Of a stretch of DNA of 64,000 nt, positions 1 to 64,000 are shown piece after piece (position 1 is the stretch's first letter; each line of letters begins with the position of its first letter). This stretch comes from Flavobacteriaceae bacterium (GTDB lineage: Bacteria > Bacteroidota > Bacteroidia > Flavobacteriales > Flavobacteriaceae): the NCBI GenBank assembly GCA_014238425.1, contig JABABD010000022.1, forward strand, positions 1 through 64,000, given 5' to 3'. The position numbers and the translations under genes were made by a program. The notes under the pieces are model-generated. The model worked only from the letters and a program-made list of their open reading frames with translations, did not search any database and was not told where the DNA came from.

Positions 1-1
1 A

Positions 2-64
2 CAAAAAGTATATAATAAATTAGGTGCCCTTAACAAGGCTATCGAATTAGCAGAAAATATTTAG
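2..64 (+). CDS. trpE: Anthranilate synthase component I, C-terminal end (partial)
   Basis: Only the last 20 codons and the TAG stop lie in the window; the gene enters from the left edge. The peptide ends NKLGALNKAIELAENI, a pattern I associate with the C-terminus of TrpE in this group. The stop codon is one base before the trpG start, so the two subunit genes are translationally close. TrpE with TrpG would convert chorismate and glutamine to anthranilate. The identification rests on position more than on the short sequence. Confidence 0.75.
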   Translation, partial: QKVYNKLGALNKAIELAENI

Positions 65-65
65 T

Positions 66-632
66 ATGAAAAACGTATTGGTCATAGATAATTACGACAG
101 TTTCACTTATAATCTAGTTCATTACCTGGAAGATTTAGATTGCAAAGTCAATGTAAAACGGAATGACAAGCTCACCCTAGATGAAGTAAAGCCCTTTGAT
201 AAAATAGTCTTATCTCCTGGTCCAGGAATACCAGATGAAGCTGGATTATTAAAATCTATCGTAAAGACTTATGCTTCTTCAAAAAGTATTTTAGGTGTAT
301 GTCTTGGACAACAAGCAATAGGCGAAGTTTTTGGTGGCACATTGATTAACTTAGACAATGTGTTTCATGGAGTTGCTACAGAAATAAAAACATGTGTAAA
401 TGACGAACCCTTATTTGAAGGATTAGGAAAATCGTTTGCCGTTGGGCGGTACCATTCTTGGGTAGTTGATAATAATCTACCTGACTCATTAGAGGCAACC
501 TCTTATGATGAGAACGGACAAATTATGTCTTTAAGACATAAAGAATACGATGTAAAAGGAGTGCAATACCATCCAGAATCTGTTTTGACACCAAATGGAA
601 AACAACTATTAAAAAATTGGTTAGAAAGCTAG
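66..632 (+). CDS. trpG: Anthranilate synthase component II (glutamine amidotransferase)
   Basis: This 188-residue protein is a class I glutamine amidotransferase that supplies ammonia to TrpE. It shows the N-terminal NYDSFTYNLVHYL signature, the oxyanion segment LSPGPGIP, the nucleophile elbow GVCLGQQ with Cys near residue 79, and the His-Glu pair in VQYHPESVLTP near residues 168-170. The TrpE-type context makes TrpG more likely than PabA, although some bacteria use one protein for both. It is the second visible gene of the trp operon, 7 bases before trpD. Confidence 0.96.
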   Translation: MKNVLVIDNYDSFTYNLVHYLEDLDCKVNVKRNDKLTLDEVKPFDKIVLSPGPGIPDEAGLLKSIVKTYASSKSILGVCLGQQAIGEVFGGTLINLDNVFHGVATEIKTCVNDEPLFEGLGKSFAVGRYHSWVVDNNLPDSLEATSYDENGQIMSLRHKEYDVKGVQYHPESVLTPNGKQLLKNWLES

Positions 633-639
633 ACTAGAT

Positions 640-1632
640 ATGAAAAAACTACTCAATAGGCTCATTAATCACGAGGCCATATCCAAAGAAGAAGCAAAGC
701 AAGTGTTGGTCAACATTTCTGAAGGCCAATACAATCAAAGTCAAATTGCGTCTTTCTTGACAGTTTATATGATGCGAAGTATCACTTTGGAAGAGCTAGA
801 AGGGTTTCGTGACGCCTTGCTTGAGCTTTGCATTCAAGTAGAATTATCAGCGTATAACCCTATTGATCTATGTGGTACTGGTGGAGATGGCAAGGACACT
901 TTCAATATTTCAACACTATCTTCGTTCATCACAGCTGGCGCTGGAATAAATGTATCTAAACATGGTAACTATGGTGTATCATCCTCATGTGGCTCTAGTA
1001 ATGTCATGGAGTATTTGGGTATTAAGTTCACTAATGATATTAGCTTTCTAGAAAAATCAATCGATAAGGCGGGAATCTGCGTTTTACATGCTCCTTTATT
1101 TCATCCTGCGATGAAAAACGTAGCTCCAATTAGACGTGAATTAGGCGTAAAAACCTTTTTTAACATGTTAGGACCTATGGTGAATCCAGCATTTCCAAAA
1201 AATCAACTAGTAGGTGTCTTTAATTTAGAATTGCAACGTCTTTATGGTTATTTATACCAAAAAACAGATAAGAACTATACTATTTTGCATGCATTGGACG
1301 GCTATGACGAGATATCACTAACCGGTGACACAAAAGCCATTAGGAATTCCTCCGAAAGTATTTTATCACCTGCAGATTTTGACGTTGCTCCTTTATCTCA
1401 ACAAGAGATTTATGGCGGGAATACTGTAGAGGATGCGGCAAAGATATTTATGGACGTTATCGGTGGAAACGGCACAGAAGCACAAAACAATGTCGTCTGT
1501 GCTAATGCAGGAATGGCTATAGCTACCGCTAAGAACCTTGAACCAAAAGAAGGTTTTGAACTAGCGAAAGAATCATTATTGTCTGGCAAAGGGCTAAAAG
1601 CATTACTAACCCTTCAATACTTGAGTAAATGA
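640..1632 (+). CDS. trpD: Anthranilate phosphoribosyltransferase
   Basis: This 330-residue enzyme transfers phosphoribosyl from PRPP to anthranilate. The glycine-rich PRPP site reads DLCGTGGDGKDTFNIST (about residues 76-92), followed by KHGNYGVSSSCGSSNVMEYLG and the HAPLFHPAMKNVAPIRRELGVKT segment, all family hallmarks. The length is normal. Its end overlaps the start of trpC by 4 bases (ATGA), as expected for translational coupling in the operon. Confidence 0.97.
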   Translation: MKKLLNRLINHEAISKEEAKQVLVNISEGQYNQSQIASFLTVYMMRSITLEELEGFRDALLELCIQVELSAYNPIDLCGTGGDGKDTFNISTLSSFITAGAGINVSKHGNYGVSSSCGSSNVMEYLGIKFTNDISFLEKSIDKAGICVLHAPLFHPAMKNVAPIRRELGVKTFFNMLGPMVNPAFPKNQLVGVFNLELQRLYGYLYQKTDKNYTILHALDGYDEISLTGDTKAIRNSSESILSPADFDVAPLSQQEIYGGNTVEDAAKIFMDVIGGNGTEAQNNVVCANAGMAIATAKNLEPKEGFELAKESLLSGKGLKALLTLQYLSK

Positions 1633-2414
1633 CCATTTTAGACAAGATAGTAAGAGACAAGCGCATAGAAGTCCAACTTCGAAAGGAGCTTATACCTATA
1701 CCTCAATTAGAAGCATCTATCCTTTTTGACAGAGAAACTTTTTCGCTATCACGGATGTTAATGCAAAGTTCTACAGGAATTATTGCAGAACACAAAAGGC
1801 GTTCACCGTCAAAATCCGTAATTAATAACACACTCAATGTTTTTGATATAGCCAGTGGTTATGAAGAAGCAGGAGTTTGTGGTATGTCAGTGCTAACTGA
1901 TGGCAAATATTTTGGCGGTTCATCGGATGATCTTTTGTTGGCAAGAGCAAGTTGTAAGTTGCCATTACTACGTAAAGAATTCATTATAGACGAATTTCAA
2001 ATATTAGAGGCGAAATCTTATGGTGCAGATGCCATTTTATTAATTGCAGCGATTTTAAGTCGAAAGGAAATAAAGCAATTTTCTCAATTAGCAAAAAGCT
2101 TGAACCTAGATGTATTGTTAGAAGTACATAACGAAGAAGAGTTGAACAAATCCATTATGCCAAATCTAGACATGTTAGGCGTTAATAATCGCAATCTAAA
2201 AACATTTGACGTTAATTTGGGCACGAGTAAATCGTTGAGTCAACTCATTCCGAGTGATTTTATAAAAGTATCTGAAAGCGGTATCAGTTCAATTGATGCC
2301 ATTAAAGAGTTGCAACCATATGGTTATAAAGGATTTTTGATTGGGGAGAATTTTATGAAAACTGATAATCCCGGAGAAGCAGTTGAGAAATTTATTAAAG
2401 ACTTAGAATCATGA
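1629..2414 (+). CDS. trpC: Indole-3-glycerol-phosphate synthase
   Basis: This 261-residue TIM-barrel enzyme closes the indole ring of indoleglycerol phosphate. Diagnostic segments are IIAEHKRRSPSKSVIN near residue 51 (catalytic Lys), LPLLRKEFIIDEFQI, DAILLIAAIL, VNNRNLKTFDV and SESGIS. It is a stand-alone TrpC, not fused to TrpF as in enterobacteria. It overlaps trpD and trpF by 4 bases each. Confidence 0.97.
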   Translation: MTILDKIVRDKRIEVQLRKELIPIPQLEASILFDRETFSLSRMLMQSSTGIIAEHKRRSPSKSVINNTLNVFDIASGYEEAGVCGMSVLTDGKYFGGSSDDLLLARASCKLPLLRKEFIIDEFQILEAKSYGADAILLIAAILSRKEIKQFSQLAKSLNLDVLLEVHNEEELNKSIMPNLDMLGVNNRNLKTFDVNLGTSKSLSQLIPSDFIKVSESGISSIDAIKELQPYGYKGFLIGENFMKTDNPGEAVEKFIKDLES

Positions 2415-3025
2415 AGTTGAAAGTTTGCGGAATGAAATACCAAGACAATATTCAAGAGATTACCACTGTACAACCTGATTATTTGGGCTTTATATTTTAC
2501 CCGAAATCTGCACGCTTTTTTCAAGATGAAATCCCTGAGCTACCAGATTCAATAAAAAAAGTTGGTGTTTTTGTCAATGCATCGCTCAGCTTTGTCTTGG
2601 AAATGACAAAAAAACATCAGCTACAGGTTATACAGGTACATGGCAATGAATCGGTGGAATTTTGCAAAAAACTGAAAGCTGAAAACCTAGAGATCATTAA
2701 GGTGTTCTCGATAAAAAATGATTTTGATTTTTCAGCACTGCAAGCATTTGAAAAGGTTTGCGATTATTTCTTGTTTGACACCAAAGGAGAACTTCCAGGA
2801 GGTAATGGTTACACCTTTAATTGGGATATTCTAAAAAATTATCCTTCTACAAAACCTTACTTTTTGAGCGGTGGCATTGGTTTGGAACAACTTCAGTCAC
2901 TAGAGGAGTTTTTAAATAATGAGGCTTCAAAATATTGCCATGTGATTGATGTTAATAGTCAATTTGAAGTTAAACCAGGACTAAAGAATTTAGAATTATT
3001 AAAAGATTTTAAAAGGCAATTATGA
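2411..3025 (+). CDS. trpF: Phosphoribosylanthranilate isomerase
   Basis: This 204-residue TIM-barrel enzyme carries out the Amadori rearrangement of phosphoribosylanthranilate. Family features are the N-terminal [11 protein letters not shown] (catalytic Cys 6), the [12 protein letters not shown] segment, [19 protein letters not shown] with the catalytic Asp, and the phosphate-binding FLSGGIG. It is followed by trpB with a 4-base overlap. Confidence 0.96.
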
Positions 3026-4203
3026 GCTATAACATCAACAAAAAAGGATATTACGGAAAGTTTGGAGGCGCATTCATCCCAGAAATGTTATATCCAAATG
3101 TAGAAGAGTTACGTCAGAACTATATAAAAGTCATGGCTGAGCCTGATTTTCAAAGAGAGTTCAACCTGTTGCTAAAAGATTATGTAGGAAGACCATCTCC
3201 TCTCTATTTTGCAAAACGCCTTTCAGATAAGTATAACACAAAAATATATTTAAAACGTGAAGACCTTAACCATACAGGTGCACATAAAATCAATAATACA
3301 ATTGGTCAGATTTTGATGGCCAAACGTTTAGGAAAGCACAGAATCATTGCCGAAACTGGTGCTGGACAGCATGGTGTAGCAACAGCTACAGTTTGTGCCT
3401 TAATGGGGTTAGAATGCATTGTCTACATGGGGGAAATTGACATTGCTCGACAAGCACCAAATGTCGCTAGAATGAAAATGCTTGGAGCAACCGTTGTTCC
3501 AGCATTGTCTGGAAGTCGTACATTAAAAGATGCTACAAATGAAGCCATAAGAGATTGGATCAATAATCCTGTTGACACTCATTATATCATCGGAAGTGTC
3601 GTCGGGCCTCATCCATATCCGGATATGGTAGCTCGTTTCCAGTCTGTTGTTTCAGAAGAAATACAATGGCAGCTTAAAGAGCAAGAAGGAACCTCAAAAC
3701 CTGATTATGTAGTCGCTTGTGTAGGTGGAGGTAGCAATGCTGCTGGCGCCTATTATCATTTTCTAGAAGACACCAATGTAAACCTCATTGCAGTTGAAGC
3801 TGCAGGGTTAGGTGTTGATTCTGGAGAAAGCGCAGCTACATCTGTATTAGGAAGAGAAGGCATCATTCATGGTAGTAAGACATTATTAATGCAAACCAAG
3901 GATGGCCAAATCACCGAACCTTACTCCATATCAGCGGGATTAGATTATCCAGGTGTTGGTCCAATGCATGCACATTTATACACATCTGGACGAGCTGAAT
4001 TTATTTCGATAACAGATGATGAAGCAATGGCAGCTGGATTAAAACTTTGCAAATTAGAAGGCATTATTCCAGCCATTGAAAGTTCGCATGCTTTGGCTAT
4101 TTTTGAAAAGAAGACTTTTAACCCAAATGATATTGTTGTTTTGAGTTTATCTGGTCGTGGGGATAAAGATTTGGAAACATATATTAATCATTTCAAATTA
4201 TAA
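3022..4203 (+). CDS. trpB: Tryptophan synthase beta chain
   Basis: This 393-residue PLP enzyme condenses indole with serine. The PLP lysine is in [18 protein letters not shown] (near residue 89), the substrate loop is ETGAGQHG, and the cofactor phosphate site is [11 protein letters not shown]. It is a TrpB1-type chain, expected to work with an alpha subunit. The alpha gene is not next to it: two lipoprotein genes intervene, and trpA follows at 6382. The stop codon abuts the next start codon with no spacer. Confidence 0.97.
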
Positions 4204-5301
4204 ATGAAGTCGCTAGGATACATTATCATCTTGTTACTCTGCATTTCTTGTAAAAAGGAAAAATCGCAGCCAACACATATAATTATTGATGTGAGTGAAG
4301 ATATTGTCAGTCCTAAGCATTACATCGTAGCAAAAACAAATTCGAAAATAATTATAGATGGGGTTATTGACGAACCTGCATGGAATAATGCAATATATTC
4401 AGATAAATTCATTGATATTGAAGGAGTGAAAACGCCAAAGTATGATACCAGACTAAAAATGCTCTGGGATGATGAATACCTATATGTATATTCAGAAATG
4501 GAAGAACCTCATATTTGGGGAAATTTGAAACAGCGTGATACAATTATATATTACAATAATGATTTCGAAGTGTTTATAGATCCATCTGGAACTGGAAGTA
4601 CTTATGGTGAAATCGAAATAAATACTTTAAATACTGTTTGGGATCTCTTCTTAGACAAACCCTATCGTGTTGGTGGTAAAGCAAATTTTCAATGGAATTT
4701 GAACAACCTAAAAACTGCCGTGAAAATTAAAGGTACATTAAATGACCCAAAGGATATTGACACATTATGGGCTGTTGAAATGGCAATTCCTTTAAAAGCA
4801 TTTGTATCTCTCAAAAACAGGCCAAAAACATATCCAAAAGAAGGTGAGCAATGGCGTATTAACTTCTCAAGGGTACAATGGAATCATGACCTCATCAATA
4901 GAAAATACTACCGTAAAAAAGAAAATGGTAAATATCTAAAGGAATATAATTGGGTTTGGAGCAACCAAAAAATTATTAATATGCACGAACCCGAAAAATG
5001 GGGGTTCCTACAATTTACAGAAAACAGTTCTGTAAAAGACGTAGAATTCATTACTAATCCTGATGTATTGATAAAACAAACGGCTTTTTCATTGTTCCGA
5101 AAAACAAGATACGGTGACTTAAAATATCTACTAGACAACAATACTGGATACAAACAAATCATTGATGTCATCTATTCTGAAGATACATCAATCAAGGCTA
5201 ATTTCAATAAAACCAATTTTGGCTTTGAATATAAAATTGGAAGTCCATACACTAAAAAAAAATATATCATTAACCAAGAAGGAACTTTAAAGACCTTATG
5301 A
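4204..5301 (+). CDS. Carbohydrate-binding family 9-like lipoprotein
   Basis: This 365-residue protein begins with a lipoprotein signal peptide whose lipobox is CISC (Cys 16), so it should be anchored in an envelope membrane. The body has the order usual for CBM9-like domains: IIIDGVIDEPAWNNAIYSDKF, then RLKMLWDDEYLYVYSEMEEP, YNNDFEVFIDP, EIEINTLNTVWDL and WAVEMAIPLKAF. Such domains bind sugars. It starts on the base after the trpB stop and overlaps the following glycoside-hydrolase-like gene by 4 bases, so it is part of the trp transcription unit. No catalytic residues are evident. Confidence 0.82.
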   Translation: MKSLGYIIILLLCISCKKEKSQPTHIIIDVSEDIVSPKHYIVAKTNSKIIIDGVIDEPAWNNAIYSDKFIDIEGVKTPKYDTRLKMLWDDEYLYVYSEMEEPHIWGNLKQRDTIIYYNNDFEVFIDPSGTGSTYGEIEINTLNTVWDLFLDKPYRVGGKANFQWNLNNLKTAVKIKGTLNDPKDIDTLWAVEMAIPLKAFVSLKNRPKTYPKEGEQWRINFSRVQWNHDLINRKYYRKKENGKYLKEYNWVWSNQKIINMHEPEKWGFLQFTENSSVKDVEFITNPDVLIKQTAFSLFRKTRYGDLKYLLDNNTGYKQIIDVIYSEDTSIKANFNKTNFGFEYKIGSPYTKKKYIINQEGTLKTL

Positions 5302-6389
5302 AACATATAATCATTACTTTCTTAGCTATACTTTTATTTTCTTGTAATGAAACCAAGGAAAAGACTGAAGTAATCAAAACTGAATCAAAAAACTCATTTA
5401 CATTTGCGACTTGGGCCAATCCTGGAGGTGAATTTGATCGTGAGAAATGGGAATCCAAACTAGCTTCCTATGATTCTTTAGGCATTTCTGATGTGTTGGT
5501 AGGCGGAAGTCCGGAATTCTACGAACAACTTATACCATTAGCGAACCAAAAGAACATAAAAATTCATGCCTGGATGTGGACTCTGAATCGTCCTGGAGAC
5601 ACCATTGCAAATAAACATCCCGAATGGTATGCTGTAAATCGTGCTGGTAAAAACTCATTAGAATATAGAGCCTATGTTGATTATTATCAATGGCTGAGTC
5701 CATTTCACCCAGAAGCTCGTGAGCATATAAAAAACAATGTAAGAAAGTTGACCAAAGTAAAAGGATTAGCGTCCATCCATTTAGATTATGTACGCTATGT
5801 CGATGTGATTTTAGGAGCGGACTTACAGCCAAAATACGGACTCGTACAAAATCACGAAATGCCAGAATACGACTATGGTTATCATCCAATTGCCCGAGAG
5901 GGATTCAAGAAGATATTTGGTAAAGACCCCCAAGATTTCGAACATCCAGAATTAAGCACAGAATGGCGACAATATAGATTGAATGCGGTGACAACATTAG
6001 TGAATGAGCTTGCAAATATTGCTCATGAAAGCAATCATAAAATAACTGCTGCTGTATTTCCATTTCCCGAAATGTCGAGACAAATGGTACGACAAGCATG
6101 GGATGACTGGAATCTAGATGCCGCTTACCCAATGGTATACAATAATTTTTATCGAGAAAATGTCAATTGGATTGGTTTTGCGACCGAGCAAGGTGTCAAT
6201 GATGTTGATTTTCCTATATATTCTGGCCTGTACAGTCCAGCATTAAAAAATCCTAAAGATCTGGAGAAAGCCATACGTTTAGCAAAAGAAAAAGGAGCTT
6301 CTGGCATATCAATTTTTACTGCTGACAATCTTGACAAGAATCAAAAAGATGTTTTAATAAAACTGTCCAAAGAATTCAACAATGAATAG
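5298..6389 (+). CDS. Family 10-like glycoside hydrolase (GHL10/YngK type) lipoprotein
   Basis: This 363-residue protein has a lipoprotein signal with lipobox LFSC (Cys 16). The rest resembles the GHL10 family of putative TIM-barrel glycosidases: WESKLASYDSLGISDVLV, KNIKIHAWMWTLNRPG, ASIHLDYVRYVD (a strand-end acidic motif), ITAAVFPFPEM and AYPMVYNNFY. The substrate is unknown. With the CBM9-like protein just upstream it could form a surface sugar-processing pair. It overlaps trpA by 8 bases, which ties its translation to tryptophan synthase alpha. Confidence 0.78.
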   Translation: MKHIIITFLAILLFSCNETKEKTEVIKTESKNSFTFATWANPGGEFDREKWESKLASYDSLGISDVLVGGSPEFYEQLIPLANQKNIKIHAWMWTLNRPGDTIANKHPEWYAVNRAGKNSLEYRAYVDYYQWLSPFHPEAREHIKNNVRKLTKVKGLASIHLDYVRYVDVILGADLQPKYGLVQNHEMPEYDYGYHPIAREGFKKIFGKDPQDFEHPELSTEWRQYRLNAVTTLVNELANIAHESNHKITAAVFPFPEMSRQMVRQAWDDWNLDAAYPMVYNNFYRENVNWIGFATEQGVNDVDFPIYSGLYSPALKNPKDLEKAIRLAKEKGASGISIFTADNLDKNQKDVLIKLSKEFNNE

Positions 6390-7155
6390 AATAAATCAGA
6401 AAATAAAAGAAGACAAAAAACTTCTTTCCATATATTTTACATCTGGCTATCCAAATCTTGACGATACTGCTACTATCATACAAAATCTTGAAGAAAATGG
6501 TGTTGATATGATTGAGATTGGATTACCTTTTAGCGATCCTTTGGCTGACGGCCCAACAATTCAGGCCAGCTCTACTCAAGCCTTAAAAAACGGCATGACC
6601 ACTGAAGTACTATTCAATCAGTTAAAAGACATCAGGAAAACCGTGAACATTCCATTGATTATTATGGGATATTTTAATCCAATGCTACAATATGGTATAG
6701 AAGCATTTTGCAAAAAATGTCAAGATATAGGCATCGATGGGCTTATTATTCCTGACCTGCCAGTTGATGTATATAACGAACAGTACAAATCTATTTTTGA
6801 AACATACGGACTGATAAATATATTCTTAATTACACCCCAAACATCTGTTGAGCGTATTCGCTTCATTGATTCCATCTCTAACGGATTCATCTATATGGTA
6901 AGCAGTGCAAGTGTCACAGGAAGCCAATACGGCTTCGGAGCGATACAAACCAATTACTTTAAGCGTATTGAGAAAATGAATCTTAACAATCCACAAATTG
7001 TTGGTTTTGGAATTAGTAATAATGACACCTTTATGCAAGCCACTCAACATGCTAAAGGCGCTATTATTGGGTCAGCATTCATTAAACATTTAACTAATAA
7101 AGGAGTTGATAAAATTGGTTACTTTGCAAAATCAATATTAAAACCCAACTATTAA
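6382..7155 (+). CDS. trpA: Tryptophan synthase alpha chain
   Basis: This 257-residue TIM-barrel enzyme releases indole from indoleglycerol phosphate. Signatures are IEIGLPFSDPLADGPTIQ (catalytic Glu near 45 and Asp near 56), IIMGYFNPMLQYG, DGLIIPDLP, and the phosphate site GFGISN. It starts inside the preceding glycosidase gene and its last base is shared with the next gene, so it sits in the same operon although two unrelated genes separate it from trpB. Confidence 0.96.
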   Translation: MNRINQKIKEDKKLLSIYFTSGYPNLDDTATIIQNLEENGVDMIEIGLPFSDPLADGPTIQASSTQALKNGMTTEVLFNQLKDIRKTVNIPLIIMGYFNPMLQYGIEAFCKKCQDIGIDGLIIPDLPVDVYNEQYKSIFETYGLINIFLITPQTSVERIRFIDSISNGFIYMVSSASVTGSQYGFGAIQTNYFKRIEKMNLNNPQIVGFGISNNDTFMQATQHAKGAIIGSAFIKHLTNKGVDKIGYFAKSILKPNY

Positions 7156-7568
7156 TGAACTGGTATTTAAAAGTCATAACAGAAAATTATGCAAATTTTT
7201 CTGGAAGAGCAAGACGACAAGAATATTGGATGTTTGTACTCATTCAAATTGTCGTTTTTGTTTTAATTGTCCTTATATTTTCTACAATTGATGATTTTCT
7301 TGATTTAAACATTGGCGGTAGTATTCTTGGAATTTACCTATTAGGAACACTCGTTCCATGGATTGCCGTTAATGTAAGACGGCTACATGACATTGGAAAA
7401 AGTGGAACATATATCTTCATTAATATTATTCCTATAGTTGGCAGAATTTGGTTCATTGTGTTAGTTGCCACTAATGGTGATATAGGACAAAACAAATATG
7501 GCCCAGATCCAAAAGGTAGTTTTGATGATGAAATTGAAGACATTGGCAGGCCATTACTAGAAGAATAA
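7155..7568 (+). CDS. DUF805 membrane protein
   Basis: This 137-residue integral membrane protein has the DUF805 pattern: an N-terminal NYANFSGRARRQEYWMF segment, then hydrophobic helices and the NVRRLHDIGKSGTYIFI motif, ending in an acidic cytoplasmic-type tail. The function is not known. It shares one base with trpA and lies 3 bases before trmL, so it is probably co-transcribed with the trp genes. Confidence 0.85.
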   Translation: MNWYLKVITENYANFSGRARRQEYWMFVLIQIVVFVLIVLIFSTIDDFLDLNIGGSILGIYLLGTLVPWIAVNVRRLHDIGKSGTYIFINIIPIVGRIWFIVLVATNGDIGQNKYGPDPKGSFDDEIEDIGRPLLEE

Positions 7569-7571
7569 ATT

Positions 7572-8024
7572 ATGTCATTACATATCGTACTTATAGAACC
7601 GGAAATACCCAATAATACTGGAAATATTGGAAGATTAGCATTGGCATCTGGTTGCAATTTACATATTGTAAAACCGCTTGGCTTCGAGATAACAGACACC
7701 AGATTAAAGCGTGCAGGATTAGATTACTGGAAGCATCTATCTGTCACCTATTATGAAAATACTGAAGAATTTTTAGATATTCATAAAGGTAAAAACATGG
7801 CATTTTTATCAAGTCATGGTAAACAAGATTATAGGAATATTCCATTCAAAAGAGATACGTTCTTAATTTTTGGAAAAGAATCCGTTGGATTACCTGAATC
7901 TATTACCGAAACATATACTGAACAATTGTATAAAATCCCGCTGTATAGTGCGCACATCAGGAGTCTTAACTTGGCAAATTCGGTAGGTATTGTTGTGTAT
8001 GAAGGATTGAAGTATTTTCAGTAA
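7572..8024 (+). CDS. trmL: tRNA (cytidine(34)-2'-O)-methyltransferase
   Basis: This 150-residue SPOUT-class methyltransferase modifies the wobble base of certain leucine tRNAs. Features are the N-terminal IVLIEPEIPNNTGNIGRL, DYWKHL, the knot segments FLIFGKESVGLPES and IPLYSAHIRSLNLANSVGIVVYE. The length matches TrmL (about 155 residues) rather than the longer TrmH or TrmJ. It is probably the last gene of the trp transcription unit. Confidence 0.92.
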   Translation: MSLHIVLIEPEIPNNTGNIGRLALASGCNLHIVKPLGFEITDTRLKRAGLDYWKHLSVTYYENTEEFLDIHKGKNMAFLSSHGKQDYRNIPFKRDTFLIFGKESVGLPESITETYTEQLYKIPLYSAHIRSLNLANSVGIVVYEGLKYFQ

Positions 8025-8072
8025 TTTTTTGTAGCTTACTGATTCATTCTAAATCAAAAAATCAGTTGCAAA

Positions 8073-8873
8073 ATGATCAAAAAACCCATTTCTAGAATTA
8101 TCGTACTATGCATTCTCACCCTCTCAATTCTTAGCTCAAATAATATGCTAAGCCAAGATTTTAGTGCTTACAAAAAAGATGTATACACCTCTAAAAAAGG
8201 AACTTTACCATATCGTGTATTGCTTCCAAGGAATTACAACCAAAATATCAAGTATCCGTTGATTTTATTTTTACATGGTTCTGGAGAGCGTGGTAGTGAC
8301 AACAATTTGCAGCTAACCCATGGCGCCGAATTATTCTTGAAAGAATCTGTAAGAAGAGATTATCCAGCAGTGGTGGTATTTCCTCAATGTGCTGCAGAAG
8401 ATTCATGGAGCAATTATCAATATTCAAGAACCGATGGAAAAGTTGATATAATTTATTCTGAAACTGTTGATAAGATTAAACATCAAGAGCTACTAAGAGG
8501 TTTGGTCAAAAAACTAAAAGACAATTTTAATCTTGACAATAATCGGTTATATATCGGAGGGCTCTCAATGGGTGGCATGGGTACTTTTGACATGATCAAG
8601 CAAAACCCAAAAATGTTTGCAGCAGCTTTTGCCATTTGTGGTGGTGCCAATCCTAAAATAGCCAAACGTATTAGCAAACCTAGTTGGTGGATTTTTCACG
8701 GTGATGCTGATGGTGTTGTACCTGTGAAATACTCACAACAGATATATGATGCGTTAAAAGCTATAGATGCAGATGTGCAACTTACTATTTATGAAGGTGT
8801 AAATCATGATAGTTGGACTAATGCATTTGCAGAACCAGAACTACTAAAATGGCTGTTTTCAAAATCGCTCTAA
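8073..8873 (+). CDS. Secreted alpha/beta-hydrolase (esterase/peptidase type)
   Basis: This 266-residue protein starts with a signal peptide ending around LSQDF. The hydrolase fold is clear: oxyanion segment LILFLHGSGERGSDN, nucleophile elbow YIGGLSMGGMG (Ser near 166), acid residue in WWIFHGDADGVVPV and the final catalytic His in GVNHDSWTNAF. This is the arrangement of phospholipase/carboxylesterase-like and prolyl-oligopeptidase-like secreted hydrolases found beside polysaccharide genes. The substrate cannot be told from sequence. It is separated from trmL by 48 bases and looks monocistronic. Confidence 0.85.
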   Translation: MIKKPISRIIVLCILTLSILSSNNMLSQDFSAYKKDVYTSKKGTLPYRVLLPRNYNQNIKYPLILFLHGSGERGSDNNLQLTHGAELFLKESVRRDYPAVVVFPQCAAEDSWSNYQYSRTDGKVDIIYSETVDKIKHQELLRGLVKKLKDNFNLDNNRLYIGGLSMGGMGTFDMIKQNPKMFAAAFAICGGANPKIAKRISKPSWWIFHGDADGVVPVKYSQQIYDALKAIDADVQLTIYEGVNHDSWTNAFAEPELLKWLFSKSL

Positions 8874-8895
8874 TAGTCTGTCATAGTATAAAAAA

Positions 8896-8935
8896 ATAGG
8901 CGAACTTCTTTAGTTGTTGATAAGCTACCGCCTAT
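8896..8935 (-). terminator. Rho-independent terminator of the 8945-9649 gene
   Basis: The arms ATAGGCG and CGCCTAT form a 7-bp stem. Read on the minus strand the right arm is followed by seven T residues. It lies just past the stop codon of the minus-strand membrane protein gene and also separates it from the convergent esterase gene. The loop is long (26 nt). Confidence 0.6.
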
Positions 8936-8944
8936 ACTTAATTC

Positions 8945-9649
8945 TCAAGTACTACGAAACTGATAAAAAACATTAAAGACATAACCACAGGTAAAGCTCA
9001 TTACAATCATTTCACCTCCATCTTCAACAATTCCAGCAATTCCACGTAAATATCTATTCTCTATTAATATATGAAGCATGTCAATAAATACCCCACAAAA
9101 CACGAGCATTATAAATAACAAAGCCAAATCCTGACTTATTGCTTTGTTCTTTTTTGAGCTTTTTATATAACTTATAAATATGAATAGAATAATTGGAATA
9201 CCAAAAAGTGCAGATGCTGTTAACTGTCCAAAATCTTGAGCCCTCAATCCTAGTGCGCTTGTAAAACCATAAGTTTCGGCCATATATACTCCAACTTTTT
9301 CATGAATTTGAAGAGCATCATCGCTAAGTATATAGGTAAAGAGAAGTATCCAGGAAACATAGAAGAATTGACGTGTTCGCCACCACAATGCACTGAGAAT
9401 GATGATTATCCAGTAAGTTTTTAAATATTGGAATATTTCTGAATAACCGCGATCGGTATATAAAGAATAAAGTGGATTCTTATTTAAATCAGTTGTGAAG
9501 TAGTAAACTGTGTGAATTAAAATAAAAGCTACATCTCCTGCCAATAATAGAAACAGTAAAAGATTATTGGTATATAAACGCCTAAAACGAAGTTTTAAAT
9601 TCGAAAATTGTAATTGATCTTTCATAAACGTGTACTTCATATAACTCAA
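8945..9649 (-). CDS. Multi-pass membrane protein of unknown function
   Basis: I do not recognise this 234-residue protein. It has about six hydrophobic segments (near residues 30-50, 78-90, 95-110, 144-162, 176-195 and 213-228). Polar residues recur at the membrane edges: SDDALQIHEK (D110, D111, H116, E117), DMLH (D190, H193) and EDGGE (E209, D210, E213), which might bind a metal. An internal Met 9 is an alternative start. A 10-bp hairpin lies just upstream of the start and a terminator follows the stop, so it is a single-gene unit. Confidence 0.7.
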   Translation of the reverse strand: MSYMKYTFMKDQLQFSNLKLRFRRLYTNNLLLFLLLAGDVAFILIHTVYYFTTDLNKNPLYSLYTDRGYSEIFQYLKTYWIIIILSALWWRTRQFFYVSWILLFTYILSDDALQIHEKVGVYMAETYGFTSALGLRAQDFGQLTASALFGIPIILFIFISYIKSSKKNKAISQDLALLFIMLVFCGVFIDMLHILIENRYLRGIAGIVEDGGEMIVMSFTCGYVFNVFYQFRST

Positions 9650-9656
9650 AATACTA

Positions 9657-9680
9657 TTGAATATGACACCTCATGTTCAA
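9657..9680 (-). other. Hairpin in the 5' leader of the membrane protein gene
   Basis: TTGAATATGA and TCATGTTCAA pair over 10 bp, with one G-U, around a 4-nt loop. The element ends 7 bases upstream of the first start codon of the minus-strand gene at 8945-9649. It could be an operator or a leader hairpin affecting translation. No function is proven. Confidence 0.45.
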
Positions 9681-9783
9681 TATCAATATTTTTTTGGATA
9701 CTAAAAAGCTCTATTTTCTCTAATAAGATTTTAGAAAGTTACATAAATCAATAATTGGTCAAACCAAAATACGCCATAAAGTC

Positions 9784-10437
9784 CTAAAAAAACTCGCGAT
9801 ACTGCATGACCCTGAAATCAAATGTATTAAACTTAGGGTTTTTTGCCTTTAATTGTTTGTACAAGGGGTTACTCCCTATAGATATATTGGCTGCCCCAGA
9901 ACCTGAGGTTAGAGATACAGTTTTTATAGTTCTATCACCCAAATTAAATTGGTGGATTTTTGGTGTTTCTTTAGAGATTAATTCTAACTTTAATTGATAA
10001 TCTTTAATATGTCTCCTAAAAAAATATTCAGGACCATTTTTACTATTTCCTCCGGTAAATAAAAGCGTTTCAATAGTTGAAAATCGCTTTAAATATCCAA
10101 CAACATCTCTTAATTTAATATTTTGCATGCCTAAATCTGATGCATCAATTTTGTTTCTTTCTGCACTTTCTACAATATCGCAAACGCCTATCTTATGTTT
10201 AACAAGGAAGTCCTTACGCTGATTGACAGCTTCTTTAGAATTATCGTAGCGTAACTGCAAATTATGTATCTTTTCAATGTACAACCATAATGAATTATAA
10301 TAGCTTCCGTAACAGAAATTTACATCTTTCTCCAATAGTTCACCAGTTGTAAACCTAGGTGGTGGCAAGGTACCAACAATCAATTTTTTGGTATCCTCTT
10401 GAATAAATGGTTGATATGGGTGTTTATGAAAAAACAC
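9784..10437 (-). CDS. Uracil-DNA glycosylase-superfamily-like protein
   Basis: This 217-residue protein starts with GTG directly after the stop codon of the upstream gene. The N-terminal KKLIVGTLPPPRF and CYGSYYNSLW segments, the middle LLFTGGNSKNGPEYFF and the C-terminal SLTSGSGAAN followed by YKQLK resemble the loops of the uracil-DNA glycosylase fold (compare GTxPP and SxSxAN). The base-excision function is inferred from fold resemblance only. Its partner upstream is a TonB plug protein, an unexpected operon mate. Confidence 0.65.
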   Translation of the reverse strand: MFFHKHPYQPFIQEDTKKLIVGTLPPPRFTTGELLEKDVNFCYGSYYNSLWLYIEKIHNLQLRYDNSKEAVNQRKDFLVKHKIGVCDIVESAERNKIDASDLGMQNIKLRDVVGYLKRFSTIETLLFTGGNSKNGPEYFFRRHIKDYQLKLELISKETPKIHQFNLGDRTIKTVSLTSGSGAANISIGSNPLYKQLKAKNPKFNTFDFRVMQYREFF

Positions 10438-11118
10438 TTAATTTTTAGTGCTAATAACAATTACTCCATTAGAACCACGTGATCCATAAATGGATGCTGC
10501 TGGCCCCTTTAAAACTCTAATTTTTTGAACATTAACAGGTAAAATATTATCAATGCTGTTAACAGGACTGCCATCGACCACAAAAAGTGGTTCTCCTGAG
10601 CCCACTAAAGAATTTACACCTCTAATTCGAATTTGATTTCCTTGCGACACTGTAACTCCAGCGACTCGCCCTCTAATGTAATCAAATATCGTAATATAAT
10701 TAGACAAGTTCTTATCACTATCAGGCTTAAGATTAGGCACGCTTCTTGCCACATATTCTTGATTCTCTTCTGAATAAGTAAGTGCTACTTTTGCACCTCT
10801 TTTAATGCCATTTCTCGTTTTCTTTTTTGCGTCCAAATAGACAAAGTTTATCACCTTTTGATTTTCAACAGTTGAAGATAATAAGCCATATTTATATGAA
10901 TACACATTAATGACTTTAGTACCAGTAGGCAACTCTACAGAATAGAATCCTTTTTTATCTGTTTTAACTCCAGAATTAATTGAGTCAAGGTAAACTAAGG
11001 CCTTAGATACAGGCTTACTTTTACTATTTTTTATGGTGCCCATTAGCGTACTTTGGGTATAACCAAAAGCTACAAAAAACATGAGGAACATTGTTATGGT
11101 GATTCTAGAAGGATTCAC
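10438..11118 (-). CDS. Carboxypeptidase-regulatory and TonB-plug domain protein without a barrel
   Basis: This 226-residue exported protein has a signal peptide (to about residue 20, GYTQS), a CarboxypepD_reg-like domain (LMGTIKNSKSKPVSKALVYLD... about 24-90) and a plug domain ending RGRVAGVTVSQGNQIRIRGVNSL, FVVDGSP and ASIYGSRGSNGVIVISTKN. SusC-type receptors continue with a beta-barrel of some 700 residues; here the protein stops at the end of the plug. Short plug-only proteins are known in Bacteroidota, so this need not be a truncation. The stop is flush with the next gene's GTG. Confidence 0.85.
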   Translation of the reverse strand: MNPSRITITMFLMFFVAFGYTQSTLMGTIKNSKSKPVSKALVYLDSINSGVKTDKKGFYSVELPTGTKVINVYSYKYGLLSSTVENQKVINFVYLDAKKKTRNGIKRGAKVALTYSEENQEYVARSVPNLKPDSDKNLSNYITIFDYIRGRVAGVTVSQGNQIRIRGVNSLVGSGEPLFVVDGSPVNSIDNILPVNVQKIRVLKGPAASIYGSRGSNGVIVISTKN

Positions 11119-11254
11119 AGAGTATTGATTTCTTAAGTATTAAAGATATTCAAAATGTGCAACTTAGACAATCAGGAATCCCTAAATCAAGTCAGTATAA
11201 ATTTTTGTTTAAACTATTGATTTTTTGTACTTTAAGAAATATTAAACTAACATT

Positions 11255-11401
11255 ATGGGAAAAGGAGATAAAAAAACACGTCGCGGAAAAATAAACAGAG
11301 GTACTTTTGGAGTTCTTAGGCCTCGAAAAAAAAAATCAATTATAGTAACAACTAAGCCTAAAAAAGCAAAACCAAAGAAAACAGCAAAGGTTAAAGAGTA
11401 A
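11255..11401 (+). CDS. 30S ribosomal protein THX
   Basis: This is a 48-codon gene. The product begins [18 protein letters not shown] and continues GVLRPRKKK, the THX signature, then a Lys/Pro/Ala-rich basic tail. THX is a small basic protein that fits in the 30S head. It converges on yaaA with two bases between the stop codons. The gene is easy to miss because of its size. Confidence 0.93.
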
Positions 11402-11403
11402 AA

Positions 11404-12162
11404 TTATCGCGTAAAAACCAATTCGTTACCATTAGACAATTCCTCACTAAAACCATAGCCTTCGTAGTTGAAGCCTTTTACATCATTAATGGTACTGACA
11501 TTGGTGTCAATGATATAGCGTGTCATATAACCTCTAGCTAGTTTTGCAAAAGTCATAATGGTCTTGTATTCACCATTCTTATAATCCTTAAAATTAGCAG
11601 TGACTACTGGTACTTTCAATGCCTTAACGTCTATGGCCTTGAAATATTCGTTACTCGCAAGGTTTAAGAACAATTCATCATCTTCTAGTTCTTCATTCAA
11701 TGCTTGTGTGACTTTCTTACGCCAGAATTCATAGAGATTCTTGTTTTTTCCAACTGGGAATTTAGTTCCCATTTCTAATCGATAAGGTTGCATGAGATCC
11801 AATGGCTTAAGTAAACCATACAATCCAGAAATTATACGAACAGTTTCTTGGAGTTTATTAAGTTTTTTTTCGGGAATCCCATATACGTCTAAACCTCTAT
11901 ACACATCACCGCTAAAAGCATACACAGCAGGCCGTGCATTCTTTTGGTTAAATGGTAAACTCCATTCTTGATTACGTTGGTAGTTAAGTTCACCTAAATT
12001 TGGTGAAATACTCATAAGCTTAGAGAGACTTCTTGCAGATTTCTTTTTAAGCAATTTATTGAGACGCTCCGATTCGCCCAGAAAACAAGCTTCTGTATGC
12101 AGAGAGGTTGGTAATTTACTATCGTAATCAAGAGATTTTGCCGGAGAAAGGACTAATTTCAT
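11404..12162 (-). CDS. yaaA: Peroxide stress protein YaaA (DUF328)
   Basis: This 252-residue protein begins MKLVLSPAKSLDYDSKLP, the conserved YaaA N-terminus, and contains FSGDVYRGLD, ISGLYGLLKPLDLMQPYRLEMGT, NLASNEYFKA and ARGYMTRYII. YaaA limits free iron and DNA damage under hydrogen peroxide stress in E. coli. A start seven codons upstream (12183) is open, but it would lie inside the -7 promoter element, so 12162 is preferred. Confidence 0.94.
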   Translation of the reverse strand: MKLVLSPAKSLDYDSKLPTSLHTEACFLGESERLNKLLKKKSARSLSKLMSISPNLGELNYQRNQEWSLPFNQKNARPAVYAFSGDVYRGLDVYGIPEKKLNKLQETVRIISGLYGLLKPLDLMQPYRLEMGTKFPVGKNKNLYEFWRKKVTQALNEELEDDELFLNLASNEYFKAIDVKALKVPVVTANFKDYKNGEYKTIMTFAKLARGYMTRYIIDTNVSTINDVKGFNYEGYGFSEELSNGNELVFTR

Positions 12163-12180
12163 GTGCTTTGTATTTACCTT

Positions 12181-12214
12181 CAAAATTACAATTAGAAAAG
12201 TTAATTATCAAAAA
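12181..12214 (-). promoter_or_regulatory. Bacteroidota-type promoter of yaaA
   Basis: Reading the minus strand, TTTTTG is followed after exactly 20 bases by TAATTTTG, which fits the Bacteroidota consensus TTTG-N(17-23)-TAnnTTTG. The -7 element ends 18 bases before the yaaA ATG at 12162. This is the best-matching complete promoter in the window. Confidence 0.75.
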
Positions 12215-12268
12215 TAGATTTTTGAAAAAACTAATACGTCAATCGAAAAAATTTATATTTCCAAATAT

Positions 12269-13300
12269 CTAGCTTTGATGCTTAGCATAGTGCTGCCATT
12301 TCTCAATACACTGTTGCATATCATTTGGCAATTCTGAAGTAAATCGCATAAATTCACCAGTTTTTGGATGTTCAAAACCTAGTGTTTTAGCATGCAAGGC
12401 TTGTCTTGGCAATACTTTAAAGCAATTATCTACAAATTGTTTGTATTTGGTAAACGTTGTTCCTTTAAGTATGCGTTCACCTCCATAACGCTCATCATTA
12501 AACAATGTATGTCCAATGTACTTCATGTGCACGCGTATTTGGTGTGTACGTCCTGTTTCAAGTTTACAGGTCATCAATGTGACATAACCAAGTCGTTCAA
12601 TCACTTTATAATGGGTAACAGCAGGTTTTCCTTTACCTTCTTCATCCCCAAAAAAGACCGTATTCTGTAATCTGTTTTTTGGATGCCTACCAATATTTCC
12701 TTCAATAGTGCCTTCATCCTCTTCTACATTACCCCAAACAATTGCCACATATTCACGCTCACTTGTTTTATCAAAAAACTGTTTAGCTAAATGAGTCATG
12801 GCCTCTTCGGTCTTAGCTACCACTAGTAATCCACTAGTATCTTTGTCAATACGATGCACCAAACCTGGGCGTTCACTGGAGTTCTTAGGAAGGTTCTCAA
12901 TATGAAATGTCAAGGCATTGATTAATGTTCCTGAATAATTACCATGACCAGGGTGCACAACCATACCAGCTGGTTTATTAACAACTAAAAGTTCGTCATC
13001 TTCATAAACAATATCAATAGGAATATCTTCAGGAACCAAGAGATTTTCATATGGCGGGTGGGCAAACATGACCTTAATTTGATCATATGGTTTCACCTTA
13101 TAGCTTGATTTTACAGGAATATCATTAACCAAAATATTGCCATTCTTTGCAGCTGCCTGAATTTTATTACGTGTTGCATTTTCAACAAAATTCATCAAGT
13201 ATTTGTCAATACGAAGAGGTTGTTGACCTTTCTCGGCTACAAAAGAATAATGTTCGTAAAGGTTGTCGTTGTCTACTATATCAGATGAGTCTTCAGACAT
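12269..13300 (-). CDS. rluD: RluA/RluD-family 23S rRNA pseudouridine synthase
   Basis: This 343-residue protein has an N-terminal S4 RNA-binding domain (LRIDKYLMNFVENATRNKIQAAAKNGNILVN, about 29-60) and a pseudouridine synthase domain with the catalytic Asp in GLVHRIDKDTSGLLVVAK, plus ETGRTHQIRVHMKYIGH. The length and the order of domains fit RluD; RluC is possible, so the symbol is tentative. It starts 5 bases after the PASTA protein gene and shares its promoter. Confidence 0.88.
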   Translation of the reverse strand: MSEDSSDIVDNDNLYEHYSFVAEKGQQPLRIDKYLMNFVENATRNKIQAAAKNGNILVNDIPVKSSYKVKPYDQIKVMFAHPPYENLLVPEDIPIDIVYEDDELLVVNKPAGMVVHPGHGNYSGTLINALTFHIENLPKNSSERPGLVHRIDKDTSGLLVVAKTEEAMTHLAKQFFDKTSEREYVAIVWGNVEEDEGTIEGNIGRHPKNRLQNTVFFGDEEGKGKPAVTHYKVIERLGYVTLMTCKLETGRTHQIRVHMKYIGHTLFNDERYGGERILKGTTFTKYKQFVDNCFKVLPRQALHAKTLGFEHPKTGEFMRFTSELPNDMQQCIEKWQHYAKHQS

Positions 13301-13305
13301 GATAA

Positions 13306-13866
13306 TTAATTAGATGGTCGTTTACCATTACCTACAACAAGATCAATTTTACTCGTTTTTCCTAGTTTAGTACCTGGCGTCAAATTATTATTATTATAAC
13401 GTAACCCAAGAACCATATCCTTGCCTATATTATCTCGATATGTAATCTTTCCAACCTCAAATCCTAGTGCTTTCAAGACGGGTCTTGCGTTTCGAAGAGT
13501 TTGCTGTCTGAGATCTGGCACCGCCACCTTCCGATAGCCTGAAGGATTTAATGTTAAGTATATTTTCCTATTCTCTTTGACCTTAGCCCCAGCTGAAGGA
13601 TCTTGATCAATCACAGAAAATTTTGGATATTTAGGGTTATAGTTCGCAGAATCTTGAAGTTTGAATTCTAGATTATTATCCTTCAATTCTACCTTAGCTA
13701 CATCGAGTGTTTTACCCTTAAGATTAGGGACCGTTTCAAATTCGTTATGGTTGGTATCCCACTTTAACCATTTGAACACAAAGAAACATAACACTATAAT
13801 AGCAACAACTGCCAACAGTAATTGCTTAAAAAATACTTTACTGGTCAAGAATTTTACAAAGCTCAT
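13306..13866 (-). CDS. PASTA domain membrane protein
   Basis: This 186-residue protein has one N-terminal membrane helix (LLLAVVAIIVLCFFVFKWL, about 15-33) and then extracytoplasmic PASTA repeats: FETVPNLKGKTLDVAKVELKDNNL, KVAVPDLRQQTLRNARPVLKALGFEVG and a third, short one. PASTA domains bind peptidoglycan fragments; no kinase domain is attached, as is usual in Bacteroidota. It diverges from the D-Ala-D-Ala ligase gene, which fits a cell-wall role. Confidence 0.88.
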   Translation of the reverse strand: MSFVKFLTSKVFFKQLLLAVVAIIVLCFFVFKWLKWDTNHNEFETVPNLKGKTLDVAKVELKDNNLEFKLQDSANYNPKYPKFSVIDQDPSAGAKVKENRKIYLTLNPSGYRKVAVPDLRQQTLRNARPVLKALGFEVGKITYRDNIGKDMVLGLRYNNNNLTPGTKLGKTSKIDLVVGNGKRPSN

Positions 13867-13884
13867 CTAAAAAATATTATCGCA

Positions 13885-13892
13885 CAAATATA
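13885..13892 (-). promoter_or_regulatory. -7 element for the PASTA-rluD operon
   Basis: The minus strand reads TATATTTG here, matching TAnnTTTG, 18 bases upstream of the PASTA gene start. No clear -33 TTTG is visible, so only the -7 element is supported. Confidence 0.55.
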
Positions 13893-13969
13893 TAAAATCT
13901 GCTAGGTTTTTAGTTTACAGATAATAAATGATATTTTTACAAAAACGTTTTTAATCCTGTTTTATTAGT

Positions 13970-14953
13970 ATGCAAAAACACATCGGCATAATCATGGGAG
14001 GCTATTCTAGTGAATATGAGATTTCCCTAAAAAGCGGACAGGTGGTTTATGAATCCTTGGACGCTTCTAAATATCTAGCCTACAGAATACACATTTTCAA
14101 GGATAGATGGGTATTTTTTGATATCTATGGCGATGAATTTCCTGTTGATAAGAATGATTTTTCAATCATGATAAATGAAACGAAGATTAGCTTTGATTGC
14201 GTTTTCAATGCCATTCATGGATCTCCAGGAGAAGATGGATTCATGCAAGGTTATTTTGAACTGTTAGGTATACCACACACCAGTTGTACCATGTATCAAG
14301 CAGCATTAACCTTTAACAAGCGAGATTTGCTTTCTACACTCAAACCATACGGCATCAAATGTGCAGATTCTTATTATTTGAATCTAGGAGATACCGTCAA
14401 TGAAATTGACATCATTGAAAAAGTTGGGTTACCTTGTTTTGTAAAAGCCAACAAAGCTGGAAGTAGTTTTGGTATAAGCAAAGTGTATAAAAAAGAAGAT
14501 TTAAATAAAGCCATTGATGTCGCTTTCAAGGAAGATGACGAAATTATTATTGAATCCTATTTAGATGGAACTGAAGTATCTGTAGGAGTAATAACCTACA
14601 ATGGAAAAACAAGAGTTCTTCCAATAACAGAAATTGTTAGTGATAATGATTTTTTTGATTACAAAGCTAAATACCTCGGTGAATCCAAAGAGATAACGCC
14701 TGCAAGACTGACAAAGGAACAAGAAGAAAAAGTGAATATCGTTGCAAAAAGCGTTTATGAGATATTGAAATTAAGTGGCTTCTCGCGTAGCGAATATATC
14801 TTCAATAATGGAGAACCTCACCTTTTAGAAGTGAATACCATTCCTGGATTCACCAAAGAGAGTCTCTTGCCACAACAAGCAACTTGTGCAGGTATTAGCT
14901 TAACAGAATTATTTGGCAATGCCATTGAAGAAGCTTTGAATAAAAAAGTGTAA
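13970..14953 (+). CDS. ddl: D-alanine--D-alanine ligase
   Basis: This 327-residue ATP-grasp enzyme makes the D-Ala-D-Ala dipeptide of peptidoglycan. Features are the N-terminal IGIIMGGYSSEYEISLKSG, FNAIHGSPGEDGFMQGYFELLGIPHTS, the ATP-binding FVKANKAGSSFGISKV, and LEVNTIPGFTKESLLPQQA with metal ligands. The context is typical for Bacteroidota: ddl is followed 9 bases later by coaD. Confidence 0.95.
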   Translation: MQKHIGIIMGGYSSEYEISLKSGQVVYESLDASKYLAYRIHIFKDRWVFFDIYGDEFPVDKNDFSIMINETKISFDCVFNAIHGSPGEDGFMQGYFELLGIPHTSCTMYQAALTFNKRDLLSTLKPYGIKCADSYYLNLGDTVNEIDIIEKVGLPCFVKANKAGSSFGISKVYKKEDLNKAIDVAFKEDDEIIIESYLDGTEVSVGVITYNGKTRVLPITEIVSDNDFFDYKAKYLGESKEITPARLTKEQEEKVNIVAKSVYEILKLSGFSRSEYIFNNGEPHLLEVNTIPGFTKESLLPQQATCAGISLTELFGNAIEEALNKKV

Positions 14954-14962
14954 TTTTAATAT

Positions 14963-15421
14963 ATGAGACGTGCATTATTCCCTGGATCTTTTGATCCGCT
15001 AACCCTTGGACACTATGACATCATAAAAAGAGGTGTCAAGCTTTTTGACGAAATCATTGTCGCCATTGGCATCAATGCTTCGAAAAAATACATGTTCTCA
15101 CTTGAAGAACGAAAAAAATTCATTGAAGATGCCTTCAAGGATGAGGCAAAGGTGAAAGTGGTCAGTTACGAAGGGTTAACAGTCAATTATTGCAAAGAAA
15201 TTGGTGTGAAATTTATTCTACGAGGGCTTAGGAATCCAGCAGATTTTGAATTTGAAAAAGCCATAGCACATACGAATAGGGACTTGGCGCCAATTGAAAC
15301 AGTGTTCTTATTAACTGCCGCAAAGACATCCTATATTGCCTCTTCTATAGTACGCGATGTGATACGAAATGATGGAGATTATACTAAACTAGTACCCAAA
15401 AGTGTCAGAGTAATAAAATGA
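14963..15421 (+). CDS. coaD: Phosphopantetheine adenylyltransferase
   Basis: This 152-residue nucleotidyltransferase carries out the penultimate step of coenzyme A synthesis. It begins RRALFPGSFDPLTLGHYDIIKRG with the (T/H)xGH motif, and contains ILRGLRNPADFEFE and the ISSTxVR-like motif YIASSIVRDVI. The length is normal. Its stop overlaps the next start (ATGA). Confidence 0.96.
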   Translation: MRRALFPGSFDPLTLGHYDIIKRGVKLFDEIIVAIGINASKKYMFSLEERKKFIEDAFKDEAKVKVVSYEGLTVNYCKEIGVKFILRGLRNPADFEFEKAIAHTNRDLAPIETVFLLTAAKTSYIASSIVRDVIRNDGDYTKLVPKSVRVIK

Positions 15422-15834
15422 CACCTTTTAAGCTCAATTATCTGGACCATATTGCGATTCGTGTCAAGGACATGCAAACATCAATTGATTGGTATGAACG
15501 CATCATAGGTTTAGAAAAACATCAATATGAAGAATGGGGAGAGTACCCAATATTCATGATGTCTGGAAAAGCAGGTGTCGCCATATTTCCAGCGAACCTA
15601 AAAAACGGCGAATTCATAAAAGCATCACCAAGTACATTTATAGATCATTTTGCCTTTAATGTTTCCAATGCGGATTTCAAGAAAGCCCAAGAGTATTTCA
15701 ACGCTATAGAAGAGCGCTTTGTATTTCAAGACCACCACTACACGCATTCAATTTACCTTAAAGACCCAGATAAGCACACCGTTGAGCTCACGACCTTAGT
15801 TGTGAATGAAGATTCTTTTTATAAAGGCAAATAA
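15418..15834 (+). CDS. VOC-family (glyoxalase-like) protein
   Basis: This 138-residue protein has the two beta-alpha-beta-beta-beta units of the vicinal oxygen chelate fold: LDHIAIRVKDMQTSIDWYERIIGL near the start and IDHFAFNVSNADFKKAQEYF in the second half, then SIYLKDPDKHTVELTT. Likely metal ligands are the His residues in DHIA and DHFA and the Glu in VELT. The substrate is unknown. It is coupled to coaD by a 4-base overlap. Confidence 0.85.
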   Translation: MTPFKLNYLDHIAIRVKDMQTSIDWYERIIGLEKHQYEEWGEYPIFMMSGKAGVAIFPANLKNGEFIKASPSTFIDHFAFNVSNADFKKAQEYFNAIEERFVFQDHHYTHSIYLKDPDKHTVELTTLVVNEDSFYKGK

Positions 15835-15858
15835 TTCATGTAATTTAAGATATATGTT

Positions 15859-15881
15859 TATATTTGTGAGTGTTCACTCAC
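15859..15881 (+). promoter_or_regulatory. tetR promoter with overlapping operator dyad
   Basis: TATATTTG at 15859-15866 matches the -7 consensus. Its last base is the first base of a perfect inverted repeat, GTGAGTG-TT-CACTCAC (15866-15881), which ends 5 bases before the tetR ATG. A 16-bp dyad of the TGAGTG...CACTCA type at the transcription start is what a TetR repressor would use to control its own gene. Confidence 0.72.
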
Positions 15882-15886
15882 TTTAA

Positions 15887-16408
15887 ATGACCGCTAAGCA
15901 ATATCAAATCTTGAAAGCTGCTCTTCAATTATTTTCTGAAGAAGGCTATCACGCCACTTCCACCAGCAAAGTAGCCAAAAGTGCAGGTGTGAGCGAAGGC
16001 CTAATATTTCGTCACTTTAAGAATAAAAACGGCTTGCTTGACAGCACTATTAACGAAATAGAGTTAAGAGTGAATCAACTATTACAACCAATATTAAACG
16101 AAGAGAACCCAAAGAAAGTCATTAGAAAAACTATTGAATTACTCTTTAACATTGATGAAAATGACTTAAAGTGCTTGAAACTGCAATTAAAATTAAAATG
16201 GGAATTAGACAACCATGAAATTGAAACATTAGAATCTCTTAAACCGTGTCTCAAAAAGGCATTTGCCAAATTACGATACCGAACTCCAGAGCTGGAAACA
16301 GAATACCTGATACAGCATCTAAATGGATTAACAGCTGCAATTATAAAAGACTCTATTAACGATAAAAAAACGGCTAAGGTGTTTTTATTGCGAAAATATT
16401 ATTTATAA
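15887..16408 (+). CDS. TetR/AcrR-family transcriptional regulator
   Basis: This 173-residue protein has an N-terminal TetR helix-turn-helix: YQILKAALQLFSEEGYHATSTSKVAKSAGVSEGLIFRHFKNKNGLLDS (about 5-52). The C-terminal part is the variable ligand-binding, dimerisation region and gives no clue to the inducer. It is preceded by a perfect operator-like dyad and followed by a second, shorter dyad of the same kind. The target is at least its own promoter. Confidence 0.9.
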   Translation: MTAKQYQILKAALQLFSEEGYHATSTSKVAKSAGVSEGLIFRHFKNKNGLLDSTINEIELRVNQLLQPILNEENPKKVIRKTIELLFNIDENDLKCLKLQLKLKWELDNHEIETLESLKPCLKKAFAKLRYRTPELETEYLIQHLNGLTAAIIKDSINDKKTAKVFLLRKYYL

Positions 16409-16410
16409 AA

Positions 16411-16424
16411 TGAGTGTTTACTCA
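16411..16424. promoter_or_regulatory. Second TetR-operator-like dyad
   Basis: TGAGT-GTTT-ACTCA is a 14-bp inverted repeat which, without gaps, shares 12 of 14 bases with the core of the dyad upstream of tetR. It fills the 16-base gap between the convergent stop codons of tetR and the SulP gene. Its position is odd for an operator. It may be a second binding site or a leftover of duplication. Confidence 0.45.
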
Positions 16425-18044
16425 CTATTTCTCTAACGTATATTCAGATAAAGGTTTCGTAAATTTTTCGGGATTGGCAGCCAAATGGTATCGCGGATCA
16501 TCAATATCCTCTTCTATGACTTCCCTGAATTTAGGACTTGCCTTATACAACAACACTTTACAGTCTTCACTTAGGTGCTTGAGCTTAATAGATTTTCCTA
16601 CTGCTTCATATTTTTCAACCAGATTAAAAATAGCTTCCAATGCCGAATGATCGCTGATTCGGGATTCTACAAAATCTATTTCAACCTTGTCCGGGTCGTT
16701 CTTCACATCAAACTTCTCATTAAAAGCCGTAATACTTCCGAAGAAAAGCGGGCCCCAAATTTCATACACCTTGGTTCCATCTTCTCGCATGCGCTTGCGA
16801 GCACGAATACGTTTCGCGTTTTCCCAGGAAAACACCAATGCACTCACTATCACTCCCGCAATCACAGCTACTGCCAAATCAAAGAAAACAGTTAAGGTAG
16901 ATACTAATATTAACACAAATAAATCAGTCAACGGAATTTTGTTCATAATCCTAAAACTGCTCCATGCAAAGGTCCCTATAACCACCATAAACATAACACC
17001 CACCAACGCTGCAATAGGCACCCGCTCAATCAATCCTGAAGCGAATAATATAAATCCTAATAAGGCTAGAGCTGCAACGATTCCGGATAGCCTACCGCGA
17101 CCACCTCCTTTAATATTAATGATGGATTGACCAATCATAGCACAACCACCCATACCACCAAATAATCCTGTAACTATATTTGCACCTCCTTGAGCCAAAC
17201 ATTCTCTATTAGAATTTCCCCTAGTTTCCGTTAATTCATCAATAAGGTTCAAGGTCATTAAGGATTCAATCAATCCAATTGCCGCGAGAATAATGGCATA
17301 TGGACCTATGAACACCAATGTTTCCATATTAAATGGTATTTTATTGAAAATAGCAAACTGGAATTCAGGCAATCCACCTTTTAATCCTTCTCCTCCTCCA
17401 TCTTTAATGAAGCTCCCCACGGTAGCGACATCTAAATTCCCGAAAATCACAATAGCTGACACTACTAAAATAGCAATCAAGGCTTCTGGTAATTTCTTAG
17501 TAAGCTTTGGCAACCCAAACATAATGCCCATAGTTAATCCAACAAGGCCTAACATAATCAAAAGCTGAGAGCCATTAAACCATGCACCTTTGGCATCTCT
17601 AAACATACCCAATTGCGATATGAATATTACAATAGCCAAACCATTAACAAAGCCCATCATCACTGGATGCGGAATCAACCTAACAAACTTACCTAGCTTA
17701 AAAACACCAGCTAACATCTGTATAAAACCCATCAAAATAACAGTAGCAAAGAGATAATATAGTCCTAAACTCTCACCTTCTGCTCCCATAGCATTTCCCT
17801 TGGCAACTAAAGCTACCATCACTACAGCCAAAGCTCCTGTAGCGCCACTGATCATCCCTGGACGACCACCAAAAACTGCTGTAATCAGTCCAATCATAAA
17901 AGCGGCATACAATCCAACTAATGGATCGACACCAGCTACAAAAGCAAAAGCCACTGCTTCTGGCACCAAGGCCAATGCAACGGTAAATCCGCTTAAAATA
18001 TCATTCTTAGCATTTGCTGCGCGTTTACGTATGAATTCTGTCAT
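16425..18044 (-). CDS. SulP-family inorganic anion transporter with STAS domain
   Basis: This 539-residue transporter has the SulP N-terminus (NDILSGFTVALALVPEAVAFAFVAGVDPLVGLYAAFM), a dozen or so membrane segments, FGGMGGCAMIGQSIINIKGGGRGRLSG, and a C-terminal STAS domain (YEIWGPLFFGSITAFNEKF... ISDHSALEAIFNLVEKY). Substrates in the family include sulfate and bicarbonate; the one here is not known. The reading frame is open for 56 more codons upstream, but a promoter lies at 18066-18095, so the start at 18044 is chosen. Confidence 0.9.
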   Translation of the reverse strand: MTEFIRKRAANAKNDILSGFTVALALVPEAVAFAFVAGVDPLVGLYAAFMIGLITAVFGGRPGMISGATGALAVVMVALVAKGNAMGAEGESLGLYYLFATVILMGFIQMLAGVFKLGKFVRLIPHPVMMGFVNGLAIVIFISQLGMFRDAKGAWFNGSQLLIMLGLVGLTMGIMFGLPKLTKKLPEALIAILVVSAIVIFGNLDVATVGSFIKDGGGEGLKGGLPEFQFAIFNKIPFNMETLVFIGPYAIILAAIGLIESLMTLNLIDELTETRGNSNRECLAQGGANIVTGLFGGMGGCAMIGQSIINIKGGGRGRLSGIVAALALLGFILFASGLIERVPIAALVGVMFMVVIGTFAWSSFRIMNKIPLTDLFVLILVSTLTVFFDLAVAVIAGVIVSALVFSWENAKRIRARKRMREDGTKVYEIWGPLFFGSITAFNEKFDVKNDPDKVEIDFVESRISDHSALEAIFNLVEKYEAVGKSIKLKHLSEDCKVLLYKASPKFREVIEEDIDDPRYHLAANPEKFTKPLSEYTLEK

Positions 18045-18065
18045 GAGGCGTGTTCTTAGAAGCTG

Positions 18066-18095
18066 CAAAAATACGGCTAAAATGAAGAATTGCAA
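18066..18095 (-). promoter_or_regulatory. Promoter of the SulP transporter gene
   Basis: On the minus strand TTG is followed after 19 bases by TATTTTTG, matching the Bacteroidota promoter pattern. The -7 element ends 21 bases upstream of the preferred start codon at 18044 and rules out the longer reading frame. Confidence 0.65.
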
Positions 18096-18300
18096 GGAAT
18101 CAGTCTTGCTAAGTGTGTAAACATTTTCAAAAAATAAAAACATTAATAAAAACGAACGATGTATGGGCAGGAAGTAATGTCTATTGAAACAATCAACTGG
18201 ATCTATCATCACTCAAAAGCGGTTTCTACTGCTTGCAATTTAAAACTGACAACAAACTTGAAACAATTTAAGGTTGTTAAACAATGAGGTAGATTTTCAT

Positions 18301-18326
18301 TAAGTTTGATTATCAATTAATCAAAC
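18301..18326 (+). promoter_or_regulatory. -7 element overlapped by a perfect 9-bp dyad
   Basis: TAAGTTTG (18301-18308) matches the -7 consensus. Overlapping it, GTTTGATTA and TAATCAAAC form a perfect 9-bp inverted repeat around a 5-nt centre (18304-18326), ending 4 bases before the ATG of the M14 peptidase gene. It could be a repressor site at the transcription start or a short leader hairpin. Confidence 0.55.
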
Positions 18327-18330
18327 GACA

Positions 18331-20064
18331 ATGAAAAAACTGCTTATTGCCCTTATTCTGATAACTTCTTGTACTTCGGAAAACAAGAAAAATCAAGATT
18401 TCACTACTGTTTTTGAGAGGTCCCATGGAACTGAAACGGCCACGTACAAAGAAACGCTTGATTACTATCACTATCTTGCAAACACCTATCCAGAAATTTC
18501 AATCCAAGCTATTGGCGAAACCGACTCTGGAAAACCTTTACATTATGTAGTTTTAAATCCTGATAAAGAATTTGATTTTGAGGAAATCAGAGAGACTAAA
18601 CGTATTCTCCTAATTAATAATGGTATTCATCCAGGTGAAAGTGATGGTATAGATGCTACAATGATTCTATATCGCGATATTATTCAAGGCAAGGTTGAGG
18701 CTCCTAAAAATACAGTTCTCGTCACCATTCCTGTATACAATGTCGGTGGAAGCCTGAATAGAAATTCAACTTCGCGCACCAATCAAAATGGACCTAAAGC
18801 ATATGGATTTAGAGGAAATGCCCGTAATTATGATTTGAATCGTGATTTCATAAAAGCTGACACTAAGAACGCTAGAACATTCGCTCAGATATTTCATCTA
18901 ATAAAGCCTGACGTTTTTATTGATAATCACGTTAGCAATGGTGCAGATTATCAATATACACTCACACATCTATTTACGCAACATAATAAGTTAGGCGGAG
19001 AATTAGGTAATTATTTACATAAAGAAATGATGCCTTCATTAGAAGAAAAATTAGCAGAGAAAGAATGGGATATTACACCATATGTCAATGTCTTTAATCG
19101 AGTTCCTGAAAAGGGATTTAGTCAATTTATGGATTATCCGCGATACTCCACAGGTTACACAACCTTATGGAATAGTTTAGGTATGATGGTAGAAACACAT
19201 ATGTTAAAACCGTATAAACAACGAGTAGAAGGTACTTACGAGTTGATGAAAAGTATGATCGAGATTATTGAAAGAGATACTGAAAAAATAAAAGAGCTAC
19301 GACAAAATACCTTCGCAAACAGTCAAAATCTAAAAACCTATGCTCTTGATTGGACAATTGACACCACCAAAACCACGGCCCTAAATTTTAAAGGCTTTGA
19401 GGGTAGCATGATTCCAAGTGAAATCACTGGAAATCAACGCTTGAAGTTTGATCAAACCAAACCTTTTATCAAAGAAACAGCGTATAGTAATTATTTTGTT
19501 TCAAAATTGGAAATCGATATTCCTGAAGCTTATATAATACCTCAAGGTTGGCACAATGTCATAGAGTTACTCGAGCTTAACCAAGTAGAAATGATACGTT
19601 TTAAAAAAGACACAACGATAACCGTTGAATCTTATAAAATCACAGATTACAAAACTCGGAAAAATCCTTACGAAGGACACTATTTACATTATGACACAAA
19701 AGTGACATCTACGGATAATAACATCGTTTTTAAACAAGGTGATTATCTAGTTAAAACTACGCAGCCCGCTTTTAGATATTTAATGGAAACCATGGAACCA
19801 CAAGGGCCAGATTCTTTTTTTAATTGGAATTTCTTCGATACTATTTTACAACAAAAAGAAGGTTTCTCTCCCTATGTTTGGGAAGACAAAGCCCAACAAT
19901 TACTAGCCAATAACCAAAAACTTCAAATTGATTTCAATCTGAAGAAATCTTATGATAAAGATTTTGCTGATAATTGGTATGCCCAACTAGATTGGCTACA
20001 TAAACAAAGTGCTAATTACGAAAAAGCACATTTACAGTATCCCATTTATAGAATAAAATTATGA
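18331..20064 (+). CDS. M14-family zinc carboxypeptidase, lipoprotein
   Basis: This 577-residue protein has an N-terminal signal with a Cys in the lipobox position (LITSC). The M14 zinc ligands are visible: H100 and E103 in NNGIHPGESDG, and H200 in DNHVSNGADY. The catalytic Glu is likely E288 in GMMVETHML. Such enzymes trim peptides, either nutritional or from peptidoglycan. The C-terminal 230 residues form a separate region typical of this Bacteroidota subgroup. It overlaps a small lipoprotein gene by 4 bases. Confidence 0.87.
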   Translation: MKKLLIALILITSCTSENKKNQDFTTVFERSHGTETATYKETLDYYHYLANTYPEISIQAIGETDSGKPLHYVVLNPDKEFDFEEIRETKRILLINNGIHPGESDGIDATMILYRDIIQGKVEAPKNTVLVTIPVYNVGGSLNRNSTSRTNQNGPKAYGFRGNARNYDLNRDFIKADTKNARTFAQIFHLIKPDVFIDNHVSNGADYQYTLTHLFTQHNKLGGELGNYLHKEMMPSLEEKLAEKEWDITPYVNVFNRVPEKGFSQFMDYPRYSTGYTTLWNSLGMMVETHMLKPYKQRVEGTYELMKSMIEIIERDTEKIKELRQNTFANSQNLKTYALDWTIDTTKTTALNFKGFEGSMIPSEITGNQRLKFDQTKPFIKETAYSNYFVSKLEIDIPEAYIIPQGWHNVIELLELNQVEMIRFKKDTTITVESYKITDYKTRKNPYEGHYLHYDTKVTSTDNNIVFKQGDYLVKTTQPAFRYLMETMEPQGPDSFFNWNFFDTILQQKEGFSPYVWEDKAQQLLANNQKLQIDFNLKKSYDKDFADNWYAQLDWLHKQSANYEKAHLQYPIYRIKL

Positions 20065-20495
20065 CCTCCATTAAACTTCTAAGCGCTATAATACTGACTG
20101 TCTCTTTATTATCATGTAAACCATCAAGTAAGGAAAAAGTTTCAAGAAATTGTATGGACCGTGCTTTAATCCTGGATGATTCTATAGGCAAAATCCGAAA
20201 TCACGCCTGCGAGAATCTATCCCTGAGTTCCGCAATAACTAATTACGTTGACGTAATTGATCAAATGGACTTTAAAAATTGCCCAGAAGCGTTTAAAATA
20301 GCATTCAAAAATCACACAACTGCTTGGAGGTACATGACAGATATCACAGACAAGCATTCCGAATTGCGTGGAGAAATGCATGATTTATTCGAGGAAATTG
20401 AAATGAATTCAGATTCAGTAGCATTTAAAAAAGCCTTGAAACAAATATGGGATACATGGGCAGTAATAGAAAGTGTTTCTACACTAAAGCCCTGA
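20061..20495 (+). CDS. Small lipoprotein of unknown function
   Basis: I do not recognise this 144-residue protein. It has a signal peptide with lipobox LLSC (Cys 19), and the mature part is charged and mostly helical with two further Cys in RNCMDR and NHACEN and one in KNCPE. It is translationally coupled to the M14 peptidase and its 3' end overlaps the convergent NUDIX gene by 17 bases. Confidence 0.72.
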   Translation: MTSIKLLSAIILTVSLLSCKPSSKEKVSRNCMDRALILDDSIGKIRNHACENLSLSSAITNYVDVIDQMDFKNCPEAFKIAFKNHTTAWRYMTDITDKHSELRGEMHDLFEEIEMNSDSVAFKKALKQIWDTWAVIESVSTLKP

Positions 20496-21060
20496 TATTA
20501 GCATACGAATTCCTCATCGCTTCGGCAACTCGAGCCTGATCTAACCATTCAACTTTAGTAATACCTTCTTCTTCCTGTGGATAAAGCTCACCTTTGAAAT
20601 TGGTCTTCATTTCATACCAATAAGTTACTTTGATTCTATGCCTTCCATTTCTTTTAAAAATATGGTAAGTGGTTTGCAAAGGCTTTACTAGTTTTAATCC
20701 AGCAACACCTGTTTCTTCGGTGACTTCACGAATAGCTGTCTCTTCTATACTTTCATTTCCGTCAATTTTTCCTTTCGGTAAATCCCAGCGTCCATTTCTA
20801 AAAATAAATAAAATTTCGCCTTTATCATTATATACTTTGCCACCACCTGCTATAACATTTGGCAGTAACTTCAGGAATTTCTTTAGGAGTTTATTTTCGT
20901 TTTGATCAATCAACTTAACAGACTTCAATTTAGTGTTCTCTAACTCCTTTATTGTTTTACCTATATTCACTGTTTTAAGTAGGTAGTTCTTAAAGTCAAT
21001 TTCTGGCTCAACAAGTGTCGTCAAAATGATTGGTTTATCGCCTACAAAGATTTCAAACAT
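20479..21060 (-). CDS. NUDIX hydrolase
   Basis: This 193-residue protein has a complete Nudix box, G-KIDGN-E-SIEETAI-REVTEETG (about 116-138), preceded by the WDLPKGK strand. The first 80 residues form an extra N-terminal region seen in flavobacterial homologues. It would hydrolyse a nucleoside diphosphate linked to another group; the substrate is unknown. It diverges from pyrE. Confidence 0.9.
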   Translation of the reverse strand: MFEIFVGDKPIILTTLVEPEIDFKNYLLKTVNIGKTIKELENTKLKSVKLIDQNENKLLKKFLKLLPNVIAGGGKVYNDKGEILFIFRNGRWDLPKGKIDGNESIEETAIREVTEETGVAGLKLVKPLQTTYHIFKRNGRHRIKVTYWYEMKTNFKGELYPQEEEGITKVEWLDQARVAEAMRNSYANIRALV

Positions 21061-21177
21061 ACAGATTCATTATCCTGTTTCGGATTGCTAAATTATTAAT
21101 TTTTGGTTTACTTTTAACTTTTAATAACTTTTTTATTGAAGCGTTCATAAATGAAAAAAATGAAGATTTTATACGTA

Positions 21178-21185
21178 ATTTTGCT
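21178..21185 (+). promoter_or_regulatory. -7 element immediately before pyrE
   Basis: TAATTTTG fits TAnnTTTG and ends just 2 bases before the pyrE ATG. If used, the transcript would begin at or inside the start codon, that is, be leaderless. No good -33 TTTG is seen at the usual distance. Confidence 0.45.
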
Positions 21186-21187
21186 GC

Positions 21188-21832
21188 ATGATTTTTGACA
21201 AAGACACTGCTAAGAAAACTGCTGAAGTCCTACTTCAGATAAATGCCATCAAATTACAACCTCAAGATCCTTTTACTTGGGCTTCTGGCTGGAAATCACC
21301 AATTTATTGCGATAACAGAATTGTATTATCATTTCCACCAATTCGTAATTACATTCGTGAAACGATGGCAAAACATATTGAGCAAACCTACGGGAAACCA
21401 GATGTAATAGCTGGAGTAGCTACTGGAGCCATTGGCATCGGTATTTTAGTAGCTGAATTTCTTGGGTTACCTTTTGTATATGTAAGACCCGAAGCCAAAA
21501 AACATGGTCGTCAGAACCAAATAGAAGGCTTTATACAGAAAGGACAAAATGTTGTTGTTGTTGAGGATTTAATCAGTACTGGAAAAAGTAGCCTAAATGC
21601 GGTTAGAGCACTCAAAGAAGCAGAAGTTAATGTAAAAGGAATGGTTGCTATTTTTACTTATGGATTTCAAATTGCTGAGAATAATTTCGAAAAAGAGAAT
21701 GTCAGCCTTTATACTTTAGGTAATTATGAAAACTTACTGGAGCAAGCCCTAGAAACCAAATACATTACTGACAAGCAATTGGAAACTTTGGCAGAATGGA
21801 ATGCCAATCCATCACAATGGAACGCAAATTGA
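21188..21832 (+). CDS. pyrE: Orotate phosphoribosyltransferase
   Basis: This 214-residue enzyme makes orotidine monophosphate in pyrimidine synthesis. It has the long Bacteroidota-type N-terminus (MIFDKDTAKKTAEVLLQINAI), FTWASGWKSPIYCDNR, GVATGAIGIG, RPEAKKHGRQNQIEG and the PRPP motif VVVVEDLISTGKSS. The conserved N-terminus supports this start in spite of the very close -7 element. Confidence 0.96.
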   Translation: MIFDKDTAKKTAEVLLQINAIKLQPQDPFTWASGWKSPIYCDNRIVLSFPPIRNYIRETMAKHIEQTYGKPDVIAGVATGAIGIGILVAEFLGLPFVYVRPEAKKHGRQNQIEGFIQKGQNVVVVEDLISTGKSSLNAVRALKEAEVNVKGMVAIFTYGFQIAENNFEKENVSLYTLGNYENLLEQALETKYITDKQLETLAEWNANPSQWNAN

Positions 21833-21859
21833 TTATAGCCTACTAAACAAATACACATC

Positions 21860-22255
21860 ATGAATTTAGAATCTCCTAAAATAACACTCGACAAATCTCA
21901 AGAAGACGCCTTCAATTTTCTGTCTAACATCAAAAATTTTGAGCATCTTATGCCTGAGAACATCAGTAAATTTGAAGTCTTGGAAGAGAACAAATTTCTT
22001 TTTGCATTGAAAGGTATGCCAGAAATAATATTAAAAAAGAAAGAAGCTATTGCACCTAATAAAATAGTTCTTGGAGCCGCTGGTGGTAAATTAGATTTTT
22101 CATTAATTGGTCATATTACATCACTTGGTGACAATAAAAGTGAAGTCCAATTACATTTTGAAGGTGATTTCAATCCAATGATGGCAATGATGATAAAAGG
22201 CCCCATTAGTAAGTTTCTAGAAACACTAGTAACCAATTTACCAAAAGCGGTTTAA
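21860..22255 (+). CDS. SRPBCC-fold protein
   Basis: This 131-residue protein has the pattern of START/polyketide-cyclase-like folds: an N-terminal strand followed by DAFNFLSNIKNFEHLMPENISKFEVLEE, then strands with FALKGMPEIILKKKE and KSEVQLHFEGDFNPMMAMMIKGPISKFLETLVTNL, the C-terminal helix. Ligand and role are unknown. It follows pyrE by 27 bases and converges on birA with a 4-base overlap. Confidence 0.72.
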   Translation: MNLESPKITLDKSQEDAFNFLSNIKNFEHLMPENISKFEVLEENKFLFALKGMPEIILKKKEAIAPNKIVLGAAGGKLDFSLIGHITSLGDNKSEVQLHFEGDFNPMMAMMIKGPISKFLETLVTNLPKAV

Positions 22256-22983
22256 TACAGAAGTTGTATTTCTTTTAGGTCATACTCTTTAACAATTTCG
22301 TCTTCTAAAAGAAGTCGAAGATTTCCGTTGTTTGAGACGCCTTGAATGTATCCCGAAAACAAGTTTTCTTTCTTATCTTTAAAAGTAGAAGGCTTGTCTT
22401 TCCTAAAAAGATAACTTTCATACTCTTGTTTTAAACTCTCAAATTCATTGTTTTCGAGCCTTATAAAGTTCTGTTTTAATGCATCAATAATTTTATTCAA
22501 AAGGCTATCAAGAATAAAAGTCTTACCAGTTAACTTCAACAATGAAGAAGCATTAGGCAAATTGGAGAAGTCTATCTGATTTACATTAAGACCAATACCA
22601 ATAACCGATGCCTCCAACTTATTGTTCTTAATGACATTCTCAATCAAAATACCGCAAACCTTCTTATTCTCTGCCAAAATGTCGTTAGGCCACTTTATGT
22701 GTGTTTTCGGCAAATTCAGTTGTGCCAATACCTTATAAACTGACAAAGAAACCACTATACTAATAAAAAAATGATTCTCTAAATTTACAAAGGAACAATC
22801 TTTAAAAACACTGAAAGTCAGGTTCTTACCACTCTCAACCAACCAATCAGTACCCATTTGCCCTCTGCCTTCAGTTTGATGTTCTGCAATTACAACTGTA
22901 TAATCTTCTAATGATTCTGTACTGCTTATCTGACGTAAAAACGAGTTTGTAGAACCGATGGCATTAAGTTTGATTATACGCAT
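22252..22983 (-). CDS. birA: Biotin--[acetyl-CoA-carboxylase] ligase
   Basis: This 243-residue enzyme attaches biotin to carrier proteins. Visible motifs are LNAIGSTNSFLR, AEHQTEGRGQMGTDWLVESGKNLTFSV (the biotinyl-AMP loop), HIKWPNDILAENKKVCGILIE and GIGLNVNQ. It lacks the N-terminal DNA-binding domain of E. coli BirA, so it is a ligase only (class I). Confidence 0.94.
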   Translation of the reverse strand: MRIIKLNAIGSTNSFLRQISSTESLEDYTVVIAEHQTEGRGQMGTDWLVESGKNLTFSVFKDCSFVNLENHFFISIVVSLSVYKVLAQLNLPKTHIKWPNDILAENKKVCGILIENVIKNNKLEASVIGIGLNVNQIDFSNLPNASSLLKLTGKTFILDSLLNKIIDALKQNFIRLENNEFESLKQEYESYLFRKDKPSTFKDKKENLFSGYIQGVSNNGNLRLLLEDEIVKEYDLKEIQLLY

Positions 22984-23049
22984 ATTAAATGGTTATATTT
23001 ACGAGGTAAATCTTATGATTATTTTAAACCTAAAAGAACAAAAAAATAA

Positions 23050-23057
23050 TAACTTTG
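23050..23057 (+). promoter_or_regulatory. -7 element for rsfS-ftsH
   Basis: TAACTTTG matches the TAnnTTTG consensus and lies 19 bases upstream of the rsfS ATG, a normal distance. The region between birA and rsfS is divergent. Confidence 0.55.
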
Positions 23058-23076
23058 CACAAATTAAAGATACTGA

Positions 23077-23448
23077 ATGGCGAAAAAAAATAGCAACGCT
23101 GACCACTTAATAACGACGATATTAAATGGTATTGAAGATGTCAAAGGTAAAAATATCAATATTCTAGATTTAAGAGAGATAGAAAATACGGTTTGCGACT
23201 ATTTTATTATTTGTGAAGGTACTTCAAATACACAAGTAAACGCAATTGTAAACTCTGTCCAGAAAAAAGTAAGCAAAGAAACAAAAGACAAACCTTGGCA
23301 TATTGAAGGAAGTGAAAATGCTGAATGGGTATTAATGGACTATGTCGACGTAGTCGTACACGTGTTTCAAAAGCATATTAGAGAATACTACGATATTGAA
23401 AGCCTTTGGGGTGATGCAAAAATGACCGTAATAGAAACGAGTTACTAA
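23077..23448 (+). CDS. rsfS: Ribosomal silencing factor RsfS
   Basis: This 123-residue protein binds ribosomal protein L14 and blocks subunit joining when nutrients are short. Features are ILDLREIENTVCDYFIICEGTSNTQVNAIV, KPWHIEGSENAEWVLMDYVDVVVHVF and REYYDIESLWGDAK. It lies 13 bases before ftsH, the common Bacteroidota arrangement. Confidence 0.94.
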   Translation: MAKKNSNADHLITTILNGIEDVKGKNINILDLREIENTVCDYFIICEGTSNTQVNAIVNSVQKKVSKETKDKPWHIEGSENAEWVLMDYVDVVVHVFQKHIREYYDIESLWGDAKMTVIETSY

Positions 23449-23461
23449 AGAAAAACGATTA

Positions 23462-25402
23462 ATGGCAAACGAAACAAAAAAAAATACAAAAAAACCTAAG
23501 TTTAGTCCATACTGGATTTATGGTATTATCATAGCAATCTTCTTAGGAATGCAATTATTTGGAGGAAGCGCTTTTGTAAATTCTAAAGAAATTAAAACCT
23601 CAGATTTTATAAGTTATCTAGAGCAAGGTGATGTTAAAGAAGTTATTCTTGTTGGTAATACAAAAACTGCAAAAGTATTTCTTACGGATGAAGCTCTAAA
23701 AAAAGAGGTGCATAAAAATGCAAAACCTTCTTCTTTTATGACCACCTCAAAAGCTGCAAATTACTCACTTAAGTTTGGCGACCTACAGAATTTTGAAAAC
23801 AGAATCGATGACATAATTACTGAAAGAAACCTAGATACAACTAGAGATGCTGATGTAGAAAGTAATATGTGGGGAGAATTCTTGTTAACACTATTGCCTT
23901 TCGCATTGATTATTGGTGTATGGATTTTTATAATGAGACGTATGTCTTCAGGTGGCGGTGGCGGTGCTGGCGGTCAAATATTCAACATAGGAAAATCAAA
24001 AGCTAAACTCTTTGATCAAAACACTGAAGTAAAAACATCCTTTAAAGATGTGGCAGGTCTAGAAGGTGCCAAAGAAGAAGTACAGGAGATTGTAGATTTC
24101 TTAAAAAATCCAGAAAAATACACATCCTTAGGTGGGAAAATTCCTAAAGGCGCATTACTTATTGGACCTCCAGGAACAGGAAAAACGTTATTAGCAAGAG
24201 CCGTTGCAGGCGAAGCAAAAGTGCCTTTCTTTTCACTTTCTGGTTCAGATTTCGTTGAAATGTTTGTTGGCGTAGGTGCATCTAGGGTACGAGATTTATT
24301 TAAACAAGCAAAAGAAAAATCACCTTCTATTATATTTATTGACGAGATAGATGCCATTGGGCGTGCAAGAGGCAAGAATAATTTCTCTGGATCTAATGAT
24401 GAAAGAGAAAACACTTTAAATCAATTATTAACAGAAATGGATGGTTTTGGTACAAATGCAAATGTTATTGTTGTTGCAGCAACAAACAGAGCAGATGTAT
24501 TGGACAAGGCCTTAATGCGTGCTGGTCGTTTTGATAGGCAAATATTTGTTGATCTTCCTGATGTTCGTGAACGTAAAGAAATATTTGAAGTACACTTAAA
24601 ACCTTTGAAAAAAGCTAAGGATTTAGATACAGATTTTCTAAGCAAGCAAACACCAGGTTTTTCTGGTGCCGATATTGCTAATGTCTGTAATGAAGCTGCT
24701 TTGATAGCTGCTAGACACGGCAAAAAAGCTGTTGAAAAACAAGACTTCTTGGACGCCGTTGATAGAATTGTTGGTGGCCTTGAAAAGAAAAATAAAATTA
24801 TCACTCCTGCAGAGAAAAAAGCAGTGGCATTTCATGAAGCAGGTCATGCGACCGTAAGTTGGTTATTGGAGCATGCTGCTCCTTTAGTTAAAGTAACCAT
24901 TGTTCCTCGCGGACGTTCACTAGGTGCTGCATGGTATTTACCGGAAGAACGACTCATCGTTCGCCCAGAGCAAATGTTAGACGAGATGTGCGCGGCTTTA
25001 GGCGGTAGAGCAGCTGAAAAAGTCATTTTTGATCAAATATCTACTGGCGCATTAAGTGACCTTGAGAAGGTTACAAAACAGGCTAGAGCTATGGTAACTA
25101 TTTATGGATTGAGCGATAAAGTAGGTAACTTAACATATTATGATTCTTCTGGGCAAAACGAATATGGATTTACTAAGCCTTATAGTGAGCAAACGGCAGA
25201 ATTAATTGATAAAGAAATCTCAGATATCATTGAAAAGCAATACCAACGTGCCATTGATCTTTTGAAAAAAAACAAGGATAAATTAACGCTCCTTGCAGAG
25301 GAATTACTTGAAAAAGAAGTTATCTTCAAAGATAATCTTGAGAAAATATTCGGCCCGCGCCCTTTTGGAAAAGAAGAGGAGCAAACTCTTGCCGTTGAGT
25401 AA
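23462..25402 (+). CDS. ftsH: ATP-dependent zinc metalloprotease FtsH
   Basis: This 646-residue membrane protease has two membrane helices (about 17-35 and 138-158) flanking an extracytoplasmic domain. These are followed by a glycine-rich linker ([10 protein letters not shown]), the AAA+ module with Walker A GPPGTGKT near 235, Walker [12 protein letters not shown] and the second region of homology [20 protein letters not shown]. The zinc site HEAGH lies near 457. It degrades misfolded membrane and some cytosolic proteins as a hexamer. All key residues are present. Confidence 0.98.
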
Positions 25403-25424
25403 GTTACTTACTAAAGAAATCTTA

Positions 25425-25459
25425 AATCTTGGATTAGCGTCTGTAGTTAGTCCAAGATT
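25425..25459 (+). other. Dyad between ftsH and the LUD operon
   Basis: AATCTTGGA and TCCAAGATT form a perfect 9-bp stem with a 17-nt loop. It lies between the ftsH stop and the -7 element at 25463. No T-run of the intrinsic terminator kind follows, so it may be an operator or a weak terminator. Confidence 0.5.
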
Positions 25460-25462
25460 GTT

Positions 25463-25470
25463 TATATTTG
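25463..25470 (+). promoter_or_regulatory. -7 element for the LUD-cdsA-psd operon
   Basis: TATATTTG matches TAnnTTTG, 36 bases upstream of the LUD-domain gene start and directly after the 9-bp dyad. It separates this operon from ftsH. Confidence 0.55.
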
Positions 25471-25506
25471 GGATGTTCCTAACTAACGGTTAATAGCATA
25501 GCCTTA

Positions 25507-26112
25507 ATGAACATTTTTCGTAAAATCCTTGGCCTCAATAAGGACTCTCAAGATGACATCACTGCAGACGAGAGGGGCAAGTACATGCCCGATATTAAAC
25601 TCCCTATCGATGAACGATTCACCATAAATTTCAAGTCTAACGGCGGAAAGTTTCTCTACTGTGAAAACATGAGTGAGGTATTTTATAGCCTAGATCAAAT
25701 TCTACTTGAAAATGATTGGTACGATAAAAGCGTGTATCTACTTGATGAAAGATTACAAGAAAAATTTTCAGAATTTGAATTAAAATCTTCAAAAAGAGCT
25801 AAAGGCGCAACTTATTTTTTAACGACTTGTGAGTATTTAATTGCAGACGACGGCTCCTTGCTTATTTCATCAAACCAGATTGCAGAAAAAAAATTACATG
25901 AAATCCCTAGTAATTTTGTTATTTTCGCCACCACTAGTCAATTAGTTGAAAACATTGGTGAAGGCTTACGAGGCATTAAAGGAAAAAATAGAGACAAAAT
26001 ACCAACTAATATTACTACCATAAAACATTTCAAAGCTGCCGAAGATAAAGACTTCTTAACATACGGCAGTAGTTCTAAAAACTTATATTTGCTCTTATTA
26101 GAAGACTTATAA
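25507..26112 (+). CDS. LUD-domain (LutC/YkgG-like) protein
   Basis: This 201-residue protein resembles the LUD domain of lactate-utilisation protein C: YFLTTCEYLIADDGSLLISSNQIAEKKLHEIPSNFVIFATTSQLVENIGEGL near the middle and the C-terminal LYLLLLEDL. No lutA or lutB neighbours are present, so a role in lactate use is doubtful. It starts the operon that continues with cdsA, one base after its stop. Confidence 0.78.
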   Translation: MNIFRKILGLNKDSQDDITADERGKYMPDIKLPIDERFTINFKSNGGKFLYCENMSEVFYSLDQILLENDWYDKSVYLLDERLQEKFSEFELKSSKRAKGATYFLTTCEYLIADDGSLLISSNQIAEKKLHEIPSNFVIFATTSQLVENIGEGLRGIKGKNRDKIPTNITTIKHFKAAEDKDFLTYGSSSKNLYLLLLEDL

Positions 26113-26113
26113 T

Positions 26114-26935
26114 ATGAAGGAACTTTCCACGAGAGCACTATCAGGAATATTGTATGTTTCCCTTCTCATTCTATGCTTAAAATCACAGATTGCACTTACT
26201 ATATTGTTTTTTGTTTTTGGTGTTATTTGCCTGGCAGAGTTTAATAAGCTTATTGGACTCAAAGGTATTGTACCATATATCATTTTCATTATTTTATATG
26301 GGCTATTTGCATATTGGCAACATTTTGCAAATACAGATAGAGGCTTTACAGAAACTACACAAATTCTTCAGGTTATTACTCTTTTTGTCCAATTGATATT
26401 AATCAAAGATCTGTTCTCTGAAAAAACAATACCTCTATTTGAATCTAAACGGTTTATTATTACCACTTTTTATCTGACTAGTGGGTTTGTATTCTTGAAT
26501 CTTATTGCAAACTATAACAATTCATTTGTGCCTAATATTTTATTAGGCTCTTTTATCCTTGCATGGGTGAATGATACATTTGCGTATTTGGTAGGCAAGA
26601 ACTTTGGGAAGCAAAAATTGTTCCCAAGAATTTCACCAAAAAAAACGGTCGAAGGATTTCTAGGAGGTTTGTTTTTTGCCTGTGTAGCTAGCTATTTTAT
26701 TAGTACATATACAGAAACATTAGATTTTACTAGCTGGTTAATAATGGCTATCATCGTTAGTGTTTTTGGCACATTAGGCGACCTTATTGAATCTAAATTT
26801 AAACGTCAGGCCAATGTTAAAGATAGCGGTGTTATTATGCCAGGGCATGGTGGTTTGTTGGATCGTCTAGACAGTGTTATCTTTGCTTCACCATTTATTT
26901 TTCTCTTTTTAAGATTATTAGAGCATGTTTCATAA
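26114..26935 (+). CDS. cdsA: Phosphatidate cytidylyltransferase
   Basis: This 273-residue membrane enzyme makes CDP-diacylglycerol, the precursor of phosphatidylethanolamine. It has about seven or eight membrane helices and the CDS signature: ISPKKTVEGFLGG, then SVFGTLGDLIESKFKRQANVKDSGVIMPGHGGLLDRLDS. It overlaps psd by 11 bases, joining two steps of the same pathway. Confidence 0.95.
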   Translation: MKELSTRALSGILYVSLLILCLKSQIALTILFFVFGVICLAEFNKLIGLKGIVPYIIFIILYGLFAYWQHFANTDRGFTETTQILQVITLFVQLILIKDLFSEKTIPLFESKRFIITTFYLTSGFVFLNLIANYNNSFVPNILLGSFILAWVNDTFAYLVGKNFGKQKLFPRISPKKTVEGFLGGLFFACVASYFISTYTETLDFTSWLIMAIIVSVFGTLGDLIESKFKRQANVKDSGVIMPGHGGLLDRLDSVIFASPFIFLFLRLLEHVS

Positions 26936-27575
26936 AGAAGGTTACAAGATTATTATCGTCACATTTGTATTTATTGCTGCTGGATTATTAGCTATTGAAG
27001 CCTTTATTGAGTTGAATTGGCTCCGTATGTTACTAATGCTTACGTTGCTAGTATTTTTGATTTTGATACTTCAATTTTTTAGAAACCCTAAAAGAAAGAC
27101 AATCTTAAACAACAACCATGTCCTCTCTCCTGTTGATGGTAAAGTTGTTGTCATCGAAGAAGTATTTGAAAAAGAATATTTCAAAGACAAGCGCTTACAA
27201 GTATCTGTATTCATGTCACCTCTAAATGTACATGTTACACGCTACCCTATTGGTGGAAAAGTGGCTTTCAGTAAATATCATCCCGGAAAATATTTAGTTG
27301 CTTGGCATCCAAAAAGCAGTGAAGAAAATGAACGTACAACGGTAGTTGTGGAAAATGACATCTATGGTAAAGTCCTCTATCGACAAATAGCAGGTGCTTT
27401 AGCTAAACGTATTGTTAATTATGCAAAAGAAAATGATAATGCTGTGCAAGGAGCAGATTCTGGATTCATTAAGTTTGGGTCGAGAGTAGATTTGTTCTTA
27501 CCTTTAGATACAAAAATACAAGTACAACTCAATCAAAAAGTAAAAGGAGGCGAAAGTATTATCGCTCAACAGTAA
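26925..27575 (+). CDS. psd: Phosphatidylserine decarboxylase
   Basis: This 216-residue protein is of the short, archaeal-type Psd class. It has an N-terminal membrane hairpin (about 7-48), LSPVDGKVVVIEEV, SVFMSPLNVHVTRYPIGGKV and the self-cleavage site FIKFGSRVD, where Ser near 186 would form the pyruvoyl group. It makes phosphatidylethanolamine. It shares one base with the next gene. Confidence 0.94.
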   Translation: MFHKEGYKIIIVTFVFIAAGLLAIEAFIELNWLRMLLMLTLLVFLILILQFFRNPKRKTILNNNHVLSPVDGKVVVIEEVFEKEYFKDKRLQVSVFMSPLNVHVTRYPIGGKVAFSKYHPGKYLVAWHPKSSEENERTTVVVENDIYGKVLYRQIAGALAKRIVNYAKENDNAVQGADSGFIKFGSRVDLFLPLDTKIQVQLNQKVKGGESIIAQQ

Positions 27576-27841
27576 TGAACTCTGATGCTCTAGATATTGA
27601 ATTTAACGATGCTGTAGACCGCATCAATGCACATACAGAACCTTTTCCTGCTGATTTTCTCTTACGTCTTTATGCCTATTTTAAGCGGGCTACCAACAAT
27701 TATGAAAGGCCAAGTAGTAGAGAACCTATTATTAATGCCTTTAAAACTAATGCGCTTTTCCAAGTCCAAGACATTAGTGAGGACGAAGCCAAACAAACAT
27801 ATATCGATTTAGTGAATAATTATTTTTTGTATCGAAAATAA
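27575..27841 (+). CDS. Acyl-CoA-binding protein
   Basis: This 88-residue protein matches the four-helix ACBP family: FNDAVDRINAHTEPFPADFLLRLYAYFKRATNNYE, with the YxxYK-like acyl-CoA pocket, and ISEDEAKQTYIDLVNNYF near the end. ACBPs are mainly eukaryotic but also found in Bacteroidota. Its position directly after cdsA-psd suggests it holds acyl-CoA in connection with lipid synthesis. Confidence 0.87.
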   Translation: MNSDALDIEFNDAVDRINAHTEPFPADFLLRLYAYFKRATNNYERPSSREPIINAFKTNALFQVQDISEDEAKQTYIDLVNNYFLYRK

Positions 27842-27857
27842 CCTAAGAAAAACCTTA

Positions 27858-29105
27858 ATGCCAAAAATCAACAAACGCTCTATTTCAATGCTGGCATTAA
27901 TCTTAGGTGGAGAAGCAGTTTTCTTTTTGCCGTTTGTATTAGTCCGGGTTTTTAGGCCAACTGTTTTAGAGGTTTTTGAAGTCACCAATTTGCAATTAGG
28001 GATTATTTTTTCCGTTTATGGTATAATCGCCATGATATCCTATTTTTTTGGAGGTCCTTTAGCAGATAAATTTCAGTCGCGTAAGCTGATTGCCATAGCA
28101 TTAGCATCCACGTCAGCAGGTGGATTGGTATTGGCCTCGTATCCTTCCATTGCAAACATGAAATACCTTTATGCCTTTTGGGGCTTGACTACCATTCTTT
28201 TATTCTGGGCAGCGTTGTTAAAAGCAACTAGAGCTTGGGGCACCAAGAATACACAAGGCGTTTCATTTGGTCTTCTTGAAGGCGGTCGCGGCTTGTCTGC
28301 CGCACTCATGGCAACCTTTGCCGTTGGGTTATTTGCAACCCTATCTCCAGTTGATTTTGACGCCATCACTTTAGAAGAAAAACGAATCGCTTTTAAAGAA
28401 GTGATATACTATGTCTCCCTGTTTGTTTTCATAATAGCTATTTTCGTGTGGTTCGCTCTTCCAAACAATAGTATCAAGCTAGAAGACAAGTCATGGCCAA
28501 TTATTAAAAAAGTTGCCAAAATGCCTGCCATATGGTTACAAGCTATTATTATTGTTTGTGGTTACGTAGCGTATAAAGCTACAGACGATTTTTCATTATT
28601 TGCAAATGAAGTATTGCACTTTAATGATGTTGAATCGGCCAGTGTGGGTACAATGGCGCTATGGATGCGTCCTATTTCGGCATTAACAGCGGGAATAATT
28701 GCTGACAGGCTGTCAGCATCAAAAATGATTATCATCAGTTTCGCCATCATGATATTTGGTGCGACCTTTATTGGCTTAGGACTCATATCTTATAACTTAG
28801 TGTGGTTCTACATTTTCACCATTGCCATTATGAGTACTGGTATTTTTGCTTTAAGAGGTTTATATTTTGCAATAATGGAAGAAGGTAATATTCCATTAGC
28901 TTATACGGGTACAGCTATTGGTATTATGTCGGTGATTGGGTATACACCAGACATTTTTATGGGACCGTTAATGGGGTATGTTTTAGACAGTAATCCAGGC
29001 CTGGTCGGGCACCAAAACCTATTTTTTGTCATTGCTGGGTTCTCGGTGATTGGTTTAATAGCCGCCATTGCTTTTAGGAAAATTAGCAGGTCCCGAAAAG
29101 TTTAA
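27858..29105 (+). CDS. MFS transporter
   Basis: This 415-residue protein has 12 predicted membrane segments and the MFS motif after helix 2, FGGPLADKFQSRKL, with a matching IIADRLSASKM in the second half. I cannot assign the substrate; the overall sequence is of the general anion/sugar-phosphate-like MFS kind. It follows the ACBP gene by 16 bases and ends the operon. Confidence 0.85.
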   Translation: MPKINKRSISMLALILGGEAVFFLPFVLVRVFRPTVLEVFEVTNLQLGIIFSVYGIIAMISYFFGGPLADKFQSRKLIAIALASTSAGGLVLASYPSIANMKYLYAFWGLTTILLFWAALLKATRAWGTKNTQGVSFGLLEGGRGLSAALMATFAVGLFATLSPVDFDAITLEEKRIAFKEVIYYVSLFVFIIAIFVWFALPNNSIKLEDKSWPIIKKVAKMPAIWLQAIIIVCGYVAYKATDDFSLFANEVLHFNDVESASVGTMALWMRPISALTAGIIADRLSASKMIIISFAIMIFGATFIGLGLISYNLVWFYIFTIAIMSTGIFALRGLYFAIMEEGNIPLAYTGTAIGIMSVIGYTPDIFMGPLMGYVLDSNPGLVGHQNLFFVIAGFSVIGLIAAIAFRKISRSRKV

Positions 29106-29138
29106 CGATATCAAACAATCCTAGCACTAAACGAAACA

Positions 29139-31811
29139 TTAATTCAAACTCGCCAAACTCGCTTTCAGTGTCTCAATTTTAGCCAAAGCATCCGCTTCTT
29201 TCTTCTTTTCGCTAGCCACTACCTGTTCTGGTGCTCCAGCAACAAAACGCTCGTTAGAGAGTTTCTTTTGTACAGATTTCAAGAACCCTTGTGTATAGTT
29301 AAGTTCTTCTGTTAGTTTCTTAGCTTCTGCTTCTATATCAATACTACCCTGCATAGGCACAAAGTATTCGTTGGATTTTACCCTAAAAGTCAGTGCGCCT
29401 TCAATCTTCTCCTTCGTATAGTTCAACTCAGCTATATTTCCGAGTTTTGCAATCACCGTGTTAAAGGTTTCGGATACATTCTCGCTATCCAACACAAATA
29501 ACTCAATAGTATCTTTAAACGCAATATTTTTTTGTTTGCGGATGGTCCTGATACCAGATATTACTTCAGAAGTAAAATCAAAATCATTAATCAGTTTCGC
29601 ATCAATTTCTTTCGTTTCAGGCCACTTTGAAATTATCAGTGCTTGCTCTGGTGTTCTTTCAGTAATATGCTGCCAAATTTCTTCGGTTAAGAAGGGCATA
29701 AATGGATGCAATAGCTTTAAGTTATCTTCTAAAATAGCAATGATAGCGTTATAAGTTCTACTATCAATTGGTTGTTGGTAAGCTGGTTTTACCATTTCTA
29801 ATAACCAAGAGCTAAAATCATTGGTAATCAACTTATAGGTTTCCATCAGCACATCACTGATACGGTATTTGCTATAATGGTCTTCGATAGTTGCCAACGT
29901 CTGCTGGAATTTAGATTCAAACCAGTCAATGGCCACTTTAGACGAGTCTGGTTGTGCAATATCTGCAACTTCCCAACCTTTTATCAGACGAAAAGAGTTC
30001 CATATTTTATTAGAAAATGCCTTGCCTTGTTGACATAGTTCCTCATCAAACATTAAGTCGTTACCTGCAGCAGAACTCAATAATAACCCTACTCTTACCC
30101 CATCAGCGCCAAATTTTTCAATAAGTCTCAATGCATCTGGAGAATTCCCTAAAGACTTGCTCATCTTGCGTCGTTGTTTATCACGAACCAAACCTGTTAA
30201 ATACACGTTATTAAACGGTTTTTTATCGCGAAACTCATATCCTGCAATAATCATTCGTGCTACCCAAAAGAATAAGATATCTGGCCCTGTTACCAAATCG
30301 TTAGTCGGATAATAATAATTTACCTCTTCGTTATCTGGATGTCTTATACCATCAAACACACTCATTGGCCATAACCATGATGAGAACCATGTGTCTACCA
30401 CGTCAGATTCTTGATTTAAGTCATCAATTGTCAGAGACCTCTCGACAGAGTCTGTACTGAGCGAAGTCGAAGTACTCGAGGAGACATTTACTTTTTCTTT
30501 TGCCAATTCTAGTGCTTCCTCAATAGTTTTTGCTACAACAAAATCATCCTTTCCATCACCATAGTAATAAGCAGGTATTTGTTGGCCCCAAAGGAGTTGT
30601 CGTGATATATTCCAATCTCGGATATTCTCCATCCAATGACGATACGTATTGTTAAAACGTTTAGGATACAATTTTACATCTTCATCTTCCAAGACCGCCT
30701 TTATAGCTGGCTTCACTAAGTCTTGCATATTCAAGAACCATTGATCAGACAAACGTGGTTCAATCACAGCTTTTGTACGTTCACTAGTTCCTACTTTATG
30801 TGTGTGGTCTTCAACTTTGATAAGAATTCCGAGAGTTTCTAGTTCCTTGGCAACATCTTTTCTTGCAACAACACGATCTTTTCCTTCATGATGCATTCCA
30901 AAACTATTTAAAGTACCATCTGGATTCAAGATATCTATAACCTCTAAATCGTGTCTATCTCCTATATCTTTATCATTAACGTCATGCGCAGGTGTAATCT
31001 TCAAACACCCAGTACCAAATTCCATATCAACATAGCTATCTCGTATAATTGGCACTACACGGTTGCATATTGGCACAATTACGTGTTTACCCTTTAAATG
31101 AGCAAAACGCTCGTCTTCGGGATTCACACAAATGGCAGTATCTCCTAAAATGGTTTCGGGTCTTGTAGTGGCAATCGTTACAAAATTGGTTTCTCCTTCA
31201 ATTTGGTACTTTACATAATACAACTTGTCAGTTCGTTCAACATGATTCACTTCCTCATCAGATAATGTGGTTTGCGCTTCTGGGTCCCAATTAACCATAC
31301 GGTATCCTCTATAAATCAAGCCTTTGTTGTACAAATCAACAAATATCTTAATTACGGTCTCACTCATATCATCATCCATGGTGAATTTAGTGCGTTCCCA
31401 ATCACAGGAACAGCCCAGTTTTTTAAGTTGTTCTAGGATAACTCCTCCATATTCGTCCGTCCAATCCCAGGCATGCTTCAAGAACTCTTCTCTTGTAAGG
31501 TCATTCTTGTTAATTCCCTGTTCTTTGAGTTTAGCTACCACTTTTGCTTCTGTAGCAATAGAAGCATGATCCGTTCCTGGCACCCAACAGGCATTTTTGC
31601 CTTGTAAACGCGCTCGGCGTATCAACACATCTTGAATAGTATTATTAAGCATATGCCCCATGTGTAGCACTCCTGTGACGTTTGGCGGTGGAATAACGAT
31701 GGTATAAGGCTCTCTATCGTCTGGTTCTGAATGAAAATAATTATGTTTCATCCAGTAATCATACCACTTGTCTTCTACTTGTGATGCATCGTATTTTGAT
31801 GGAATGTTCAT
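29139..31811 (-). CDS. valS: Valine--tRNA ligase
   Basis: This 890-residue class I synthetase shows PPPNVTGVLHMGHM (HIGH motif), the editing domain with TTRPETILGD, DVVDTWFSSWLWP, the KMSKS motif in RKMSKSLGNSP and a C-terminal coiled coil. The frame is open to 31844, but that start lies in the -7 element, so MNIPSKYDAS at 31811 is chosen. Between EKVN and SLTIDDL it holds about 16 extra residues, Ser/Thr-rich, encoded by a palindromic repeat (30429-30486). Confidence 0.96.
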   Translation of the reverse strand: MNIPSKYDASQVEDKWYDYWMKHNYFHSEPDDREPYTIVIPPPNVTGVLHMGHMLNNTIQDVLIRRARLQGKNACWVPGTDHASIATEAKVVAKLKEQGINKNDLTREEFLKHAWDWTDEYGGVILEQLKKLGCSCDWERTKFTMDDDMSETVIKIFVDLYNKGLIYRGYRMVNWDPEAQTTLSDEEVNHVERTDKLYYVKYQIEGETNFVTIATTRPETILGDTAICVNPEDERFAHLKGKHVIVPICNRVVPIIRDSYVDMEFGTGCLKITPAHDVNDKDIGDRHDLEVIDILNPDGTLNSFGMHHEGKDRVVARKDVAKELETLGILIKVEDHTHKVGTSERTKAVIEPRLSDQWFLNMQDLVKPAIKAVLEDEDVKLYPKRFNNTYRHWMENIRDWNISRQLLWGQQIPAYYYGDGKDDFVVAKTIEEALELAKEKVNVSSSTSTSLSTDSVERSLTIDDLNQESDVVDTWFSSWLWPMSVFDGIRHPDNEEVNYYYPTNDLVTGPDILFFWVARMIIAGYEFRDKKPFNNVYLTGLVRDKQRRKMSKSLGNSPDALRLIEKFGADGVRVGLLLSSAAGNDLMFDEELCQQGKAFSNKIWNSFRLIKGWEVADIAQPDSSKVAIDWFESKFQQTLATIEDHYSKYRISDVLMETYKLITNDFSSWLLEMVKPAYQQPIDSRTYNAIIAILEDNLKLLHPFMPFLTEEIWQHITERTPEQALIISKWPETKEIDAKLINDFDFTSEVISGIRTIRKQKNIAFKDTIELFVLDSENVSETFNTVIAKLGNIAELNYTKEKIEGALTFRVKSNEYFVPMQGSIDIEAEAKKLTEELNYTQGFLKSVQKKLSNERFVAGAPEQVVASEKKKEADALAKIETLKASLASLN
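30429..30486 (-). repeat. TGTC/GACA palindromic repeat inserted in frame in valS
   Basis: On the minus strand the segment begins TGTCTCCTCGA and later has TCGAGAGG. These are the same blocks that make the left hairpin of the GIY-YIG element at 59845. The six-base loop there is replaced here by 30 bases that hold a second hairpin (GTACT...AGTAC), and the segment ends TGACA. It is translated in frame as a Ser/Thr-rich insert just before the DTWFSS region of ValS. Exact ends of the insertion are uncertain. Confidence 0.75.
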
Positions 31812-31841
31812 ACTTTGGAACGGTTTTTGGAACTTAATTCG

Positions 31842-31849
31842 CAAAAGTA
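31842..31849 (-). promoter_or_regulatory. -7 element of valS
   Basis: The minus strand reads TACTTTTG, matching TAnnTTTG, 30 bases upstream of the preferred valS start. The alternative upstream start codon overlaps it. Confidence 0.55.
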
Positions 31850-31919
31850 CTTATATATTTTTTTCTGTAAAATTATAAAGGGTATTAAAATGTGTTAATA
31901 AAGAGTGTATTACATCCAA

Positions 31920-31927
31920 TATTTTTG
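31920..31927 (+). promoter_or_regulatory. -7 element of the DUF1573 gene
   Basis: TATTTTTG matches the -7 consensus. Transcription would start near 31932, so the translation start at 31980 is preferred to the open-frame starts at 31905 or 31932. Confidence 0.55.
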
Positions 31928-31979
31928 CAGAATGGATAAAAAACAAGTAAGTTTACATAACAAATCTAAAATGATAGTG

Positions 31980-32411
31980 ATGAAAAATTTAATAGCAATT
32001 TTATTTGTAGGACTGATTAGCTTTGCTTCCGTTGCACAGGAAAAAATGGCTAAGATAGAGTTCAAGACCGACGTTATAGACTATGGTACTATTGAAAAAG
32101 GTGCTAATGGTGTTCGTACTTTCGAGTTTACTAATACTGGCGATGCGCCTTTGATTATATCTAAAGTATCATCAACATGTGGCTGTACAGTTCCTAAAAA
32201 ACCGAAAGATCCGATTCTCCCAGGACAAACTGGGGAAATTTCAGTAAAATACGATACGAATCGTGTGATGCCAATTCGTAAGACAATAACAGTGCTTTCT
32301 AATGCGAGTACACCAACAGTAGCCTTGAAAATAAAAGGTAATGTTGTTGACCCAAATAAGAAAAGTGTACTTGAGAAGAAAAAGAACGTATTAGCGGAGA
32401 AATCTAATTAA
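31980..32411 (+). CDS. DUF1573 secreted protein
   Basis: This 143-residue protein has a signal peptide (MKNLIAILFVGLISFASVAQ) and one DUF1573 immunoglobulin-like domain: DVIDYGTIEKGANGVRTFEFTNTGDAPLIISKVSSTCGCTVP, then PGQTGEISVKYDT. The CGC motif is typical of the family. Its function is unknown; these proteins are abundant in Bacteroidota. It has its own promoter and a strong terminator. Confidence 0.9.
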   Translation: MKNLIAILFVGLISFASVAQEKMAKIEFKTDVIDYGTIEKGANGVRTFEFTNTGDAPLIISKVSSTCGCTVPKKPKDPILPGQTGEISVKYDTNRVMPIRKTITVLSNASTPTVALKIKGNVVDPNKKSVLEKKKNVLAEKSN

Positions 32412-32434
32412 TACCTAATAAACTTATATACTTT

Positions 32435-32466
32435 AAGCCCTTCAATTTGAGGGGCTTTTTTGTTTT
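32435..32466 (+). terminator. Rho-independent terminator of the DUF1573 gene
   Basis: AAGCCCTTCAA and TTGAGGGGCTT form an 11-bp stem (one G-U) closed by a single-base centre, so the tip must open to a small loop. A T-rich tail (TTTTTGTTTT) follows. The right arm and tail also encode the last codons of the convergent PDZ protein, so the two functions overlap. Confidence 0.85.
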
Positions 32467-33803
32467 ATTATAGGTTCTAGTTTAAAACCAAAATTCATAG
32501 TTTTTCCATCTCTATCTATCTTGAGTCTAATATTCTTGCCATCTTTACCATAGAAGTGCTCCAGCATTTCCTGCAATGTAAATTCATGTGATTCTCTACT
32601 ATTAATTGAGAGGATGACATCGTTAATTTTAAGACCAGCTCTTAATGCGGGTGAATTTTTGCGCAATTGCACAATCGTAAAAGCTGGTTTGAGCGAGTAT
32701 TTATAAGTCGTCACTAATATTATGGGTGTACTTCCTTCTAAATCAGTCCCAGGATTATCATATTTAGTACCGCCACCACTTCTATTTTGCCTCTCTTTTA
32801 CTAATCTAACATCTCCATATTCAATGGAGATTCCACTTTTATTATAATCAAACGGTTTGTTGAATTTGCCGTTCTTTTTAAGAGTGAGCTTACTCTTACC
32901 ATAATCAAATACCATATTGAATCGTTTTAACAATTCTCCAGATATAGAGCCATTTCTATCTACAAACTTACGTGCATAGTGAATTGAAGCTGAATCTGGA
33001 TAAGCCACATTAACATCTTCAAAAGTAAAATCTTTCAGATATAATTTCTTAATTTTCGAGCGCTTTCCATATATGCTTCCACTAAGACCGCTGCCTAAAA
33101 AATCTTCAAAATAATTGCCCTCTTCAATAGTAATTTGCTTTTCTTTGTCTTCAAATAACCAGAGCGCATCACTACCTCCAGAATCAATCAATAGCTTTAT
33201 AGGCACTTTTTTATCATCAACATCAATTTCGGCATTTAAATAAGGTTTTGAATTATAAAATTCTAAATCGAGCACTTCGCATTTTTTACATGACTTCGCC
33301 TTATATCTTTTTGGATCATGAAGTTTGATATATTTTGCAGAATAGTTCACTTCTACAATAAAATCCTTAAAGAGATCATAGCCTATAATACCATGAATAG
33401 GAACACCTAAACGAGGTGCAAAGTCCATAGATGTATCAAATATGACATACAGTGTTTGATTAACATTAATAGCTTCTCCTATTTTAAAAAGATTCTTACG
33501 TGATTTTATGGCTTCAATTGGCTTTCCACTTCCAAGACCTCTTAAAAATATTCTCTCTGTATCATGTACCTGCAGTGTGTCGATACCCTCAAGAGTATTA
33601 AAAACAATGGGCTTACTAACGCCTGTATCTAACAAAAAGGATAATTCAACGCCATTAACTTCAACAGGAAAGACAATGAGGTTATTAATAAGCTTGAATT
33701 TCACTTTATAACTAGCCCTATTATCTTTAATTATGAAGTTGCCTTGACAAAAACCAAGATTGCAAGCAAATAAGAAAAAAATAAGTGGGTAAAAAAGCCT
33801 CAT
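32442..33803 (-). CDS. Retropepsin-like aspartic protease with C-terminal PDZ domain
   Basis: This 453-residue exported protein has a signal peptide (to about FCQGN). Two aspartyl-protease-like half domains follow: VNGVELSFLLDTGVSKPIVF near 50-70 and KVPIKLLIDSGGSDALWLF near 200-220, each with a D(T/S)G motif. The C-terminal PDZ domain reads FTIVQLRKNSPALRAGLKINDVILSIN. Such proteins are frequent in Bacteroidota; substrates are unknown. The last seven residues (KQKSPSN) are encoded by the terminator of the facing gene. Confidence 0.84.
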   Translation of the reverse strand: MRLFYPLIFFLFACNLGFCQGNFIIKDNRASYKVKFKLINNLIVFPVEVNGVELSFLLDTGVSKPIVFNTLEGIDTLQVHDTERIFLRGLGSGKPIEAIKSRKNLFKIGEAINVNQTLYVIFDTSMDFAPRLGVPIHGIIGYDLFKDFIVEVNYSAKYIKLHDPKRYKAKSCKKCEVLDLEFYNSKPYLNAEIDVDDKKVPIKLLIDSGGSDALWLFEDKEKQITIEEGNYFEDFLGSGLSGSIYGKRSKIKKLYLKDFTFEDVNVAYPDSASIHYARKFVDRNGSISGELLKRFNMVFDYGKSKLTLKKNGKFNKPFDYNKSGISIEYGDVRLVKERQNRSGGGTKYDNPGTDLEGSTPIILVTTYKYSLKPAFTIVQLRKNSPALRAGLKINDVILSINSRESHEFTLQEMLEHFYGKDGKNIRLKIDRDGKTMNFGFKLEPIIKQKSPSN

Positions 33804-34107
33804 ATATTAAAGGGCATAAGTTTAGTCAAGCTTTAAGTTACAACTCTTATGATAGTTGTTAATCAATTTTATCAAAAATTTAGGATTATTACAAGTGAAG
33901 TAAAATGGAAGGTTATACTAAATAATCTTTTGACAAGCAATGCCCCTAAATAACTTTATTAACATCTATAGGATCTTAAAACGAAATTTCAAGAATTTAG
34001 TTAAGCCTTTTATATTGAAGCTGGTATTAGTTTATGAAAAGATGTCCGTAATTAATGAAATATTTAAAATTTTTATTCGCAAATTTGTATGATAAAATCT
34101 TAGTTAT
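33804..34107. other. Divergent intergenic region without a visible gene
   Basis: This 304-bp AT-rich spacer separates the minus-strand protease/PDZ gene from the plus-strand aminotransferase gene. I find no open frame with coding character, no tRNA and no strong hairpin, only a weak 6-bp dyad (ACAACT/AGTTGT near 33840-33860). It probably holds two promoters; near 34085 AAATTTG resembles an imperfect -7 element. Confidence 0.6.
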
Positions 34108-35298
34108 ATGCCTTCTATTTCGAATAAAGGAAAATCAATGCCTCAATCACCTATTCGTAAATTAGTACCTTTTGCCGAGGATGCTAAGAAAAAAGGGGTT
34201 AAGGTCTATCACTTAAATATTGGGCAACCTGATATCAAAACACCTGAAGTAGCTCTTAATGCTATAAAGAACAATACTCTAGAAATCGTTGCTTATAGTC
34301 GTTCTGAAGGCTCTGAAGAATACAGAACTAAAATCGCCAAATATTATTCCAAAAATGATATTGATGTGTCTGCTCAAGATATTATTGTAACTACAGGCGG
34401 TAGTGAGGCATTACTTTTTACTTTCGGAAGTATTATGGATGCCGGTGATGAAATTATCATTCCTGAACCTTTTTATGCTAATTACAACGGGTTTTCAACA
34501 GCATCAGGTGTGTCAGTAGTGCCAGTTATCTCTAAAATAGAGAACAATTTTGCATTACCTCCTATTGAGGAATTTGAAAAATTGATTACTGCAAAGACAA
34601 AAGCTATTTTAATATGTAACCCTGGAAATCCAACAGGTTATTTATATAGTGAAGAAGAAATCAAGAAATTAGCAGGAATTGCCAAGAAACATGATTTGTT
34701 TCTTATTGCAGATGAAGTTTATAGAGAGTTTGCTTACGATGGTGCTAAGCACTATTCCGTGATGGAAGAAGAAGGATTAGAACATCATGCCATCATGATA
34801 GATTCTGTATCCAAGCGCTATAGTATGTGTGGTGCTAGAATAGGCTGCATAGTATCTAAAAATCAAGAGGTCATAGCCACAGCGATGAAATTTGCTCAAG
34901 CTAGATTGAGTCCTCCAACATATGCCCAAATAGCAAGTGAAGCTGCATTAGACACACCACAAAGCTATTTTGATGAAGTTATTGAAGAATATGTTGAAAG
35001 AAGAAACACTCTTATCAGAGAGCTTCAAAACATTGAAGGTGTAAGGGTTGCGAAACCTAGTGGAGCATTTTACTGTATTGCTGAGTTACCCATTAAAAAT
35101 GCAGATAATTTTGCGCAATGGCTTCTAGAGAGCTATGATTTAAACGGCGAAACAATAATGGTAGCTCCAGCTGCAGGCTTTTATTCAACACCAGGTGTGG
35201 GCGCAAATCAAATACGGATTGCTTATGTGCTTAATACGGGAAGTCTTATAAAAGCAGTTGCTATTCTGCGCGAAGCACTTAAAGTATATATCGAATAG
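34108..35298 (+). CDS. PLP-dependent aminotransferase (aspartate aminotransferase type)
   Basis: This 396-residue class I/II aminotransferase shows HLNIGQPDIKTP, TTGGSEALLFTF, CNPGNPTGYLYS, IADEVYREF, the PLP lysine in SVSKRYSMCGARIG and the C-terminal IRIAYVL with the carboxylate-binding Arg. It is of the AspC-like group common in Bacteroidota; the exact amino acid is not certain. Its stop overlaps the GTG start of murB. Confidence 0.9.
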   Translation: MPSISNKGKSMPQSPIRKLVPFAEDAKKKGVKVYHLNIGQPDIKTPEVALNAIKNNTLEIVAYSRSEGSEEYRTKIAKYYSKNDIDVSAQDIIVTTGGSEALLFTFGSIMDAGDEIIIPEPFYANYNGFSTASGVSVVPVISKIENNFALPPIEEFEKLITAKTKAILICNPGNPTGYLYSEEEIKKLAGIAKKHDLFLIADEVYREFAYDGAKHYSVMEEEGLEHHAIMIDSVSKRYSMCGARIGCIVSKNQEVIATAMKFAQARLSPPTYAQIASEAALDTPQSYFDEVIEEYVERRNTLIRELQNIEGVRVAKPSGAFYCIAELPIKNADNFAQWLLESYDLNGETIMVAPAAGFYSTPGVGANQIRIAYVLNTGSLIKAVAILREALKVYIE

Positions 35299-36308
35299 TG
35301 CAAATTCATAAAAACATATCATTAAAACCATACAATACTTTTGGTATTGACGTTAACGCCAGGTATTTTATATCAATAACATCTATAGAAGAATTAAAAG
35401 AAGCCTTATCTCTTGACGGTTATCAAAAATTCATCTTAGGAGGTGGTAGCAACATGCTATTGACAAAAGATATTGATGCTTTGGTAATTCATTTAAACCT
35501 AAAAGGAATTTCTATTCTTTCTGAAGACGATGAATCCGTAGTAATAAGAGTTGGTGCAGGTGAAAACTGGCATGACTTCGTCATATGGTGTTTAAAACAT
35601 GATTTTGGTGGGCTAGAAAATTTATCGCTAATTCCAGGAAATGTTGGTACAGCACCAATACAAAATATTGGAGCTTATGGCGTAGAATTGAAGGATACAC
35701 TCGTAGAATGTCATGTTTTGGACATGCAAAGCCTAGAAACTAGCATACTATCTAATTCGGATTGCCATTTTGGGTATCGAGATTCCATTTTTAAAGGAAT
35801 AGATGTGGGCAAGTATGTTATCACCGATGTAGTTTTCAAACTCTCAAAGGTACCTCATAAATTGCATATCTCATATGGCGCCATCACTTCTGAGCTCGAG
35901 GTCATGGGCATAAAAAAGCCTACTATACAAGATGTCTCAAAAGCCGTCATATCGATTCGTCAAAGTAAGCTTCCTGACCCCAAAGAGATAGGCAATAGTG
36001 GTAGTTTTTTTAAGAACCCCATAATTTCAGTTATCCAATTTGAAGAATTGCAAAAAACGTTTCCTAGCATCCCTAGCTATTCAATTTCAAAAAAGGAAAC
36101 AAAAATACCTGCAGGATGGCTTATTGAGAAAGCTGGCTTTAAAGGTAAACGTTTTAATAATTATGGTGTTCATGAAAAACAAGCCTTGGTATTGGTTAAT
36201 TTTAATTCAGCAAAAGGAATCGATATATTAAACCTTGCAAAATTGATTCAAGCTACCGTTCATCGGATCTTTGGCATTTCGCTTGAGACTGAGGTCAATA
36301 TCTTCTAA
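35298..36308 (+). CDS. murB: UDP-N-acetylmuramate dehydrogenase
   Basis: This 336-residue flavoenzyme reduces UDP-GlcNAc-enolpyruvate to UDP-MurNAc for peptidoglycan. Visible are SLKPYNTFGIDVNARYF, FILGGGSNML (FAD site), GLENLSLIPGNVGTAPIQNIGAYG, FGYRDSIFK, GNSGSFFKNP with the catalytic Ser, and AGWLIEKAGFKG. It uses a GTG start that shares one base with the aminotransferase stop. The length fits the type I (E. coli-like) form. Confidence 0.96.
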   Translation: MQIHKNISLKPYNTFGIDVNARYFISITSIEELKEALSLDGYQKFILGGGSNMLLTKDIDALVIHLNLKGISILSEDDESVVIRVGAGENWHDFVIWCLKHDFGGLENLSLIPGNVGTAPIQNIGAYGVELKDTLVECHVLDMQSLETSILSNSDCHFGYRDSIFKGIDVGKYVITDVVFKLSKVPHKLHISYGAITSELEVMGIKKPTIQDVSKAVISIRQSKLPDPKEIGNSGSFFKNPIISVIQFEELQKTFPSIPSYSISKKETKIPAGWLIEKAGFKGKRFNNYGVHEKQALVLVNFNSAKGIDILNLAKLIQATVHRIFGISLETEVNIF

Positions 36309-36439
36309 CAATTCTCTCGCTTAAACTTATTTATTGACAGTTTATCTAATTCTTTCTATATGAGAGGATTGGTTTACTAGTTTTACCTTCAATAACGACA
36401 ATATTTGCGTTACTGTGTCGCCCCAAAGACAATTGATTA

Positions 36440-37342
36440 ATGAAAGCATTTATATCTAGAGTAAAATATCAGATGAAGAGACATCCGTTTCTTCATAAGG
36501 TTAGATGGTTTATGGTTACCAAATCTCCAAAGCCAACTTATTTTAAAGATGAGAATTATAATGCTTACAATTCTAAAGAGGATATACACCCAATTTTCTT
36601 TGAGGACAACCCAATTACAGATTCAGAACAAAATTTATCGACACTAGTTAAAGTTATTAAGATTGCTGAACATTTTAACACCTTCTTTAAAAAAGGACGC
36701 GGTCTTGGTTTAGCATCAGATGATAGCTATATTACTATGAGATACAAACAAGGTGGTGTCTGCAGTGATTTTGCTCAAGTATTTATTAATTTTTGCATCA
36801 TCAATGACATTAAAATTAGAGAATGGGGTATTAAAGGAGGCACTCAGTCTGTTATTGGTGGCCATTCTTTTAACGAATTCTGGTCTGAAGAATTAAAAAA
36901 ATGGATTCTTATAGATGTGTATAATGGTGTGTTTATCATTAATAAATCCTCTAGAGAATTACTATCAGTTTCTCAGCTTGTAGATTACATGAGTGGGTTT
37001 AATGCTGAGAATTTGGATTTTGAATTAATGGTAGATACATTGAAACCACCTAACAAACCTCATTTAGCAAATTATTTTTTTGATAATAGAAACTTATTCT
37101 TTCTTATCACGAATTATAGAATAAAAAAAGTAGATGTTTTTTTAAAATATCAAAACAGAATACCTTTAGCGATTCTACATACGTCACTAATTTTCTTTAA
37201 AAGGTATTTCAATTATCGTTTTTATGTTAATGAGAACAATATTGAATATGTTAGACAAACATTACGCCCAATCATAAAATATAATTATGCTTCAGGTTTT
37301 AATGCTGCAGAAATTAGTGGTAAAGTTATTGTAAAAGCATAA
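36440..37342 (+). CDS. Transglutaminase-like protein
   Basis: This 300-residue protein has a Cys-His-Asp triad in the order of papain-like transglutaminases: C108 in QGGVCSDFAQVF, H142 in VIGGHSFNEFW and D159 in WILIDVYNG. There is no signal peptide; a hydrophobic stretch occurs near 240-255. The family includes proteases and cross-linking enzymes, and the substrate is unknown. It stands alone with its own terminator. Confidence 0.75.
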   Translation: MKAFISRVKYQMKRHPFLHKVRWFMVTKSPKPTYFKDENYNAYNSKEDIHPIFFEDNPITDSEQNLSTLVKVIKIAEHFNTFFKKGRGLGLASDDSYITMRYKQGGVCSDFAQVFINFCIINDIKIREWGIKGGTQSVIGGHSFNEFWSEELKKWILIDVYNGVFIINKSSRELLSVSQLVDYMSGFNAENLDFELMVDTLKPPNKPHLANYFFDNRNLFFLITNYRIKKVDVFLKYQNRIPLAILHTSLIFFKRYFNYRFYVNENNIEYVRQTLRPIIKYNYASGFNAAEISGKVIVKA

Positions 37343-37367
37343 ATTAAACAGATAATATTAAAACACA

Positions 37368-37403
37368 AAAAAGCCTTATAGAAAATACTATAAGGCTTTT
37401 TTT
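37368..37403 (+). terminator. Rho-independent terminator of the transglutaminase-like gene
   Basis: AAAAAGCCTTATAG pairs perfectly with CTATAAGGCTTTTT around a 6-nt loop and is followed by further T residues. It lies 25 bases after the stop codon. Confidence 0.88.
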
Positions 37404-37405
37404 AT

Positions 37406-37467
37406 ATTATAGATAGAAAGAAAAAGCTATTAATCAATCATCGAGGAAGTACGATACTATCTATAAT
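37406..37467. repeat. 11-bp inverted repeat with 40-nt spacer
   Basis: ATTATAGATAG (37406-37416) and CTATCTATAAT (37457-37467) are perfect inverted copies. The element begins directly after the preceding terminator and lies 170 bases upstream of the ECF sigma gene. It could be a structured RNA, an operator pair or a small relic of a mobile element; nothing decides between these. Confidence 0.45.
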
Positions 37468-37635
37468 TTTAAAATTTTAAAACTAGTAACTTACTCTAAA
37501 GCTCCTTAAATGTAATTTTATTAATTTTACAATTAAATCGAAACTGCTTCGTTAGTTATCTTATTTACGTGCGAAATACAAAATTGGATGTTTTGTGATA
37601 TCTTAAAATTTTGTTAAAAAACAAAAAAACACAAA

Positions 37636-38166
37636 TTGAGTCAAAATCTAGAAAAAGAAATAACCGAATTATTAGAAAAAGGAGATCAAAGAGCTCTAAA
37701 TCTTCTTTATGAAAATTATTCAAGTACGCTTTATGGTGTTATTTTTAAAATAACGAAAGACGATGCTTTGGCTCAAGATGCCTTACAAGAAAGTTTTATT
37801 AAAATATGGAAGAACTCTAAAAAGTATGATTCAAAAAAAGCCAAATTATTTACCTGGCTATACAGAATCGCTAGAAATACTGCAATTGATAAACTGCGAA
37901 GTTTTAATAATAGAAATGGAAAAGAAGTCCAAATAGAAGATTCAAACGTATATAAAATAGCAACGGCAGAACTAAACCAAGATGTTATTGATTTAAAGAA
38001 ACATGTTGCTACACTGGACCAAAAATACCAGATTGTTCTTGACGCCTTATTTTTTGAAGGAATGACGCAGCAAGAAGCTAGTGAGGAACTTAATATTCCT
38101 CTTGGCACAATTAAGTCGCGATTAAAAATTGGATTGAGGGAACTCAAGAAAGTTTATGACGAGTAA
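37636..38166 (+). CDS. ECF RNA polymerase sigma factor
   Basis: This 176-residue sigma factor uses a TTG start. Region 2 includes LLYENYSSTLYGVIFKITKD, DALQESFIKIWKN and LFTWLYRIARNTAIDKLRS; region 4 is FEGMTQQEASEELNIPLGTIKSRLKIGLRELKK. It is followed 34 bases later by an anti-sigma gene, so it is probably held inactive at the membrane until a signal releases it. The signal is unknown. Confidence 0.93.
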   Translation: MSQNLEKEITELLEKGDQRALNLLYENYSSTLYGVIFKITKDDALAQDALQESFIKIWKNSKKYDSKKAKLFTWLYRIARNTAIDKLRSFNNRNGKEVQIEDSNVYKIATAELNQDVIDLKKHVATLDQKYQIVLDALFFEGMTQQEASEELNIPLGTIKSRLKIGLRELKKVYDE

Positions 38167-38200
38167 GCGATTGTATTTTTGTCTCATAAAATGAAATAAA

Positions 38201-38995
38201 ATGAAAAAAGAATTACAAGTATTTTTAGAATCAGACCTACTAGAGAGATATTTAGTAGGAGATACTAATGATTCTGAAAATTATAAAGTAGAAACTTATA
38301 TTTCTGATTATCCAGAAATAAAGGCTGAATATATCCTACTACAGGATAATTTAGAGATTCTTGCTAAAAGTAATGCAATTGAGCCTCCAATGAACATCTT
38401 AGAAAATGTTCTTGCTGAGCTTGGAGAAACTCCAGTAATTGATTTACAACAGTATAGAAAACCAATGCCTTGGTTTGGTATTGCTGCTAGTGTTGCCGCG
38501 CTTATATTTGGAGCTATGTCATTCTTTCTGTTTAGTCAGAATCAGGTACTATTAGAGAAAAACACACTTACAAATACTGAGCTTAATGAGCTACGTCTAG
38601 ACGCTGCGCAGACTAATTCAAAATTGGCAGACATTACCAAAAGATATGACATGCTCAATAATCCTGAGACAAACAAATATATATTAAGAGGTAATAAACG
38701 TGCTAAAGACTTGAAAACAGTTGCTTATATCAATACTGTAGATAAATTATCTTTAATCGATGTTGTAGACTTACCGCAATTACCTGATGATCAAATTTAT
38801 CAGCTTTGGGCTGAGGTTAATGACAAAATGGTAAATTTAGGTATACTTGATGAATCAAATCGTAACTTAATTCCTGTTCCTTACCTTGAAGACGCATTGA
38901 GTTATAATATTACTATCGAACCTAAAGGTGGTAATCAGACAGCATCTGTAGAGAATTCGGTTGCAAACATTGTGATTCAAAATAATAACAAGTAG
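38201..38995 (+). CDS. Anti-sigma factor (RskA-like)
   Basis: This 264-residue protein has a cytoplasmic N-terminal anti-sigma region (FLESDLLERYLVGDTNDSENYKVETYISDYP), one membrane helix (WFGIAASVAALIFGAMSFFLF, about 89-109), a short coiled coil and a C-terminal RskA-like domain (DVVDLPQLPDDQIYQLWAEVNDKMVNLGIL). It would bind the sigma factor encoded just upstream. Confidence 0.9.
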   Translation: MKKELQVFLESDLLERYLVGDTNDSENYKVETYISDYPEIKAEYILLQDNLEILAKSNAIEPPMNILENVLAELGETPVIDLQQYRKPMPWFGIAASVAALIFGAMSFFLFSQNQVLLEKNTLTNTELNELRLDAAQTNSKLADITKRYDMLNNPETNKYILRGNKRAKDLKTVAYINTVDKLSLIDVVDLPQLPDDQIYQLWAEVNDKMVNLGILDESNRNLIPVPYLEDALSYNITIEPKGGNQTASVENSVANIVIQNNNK

Positions 38996-39023
38996 AAGAA
39001 TCCATCATTCCTACTATCGTTCT

Positions 39024-39053
39024 AAAAATTCCTGTTAATTCAGGAATTTTTTT
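39024..39053 (+). terminator. Rho-independent terminator after the anti-sigma gene
   Basis: AAAAATTCCTG and CAGGAATTTTT form an 11-bp stem with a 6-nt loop and a T tail. It ends the sigma/anti-sigma operon. Confidence 0.85.
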
Positions 39054-39066
39054 ATTTTTAATCACT

Positions 39067-39074
39067 TAACTTTG
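39067..39074 (+). promoter_or_regulatory. -7 element of the small Cys-rich membrane protein gene
   Basis: TAACTTTG matches TAnnTTTG and lies 15 bases before the ATG at 39090, just after the preceding terminator. Confidence 0.55.
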
Positions 39075-39089
39075 CCTAAAATTAAGTAA

Positions 39090-39293
39090 ATGAAACTGTT
39101 CATTATAACCTTAGTGATGCTAGGTCTGGCTATTGCTGGAATAGCCATAAAACTTTGGGCAAAGAAAGATGGAGAATTTGCTGGTACTTGCGCCAGCCAA
39201 AACCCAATGTTGAACAAAGACGGTGAAGCATGTGGTTTTTGCGGAAAAACCCCAGAACAATTTGGAAATTGTAACGAACCTCAACATTCATAA
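39090..39293 (+). CDS. Small membrane-anchored Cys-rich protein
   Basis: This 67-residue protein has one N-terminal membrane helix (FIITLVMLGLAIAGIAIKLWA) and a soluble tail with four Cys: one in GTCASQ, two in ACGFCGK and one in GNCNEP. The Cys could bind metal or form disulfides. I know similar short proteins only as unnamed membrane or secreted proteins of Flavobacteria. It lies 12 bases upstream of the glycosyltransferase gene. Confidence 0.7.
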   Translation: MKLFIITLVMLGLAIAGIAIKLWAKKDGEFAGTCASQNPMLNKDGEACGFCGKTPEQFGNCNEPQHS

Positions 39294-39305
39294 TTCGTTT
39301 ACTGC

Positions 39306-40418
39306 ATGACAATCTTTGAGTTACTATTCTATGCGTTTATAGTTGTAGTAGCCTTACAAAGTATATATTACCTTCTTATATTCAGTAATCTAGCGTTGCT
39401 TAAACCAAAAACAACAAAACCCAACAAGCATAAAGTATCTGTTATTGTTTGTGCTAAGAACGAAGCAGAGTATTTAAAGGCTCATATTCCATTATTAGCC
39501 AACCAAGATTATCCAATATTTGAAGTCATTTTAGTTAATGATGGTTCAACAGATAGTTCCTTGGACATTATGGAGATATACTCCAATAAATACCATAATG
39601 TTCAGGTGGTTAATGTTGAACAGAACGAAACTTTTTGGGGAAATAAAAAATACGCGCTTACTCTAGGAATAAAAGCTGCCAAATATGACTATTTACTATT
39701 AACCGATGCAGATTGCAAGCCTCTATCTAGATACTGGATTAAGCAAATGAGTGCTTATTTCGAGGATTCTAAGAGTATTGTGTTAGGTTATGGTGCTTAT
39801 GCAAAAATTAAATACTCAATCTTAAACAAACTCATACGTTTTGAGACGCTACTAACTGCTGTTCAATATTTATCTTACGCTCTTGTTGGACATCCTTATA
39901 TGGGTGTAGGCAGGAACCTCGCCTACAGAAAAGAAGAATTCTTTGAAAATAATGGTTTCGTAGATCATATGGGTATCCTTTCTGGGGATGACGATTTATT
40001 TATCAATCAAGTGGCCACAAAAGATAATGTCACTTTAAATATATCGCCTTATAGCTTTACAAAATCTCAACCAGAAACAACTTTCACAAACTGGTTTAAG
40101 CAGAAAAAGCGCCATGTTTCAACATCTTATAAATACAAAATGAAACATAAAATAGTACTCAGTGTTTTCTATTTTTCTCAATTACTTTTCTGGATTTTAT
40201 CCATTTTTCTATTAGCAAGTCAATACAAATTAACAACTGTACTAATCCTTTTTTTGTGTACAATTGCTTCAAAATATTTAATTTTAGGAATCTCTGCTAA
40301 GAAATTAAGAGAGAAAGATTTAATTCTGCTCTTACCATTATTGGAGTTATTTTTAATATGCTTTCAATTATCTATCTTTATCTCCAACCTCTTTACAAAA
40401 CAGAATCGTTGGAAATAA
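39306..40418 (+). CDS. Family 2 glycosyltransferase, membrane-bound
   Basis: This 370-residue protein has an N-terminal membrane helix, a GT2 domain (VSVIVCAKNEAEYLKAHIPLL, LVNDGSTDSS, LLLTDADCKPLS, the acceptor-side SGDDDLF and a QKKRHVS motif near QxxRW) and several C-terminal helices. It would build a glycan or glycolipid at the membrane; the product is unknown. Its 3' end overlaps the next sigma factor gene. Confidence 0.9.
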   Translation: MTIFELLFYAFIVVVALQSIYYLLIFSNLALLKPKTTKPNKHKVSVIVCAKNEAEYLKAHIPLLANQDYPIFEVILVNDGSTDSSLDIMEIYSNKYHNVQVVNVEQNETFWGNKKYALTLGIKAAKYDYLLLTDADCKPLSRYWIKQMSAYFEDSKSIVLGYGAYAKIKYSILNKLIRFETLLTAVQYLSYALVGHPYMGVGRNLAYRKEEFFENNGFVDHMGILSGDDDLFINQVATKDNVTLNISPYSFTKSQPETTFTNWFKQKKRHVSTSYKYKMKHKIVLSVFYFSQLLFWILSIFLLASQYKLTTVLILFLCTIASKYLILGISAKKLREKDLILLLPLLELFLICFQLSIFISNLFTKQNRWK

Positions 40419-40957
40419 AGGATGCCATTAAAAAAGCTAAGAAAAACGACCAAATAGCCTTTAATTTTTTATTAGATAATTTTTGGAATGACGTATATGG
40501 ATTTCAGCTAAAACGTACCAAAAATGAAAACGACGCAGAAGATATTACTATACAAACATTTTCTAAAGCATTTGACAAAATAAAAACCTATAAGGAAGAT
40601 TATAAGTTTTCTACTTGGCTCATTACAATTTCTAAGAACATTCATATAGATCTTTTAAGAAAACGCAAAACTTCTATTGTCAATGATACCACCGAAAGTG
40701 ATGAGGAACGCGTATACAATATCATTGACGAATCTCCTACTCCAGAAGATAAAATAATTAGAGAGCAGAATCTTGCTAAACTCTTAAAAGATATTAAAAA
40801 ATTAAAACCAGCTTATCAAGAGATTATTAACCTAAGATATTTCCAAGAATTAAGTTATAAAGAAATTTCAGATGAACTTGAAGAGCCAATGAACAATGTT
40901 AAAGTAAAGCTTTTAAGAGCCAAAAAACTCTTATCCGAAATCATCCAAAAAAAATAA
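40409..40957 (+). CDS. ECF RNA polymerase sigma factor
   Basis: This 182-residue sigma factor has region 2 (FLLDNFWNDVYGFQLKRT, EDITIQTFSKAFDKI, FSTWLITISKNIHIDLLRK) and region 4 (LRYFQELSYKEISDELEEPMNNVKVKLLRAKKLL). The frame is open to an ATG at 40358, but that would add 17 residues encoded inside the glycosyltransferase gene. A TTG at 40409, giving MEIKDAIKKAKK, fits family N-termini better. No anti-sigma gene lies next to it. Confidence 0.88.
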   Translation: MEIKDAIKKAKKNDQIAFNFLLDNFWNDVYGFQLKRTKNENDAEDITIQTFSKAFDKIKTYKEDYKFSTWLITISKNIHIDLLRKRKTSIVNDTTESDEERVYNIIDESPTPEDKIIREQNLAKLLKDIKKLKPAYQEIINLRYFQELSYKEISDELEEPMNNVKVKLLRAKKLLSEIIQKK

Positions 40958-42180
40958 TGATATCGTTAAAAAAATTAGGCCCTGGTTTATTATTTGCTGG
41001 AGCTGCTATTGGTGTATCCCACTTAGTGCAATCTACCCGAGCAGGAGCCGATTTTGGCTTTGGCCTACTTTGGGCGTTACTTTTGGTCAATGTATTTAAA
41101 TATCCTTTTTTTCAATACGGTCCTAGATATGCTGCCGCAACAGGAGAAAGTTTGGTACATGGCTACAAAAAATTAGGAAAAGGTGTGTTGATTGCATATG
41201 CAGTGCTCACGTTTGCAACCATGTTCACAATACAGACAGCTGTAACCATAGTTACTGCCGGAATAGCTACTTCTTTATTTGGTGATTTTATATCCACAGA
41301 GCTTTGGACGGTTGTTATACTAGCCATATGCTTAGCCCTTTTACTTATTGGAAAATATAAACTTTTGGACAATCTTATCAAGGTTATTATTATTACGCTA
41401 ACCATAAGCACTATCATCGCTGTAATAATGGCCTTTAGTAAAAATTCTGATTCTGTCTCACTTGTGCAAATACTCCCTGAAGGCACCATTGAAATTGGCT
41501 TTTTAATAGCTTTTATGGGATGGATGCCCGCTCCATTAGACATCTCTGTATGGCATTCTCTTTGGGCCATTGAAAAAAAGAAGGATGATCATGAATTTAC
41601 ACCTAAAACAGCACTTTTTGATTTTAATATTGGATATATCAGTACGGTTATATTAGGCATTGGCTTTGTTAGTCTTGGTGCATTAGTCATGTACAATAGT
41701 GGTGAAACCTTTAGTGCTTCAGCTGGAGTTTTCTCAAATCAATTAATAGAAATGTATACCAAAAGTTTGGGGAGCTGGTCTTATATTATCATTGGCATAG
41801 CAGCTTTTACCACCATGTTTAGTACGACCTTAACAACACTAGATGCGTCTCCTCGCGCTATGAACCAATCTATACAATTATTAGTTGATAAAACTCTTCA
41901 AAAAGGGTATCTATTCTGGATTGCATTGTTAGCATTAGGAACAGTGTGCATCTTCTTCATTTTTGCATCAGAAATGGGATTCCTTATCAAGGTAGCTACC
42001 GTTTTGTCTTTTTTAACAGCTCCTTTTTACGCCATTATTAATTATAAATTGATTTCTAGTAAACACACACCTAAAACTTGGCGACCATCAAATTTTATGC
42101 ACGTTTTAAGTTGGTTAGGAATACTGTTTCTTATAGGTTTTGGCATTTGGTATATGGCTACTTTATTAGATATTTTTTAA
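40957..42180 (+). CDS. Nramp-related transporter with altered metal-site motifs
   Basis: This 407-residue protein has 11 or so membrane segments and aligns with Nramp metal transporters: the first helix GPGLLFAGAAIGVSHLVQSTRAGA occupies the place of the DPGN helix and GWMPAPLDISVW that of the MPH helix. The DPGN residues are replaced (G, V, S, H) and MPH is lost. Classical proton-coupled manganese/iron transport is therefore doubtful. It shares one base with the sigma factor gene. Confidence 0.8.
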   Translation: MISLKKLGPGLLFAGAAIGVSHLVQSTRAGADFGFGLLWALLLVNVFKYPFFQYGPRYAAATGESLVHGYKKLGKGVLIAYAVLTFATMFTIQTAVTIVTAGIATSLFGDFISTELWTVVILAICLALLLIGKYKLLDNLIKVIIITLTISTIIAVIMAFSKNSDSVSLVQILPEGTIEIGFLIAFMGWMPAPLDISVWHSLWAIEKKKDDHEFTPKTALFDFNIGYISTVILGIGFVSLGALVMYNSGETFSASAGVFSNQLIEMYTKSLGSWSYIIIGIAAFTTMFSTTLTTLDASPRAMNQSIQLLVDKTLQKGYLFWIALLALGTVCIFFIFASEMGFLIKVATVLSFLTAPFYAIINYKLISSKHTPKTWRPSNFMHVLSWLGILFLIGFGIWYMATLLDIF

Positions 42181-42192
42181 TGGAATACTTTG

Positions 42193-42200
42193 TATCTTTG
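42193..42200 (+). promoter_or_regulatory. -7 element of lipA
   Basis: TATCTTTG matches the consensus and ends 7 bases before the ATG at 42208, so any 5' leader would be only a few bases. An ATG at 42190 overlaps this element and is rejected as start. Confidence 0.45.
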
Positions 42201-42207
42201 CCGAGAT

Positions 42208-43086
42208 ATGAATACAGATACTGCTTCAAATATATTACCCGAAAGAAAGGCTAAGCCTAAATGGTTACGCGTAAAACTTCCTACTGGCAAAAAATATACT
42301 GAACTTCGTGGTTTAGTTGACAAATACAAATTAAATACTATTTGCACTTCAGGAAGTTGTCCTAATATGGGAGAATGCTGGGGAGAAGGCACGGCAACTT
42401 TTATGATACTCGGAAATGTCTGTACACGATCTTGTGGATTCTGTGGTGTAAAAACTGGAAGACCAGAAACTGTGGATTGGGATGAACCAGAAAAAGTAGC
42501 CAGATCTATCAAGATAATGGGCATAAAACATGCCGTTTTGACGTCTGTTGATAGAGATGACCTAAAAGACATGGGAAGTATCATGTGGGCAGAAACGGTG
42601 AAAGCAGTAAGACGTATGAATCCTGAAACGACAATGGAAACATTAATACCAGATTTTCAAGGTATTGAACAACATGTAGATAGAATCATAAATGTGGCTC
42701 CAGAAGTTGTGTCTCATAATATTGAAACGGTAAAAAGATTGACACGTGAAGTGCGCATCCAGGCGAAATACGAAAGAAGCCTAGGCGTTCTTAAATACTT
42801 AAAAAATCAAGGGCAAAGACGTACCAAATCTGGTATAATGCTTGGATTAGGAGAAGAACGTGAAGAAGTTATTCAGACAATGAAAGATCTTCGTAACGTT
42901 AATGTAGATGTGGTAACTATTGGGCAATACCTTCAGCCAAGTAAAAAACATTTACCTGTCAAGCAATTCATAATGCCTGACCAATTTACTGAATATAAAA
43001 ACATAGGACTGGAACTTGGCTTCCGTCATGTTGAAAGCAGTGCGCTTGTAAGGTCTTCTTATAAAGCACAAAAACACATCAATTAA
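42208..43086 (+). CDS. lipA: Lipoyl synthase
   Basis: This 292-residue radical SAM enzyme inserts two sulfurs into protein-bound octanoate. Both cluster motifs are present: the auxiliary cluster [13 protein letters not shown] and the SAM cluster CTRSCGFC, followed by [15 protein letters not shown] and the C-terminal RSSYKA with the conserved Ser. The preceding -7 element favours the start at MNTDTASN. Confidence 0.96.
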
Positions 43087-43105
43087 ATCTGGTATTTTTC
43101 GGAAA

Positions 43106-44107
43106 ATGAAAAAAACAAAAGTCGCTATAAATGGATTTGGCAGAATTGGCAGACGTGTATTTAGGCTTCTGCTAGAGCGAAACGAGTTTGAAATTGTAGC
43201 TATTAACGATCTAGCTGACGCTAAAACACTGAGTCATTTATTAAAATATGACAGTATTCATGGCGTATTAAAAAACGATATCTCCTATAGCGACGCTAAT
43301 ATCATTATAGACGGCAAGAGCATTCCTCTCATAAATCAATCTCATCCAAAAGATATTTCTTGGAAATTATACAAACCAAGCATTGTAATTGAATCTTCAG
43401 GGAAATTTAAATCGAGAGAAACCTTACAGTATCATATAGATAATGGTGCTGAAAAAGTAATATTATCTGTTCCACCAAGTAATGATGATATAAAAACAGT
43501 AGTATTAGGTGTCAATAACGAGGTGTTAAATGGTTTAGAAACTATTATCTCCAATGCTTCCTGTACAACTAATAATGCGGCACCAATGATTCAAATCATT
43601 GACAATCTTTGTAAGGTAAAGCAAGCATATATTACTACTGTACACTCTTATACTACAGATCAGAGCTTACATGACCAACCACATCGAGACTTACGCAGGG
43701 CGAGAGCAGCCGGACAATCCATTGTACCAACTACAACAGGTGCTGCTAAAGCATTAACAAAGATTTTCCCTCATTTATCTCATGCTATAGGTGGTTGTGG
43801 AATTAGGGTTCCTGTAGCAAATGGCTCTCTTACAGATATTACACTAAATGTTGAAAATCCTAAATCAATTGAAAAGATAAACAAAGCTTTTAAACTCGCT
43901 TCTAAAAACAAATATAAAGGCATCTTAGAATACACAGAAGATCCTATCGTTTCAATAGATATAGTTGGCAATCCGCATTCATGTATATTCGATTCTCAGA
44001 TGACATCTGTCATAGATAATATGGTAAAAATAATAGGTTGGTACGATAATGAGACTGGCTATTCAAGCAGAATTATAGACATTTTATGCATTTTGTCGAA
44101 TAAATAG
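43106..44107 (+). CDS. gap: Glyceraldehyde-3-phosphate dehydrogenase, type I
   Basis: This 333-residue enzyme has the NAD site INGFGRIGRRVFRLLLE, the catalytic ISNASCTTNNAAP (Cys near 151), the HSYTTDQ loop and the phosphate-binding TTTGAAKAL. ND at 33-34 (AINDLADA) suggests NAD preference. Flavobacteria often have more than one GAPDH, so this may not be the main glycolytic one. Its last codons overlap a bipartite promoter motif of the next gene. Confidence 0.94.
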   Translation: MKKTKVAINGFGRIGRRVFRLLLERNEFEIVAINDLADAKTLSHLLKYDSIHGVLKNDISYSDANIIIDGKSIPLINQSHPKDISWKLYKPSIVIESSGKFKSRETLQYHIDNGAEKVILSVPPSNDDIKTVVLGVNNEVLNGLETIISNASCTTNNAAPMIQIIDNLCKVKQAYITTVHSYTTDQSLHDQPHRDLRRARAAGQSIVPTTTGAAKALTKIFPHLSHAIGGCGIRVPVANGSLTDITLNVENPKSIEKINKAFKLASKNKYKGILEYTEDPIVSIDIVGNPHSCIFDSQMTSVIDNMVKIIGWYDNETGYSSRIIDILCILSNK

Positions 44108-44125
44108 CTATATTTGTCGATATAA
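44088..44125 (+). promoter_or_regulatory. Bipartite TCGA motif, copy 1, with -7 element
   Basis: This 38-bp stretch carries two TCGA boxes 21 bp apart and ends in TTTGTCGATATAA. It includes TATATTTG (44109-44116), a good -7 element for the histidine kinase gene at 44135. A second copy at 50065-50102 agrees at 30 of 38 positions without gaps. Confidence 0.6.
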
Positions 44126-44134
44126 CTGTAGTTT

Positions 44135-46366
44135 ATGATGTCCCGAATCATACACATATTATTTTCGATATCGCTATTGATTTCGCTTCAAGCATCTGCC
44201 CAAAACGCAAATGACATTGAGGCTCTTCGGGCGTCTATACAACAAGATATTCTTTATGCCGATAATGATGCCAAAAATGGTAACTGGTATCTCGCTATAA
44301 CCAATCTTGAAAGAGTTCTTGAAAATGCTAAAAATATAGGTGACCAGAAAACTATGGGAATCATTTATACAAAAATTGCAAAGCTACATTATACCTTAGA
44401 AGAGCATGATAAAGCTATATCAAATTTATTAAAAGCTTCTGCTACACAACGCACTATAGGCGATAATGTAAATCTTGCCGAAACATATCACACTTATGGC
44501 CTCGTGTATGCTAATGGTAAAAACAACTATAAAGATGCATTAGGGTTCTATGATTCCGCAAAAAAATATGCTGAAGAGGAAAATATTCCTCGGTTTATTC
44601 CGAAAATACTTCTAAACAAGGCATTGGCTCATATTGAGCTAAACGAACATAAAACTGCCAATGATTTACTTGAAAAAGCTATTGTTTTATCTAAAAATCA
44701 TAAACAAAATGAAATACTGAGTTCTTCTTTAATAAATAATAGTCAAGCATTACTTAATCTAGACAGATATGAGAAAGCATTGGCCCAAGCAAAAGAAGGC
44801 ATTAAAATAGCGCAAAATACAGATTACGTTTTAGCAAAAAGTCAAGGATATCTGGTGTTAAGCCGCATATATCAAAAGATTAACGAGCATGAGAAGGCGT
44901 TTGAATATCTTGAAAAGCATATAAAACTATCGGATTCTATTTTTGATAAAAAACGAGAATATTTTGAAGCCGATGCCAATGCCAATGCTAGGCTAAATCC
45001 AGAAAAAGGAACCGTTATCACAGAACAGGAAGCTCAAAAATACAAAGAGCAAGAAGAAGCTCTTGAATTAAGCAGACTTACTACTATTTTAAGCATAGCT
45101 TTAATCACTATACTTTCCTTATTAACGTTATCACTCTACAAAAACAACAACATACGATTGAAGACTAATAATATGTTGCATAAAAAGAATGATGAGTTAA
45201 TCAAAGCCAAAGAAAAAGCAGAATTAGCCTCAAGAACTAAGGCCAATTTCTTGTCGACAGTAACCCATGAATTAAGAACTCCTTTATATGCTGTAACTGG
45301 TTTAACTAATATGCTATTGGATGAAAATCCAAAACCCGAACAAGTACAACATTTAAAATCTTTAAGATTCTCAGGGGATTATCTTTTAACCTTTATTAAT
45401 GATATTCTTCAAATTAATAAAATTGAAGCCAACAAAGTTGAAATAGAACCAGAGTTATTCAATCTTAAGACCAAGATAGAAAATGTTGTTTCTGCTTTGA
45501 CTAATCAGGCAAATGATAATAACATCAAGATTCACTTCGAATTCGATAAAGGGTTACCTGAGAATTACAATGCCGATCAGCTTAAAATATCTCAAATACT
45601 TATTAACCTAATTGGTAACTCAATTAAGTTTACAAAAGATGGAGATATTTGGGTACGCGTTTATAAAATTGATGAAAAAGACGGGAAATACAACATTCGT
45701 TTTGAGGTAGAAGATAATGGCATTGGTATTACAAAAGAAAAACAGGAACATATGTTCGAAAGTTTTTCCCAAGGCTCCATTCAAATAAATCGTAAATACG
45801 GTGGTACTGGACTAGGTCTTTCTATTGTAAAAGGTCTTATGGACATTCTTAAAGGAAAGATATACTTAACTAGTGAGTTAGGCAAAGGAACCACTTTTTA
45901 CTTTGAATTACCTTTACAACATTCTACCGAAGTTATAAAGACACAAAAAACAGAGTACTTTAAGGATGTTAGTGAAATTGAATTAAATAACATCCAGATT
46001 TTGGTGGTGGAGGACAATAAAATCAATCAAATGATTACCAAGAAAATCCTCAACAAAATGAAACTTAATTGTGAAATTGTTGATAATGGTGAAGCAGCGG
46101 TAGAAAAAGTAAAAACTACAGATTACGATGTTGTTTTAATGGATATTCACATGCCAGGAATTAGCGGACTTGAAGCTACTAAACAAATACGAGCTTTCAA
46201 TCAGGAATTGACGATTTTTGCACTTACTGCAGTTACTATTGAAGATAAAATGCATGAATTTGACGAAGCTGGCTTTAACGATATCATATCAAAGCCATTC
46301 AAACAAGCAGATTTTGAAAAGAAATTGTATAATGCTTTAATTGGAGACAAAGCTACTGCTTCTTAA
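44135..46366 (+). CDS. Hybrid histidine kinase with TPR sensor domain
   Basis: This 743-residue protein has a signal sequence (to about SAQNAN) and an extracytoplasmic TPR region (about 30-290, e.g. GIIYTKIAKLHYTLEEHDKAI). A membrane helix near 315-335 and a coiled coil follow, then a HisKA domain with H378 in FLSTVTHELRTPLY. An HATPase domain (LINLIGNSIKFT, DNGIGI, GGTGLGLSIV) and a C-terminal receiver with D670 in VVLMDIHMPG complete it. No separate DNA-binding regulator is adjacent, so the output is unknown. Confidence 0.94.
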   Translation: MMSRIIHILFSISLLISLQASAQNANDIEALRASIQQDILYADNDAKNGNWYLAITNLERVLENAKNIGDQKTMGIIYTKIAKLHYTLEEHDKAISNLLKASATQRTIGDNVNLAETYHTYGLVYANGKNNYKDALGFYDSAKKYAEEENIPRFIPKILLNKALAHIELNEHKTANDLLEKAIVLSKNHKQNEILSSSLINNSQALLNLDRYEKALAQAKEGIKIAQNTDYVLAKSQGYLVLSRIYQKINEHEKAFEYLEKHIKLSDSIFDKKREYFEADANANARLNPEKGTVITEQEAQKYKEQEEALELSRLTTILSIALITILSLLTLSLYKNNNIRLKTNNMLHKKNDELIKAKEKAELASRTKANFLSTVTHELRTPLYAVTGLTNMLLDENPKPEQVQHLKSLRFSGDYLLTFINDILQINKIEANKVEIEPELFNLKTKIENVVSALTNQANDNNIKIHFEFDKGLPENYNADQLKISQILINLIGNSIKFTKDGDIWVRVYKIDEKDGKYNIRFEVEDNGIGITKEKQEHMFESFSQGSIQINRKYGGTGLGLSIVKGLMDILKGKIYLTSELGKGTTFYFELPLQHSTEVIKTQKTEYFKDVSEIELNNIQILVVEDNKINQMITKKILNKMKLNCEIVDNGEAAVEKVKTTDYDVVLMDIHMPGISGLEATKQIRAFNQELTIFALTAVTIEDKMHEFDEAGFNDIISKPFKQADFEKKLYNALIGDKATAS

Positions 46367-47339
46367 AGTTTTTCATAAACTCCCATATTTTTTTATTAAA
46401 CTCATTTGAATTGCCAATCTTGAATTCTATTGGCAAATAGTGTAATTTTTCATTATTAATATGATCTTTAAGGCGCATATAATCTTTCTCAGTTGTAAAG
46501 ATCAAATCTTTACCTCTTAAATTATCAATTTCTGAACTGGAGAATTCATGGTGATCCTTAAACAGTAAATGTTCAAATTGAAGGTTTTGATTTTTTAAGT
46601 ACGTCACTAAGGGTTTAGGATTAGCGATTCCAGTAACTAAAGTAAATGTCTTTCTTTCTTTAACTTCTAAGGGAATATCTCCATAACGTATCCAACTAAA
46701 AAAAACACTCTGGTTTAGTTTAGGTTTTATTTTCTTAATGATTTCTTTTTTCTGTGAATCACTAATGTTTTCAGGACATTTTGTAACGACTATAATATCT
46801 GCTCTTTTTACACCTTCTCTAGGTTCTCTAAGATTACCTGTAGGCAAAACATAATCATTAAAATAAGGATTGTCAAATGTCGTTAACAATATAGTTAATC
46901 CAGCTTTTACTTTTCTATGCTGAAAGGCATCATCTAAAATAATAGTTTCAATACCCGATGCCGTTAACTCAGATATACCATGTTGTCTATCAGCATCAAC
47001 TGCAACAGTTATATCCTTGAATTTTTGATAGAATTGCAATGGTTCATCTCCAATGGTTTCAGCAGTTGCCTTTTCATCTGCCTTTACAAAACCTTTAGTT
47101 TTACGCTTATACCCTCTACTCAGGGTAGCAAGTTTATTATCATCTTTCAAAAGCCTAATAAGATATTCAACCATAGGTGTTTTACCAGTACCGCCCACAC
47201 TTAGGTTACCCACACATAACATAGGCAAATTATATGATTTGGATTGAAACACACCAGTATCGTATAAGGCGTTACGCAATGATGTTACCAAATAATAAAT
47301 AGGCATGAACGGAAAAGATATTTTTCGCAACAACTTCAT
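46353..47339 (-). CDS. lpxK: Tetraacyldisaccharide 4'-kinase
   Basis: This 328-residue kinase phosphorylates the lipid A precursor. Features are an N-terminal membrane segment (FPFMPIYYLVTSLRNALYDTG), the Walker A VGNLSVGGTGKTPMVEYLIRLL, TLSRGYKRKTKGF, GDEPLQFYQKF and DDAFQHRKVKAGLTILL. The gene converges on the histidine kinase gene with a 14-base overlap and diverges from the Nif3-like gene. Confidence 0.94.
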   Translation of the reverse strand: MKLLRKISFPFMPIYYLVTSLRNALYDTGVFQSKSYNLPMLCVGNLSVGGTGKTPMVEYLIRLLKDDNKLATLSRGYKRKTKGFVKADEKATAETIGDEPLQFYQKFKDITVAVDADRQHGISELTASGIETIILDDAFQHRKVKAGLTILLTTFDNPYFNDYVLPTGNLREPREGVKRADIIVVTKCPENISDSQKKEIIKKIKPKLNQSVFFSWIRYGDIPLEVKERKTFTLVTGIANPKPLVTYLKNQNLQFEHLLFKDHHEFSSSEIDNLRGKDLIFTTEKDYMRLKDHINNEKLHYLPIEFKIGNSNEFNKKIWEFMKNFKKQ

Positions 47340-47358
47340 AGGACCAAAGTAAATATTT

Positions 47359-47366
47359 TATATTTG
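47359..47366 (+). promoter_or_regulatory. -7 element of the Nif3-like gene
   Basis: TATATTTG matches TAnnTTTG, 15 bases upstream of the ATG at 47382. No -33 TTTG is evident. Confidence 0.5.
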
Positions 47367-47381
47367 AATTAAACAAAAAAC

Positions 47382-48476
47382 ATGACAGTACAAGATGTAA
47401 TCCATCATTTAGAAGAATTAGCGCCACTCGCCTATGCTGAAGATTTTGACAATGTTGGGTTATTGGTTGGTAATAAGAATACAGAAGTATCGGGTATTCT
47501 TGTCACGTTAGATACTTTAGAGAGTGTTATAGATGAAGCCATAACCAATAAATGCAATCTTGTAGTTAGTTTCCATCCCATCATTTTTTCTGGGCTCAAG
47601 AAATTGACCGGAAAGACATATGTTGAACGTGTTGTTATGAAAGCCTTGAAGCATGATATTGCCATATTTGCCATACATACGGCTCTTGACAATGCATTTA
47701 ATGGTGTTAATGATATGATATGTGAACGATTAGGACTTATAAACACGAAAATACTGATTCCACAAAACGAAACCATAAAAAAGTTAACCACATATGTACC
47801 GATTAGTGAGGTCGAAGAATTAAGAGAAGCTCTATTTACAGCGGGTGCAGGTAGTATTGGAAATTATGAGAATTGTAGTTTCAACATAGAAGGCTACGGC
47901 ACATACAAGGGCAATGATGAATCCAGTCCTACAAAGGGTCAAAAAGGAGAATTTGAGAAAGAAAAAGAAACACAAATAAGTATTACATTCCCTAAGCATG
48001 TACAAAGTCAAGTCCTAGAAACACTATTTAAAGTTCATAGTTATGAAGAGGTTGCCTATGAGGTTACCACATTAGAGAATAAAAATCAACATATAGGAAT
48101 GGGAATGATTGGAGAATTACCAAATGCATTAAATATAAAACTCTTTTTAAAAGATGTTAAACACAAAATGAAAACACCCTGTATTCGGCATTCCGAATTA
48201 TGTAAAACAAATATCAAAAAAGTGGCTGTACTAGGTGGCTCAGGTAGTTTTGCGATATCAGCAGCAAAAGCTGCAGGTGCGGATGCCTTTATAACAGCAG
48301 ATCTGAAATATCATGATTTTTTTCAAGCGGAAAATTCAATTGTTTTGATAGATGTTGGTCATTATGAAAGCGAGCAGTACACAAAAAATCTGATTGCATC
48401 TTATCTTACAAAAAAAATCACTAATTTTGCAATCATTTTATCAACATCAGATACAAATCCTGTTAAGTACTTATAA
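47382..48476 (+). CDS. Nif3-like dinuclear metal centre protein
   Basis: This 364-residue protein has the two Nif3/YbgI halves: VQDVIHHLEELAPLAYAEDFDNVGLLVGN, VVSFHPIIFSGLKKL and AIHTALDNAFNGVND with metal-binding His and Asp at the start, and ITADLKYHDFFQAE plus DVGHYESEQ at the end. A PII-like insert (about 130-235) separates them. It probably forms a hexameric ring; its activity has been linked to GTP cyclohydrolase-like or hydrolase roles but is unsettled. Confidence 0.9.
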   Translation: MTVQDVIHHLEELAPLAYAEDFDNVGLLVGNKNTEVSGILVTLDTLESVIDEAITNKCNLVVSFHPIIFSGLKKLTGKTYVERVVMKALKHDIAIFAIHTALDNAFNGVNDMICERLGLINTKILIPQNETIKKLTTYVPISEVEELREALFTAGAGSIGNYENCSFNIEGYGTYKGNDESSPTKGQKGEFEKEKETQISITFPKHVQSQVLETLFKVHSYEEVAYEVTTLENKNQHIGMGMIGELPNALNIKLFLKDVKHKMKTPCIRHSELCKTNIKKVAVLGGSGSFAISAAKAAGADAFITADLKYHDFFQAENSIVLIDVGHYESEQYTKNLIASYLTKKITNFAIILSTSDTNPVKYL

Positions 48477-48478
48477 GT

Positions 48479-49258
48479 ATGGCTAAGACTAAAGAAGTAA
48501 GCGTAGAAGAACGATTAAGAGCATTATACGATTTACAACTAATAGATTCAAGAATAGACGAAATACGCAATGTAAGAGGTGAGCTTCCATTAGAAGTGAG
48601 AGACCTAGAAGATGAAGTTGCGGGACTCAATACACGATTAGAAAAATTAGATGATAGCTTAGAGTCTATCAATGATGAGATAAGCAGCAAAAAGAACTTG
48701 ATAGAAGAATCTAAAGCGCTTATCAAAAAATATAGTGAGCAGCAAAAAAATGTTAGAAATAACAGAGAGTACAATTCAATTACTAAAGAAGTAGAATTTC
48801 AAGAACTAGAGATTGAATTGGCTGAAAAGCACATAAAAGAGCATAAAACTCAAATAGATCAGAAAAAAGAAATTATTACAGAGACCAAGGATCGTCTCAA
48901 AGAAAGAGACACTCATTTAAAACACAAAAAAAGTGAGTTAGATGCTATTCTAGCTGAAACAGAGAAAGAAGAACAAGCACTCATTAAAAAATCTGACGAT
49001 TACAAAAAACTTATTGAAGAGCGATTGGTTTCCGCATATACAAGAATTCGTAAGAATGTGAAAAATGGCTTAGCGGTTGTGCCGATTGAAAGAGGTGCAT
49101 CTGGAGGTTCTTTCTTTACTATACCTCCACAAGTACAAATGGAAATTGCTTCGCGAAAGAAAATTATCACTGATGAACATAGTGGTAGAATCTTGGTTGA
49201 TGAAGCTCTTGCTAAAGAACAAAAAGAAAAAATGCATAAACTCTTTACATCTTTATAA
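48479..49258 (+). CDS. Coiled-coil protein of the C4 zinc-ribbon (DUF164) family, Cys lost
   Basis: This 259-residue protein is mostly a long antiparallel coiled coil (about 10-195) followed by RIRKNVKNGLAVVPIERGASGGSFFTIPPQVQME and KKIITDEHSGRILVDE. In other phyla this end is a zinc ribbon (CxxC...CxxC before GRIL). Here no Cys remains at those places. It is two bases after the Nif3-like gene, a pairing conserved in many bacteria, so the two probably act together. Confidence 0.85.
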   Translation: MAKTKEVSVEERLRALYDLQLIDSRIDEIRNVRGELPLEVRDLEDEVAGLNTRLEKLDDSLESINDEISSKKNLIEESKALIKKYSEQQKNVRNNREYNSITKEVEFQELEIELAEKHIKEHKTQIDQKKEIITETKDRLKERDTHLKHKKSELDAILAETEKEEQALIKKSDDYKKLIEERLVSAYTRIRKNVKNGLAVVPIERGASGGSFFTIPPQVQMEIASRKKIITDEHSGRILVDEALAKEQKEKMHKLFTSL

Positions 49259-49283
49259 GAGCATTAAGCATACTTGAAATTTT

Positions 49284-49323
49284 AATAAGGTCTTTATTCA
49301 ATGAATAAGGACCTTATTTTTTT
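49284..49323 (+). terminator. Rho-independent terminator of the Nif3-like operon
   Basis: AATAAGGTCTTTATTC and GAATAAGGACCTTATT form a 16-bp stem with one G-U pair and a 3-nt loop, followed by a T run. It lies 25 bases after the stop codon of the coiled-coil gene. Confidence 0.88.
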
Positions 49324-49391
49324 GATAAATTTAAGGTGTCATATTAAGTTTTCAATCTTATTTACGACAAAACCTCAAAAAACATAGTAAA

Positions 49392-50057
49392 ATGAAATCA
49401 TTTAAATCCGCACTCATTATATTGACAATATTCTTAGCATTTAGTTGTCAGAACACAGCACAAAACAATACCAAACAGGCCGATGTGCAAAATGCAGACC
49501 CAATTGAAGTACCTATAAAAGAAGGAAAAGCTAGAGCCTATTTTGCAAGCGGTTGCTTTTGGTGTGTAGAAGCAATATATGAAAGTGTAAAAGGTGTAGA
49601 TGAAGTCATCAATGGGTATGCTGGAGGTCATTCAAAAAATCCAACTTATGAAGCTAGTAATACAGGTAGAACTGGACATGCAGAAGCTATAGAAGTAATT
49701 TATAATCCTAATGTAATTGATTTTGCAACTTTGGTTGATGTGTATTTTGGTTCTCAAAATGTCACGCAAGTAAATGGCCAAGGACCAGATAGAGGGTCAC
49801 AGTATCGATCTATAATTTTTTATCAAAATCTAAAACAAAAAGAAACTATAGACGCCAAAAAACTAGCACTAGGTAAGACATTAAATAAAAAAATAGCTGC
49901 AGAAGTTTATCCATTCCAAAAATTCTGGATAGCCGAAGATTATCATCAAAATTACGAAAGATTACACCCTAATAATCGTTATATACAAGGTGTCTCAATA
50001 CCAAGATTAAGAAAATTTCAAAGAAAATTCCCTTATTTGATTAAAGATTCTCATTAG
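49392..50057 (+). CDS. msrA: Peptide-methionine (S)-S-oxide reductase, lipoprotein
   Basis: This 221-residue MsrA has the active-site motif GCFWC (about 54-58), INGYAGG, GRTGHAEAIEVIY, QGPDRGSQYRSIIF and the C-terminal DYHQNY. An N-terminal lipobox (AFSC) shows that it is exported and membrane-anchored, so it would repair oxidised methionine in envelope proteins. It is preceded by a strong terminator and is a single-gene unit. Confidence 0.94.
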   Translation: MKSFKSALIILTIFLAFSCQNTAQNNTKQADVQNADPIEVPIKEGKARAYFASGCFWCVEAIYESVKGVDEVINGYAGGHSKNPTYEASNTGRTGHAEAIEVIYNPNVIDFATLVDVYFGSQNVTQVNGQGPDRGSQYRSIIFYQNLKQKETIDAKKLALGKTLNKKIAAEVYPFQKFWIAEDYHQNYERLHPNNRYIQGVSIPRLRKFQRKFPYLIKDSH

Positions 50058-50064
50058 TTAATTT

Positions 50065-50102
50065 GCATTTCATCGATAAAATAGCGTATTTTGTCGATAT
50101 AA
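50065..50102 (+). promoter_or_regulatory. Bipartite TCGA motif, copy 2
   Basis: This 38-bp stretch matches the motif upstream of the histidine kinase gene (44088-44125) at 30 positions, with both TCGA boxes at the same 21-bp spacing and an identical TTTGTCGATATAA end. It lies 80 bases before the T9SS-sorted protein gene. The -7 part here reads GTATTTTG, a poorer fit. Confidence 0.55.
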
Positions 50103-50182
50103 ATAAATATTATATCATATTCCCGACTAAAAATTGGCTCTTAATATATTTATTTGTCAAAACGAATTAACCTACTTATGTT

Positions 50183-51718
50183 ATGAAGAAAAACCTACTT
50201 TTCTCCGCATTGCTTTTATGCACTTTTATTATTACCGCTCAAACACCAGGCACGCCAATTTTCGATACAAGTGGAAATGAATACATTGAATACATTCCTG
50301 GAAACCTACCAATAATAATATCAGCACCACATGGCGGTGTAAAACAATCTGGAAGTACGGTTGGTGGTACTTTTTATCCTGATAATGATTCTAGTTTGCC
50401 AGATAGGTCATGTGGCACAAATGAAAGAGATGATAATACAGATATACTTGTAAGAGAAATACAAGCAGAAATCTTTAGTCTGACTGGTTGTTATCCTCAT
50501 ATTATCATAAGCAATTTACATAGGTCTAAAATGGATCCAAACAGAGAACAGAATGAAGCCACATGTGGTGACTCAGATGCATTGTTTTACTGGAATGCAT
50601 TCCATGGTTTTATTGATCAAGCCAGTACGGCTGTAGAAACTAATTGGGGAAAAGGTTTATATATAGATTTGCATGGCCAGAGTCATAGTATTCAAAGAAT
50701 TGAAGCGGGTTACAATATAACAGGTTTGCAATTAGATGCTGGCAATGTCAATAGCGTTACTGGTACTTCAATCACCAATTTAGTAGCAAATAACTTAGGA
50801 AACTTAGACCAAGAAAGCTTGATTAGAGGCGCTACCAGTCTTGGTCAACTTTTCCAAAATGCGCCAGGGACATTTTATAATGCCAATAACAATCCGGGCT
50901 GTGGAGTAACTTCTGGTTACAGAACCATTCCTAGCAATTCTGATTATGGAGGAACTAACTCGTGTGATGATATGACACCTCACGGAAACGCATATTTTGA
51001 TGGTGACTTTTATAATAATATACGTCATGGTTCTGGAACAACCGCTAACGATGGACAAGGTGGAGGAGGTAATATCGATGGTATTATGACCGAAGTAAAT
51101 AGGCGCGTGCGTGACTTAGGCACATATAATGGAAGCTTTTATGACAGTAGACCACAAACCTTAGTGCCTTTTGCTAAAGATTATGCTGCTGTAGTATTAG
51201 AATTCATCGATATTCATTATGATAATTTTGCAGTATTCAATTATGCATCTGCAATTTACGATATTGCGGACTCTGATCCATCTCCAACTATTACAGGAGT
51301 TCCAGGAGGCGTTTTTTTGAGTACAACTGGTTTGATTATTGACTCAAACACTGGAATAATTGATGTTTCTGCATCCACAGTGGGAAATTACACTATAACT
51401 TATGAAGCTGGTACCTGTGAGTATTATAAAACCAATCAGTCAGTCGAAATAACTGATAACACCTTAGGAATTGAAGATTTTGAAAATTCCAAGTTTCAAT
51501 TATTCCCTAATCCCACTAACGGTTTGATGTCATTAAAAAACAATGGTCAAATCAATCAAGTGAAAATTTATAGTGTCTTAGGACAACAAGTAAAAGAATT
51601 TTCTGTTCACTCAAATGAAACCTCTTTCGATATAAGATCATTAAAGTCAGGCACTTACTTGGCAACATTTATCTTTGAAAATAAGATAATTGACTCTAAA
51701 CTTATATTGAAAAATTAG
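50183..51718 (+). CDS. T9SS-sorted N-formylglutamate-amidohydrolase-like protein
   Basis: This 511-residue secreted protein has a signal peptide (to about ITAQ). The main domain resembles the N-formylglutamate amidohydrolase fold: IIISAPHGGVKQSG, DDNTDILVREI, LHRSKMDPNREQNEA and YIDLHGQSH. A short Ig-like segment (about 370-430) precedes a C-terminal type IX sorting domain (FQLFPNPTNGLMSL ... LKSGTYLATFIFE). The protein is therefore likely exported through T9SS to the surface or medium. The substrate is unknown. Confidence 0.78.
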   Translation: MKKNLLFSALLLCTFIITAQTPGTPIFDTSGNEYIEYIPGNLPIIISAPHGGVKQSGSTVGGTFYPDNDSSLPDRSCGTNERDDNTDILVREIQAEIFSLTGCYPHIIISNLHRSKMDPNREQNEATCGDSDALFYWNAFHGFIDQASTAVETNWGKGLYIDLHGQSHSIQRIEAGYNITGLQLDAGNVNSVTGTSITNLVANNLGNLDQESLIRGATSLGQLFQNAPGTFYNANNNPGCGVTSGYRTIPSNSDYGGTNSCDDMTPHGNAYFDGDFYNNIRHGSGTTANDGQGGGGNIDGIMTEVNRRVRDLGTYNGSFYDSRPQTLVPFAKDYAAVVLEFIDIHYDNFAVFNYASAIYDIADSDPSPTITGVPGGVFLSTTGLIIDSNTGIIDVSASTVGNYTITYEAGTCEYYKTNQSVEITDNTLGIEDFENSKFQLFPNPTNGLMSLKNNGQINQVKIYSVLGQQVKEFSVHSNETSFDIRSLKSGTYLATFIFENKIIDSKLILKN

Positions 51719-52514
51719 GTTTTTCAGCCTTCAATGTAAAAATAAGAGGGTATAATTTATCTTTAGTGACAAAATTGCCGGATTTGATTTCTACCAAGTT
51801 CGGCAATACATTATATGGACTTTCGTCATGTTCACTGAAATGTTCAATTTGTAGTCCAGCATCAGTTAAAGCAGTAATTACTTCGCCTATACCATGATTC
51901 CATCCATACTCCTTACTTACTATCTTTGAAGACCCATCAGCGTATGTCCCACCATATTCTTCATATACAGCTTCTTTTTGATTGTAACCATATTTCATTA
52001 CAGGTTGGTTTTCCAAATAATCAAACATCCAAACAATAGGGTGAAATTCGGCAATAAAAAATGTACCTCCAGGTTTTAAACGTTCAGAAATCATTTTACC
52101 CCAAGGTTTTAAATCAGGCAACCACCCAATTGTGCCATAACTTGCAAAAACGATGTCGAATTGTTCCCGAATATGTTTCGATGTATCTAAAACATTACAG
52201 CAAACAAACTCTGCGTTAAGTTTAAGTTCAGCATTTAATGATTGAGCCAATTTAATAGCTTCATCAGAAATATCTACACCAATGCACTTAGCTCCCATTC
52301 TACTCCAACTTAACGTATCTTGTCCAAAATGACATTGCAAATGCAATAAGGACTTACCTGACACATCTTGTAACGCTTCCAATTCGTAGGACATCAAAGA
52401 TGATTTCCCGTTTTTGAAAGCTTCCATATCATACATTTCACTTTTAGCATGGACGGCAACTTTCTTATTCCAAGTCTCCTTATTTACCTCAAAGTATTCT
52501 TCTTTATAACTCAT
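51702..52514 (-). CDS. Class I SAM-dependent methyltransferase
   Basis: This 270-residue protein has a methyltransferase domain: LLHLQCHFGQDTLSWSRMGAKCIGVDIS (AdoMet motif I variant), FVCCNVLD and FDIVFASYGTIGWLPDLKPWGKMISERLKPGG. The substrate is unknown. It converges on the T9SS-sorted protein gene with a 17-base overlap. Confidence 0.87.
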   Translation of the reverse strand: MSYKEEYFEVNKETWNKKVAVHAKSEMYDMEAFKNGKSSLMSYELEALQDVSGKSLLHLQCHFGQDTLSWSRMGAKCIGVDISDEAIKLAQSLNAELKLNAEFVCCNVLDTSKHIREQFDIVFASYGTIGWLPDLKPWGKMISERLKPGGTFFIAEFHPIVWMFDYLENQPVMKYGYNQKEAVYEEYGGTYADGSSKIVSKEYGWNHGIGEVITALTDAGLQIEHFSEHDESPYNVLPNLVEIKSGNFVTKDKLYPLIFTLKAEKPNFSI

Positions 52515-52596
52515 TTCTATATTTAATAATCCAACTAACTAGTTTTCAACGTATATATAATAACTCAATCGCACTATGCGTCCACATATTTTCATC

Positions 52597-52621
52597 AAAC
52601 CCTTCGTTTTACGAGGGGTTT
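52597..52621 (-). terminator. Terminator between the CDGSH and methyltransferase genes
   Basis: AAACCCTTCGT and ACGAGGGGTTT pair over 11 bp (one G-U) around a 3-nt loop. It lies 7 bases after the stop of the minus-strand CDGSH gene. The T run on the minus strand is short. Confidence 0.65.
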
Positions 52622-52628
52622 ACTTTTA

Positions 52629-53048
52629 TTAGTCTTGAAAGTTTTCTTTTACGTGAGTCCCATCGCAATAAGGCTTATTATTAGAATGTCCACACCTACA
52701 AAAGGCCGTTGTCTTGTTTTTGACTTCTTTAGAGCCATCGGTATGTGTAACATTCAATGTTCCATACACTAGCATTGGTCCGTTTTCGAGCACTTCTACT
52801 TTAGTTTCCAAAGTTTCAGATTCAATAATCTTATCGCCATTCTTATAATAACTCAAAGCACCAGATGGACACTGTTTTATTTGATTTACTAACGCTTCCG
52901 TTGAAGCGGCATCAACCTTGATCCATGGTCTATCTTTTGGCCGAAATACATTTGGCAACCCTTTGGCACAAATAGCTGAATGAATACAGCTATTTGGCTT
53001 CCATACTACCGTAACTTCACCGTTCGAATACTCTTTTATTTTTTCCAT
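52629..53048 (-). CDS. Fused mono-cluster ferredoxin-like and CDGSH iron-sulfur protein
   Basis: This 139-residue protein joins a YjdI-like Fer4_19 domain (VVWKPNSCIHSAICAKGLPNVFRP ... IKQCPSGALSYY, about 13-66) to a CDGSH domain (AFCRCGHSNNKPYCDGTH, about 116-133). The second binds a 2Fe-2S cluster with three Cys and one His. A role in redox or iron-sulfur homeostasis is likely but not defined. Confidence 0.9.
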   Translation of the reverse strand: MEKIKEYSNGEVTVVWKPNSCIHSAICAKGLPNVFRPKDRPWIKVDAASTEALVNQIKQCPSGALSYYKNGDKIIESETLETKVEVLENGPMLVYGTLNVTHTDGSKEVKNKTTAFCRCGHSNNKPYCDGTHVKENFQD

Positions 53049-53077
53049 AACCTAAAGTTACATAATTTCTTTGTTTG

Positions 53078-53085
53078 TACATTTG
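53078..53085 (+). promoter_or_regulatory. -7 element of the lipoprotein gene at 53104
   Basis: TACATTTG matches TAnnTTTG, 18 bases upstream of the ATG in the short divergent region shared with the CDGSH gene. Confidence 0.5.
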
Positions 53086-53103
53086 GATAAATTCTAAACA
53101 CAC

Positions 53104-53769
53104 ATGAAACCATATATTTCTTTTATCGCACTACTTTTAATATTTTCTTCCTGTAAAGAGCAAAAAAATGAAGCCAACATAGAATCCAAAGAACTTACTA
53201 TAGCTGAAAAAATAGCTAAAGCTAATGGTGTAGATAATTGGACAAACGTTAATGAAATTCAATTTACGTTTAATGTCGATAGAGCTGATTCGCATTTTGA
53301 ACGCTCATGGGTTTGGAAGCCGAAAACAGATGATGTCACCATGATCACCTCTGCAAACACGGTTTCTTATAACAGAAAATCTATCGACTCGCTTTCAGAA
53401 AATGCAGATAAAGGCTTTATAAATGATAAGTTTTGGCTATTAGCTCCATACAATTTAGTTTGGGATGAAGGGACTACTATCAAAAACCAAGACAGCGTTA
53501 AAGCCAATTTAACAGATGACATATTTAGCAAATTAACCATTATATATGACTCGGAAGGTGGTTACACACCAGGTGACGCCTACGATTTTTATTATGATTC
53601 TGATTATTTAGTTAAGGAATGGGTGTTCAGAAAGAGCAATCAACCAGAACCATCTATGATTACTACTTGGGAAGATTACGAAGATTTCAACGGACTAAAA
53701 ATCTCAAAAACTCATAATGGTAAGGACAACAGTGTTAAACTCTATTTTACAAATATCAAGGTCAACTAA
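53104..53769 (+). CDS. Lipoprotein of unknown function
   Basis: This 221-residue protein has a signal peptide with lipobox FSSC (Cys 17). The body starts EKIAKANGVDNWTNVNEIQFTFNVD and is rich in beta strands with aromatic and acidic residues. It resembles the outer-membrane lipoprotein-carrier-like proteins common in Flavobacteria, but I cannot assign a function. It precedes the kynurenine operon but that operon has its own promoter. Confidence 0.72.
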   Translation: MKPYISFIALLLIFSSCKEQKNEANIESKELTIAEKIAKANGVDNWTNVNEIQFTFNVDRADSHFERSWVWKPKTDDVTMITSANTVSYNRKSIDSLSENADKGFINDKFWLLAPYNLVWDEGTTIKNQDSVKANLTDDIFSKLTIIYDSEGGYTPGDAYDFYYDSDYLVKEWVFRKSNQPEPSMITTWEDYEDFNGLKISKTHNGKDNSVKLYFTNIKVN

Positions 53770-53818
53770 CTAGTGAATTTCAGAATAATTAAGTCCCGTT
53801 TTAAACGATTTTAATTCC

Positions 53819-53826
53819 TATTTTTG
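53819..53826 (+). promoter_or_regulatory. -7 element of the kynurenine operon
   Basis: TATTTTTG fits TAnnTTTG and lies 23 bases before the kynU GTG start. Just upstream, at 53797-53807, is a short odd-length palindrome (CGTTT-T-AAACG) that could be a regulator site, though this is weak. Confidence 0.55.
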
Positions 53827-53849
53827 TGTAAAAGCCAAAAAAAACTCGC

Positions 53850-55115
53850 GTGTACAATTTTCAATCCAACCTCAATTACGCCAAACAATTAGATGCTTCA
53901 GATGAATTAGCTTCATATCGCGATAAATTTCACATACCGAAAGACAAAAATGGCAATGAGTTAATATACCTCTGTGGAAACTCTTTAGGATTACAACCTA
54001 AATCAACAAAAGACTATATAGATCAAGAGCTTGAAGATTGGGCAAATTTAGGTGTAGAAGGACATTTAGAAGCCAAGAACCCTTGGTTACCTTATCATGA
54101 GTTCTTAACAGAAAGCATGGCTAAATTGGTGGGAGCAAAGCCTATCGAAGTGGTCACAATGAACACTTTAACGGCGAATCTTCACTTTATGATGGTGTCG
54201 TTTTATCAGCCCACTAAAAGACGCTATAAAATACTCATAGAAGCAGATGCCTTCCCTTCTGACAAATATGCTGTAGAATCGCAATTACGTCATCATGGAT
54301 TTGATGATAAAGAAGGATTAGTTCTTTGGGAAGCGCGCGACGGTGAAGAATTAGCGAATTATGAAGATTTAGAAGGCATTCTAAAATCGCAAGGAGATGA
54401 AATTGCACTAGTAATGATTGGTGGTGTTAACTACTATACTGGACAATATTTCGATTTAAAACGCATCACAGAACTTGGCCATAAACATGGTTGTGTTGTC
54501 GGTTTTGACTGCGCTCATGGCGCAGGTAATGTAGAATTACATCTTCATGATTCAGGAGCAGATTTTGCCATTTGGTGTACTTATAAATATTTAAACTCTG
54601 GTCCTGGAAGTCTTTCTGGTTGCTTTGTACATGAACGTCATGCATACAACAAAGACCTTAACCGATTTACAGGATGGTGGAGCCATAATAAACAAACACG
54701 TTTTAACATGCGCCACGAATTTGATGTTTTACCTGGTGCTGAAGGCTGGCAATTAAGCAACCCTCCTATTCTATCTATGGCTGCCATTAAAGCATCATTA
54801 GATATGTTCAATGAAGTTGGCATTAAAAAGCTTAATGAAAAATCTAGAAAACTGACAGCTTACTTCGAGTTTTTGTTGAAACAATTAGGTGAAGATACTA
54901 TCAAAATTATAACGCCAAGCAATCCTGACGAACGCGGTTGTCAATTATCGATTCAAGTCAAAAATGCAGATAAGTCTTTACATGATAAATTAACAAGAGC
55001 AGGCATTATAAGTGATTGGCGAGAACCTGATGTTATTCGCTGTGCACCAGTGCCAATGTATAATTCTTATCAGGATATATACCAAATGGTCGAAAAACTA
55101 AAAGAGCTACTCTAA
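53850..55115 (+). CDS. kynU: Kynureninase
   Basis: This 421-residue PLP enzyme cleaves kynurenine or 3-hydroxykynurenine to (hydroxy)anthranilate and alanine. It begins with GTG. Key segments are IYLCGNSLGLQPKST, MNTLTANLHFMMVSFYQPT, GFDCAHGAGN and the PLP lysine in WCTYKYLNSGPGSLSGCF. It opens the tryptophan degradation operon. Its stop abuts the next ATG. Confidence 0.96.
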   Translation: MYNFQSNLNYAKQLDASDELASYRDKFHIPKDKNGNELIYLCGNSLGLQPKSTKDYIDQELEDWANLGVEGHLEAKNPWLPYHEFLTESMAKLVGAKPIEVVTMNTLTANLHFMMVSFYQPTKRRYKILIEADAFPSDKYAVESQLRHHGFDDKEGLVLWEARDGEELANYEDLEGILKSQGDEIALVMIGGVNYYTGQYFDLKRITELGHKHGCVVGFDCAHGAGNVELHLHDSGADFAIWCTYKYLNSGPGSLSGCFVHERHAYNKDLNRFTGWWSHNKQTRFNMRHEFDVLPGAEGWQLSNPPILSMAAIKASLDMFNEVGIKKLNEKSRKLTAYFEFLLKQLGEDTIKIITPSNPDERGCQLSIQVKNADKSLHDKLTRAGIISDWREPDVIRCAPVPMYNSYQDIYQMVEKLKELL

Positions 55116-55736
55116 ATGTATATTCCGAAAATATATGAAAACACGAATATGAATGAAGTAAAACACTTCATTCAAGAAAACAGTTTCGGGATTTTGATAA
55201 CCCAACAAAATGGAAAGTCTTTAGCAACACATATACCGTTAGAACTATCTACAAACAAAACTGGTAAAGATATACTAGTTGGTCATATATCTAAAGCCAA
55301 TCCACAATGGCATAATTTTAAAAATGGCGGAGAAGTATTAGCTATTTTTAATGGCCCACACAGCTACGTATCTTCCTCTTGGTATGATTTTGAAGAAGTT
55401 CCAACGTGGAATTACATCGCTGTACATATATATGGAGCTATAAAGACAATAGAAGGCGACGCACTTTATAAGTCGCTTAAAAATTTAATGGAGAAATACG
55501 AAAAGCCATCAAAAAACCCTGCGAAAATTGAAGACATGTCTGATAAGACAATGAGGCAAATCAATGGCATTATTGGATTTGAAATTGAGATTACTGACAT
55601 TCAAGCGGCTTATAAGTTATCACAAAATAGAGATGCCAAAAATCATCAAGTTATTGTTGATGAATTAGAAAATACAAATGATTCAGGTTCGAAAGCTATT
55701 GCTCAACAAATGAAAAAAGAACGAAAGAAGAGATAA
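55116..55736 (+). CDS. FMN-binding PaiB-family protein
   Basis: This 206-residue protein is of the PaiB/FMN-binding split-barrel family: the N-terminal MYIPKIYENTNMNEVKHFIQENSFGILIT, GHISKANPQWHNF, NGPHSYVSSSWYDFEEVPTWNYIAVHIYG and an MRQINGIIGFEI segment are typical. The name as a negative transcriptional regulator comes from Bacillus. In this operon an enzymatic or flavin-related role is possible, for instance supplying flavin for Kmo, but that is speculation. Confidence 0.87.
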   Translation: MYIPKIYENTNMNEVKHFIQENSFGILITQQNGKSLATHIPLELSTNKTGKDILVGHISKANPQWHNFKNGGEVLAIFNGPHSYVSSSWYDFEEVPTWNYIAVHIYGAIKTIEGDALYKSLKNLMEKYEKPSKNPAKIEDMSDKTMRQINGIIGFEIEITDIQAAYKLSQNRDAKNHQVIVDELENTNDSGSKAIAQQMKKERKKR

Positions 55737-55745
55737 CAAAATAGC

Positions 55746-55847
55746 TGTCACCTCGAGCATTATCGAAATCCATATATATTTGGATTGAAGATAGTAATCG
55801 CAGCTTAACGAGAGGTTATTTAGGTCTCGACTCCGCTCGACCCGACA
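55746..55847. repeat. Paired inverted hairpin repeat without a gene (MITE/REPIN-like)
   Basis: The left end (55746-55766) begins TGTCACCTCGAGC and agrees at 16 of 21 positions, without gaps, with the left end of the GIY-YIG element at 59845. The right end (55823-55847) begins GGTCTCGACTCCGCTCGACC and ends GACA; it differs from the right end of that element at two positions. About 56 bp with an inner AATCC/GGATT hairpin lie between. It fills the kynurenine operon gap before kmo and looks like a non-autonomous copy. Confidence 0.72.
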
Positions 55848-55858
55848 TTATATATTAT

Positions 55859-57256
55859 ATGAGTAAAAAAGAAAACATATTGATTATTGGTGCAGGACTT
55901 TGCGGGTCACTTCTCGCCTTGCGTCTGGCACAAAGAGGTTATACCGTACACGTATACGAAAGTAGGCCAGATTTAAGAACGACAGATATTGCTGCCGGTC
56001 GTTCTATTAATTTAGCACTATCAGATAGAGGGTTAAAAGCGATGCGATTAGCAGGTGTAGAGGACAAAGTAAAACCTTTATGCATACCCATGTATGGTAG
56101 ATTAATTCATGATAAAGAAGGTAATACCTTTCCCTCTAATTATTCAGGAAGAAATGGGGAATACATTAACTCGATTTCTAGAGGAGAACTAAATGGTTTA
56201 TTACTCTCTGAAGCCGATTTGTATGACAACCTAACTATCCATTTCAACAAAAAATGTATTAGTGTAGATATTGAAAACAATGTCGCTTCCTTTTATGAAT
56301 ATGAAACCAAAACAGAGTTTGAAGTCAAGGGCGATGTAATTTTCGGAACAGATGGCGCCGGTTCTTCACTAAGAAAAAGCTATTACTTAGAACGCAAGTT
56401 CTTATTCAGTTACTCACAAAATTGGCTAACACATGGTTACAAAGAATTGGAAATTCCCGCGGCAAAGGATGGCAAACATCTAATAAGTAAGGATTATCTT
56501 CATATATGGCCACGCGGCGATTATATGCTTATTGCTTTAGCAAATTTAGACGGAAGCTTTACAGTAACATTGTTCTTGAGCTATAAAGAGGGCCACTACA
56601 ATTTCAACAATCTTACTACCGAAGAAAATATTACCGCGTTCTTCAAAGAGCAATTTCCAGATGCTTTAGAGCTTATACCAAATATAACAGCAGAATTCGC
56701 CAACAATCCAACAGGGCCATTGGGTACCGTAAAGTGTTCTCCGTGGCATTATAAGAATAAAACCCTATTGATGGGAGATGCAGCACACGCAATCGTACCC
56801 TTTTATGGCCAAGGTATGAATGCCTCTTTTGAAGATGTAACCGTGTTTGATGCCATTCTGGAAAAGCATGAAGGCGATTGGGAAACTATATTCAAAGCCT
56901 ATGAAAAATCGAGGAAAGAAGATACCGACGCCATTGCCGATTTAGCCATTGACAATTATTACGAAATGCGAGATCATGTTGCAAATCCTATTTTCAAGGA
57001 AAAGCGTACTTTGGAAATGGCTTTTGAAAAAGAATTCCCAACTGAGTATTTTTCAAAATATTCAATGGTAACATTCAATGAGGATATTTCTTATAGCGAT
57101 GCTATGAAAAAAGGAAGGGCTCAAGACAAAGCTATCCTGAATATGATTGCTGGTAAAGAAATAAATATGAATAGTGACTTGAAAACATTATTAACTCGAG
57201 TTAAGCAAGAAACTCAAGCCATTTTGCAAGATGACAGAATTGCTGGATTAAAATAA
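55859..57256 (+). CDS. kmo: Kynurenine 3-monooxygenase
   Basis: This 465-residue FAD enzyme hydroxylates kynurenine. It shows the dinucleotide-binding [19 protein letters not shown], the [14 protein letters not shown] segment specific to Kmo, [16 protein letters not shown], and [25 protein letters not shown]. The C-terminal part is hydrophilic. It is separated from paiB by a hairpin repeat and followed 5 bases later by ridA. Confidence 0.96.
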
Positions 57257-57261
57257 AAATT

Positions 57262-57663
57262 ATGAGTGATAAAGTAACACCTAGAGGAGCCTATCCGCAT
57301 ACTAAACGCGTTGGTGATTTCATTTTTGTATCAGGCACTAGTTCAAGAAGAGCGGACAACACCATCGCTGGTGTAGATATTATTGACGAAATGGGCACTA
57401 AACGATTGAATGTAGAAGTCCAGACGCGTGAAGTTATCAAGAACATTGAAAAAAATCTCGCTAAAGAAGGTGCAGCTCTAGCAGATGTTGTAGATGTGTC
57501 ATCATTTTTAGTGAACATGAACGACTTTGCAGGTTATAACAAAGCTTATGCCGAATTTTTTAATGCAGAAACTGGACCAACACGCACCACTGTCGCTGTA
57601 CACCAATTACCACATCCAGATTTGGTAGTAGAGATTAAGGTCATGGCATATAAACCACTATAA
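57262..57663 (+). CDS. RidA-family deaminase, probably 2-aminomuconate deaminase
   Basis: This 133-residue protein has the RidA fold: [73 protein letters not shown], and [26 protein letters not shown] with the conserved Arg and Glu. Inside an operon with the 2-aminomuconate semialdehyde dehydrogenase it is best explained as 2-aminomuconate deaminase, which in pseudomonads is also a RidA relative. A general imine-deaminase role is the alternative. Confidence 0.85.
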
Positions 57664-58398
57664 ATGATTGCATTTTTTCGTCATATCCGAAAATCATTAC
57701 TCATGGGAAACAATACATCAAAATACTTTAAATACGCCATTGGAGAAATAGTACTGGTAGTCATTGGTATTTTAATTGCACTTAGTATTAATAACTGGAA
57801 TGAAACAAAAAAAGAAAAAGAGCGACAAGTCTTAACAGAGATTATCTCAGATTTAGAGCATACACTTTTAGATTTAGATAGAGTTATCAATAAAAGAACC
57901 AACAATTTAAACAGAACTATTAATTCGATTAAAACAATAATTGATGTCCTTGAAACTAATAAACCTTATCATGATTCTCTAGCTTATCATTTTAGAGCAG
58001 TAAACGCTTACGATGATATTGATTTTAAAACCAGTGGTTATCAATCTTTAGTATCAATAGGAACTGACCTTGTTGAAAACCCTAAGCTTCGTTCAGCTAT
58101 TGGAAAATTCCATACCTCATCTATTGACAATACTAAAGGAAGTTTTCAAGAGGTACATTTAGATTTTTATAGCTATATGATAGAATATTACAGAAAAAAA
58201 ATCACGACAGTTTTTGGCGAAAATTCTAGTGAAAAAATAGAACCCAATGATTTTGAAACATTAAAAAAAGACAAAGAATATGTACAGTCATTAAAAGCCT
58301 TTTTGAGTGTAAACACAGGTTATCTTGACACCTTAAATAAGGTCAAAGATGAAGCAGAACAATTAAAAGTTGATATAAAAAACTATTTAACAAATTGA
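57664..58398 (+). CDS. DUF6090 membrane protein
   Basis: This 244-residue protein has the hallmark N-terminus of DUF6090: FFRHIRKSLLMGNNTSKYFKYAIGEIVLVVIGILIALSINNWNE, with a membrane helix near 29-45, then a helical extracytoplasmic domain. These proteins are very common in Flavobacteria and have no known function. The gene starts directly after ridA and overlaps the dehydrogenase start, so it is translated together with the kynurenine enzymes. Confidence 0.82.
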   Translation: MIAFFRHIRKSLLMGNNTSKYFKYAIGEIVLVVIGILIALSINNWNETKKEKERQVLTEIISDLEHTLLDLDRVINKRTNNLNRTINSIKTIIDVLETNKPYHDSLAYHFRAVNAYDDIDFKTSGYQSLVSIGTDLVENPKLRSAIGKFHTSSIDNTKGSFQEVHLDFYSYMIEYYRKKITTVFGENSSEKIEPNDFETLKKDKEYVQSLKAFLSVNTGYLDTLNKVKDEAEQLKVDIKNYLTN

Positions 58399-59834
58399 AC
58401 ATACAAAACTACATAAACGGGAATTTTCATAATCCAATTCAAGGCAACTGGATAGACAACTATAACCCATCTAATGGAGAAATTTACGGGCAAATACCTA
58501 ACTCATCTAAAGAAGATGTAGAGAATGCCTATATCGCTGCAAAGTCAGCATTTCCTGTGTGGTCTCAAACTACTCTCGAAGAACGCAGTCGAATCATGAT
58601 TAAGATTTCGGAGTTACTAGAAGTAAATTTGCAACATTTCGCAGAAGCGGAGAGTAAAGACAATGGAAAGCCCGTTTCTTTGGCAAAAACCGTAGATATC
58701 CCAAGAGCTGCAAGTAATTTTAGATTCTTCGGCAATGCTATCACGCAGTTTGCAAGTGAAAGCCATGAAAGTATTGGTCAGCAAGCCATCAACTATACAT
58801 TACGACAACCAATTGGCGTTGTAGGCTGTATTTCACCTTGGAATCTCCCACTCTATTTGTTTACATGGAAAATTGCACCCGCTATTGCAGCTGGAAATTG
58901 TGTGGTCGCTAAACCGAGTGAAGTCACGCCAATGACAGCGTATTTACTAGGAGAAATCTGCAACGAAGCAGGATTGCCAAGAGGCGTTTTAAATATAGTT
59001 CATGGCTTGGGAACAACTACTGGTCAAGCCATTGTTGAGCATCCAGACATTAAAGCCATTAGTTTTACTGGAGGTACGGCAACAGGAGCACATATCGCTA
59101 GAGTTGCTGCGCCGATGTTTAAGAAACTATCTTTAGAATTAGGTGGTAAGAATCCTAACATCATATTCGCCGATTGTGATTATGACGACATGCTAAGCAC
59201 AACGGCTCGCTCGTCTTTTGCGAATCAAGGGCAGATATGTTTATGTGGAAGTAGAATCTTTGTTGAAGCCTCAATTTATGAGAAATTCAAAGTAGATTTT
59301 GTTGAAAAAATCAAGAAATTAAAAGTGGGGCATCCATCAGAAGAATCAACAAATATTGGAGCTTTAGTCTCCAAACCACATTTAGAAAAAGTCATGCAAT
59401 ACATTGATATTGCAAAAGAAGAAAACGGAAAGATTCTTTGTGGCGGAAACGAAGTAACTGTAAAGGGTTACGAAAACGGGTATTATCTAGAACCAACAGT
59501 AATCGAGGTACCTAATGACGAATGTCGTGTGAATCAAGAAGAAATATTCGGACCTGTTGTAACTATCATGCCATTTGATTCAGAAGACGAAGTGCTTCAG
59601 ATGGCAAATAAAGTGAAGTACGGACTATCAGCAACGCTTTGGACCAATGACCTAAAACGTACTATGCGTATGAGCAACCAATTGCAAGTAGGAATTGTAT
59701 GGGTAAACACATGGATGATGCGAGATTTACGCACGCCCTTTGGCGGAGTAAAAGCAAGTGGTGTAGGTCGCGAAGGTGGATTTGAAGCGTTACGATTTTT
59801 TACCGAAGCTAAGAATGTGTGTATAAAATATTAA
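58395..59834 (+). CDS. Aldehyde dehydrogenase, probably 2-aminomuconic-6-semialdehyde dehydrogenase
   Basis: This 479-residue protein uses a TTG start that overlaps the preceding TGA. It has the NAD-dependent aldehyde dehydrogenase motifs: GCISPWNLPLYLFTWKIAPAIAAGNCVVAKPSE, SFTGGTATGAHIA, catalytic Glu in LSLELGGKNPN, and catalytic Cys in FANQGQICLCGSRIFV. In this operon the substrate is most likely 2-aminomuconate semialdehyde, the product of ACMSD. The assignment of substrate rests on context. Confidence 0.92.
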   Translation: MNIQNYINGNFHNPIQGNWIDNYNPSNGEIYGQIPNSSKEDVENAYIAAKSAFPVWSQTTLEERSRIMIKISELLEVNLQHFAEAESKDNGKPVSLAKTVDIPRAASNFRFFGNAITQFASESHESIGQQAINYTLRQPIGVVGCISPWNLPLYLFTWKIAPAIAAGNCVVAKPSEVTPMTAYLLGEICNEAGLPRGVLNIVHGLGTTTGQAIVEHPDIKAISFTGGTATGAHIARVAAPMFKKLSLELGGKNPNIIFADCDYDDMLSTTARSSFANQGQICLCGSRIFVEASIYEKFKVDFVEKIKKLKVGHPSEESTNIGALVSKPHLEKVMQYIDIAKEENGKILCGGNEVTVKGYENGYYLEPTVIEVPNDECRVNQEEIFGPVVTIMPFDSEDEVLQMANKVKYGLSATLWTNDLKRTMRMSNQLQVGIVWVNTWMMRDLRTPFGGVKASGVGREGGFEALRFFTEAKNVCIKY

Positions 59835-59844
59835 TAAACCAAAA

Positions 59845-59869
59845 TGTCTCCTCGAGCGCAGTCGAGAGG
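59845..59869 (-). repeat. Left hairpin repeat of the GIY-YIG element
   Basis: Read on the minus strand it is CCT-CT-CGA, loop CTGCGC, TCG-AGG, then AGACA. The blocks TGTCTCCTCGA and TCGAGAGG recur exactly in the valS repeat. It lies 10 bases after the stop codon of the dehydrogenase gene. Confidence 0.75.
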
Positions 59870-59874
59870 TTTTT

Positions 59875-60195
59875 ATGAAACTATATTACGTTTACATACT
59901 CGAATGTTTTGATGGACTAACTTACACAGGTGTTACAAATAATATTTTAAAGCGTTTGGAACAGCATCAAAAGGGGTTAAATAAAAGTTGTTTCACATAT
60001 CGAAGAAGGCTTCTAAAATTAATTTTTCAACAAGAGTTTAACGATATTGAACAAGCTATACATTTCGAAAAGAAAATTAAAAATTGGAGTGGGAAAAAGA
60101 AACTAGCTATAGCAAATGGAGAGTATGATTTGTTACAAATTTTATCTGAATGTAGAAATGTTTCACATTCAAAATACAAACCAGAAACTAAATAG
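59875..60195 (+). CDS. GIY-YIG endonuclease-domain protein
   Basis: This 106-residue protein is a single GIY-YIG nuclease domain of the UvrC-like/UPF0213 kind: YYVYILECFDGLTYTGVTNN has the two-strand motif (VYI 6-8, YTG 17-19), then R27 and H31 in LKRLEQHQKG and the metal-binding E65 in AIHFEKKIKNW. All expected catalytic positions are occupied. There is no extra DNA-binding domain. It is the only gene in the operon with no evident link to tryptophan degradation, and hairpin repeats enclose it closely. Confidence 0.92.
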   Translation: MKLYYVYILECFDGLTYTGVTNNILKRLEQHQKGLNKSCFTYRRRLLKLIFQQEFNDIEQAIHFEKKIKNWSGKKKLAIANGEYDLLQILSECRNVSHSKYKPETK

Positions 60196-60219
60196 GTCTC
60201 GACTGCGCTCGACCAGACA
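60195..60219 (+). repeat. Right hairpin repeat of the GIY-YIG element
   Basis: It reads GGT-CT-CGA, loop CTGCGC, TCG-ACC, then AGACA. A near-identical copy (two changes) forms the right end of the 55746-55847 repeat. Its first base is the last base of the GIY-YIG stop codon; it ends 11 bases before the SDR start. Confidence 0.75.
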
Positions 60220-60230
60220 AAAACATAAAT

Positions 60231-61013
60231 ATGGATTTAAAACTCAACAATAAAAAAGCACTTGTCTGCGGTAGTACTGCAGGAATAGGAAAAGCAACCG
60301 CTATAGCTTTGGCAGCAGAAGGTGTTCAAGTAACACTAATCGCCCGAAACGAAAACAAATTGAAGGCTGTTCTAGAAGAATTACCTCAGCAAAGATCACA
60401 TGATTATATTGTTGCAGATTTTTCTAATCCTGAAGCATTAAAAACAATCGTTTCAGAATATGTATCCAAAAATCACGGGTTTCATATCTTAGTTAACAAT
60501 ACAGGAGGTCCAAAAGGAGGTCCTGTATTTTCAGCAGAGATCAATGAGTTTGAAAATGCCTTTACACAACACCTTAAATGCAATCATGTGTTAGTGCAAA
60601 CCGTTGTTCCTTTTATGAAAGCGCAAAATTATGGTCGTATTATTAATGTCATTTCAACCTCCGTAAAACAACCACTAGATGGTCTTGGTGTTAGCAATAC
60701 CATTAGAGGTGCTGTGGCCAATTGGAGCAAGACACTTGCTAACGAACTCGGGCAGTTTGGCATTACTGTAAATAATGTGTTGCCTGGTGCAACAGCTACA
60801 GAACGTTTATCTGAAATCATAAAGAACAAATCAGCTAAAAGTGGTGTATCTGAAGATGAGGCTAGCAATGCTATGAAGAATGCCGTTCCTGCAAAGCGTT
60901 TTGCAAAACCTGAAGAAACAGCAAATGCTATAACCTTCTTAGCAAGTGACGCTGCCAGTTACATTAACGGAATTAATCTTCCTGTTGATGGAGGACGAAC
61001 AAAATCTTTGTAA
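60231..61013 (+). CDS. SDR-family protein with altered catalytic motif
   Basis: This 260-residue protein has the Rossmann motif of short-chain dehydrogenases (KKALVCGSTAGIGKATAIALAAEG), the NNTGG loop and VISTSVKQP with the active-site Ser. The usual YxxxK is missing: the aligned stretch reads SNTIRGAV, so Tyr and Lys are replaced. The C-terminus (AITFLASDAASYINGINLPVDGG) is normal. A redox role is therefore uncertain. It lies in the kynurenine operon before HAAO. Confidence 0.85.
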   Translation: MDLKLNNKKALVCGSTAGIGKATAIALAAEGVQVTLIARNENKLKAVLEELPQQRSHDYIVADFSNPEALKTIVSEYVSKNHGFHILVNNTGGPKGGPVFSAEINEFENAFTQHLKCNHVLVQTVVPFMKAQNYGRIINVISTSVKQPLDGLGVSNTIRGAVANWSKTLANELGQFGITVNNVLPGATATERLSEIIKNKSAKSGVSEDEASNAMKNAVPAKRFAKPEETANAITFLASDAASYINGINLPVDGGRTKSL

Positions 61014-61049
61014 CTTTATAAAATTACGCAACTCATAACCCATAAAACA

Positions 61050-61583
61050 ATGAGCAAATTAGTTTCTCCGTTGAATTTTAAAGCATGGATTGAAGAAAAC
61101 AGGCATTTATTAAAACCGCCTGTTGGCAACAAATGTGTTTGGAAAGATGGCGATTTTATAGTGATGGTCGTTGGCGGACCAAATAGTAGAAAGGATTATC
61201 ATTATAATGAAACACCAGAATTTTTCTACCAACTTGAAGGTGATATCGTCTTAAAAATTATTGATAAAGGCACTCCCAAGGATGTCCATATAAAAGAAGG
61301 AGATATTTATTTATTACCACCAAAAGTACCGCATTCGCCTCAACGTGGTGCTAATACAGTAGGTTTGGTTATTGAATATAAACGTCCTAAAGGCATGCGA
61401 GATGCTTTGCTTTGGTTCTGCGAAAATTGTGTTACTAAACTCTATGAAGAAGACTTTACAGTAAAGAACATAGAAACAGACATGCCAAAGATTTTTGATA
61501 ATTATTATAGCGACCATGACAAACGTAGTTGTCCAAACTGTAGTGAAGTTATGCAGCCGCCTAAAAAAGTTCAAATTGAATAA
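61050..61583 (+). CDS. nbaC: 3-hydroxyanthranilate 3,4-dioxygenase
   Basis: This 177-residue cupin enzyme opens the ring of 3-hydroxyanthranilate. The iron ligands are likely H51 and E57 in DYHYNETPEFFYQLEGD and H95 in VPHSP. The C-terminal second metal site has C124 and C127 (FCENC) and C161 and C164 (CPNC), as in bacterial HAAO with a rubredoxin-like iron. The symbol follows the Pseudomonas name. It is 34 bases before the ACMSD gene. Confidence 0.95.
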   Translation: MSKLVSPLNFKAWIEENRHLLKPPVGNKCVWKDGDFIVMVVGGPNSRKDYHYNETPEFFYQLEGDIVLKIIDKGTPKDVHIKEGDIYLLPPKVPHSPQRGANTVGLVIEYKRPKGMRDALLWFCENCVTKLYEEDFTVKNIETDMPKIFDNYYSDHDKRSCPNCSEVMQPPKKVQIE

Positions 61584-61616
61584 ACTTAAAGATTCCTGAC
61601 CTCTCAGGACCCATAT

Positions 61617-62699
61617 ATGAAACGCAAACTGCGCATTAACGGTCATTCTCACTTATTACCATATCCAGAAGAAATTCCTCAGTTCATGAAAGACAAAGGT
61701 ATTTTCTGGGTAGATAAAGACCGTAAATTCATGCTCCAAAAGGATTGGAGTCGACCTGTTACAGATTCTAGTTTTTTCTTAGATGAAAAATTAGAATGGA
61801 TGGAACGCTTCAAAATAGACCATGCAGTGGTGCTAAACCTCTCTCAATTATATGGCAATGGTCTTCGTGTTGAAGAAATGAAACAGGCTTTACGTTTCCA
61901 AAATGATTTTAATGCGAAAATTCAACAAGAAAACCCGAGTAAATTTACATGCGGATTTGTAGTACATCCTGGATTCGTCAAAGGTGCCTGTTGGGAAATA
62001 GAGCGATGTGTCGAAGAATTAGGCATGCAATTACTTTGCTTACCAACACATTATATGGATACTATTGGAACTTGGCGTTGTATTTTCGATGAAGAAAACG
62101 AGCCAATTTTTGAATTGGCAAGCAAATACAATTTGGCAGTAGAAGTGCACCCGTACGATGGCGAAAAATTTATAAAATTGGAAAACACCTCATGGCGTTT
62201 TCATCTCATATGGATGCTGGCACAATGTGCTGACGCTTATCATTTCCTGACACTTAATGGTTATCAAGACAAATTTCCGAATATGAGAACCTGTTTTGCT
62301 CATGGAGGACAACTCGCACAGATTAATTTAGGTAGACGTATACAAGGTTTTGATGGGCGACCAGATTTATTTGAAGGTAAAAGTCACCCTAGAAAAGCAG
62401 TTGGACATAAAAATATATTCTTCGACACGTTGGTACATGATACAGGTTCCTTAGAGCTTCTTATAAAAAACCAAGGTTCAGACCAAGTAATTATGGGCTT
62501 GGACGACCCCTATCCATTAGGCGAAATGGAAAGCGAAAAGCAATCCTCTTATCCAGGAAAGATTTTAGACTTGGCTATGAATGAAAATATTGTTAACCAA
62601 GAACAGTGTAATGCCATTTGGGAAGACAATGTAATACAATGGTTGTGTGGAGATGATAAAAACGCAAAGAAAAAATTGATTGATAGAATTTTAGGTTAA
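61617..62699 (+). CDS. nbaD: 2-Amino-3-carboxymuconate-6-semialdehyde decarboxylase
   Basis: This 360-residue amidohydrolase-fold protein acts on the product of HAAO. Metal ligands are expected in NGHSHLLP (H10, H12), AVEVHPYDG, CFAHGGQ and GLDDPYPLGE. The N-terminal region is longer than in Pseudomonas NbaD but similar to other Bacteroidota forms. Its place between HAAO and the end of the operon supports the function. Confidence 0.92.
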   Translation: MKRKLRINGHSHLLPYPEEIPQFMKDKGIFWVDKDRKFMLQKDWSRPVTDSSFFLDEKLEWMERFKIDHAVVLNLSQLYGNGLRVEEMKQALRFQNDFNAKIQQENPSKFTCGFVVHPGFVKGACWEIERCVEELGMQLLCLPTHYMDTIGTWRCIFDEENEPIFELASKYNLAVEVHPYDGEKFIKLENTSWRFHLIWMLAQCADAYHFLTLNGYQDKFPNMRTCFAHGGQLAQINLGRRIQGFDGRPDLFEGKSHPRKAVGHKNIFFDTLVHDTGSLELLIKNQGSDQVIMGLDDPYPLGEMESEKQSSYPGKILDLAMNENIVNQEQCNAIWEDNVIQWLCGDDKNAKKKLIDRILG

Positions 62700-63340
62700 T
62701 GGAATTCATTTCAAAAGAATTAGATGATTATGTTGTAATTCATTCTGAAAACGAACCAGAATTATTGCAAGAACTCAATAGGGAAACACACCAAAAGATA
62801 TTGCAACCACGAATGTTAAGTGGTCACTACCAAGGTCGTGTGCTGAGTTTACTATCCAAAATTGTCAACCCAAAAGCTGTATTAGAAATTGGCACTTATA
62901 CAGGCTACTCCGCTATTTGTTTAGCCGAAGGTTTACATGTGCAAGGTGAATTACATACTATTGACATTAATGAAGAGCTACATGATTTCCAGAGAAAGTA
63001 TTTTGACAGATCTGGTTACGGGTCACAGATTATCCAGCATACAGGAAGTGCACTAGACATCATCCCAAAACTAGATACCACTTTTGATTTGGTATTTATG
63101 GACGCCGATAAAGAAAACTACGTGAATTACTTTCACGCAATTATCGGCAAACTCAATACTGGTGGTGTTATTTTATCTGACAATGTATTATGGAGTGGCA
63201 AGATCCTCGAAAGTTTGAAGCCAGATGACACTTCCACTAAAGGCATTATCGAATACAACACGCTTCTAAAAGAAGACAAAAGAATTGAAACAATTATACT
63301 TCCCATCCGTGATGGATTGACTATTAGTAGAAAGTTCTAG
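62699..63340 (+). CDS. O-methyltransferase (catechol-O-methyltransferase-like, class I SAM)
   Basis: This 213-residue protein has the O-methyltransferase family 3 signature: MLSGHYQGRVLSLLSKIVNPKAVLEIGTYTGYSAICLAEGL, HTIDIN, and FDLVFMDADKENYVNYFH with metal-binding Asp, then LSDNVLWSGKI. It overlaps the ACMSD stop by one base. It may act on a phenolic intermediate of the pathway or simply be co-expressed. Confidence 0.9.
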   Translation: MEFISKELDDYVVIHSENEPELLQELNRETHQKILQPRMLSGHYQGRVLSLLSKIVNPKAVLEIGTYTGYSAICLAEGLHVQGELHTIDINEELHDFQRKYFDRSGYGSQIIQHTGSALDIIPKLDTTFDLVFMDADKENYVNYFHAIIGKLNTGGVILSDNVLWSGKILESLKPDDTSTKGIIEYNTLLKEDKRIETIILPIRDGLTISRKF

Positions 63341-63364
63341 CTATTTTTTTTCTAACGTATTGAT

Positions 63365-63652
63365 TTATAATTTCCGCTTCACAGAACCTGTAAAATCTTC
63401 AAGACCATCTTTTACTTTCTTGATCTCTTGGTCTATCTCTTTAGTAACACTTGTGTCAATGCCGTGAGTTTCAGCACTTTTAGAGATTTCACTTTTGATA
63501 TCATTAGTGGCATCTTTAAGAACACGCATCCCCTTACCTAAGCCACGAGCTACTTCAGGAATTTTGTCAGCACCAAATACCATGACCACTATAAATAGTA
63601 TCAAGAAAATTTCGCCACCGCTAATAAACAATATAAAGTTCTGTAATATCAC
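63365..63652 (-). CDS. tatA: Sec-independent protein translocase TatA/TatE family subunit
   Basis: This 95-residue protein has one N-terminal membrane helix (FILFISGGEIFLILFIVVMVFG), the hinge GADKIPEVARGLGKGMRVLKDATNDIKSEI amphipathic helix and a charged tail. This matches TatA-type subunits, here with the Glu of GGEI in the helix. It converges on the methyltransferase gene. Confidence 0.92.
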   Translation of the reverse strand: MILQNFILFISGGEIFLILFIVVMVFGADKIPEVARGLGKGMRVLKDATNDIKSEISKSAETHGIDTSVTKEIDQEIKKVKDGLEDFTGSVKRKL

Positions 63653-63683
63653 AATACAAATATAGTGAGTTGAATGCTGTCAA

Positions 63684-63713
63684 TAAAAAAACCGACGTTA
63701 AAAACGTCGGTTT
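63684..63713 (-). terminator. Rho-independent terminator of the M1 peptidase gene
   Basis: AAACCGACGTT and AACGTCGGTTT form a perfect 11-bp stem with a 3-nt A loop; on the minus strand it is followed by a run of T. It lies between the peptidase stop and the tatA start. Confidence 0.88.
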
Positions 63714-63735
63714 AATAATATTAAAATAGATTTTT

Positions 63736-64000
63736 TTATTTATTCTTCACTTCATTCTTGAATTTATCAAACTTACTTTGCTTGATTTCTTTTGGCCAAG
63801 AGTTATTAGTCACATCAACATCAGCAGTTTCCAAATCCGGATCAACTATAATAGATACGATTTCTTTCTCAGACGCAATGGTTCTTGTAGCTTCATTATC
63901 GTTTAACCTCCAGATTTGTACTGGATATGTTTCACGTTTTTTGGTACCGTCTGAATATGTGTATTCGGCGATGATAGGCATCACCAATCCTCCTGGTTTT
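63736..64000 (-). CDS. M1-family metallopeptidase, C-terminal part (partial)
   Basis: The frame stays open to the right edge of the window and reads KPGGLVMPIIAEYTYSDGT, then YPVQIWRLND, TRTIASEKEIVSIIVDPDLETADVD and ending DKFKNEVKNK. This matches my knowledge of the C-terminus of long Bacteroidota M1 aminopeptidases. The zinc site (HExxH) lies outside the window. A TTG at 63985-63987 is not the true start. Confidence 0.8.
   Translation of the reverse strand, partial: KPGGLVMPIIAEYTYSDGTKKRETYPVQIWRLNDNEATRTIASEKEIVSIIVDPDLETADVDVTNNSWPKEIKQSKFDKFKNEVKNK

Follow-up and report, generated by a model that had tools for sequence, protein, structure and literature searches.

The window, i.e., the whole 64,000-nucleotide stretch of DNA that was analyzed, contains a run of genes that matches a kynurenine-degradation operon, and the Pfam matches of the surrounding genes agree with the operon context proposed earlier from the letters alone (hereafter, the sequence-only reading). 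Apart from the operon members listed in Table 1, the same run encodes an FAD monooxygenase, a RidA-like protein, an amidohydrolase, and an O-methyltransferase. An intergenic position in this run is occupied by a unit measuring 375 bp from tag to tag, in which a gene for a 106-amino-acid GIY-YIG protein is enclosed by two inverted 25-nt hairpins whose TGTC tags both face outward. The GIY-YIG gene between inverted 25-bp, TGTC-ended repeats that the sequence-only reading had described was thereby confirmed at 59845-60219, including the 5-base spacer on one side and the stop-codon overlap on the other; the inverted arms (59845-59875 and 60189-60219) share 84% identity over 31 nt. Its remark that related ends occur nearby without the gene also holds, as a gene-less tag-outward pair (55746-55847) lies in the same operon as the gene-bearing unit. 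The left-hairpin architecture given in Table 1 was derived from covariation across 30 genomic copies, and the 3-hydroxyanthranilate dioxygenase gene served as the marker for locating orthologous sites in relatives.

Table 1. Positions of the GIY-YIG unit, the gene-less hairpin pair, and neighboring operon genes in the window.
Feature	Position	Strand	Description or basis
Left half of gene-less pair, TGTC hairpin with extended loop	55746..55816	+	Subfamily shared with the left hairpin of L038, the orthologous element in genome G007
Right half of gene-less pair	55822..55847	-	Directly upstream of the FAD-monooxygenase gene
Aldehyde dehydrogenase (ALDH)	58395..59834	+	Upstream operon neighbor; Pfam Aldedh
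Left REP-like hairpin TGTCTCCTCGAGCGCAGTCGAGAGG	59845..59869	+	TGTC tag outward, CCTC/GAGG stem, tandem G.A/A.G mismatch, G-C, loop
Spacer TTTTT, 5 nt	59870..59874	+	From hairpin to ATG
GIY-YIG nuclease gene, 106 aa, Slx1/UPF0213-like	59875..60195	+	ORF, Pfam, solved structures, residue conservation
Right REP-like hairpin GGTCTCGACTGCGCTCGACCAGACA	60195..60219	-	Inverted, TGTC outward; 1-base overlap with the stop codon
Short-chain dehydrogenase (SDR)	60231..61013	+	Downstream operon neighbor; Pfam adh_short
3-Hydroxyanthranilate dioxygenase	61050..61583	+	Pfam 3-HAO; kynurenine-operon marker

The protein encoded in the unit matches the GIY-YIG profile PF01541 (Pfam, E 3.9e-16), which is the only domain found in it, and retains the catalytic residues Tyr7, Tyr17, Arg27, His31, and Glu65, positions that vary little or not at all among its homologs. 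With a single GIY-YIG domain and the catalytic Tyr, Tyr, Arg, and Glu, it has the features of the prokaryotic Slx1-like (UPF0213) proteins, which are likewise minimal and single-domain, and its nearest solved structures by sequence, 1zg2 and 1ywl, both belong to that group. Bacterial Slx1-like proteins were described as a DNA repair family of mainly vertical descent, without a link to repeats (Dunin-Horkawicz et al., 2006; PMC1564403), unlike the hairpin-flanked genes reported here.

The hairpins of the unit belong to a dispersed, multicopy repeat family. The 15-nt hairpin core has three matches in the window where 0.32 are expected, and the window genome (G000) holds 30–34 copies of the hairpin, including 30 with at most one mismatch to the core and several tag-out pairs; a reversed-pattern control gave no match in the whole window genome. 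Across the 30 copies, TGTC and the core TCGAGCGnAGTCGAGA hardly vary, and compensated swaps among G-C, C-G, T-A, and A-T affect two stem positions, which remain paired in 27/30 and 29/30 copies. The resulting stem covariation of 0.457 compares with 0.113 ± 0.025 after shuffling (reached in 0/500 shuffles) and with at most 0.148 when partner positions were slid. Because the stem covaries, it is the hairpin structure that is maintained, beyond the sequence alone. DNA energy folding of the window hairpin performed no better than shuffles, because the folding model gives no credit to the tandem GA step that covariation supports. An Rfam search gave no match at gathering score, and identity with an Rfam RNA element was accordingly rejected. 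The family in the window follows a plan of a 4–5 bp outer stem, a tandem G.A/A.G step, a closing G-C pair, and a loop, without a CCA tail, and many families in relatives share this plan with other stems and loops, e.g., TTCGAGT..GTATCGAGAA, CTGAGC..GTCGAAG, ATTCTGAAC..GTGAAGAAT, and ATTGCGAGG..CGAAGCAAT.

Flanking by such hairpins is a property of the gene well beyond this operon. Two sets of homologs were compared, one from 60 relatives and one comprising 80 loci obtained by scanning 84,980 species with one protein query, of which 73 loci were scorable for hairpins. Inverted repeats scoring at least 16 enclose 52% of the relatives' genes and 73% of the multi-phylum genes, vs. 2% and 6%, respectively, at shifted positions (in the same loci for the relatives). 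In the multi-phylum set, a tag-outward hairpin is present on at least one side of 84% of the genes and on both sides of 53% (3% and 1% at shifted positions), and the control arrangement with both tags inward reaches 4%. Among the relatives, the any-side fraction was 16% with a strict hairpin detector that lacks the tandem GA step, 40% with a looser version, and 49% with a GA-aware detector that was designed after inspection of this same set; the latter found hairpins on both sides in 25%, vs. 4% (any side) and 0% (both) at shifted positions. The sequence-only reading had named homologs without flanking hairpins as refuting it, and some do exist: 46/57 relatives' genes are flanked by a hairpin or inverted repeat, and about 19% are unflanked by the criteria used, after exclusion of six genes from other GIY-YIG subfamilies. 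None of these six, from the same genomes, has a tagged hairpin (0/6).

Hairpin-bearing loci span 19 named phyla, and most multi-phylum loci have the perfect-stem form and a CCA tail. Genes of S. meliloti, A. lipoferum, and N. aromaticivorans in plasmid-collection records are enclosed by hairpin pairs, the A. lipoferum unit lying between sufB and sufC, and the N. gonorrhoeae gene is located within a dRS3 cluster. Units with both hairpins have a median length of 385 bp (interquartile 366–413); the median spacing is 21 nt between the first hairpin and the start of the gene and 11 nt between its stop and the second hairpin. A plasmid copy in Rhizobium tumorigenes has no clear flanking hairpins within 150 bp. 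Phage records gave no match, and carriage by phages was discarded as an explanation. At L116 and at G015:C15:33639-36834, whole hairpin-gene units, or their hairpins, are amplified head-to-tail in tandem.

GIY-YIG genes of other subfamilies were seen in different settings. A gene in the window genome (L282, G000:C40:220189-220407, - strand) is bracketed by direct repeats of 54 bp (98% identity), which contain the tRNA-Phe 3′ end with its terminator, and is possibly a tRNA-targeting GIY-YIG mini-element. A related gene (L281, G000:C22:143484-143702, + strand) lies immediately before tRNA-Asn and has upstream of it a 19-nt partial copy of the tRNA-Asn 5′ region. Members of a further subfamily (L098, G026:C2:2393830-2394072; L091, G033:C12:314570-314794) are inserted at the start of epimerase-like ORFs, the first codons of which (TGGAGF) are duplicated either side of the GIY-YIG gene.

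It might be argued that REPs and small orphan genes simply gather in permissive intergenic gaps with no functional link, given that REPs are abundant and that both are intergenic. The shifted and tag-inward controls above contradict such a coincidence, as does the absence of tagged hairpins beside the other GIY-YIG subfamilies, and a comparison of arms within single genomes points the same way: the two arms of one gene match (score of at least 15) in 61% of cases, vs. 8% for arms of different genes (p = 7e-12). Further, the hairpins follow the enzymes. Hairpin similarity tracks protein similarity both among the relatives (r = 0.25) and in the multi-phylum plus plasmid set (r = 0.41), with 0/999 permutations in either case; the protein tree requires 28 hairpin-type changes, vs. 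63 with shuffled labels, and the split between mismatched-stem (GA) and perfect-stem hairpins requires only three. The multi-phylum correlation could be inflated by base composition and shared ancestry, two factors that bear less on the within-genome and same-family tests. Within the bacterial family of the window, at least five family-1 hairpins are found in 7/7 genomes that have the clade of the window's protein and in 8/30 others (p = 6e-4), and at least three family-2 hairpins in 7/7 genomes with clade 2 and in 4/30 others (p = 3e-5), while the crossed comparisons are non-significant (p = 1 and 0.4). The hairpins are thus not equally common where the cognate clade is missing, in line with the sequence-only reading, although orphan hairpin families do occur, and G021 (family 1) and G048 (family 2) are hairpin-rich without the cognate clade. 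Several GIY-YIG clades coexist in genome G015, each with its own hairpin family. With this congruence between clades and hairpins and their clade-specific co-occurrence, mere coincidence is scarcely credible. The single hairpin family noticed in the sequence-only reading is real, and it is one of many, each paired with its own enzyme clade.

Comparison of orthologous gaps indicates that the units come and go. In the comparison that the sequence-only reading had suggested, empty sites were found at the operon in relatives: the ALDH-SDR junction has a gap of 5 and 3 bp in two genera. Three genomes, one of them that of a congener, have gene-less tag-outward pairs from other families at this junction, and the window genome and a further genus have gene-bearing units there. 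Among 47 genomes with adjacent trpB and trpA, 12 have an empty junction, 10 have a GIY-YIG unit, and several have gene-less or decayed pairs; the units there represent at least two clades and hairpin families, with a third family in the separately found locus L108. Between fnrL and fixJ, some Sphingobium plasmids have a unit and others a single palindrome with tags at both ends, and the gap in S. herbicidovorans lacks a unit. In two of these plasmids (L270 and L271), a near-perfect palindrome with CGTC tags at both ends stands where relatives have the full unit, which is what would be left if the two hairpins had undergone a deletion between their repeated stem halves. At a Bradyrhizobium site, another species (G149) has a contiguous joined-flank match at 67% identity, too diverged for the ends to be read, and the empty sites observed are in diverged relatives rather than in near-identical genomes. 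Abutting direct repeats of at least 3 nt occur at 1.6% of 61 units, vs. 2.7% in shuffled pairings, i.e., there is no target-site duplication at the unit ends, and a DDE-type insertion (insertion sequence or MITE) was rejected on this ground.

The main rival to movement of the unit itself is homing, in which the GIY-YIG gene would be a parasite that cuts pre-existing REP pairs of one family and inserts its own copies there; the repeats would then be its target and not its ends, and would spread by other means. GIY-YIG is a classic homing fold, the same gaps also hold gene-less pairs of other families, and insertion sequences are known to target REPs (PMC1525189). Free-standing GIY-YIG homing endonucleases have the catalytic fold in common with the protein described here and a similarly selfish-looking distribution; unlike them, the unit in the window has its own tagged hairpin ends and neither an intron or intein location nor NUMOD domains. 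Homing into pre-existing pairs does not readily explain wholly empty sites next to filled ones, with a gap of 3–5 bp or of zero length, nor a gene-less pair that contains remnants of the gene (L226) and looks like a deletion product. Moreover, no other dedicated enzyme is known for CGTC/TGTC REPs, and the window genome has no Y1_Tnp match. The empty sites and the gene remnants inside gene-less pairs favor movement of the unit, and we regard homing as unlikely.

Alternatively, the protein might be a structure-specific repair nuclease of the host that trims REP cruciforms and is kept near its substrate for regulation, not for mobility. This would fit the cleavage of branched DNA by Slx1-type GIY-YIG relatives (PMC1564403), the strong purifying selection on long-retained copies (dN/dS of 0.04–0.10 in deeper comparisons), and the retention of one site between genera (L001 and L038, dS 1.4). 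Such retention across genera means that the activity of the element must be low. A maintenance function is difficult to reconcile with several clades in one genome, each with its own hairpin family, with repeated and independent occupation of the same operon gap, and with the patchy presence of the gene, of which decayed copies and pseudogenes were found; the window genome (3.75 Mb, 40 contigs) has several GIY-YIG homologs, some of them fragments or with internal stops. We therefore consider host maintenance quite improbable, and return to movement of the hairpin-bounded unit.

The closest parallel to such a unit is found in REPtrons, in which GTAG REPs accompany a RAYT (TnpA-REP) gene (Nunvar 2010; PMC2817692). 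RAYT enzymes recognize folded single-stranded REPs and depend crucially on the GTAG tag; the REPs themselves come in bulged and perfect forms (PMC8266576). In both systems, a small enzyme gene is flanked by inverted hairpins with a tetranucleotide tag 5′ of the hairpin, mismatched-stem and perfect-palindrome types occur, gene-less inverted pairs are multicopy, and each hairpin family has its cognate enzyme. The REPtron enzyme is a Y1 HUH (IS200/IS605-like) transposase and its tag is GTAG, whereas here the enzyme is a GIY-YIG hydrolytic nuclease and the tag [C/T]GTC. Because the enzyme and the tag differ, the system falls outside the definition of a REPtron, although it appears to work like one. 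The Y1_Tnp profile (PF01797) gave no match in the window genome, and a RAYT as the mobilizer there was rejected; a relative, G008, has 14 Y1_Tnp matches.

The tags point to another group of repeats, the CGTC/TGTC REP superfamily, which includes dRS3 of Neisseria and RPE-4 and RPE-6 of Rickettsia and apparently has no dedicated transposase (Di Nocera 2013; PMC3733652). Most multi-phylum loci share with these REPs the tag, outward head-to-head pairs, heterodimers, CCA-type tails, and AT-starting stems, and in CGTC-REP species named in that study, S. meliloti, A. lipoferum, and N. aromaticivorans among them, such repeats were also found beside GIY-YIG genes. The window family has an unpaired CGTC/TGTC-type tag on one palindrome end and dispersed tag-out pairs; it lies outside CGTC-1 to CGTC-4 as defined, because these have a perfect 8–9 bp AT-starting stem, a loop of 4–5, and a CCA tail, from which its stem and tail differ. 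The GIY-YIG-linked hairpins are thus in or beside the CGTC/TGTC REP superfamily.

Taken together, small Slx1/UPF0213-like GIY-YIG genes of Flavobacteriaceae relatives and of 19 named phyla are associated with tag-outward [C/T]GTC hairpins, and this points to the small GIY-YIG nuclease as the long-missing partner enzyme of CGTC/TGTC REPs. The proposal in the sequence-only reading of a REP/RAYT-like system with a GIY-YIG enzyme is strongly supported as an association, through the flanking, the match between clades and hairpin families, the empty and filled sites, and the lack of a Y1_Tnp match, while cutting and mobilization of the hairpins by the nuclease are what we infer from it; the idea holds in large part and reaches further than the sequence-only reading had put it. 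With a probability of roughly 0.7, we interpret the unit as a minimal self-contained REP-type element, whose nuclease recognizes the folded hairpin of its own family, cuts, and initiates mobilization.

GIY-YIG enzymes hydrolyze DNA without a covalent intermediate. A DNA-protein link is hence not expected here, in contrast to REPtrons, and because hydrolysis leaves no covalent link, host replication or repair must do the copying or joining. The nuclease might recognize its hairpin folded in single-stranded or cruciform DNA, with the tag, the stem, and the GA step as likely determinants, and a cut placed beside the tag could begin the copying or excision of the hairpin-bounded unit. The cargo would be its own gene or, in trans, a gene-less pair, and re-insertion would be finished by host replication and repair. 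Since Slx1-type enzymes cut branched DNA, recognition of a folded hairpin and a cut beside the tag make the most economical model, in which GIY-YIG nucleases would have for CGTC/TGTC REPs the role that RAYT (TnpA-REP) has for GTAG REPs. We also lean, with less assurance, toward the broader view that GIY-YIG-driven elements with hairpin ends (about 385 bp) form a separate, bacteria-wide class of mobile elements, from which CGTC/TGTC REPs such as dRS3, RPE, and their relatives originate.

To our knowledge, about 385 bp from tag to tag is among the smallest self-encoded units. The open-access literature that we searched, a scope that leaves aside subscription papers and preprints, yielded no paper linking small GIY-YIG genes to these REPs, and the novelty of the link is provisional. 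CGTC/TGTC REPs rank among the commonest small bacterial repeats, and the pairing names a candidate enzyme for them among genes that usually carry no annotation beyond "GIY-YIG nuclease family protein" or "excinuclease ABC subunit C", making the question directly testable. If true, the mechanism would be independent of HUH, DDE, serine, and tyrosine recombinase chemistry, and the REP-plus-enzyme arrangement would have at least two origins, with unrelated enzymes that converged on tagged hairpins of both mismatched-stem and perfect-stem forms.
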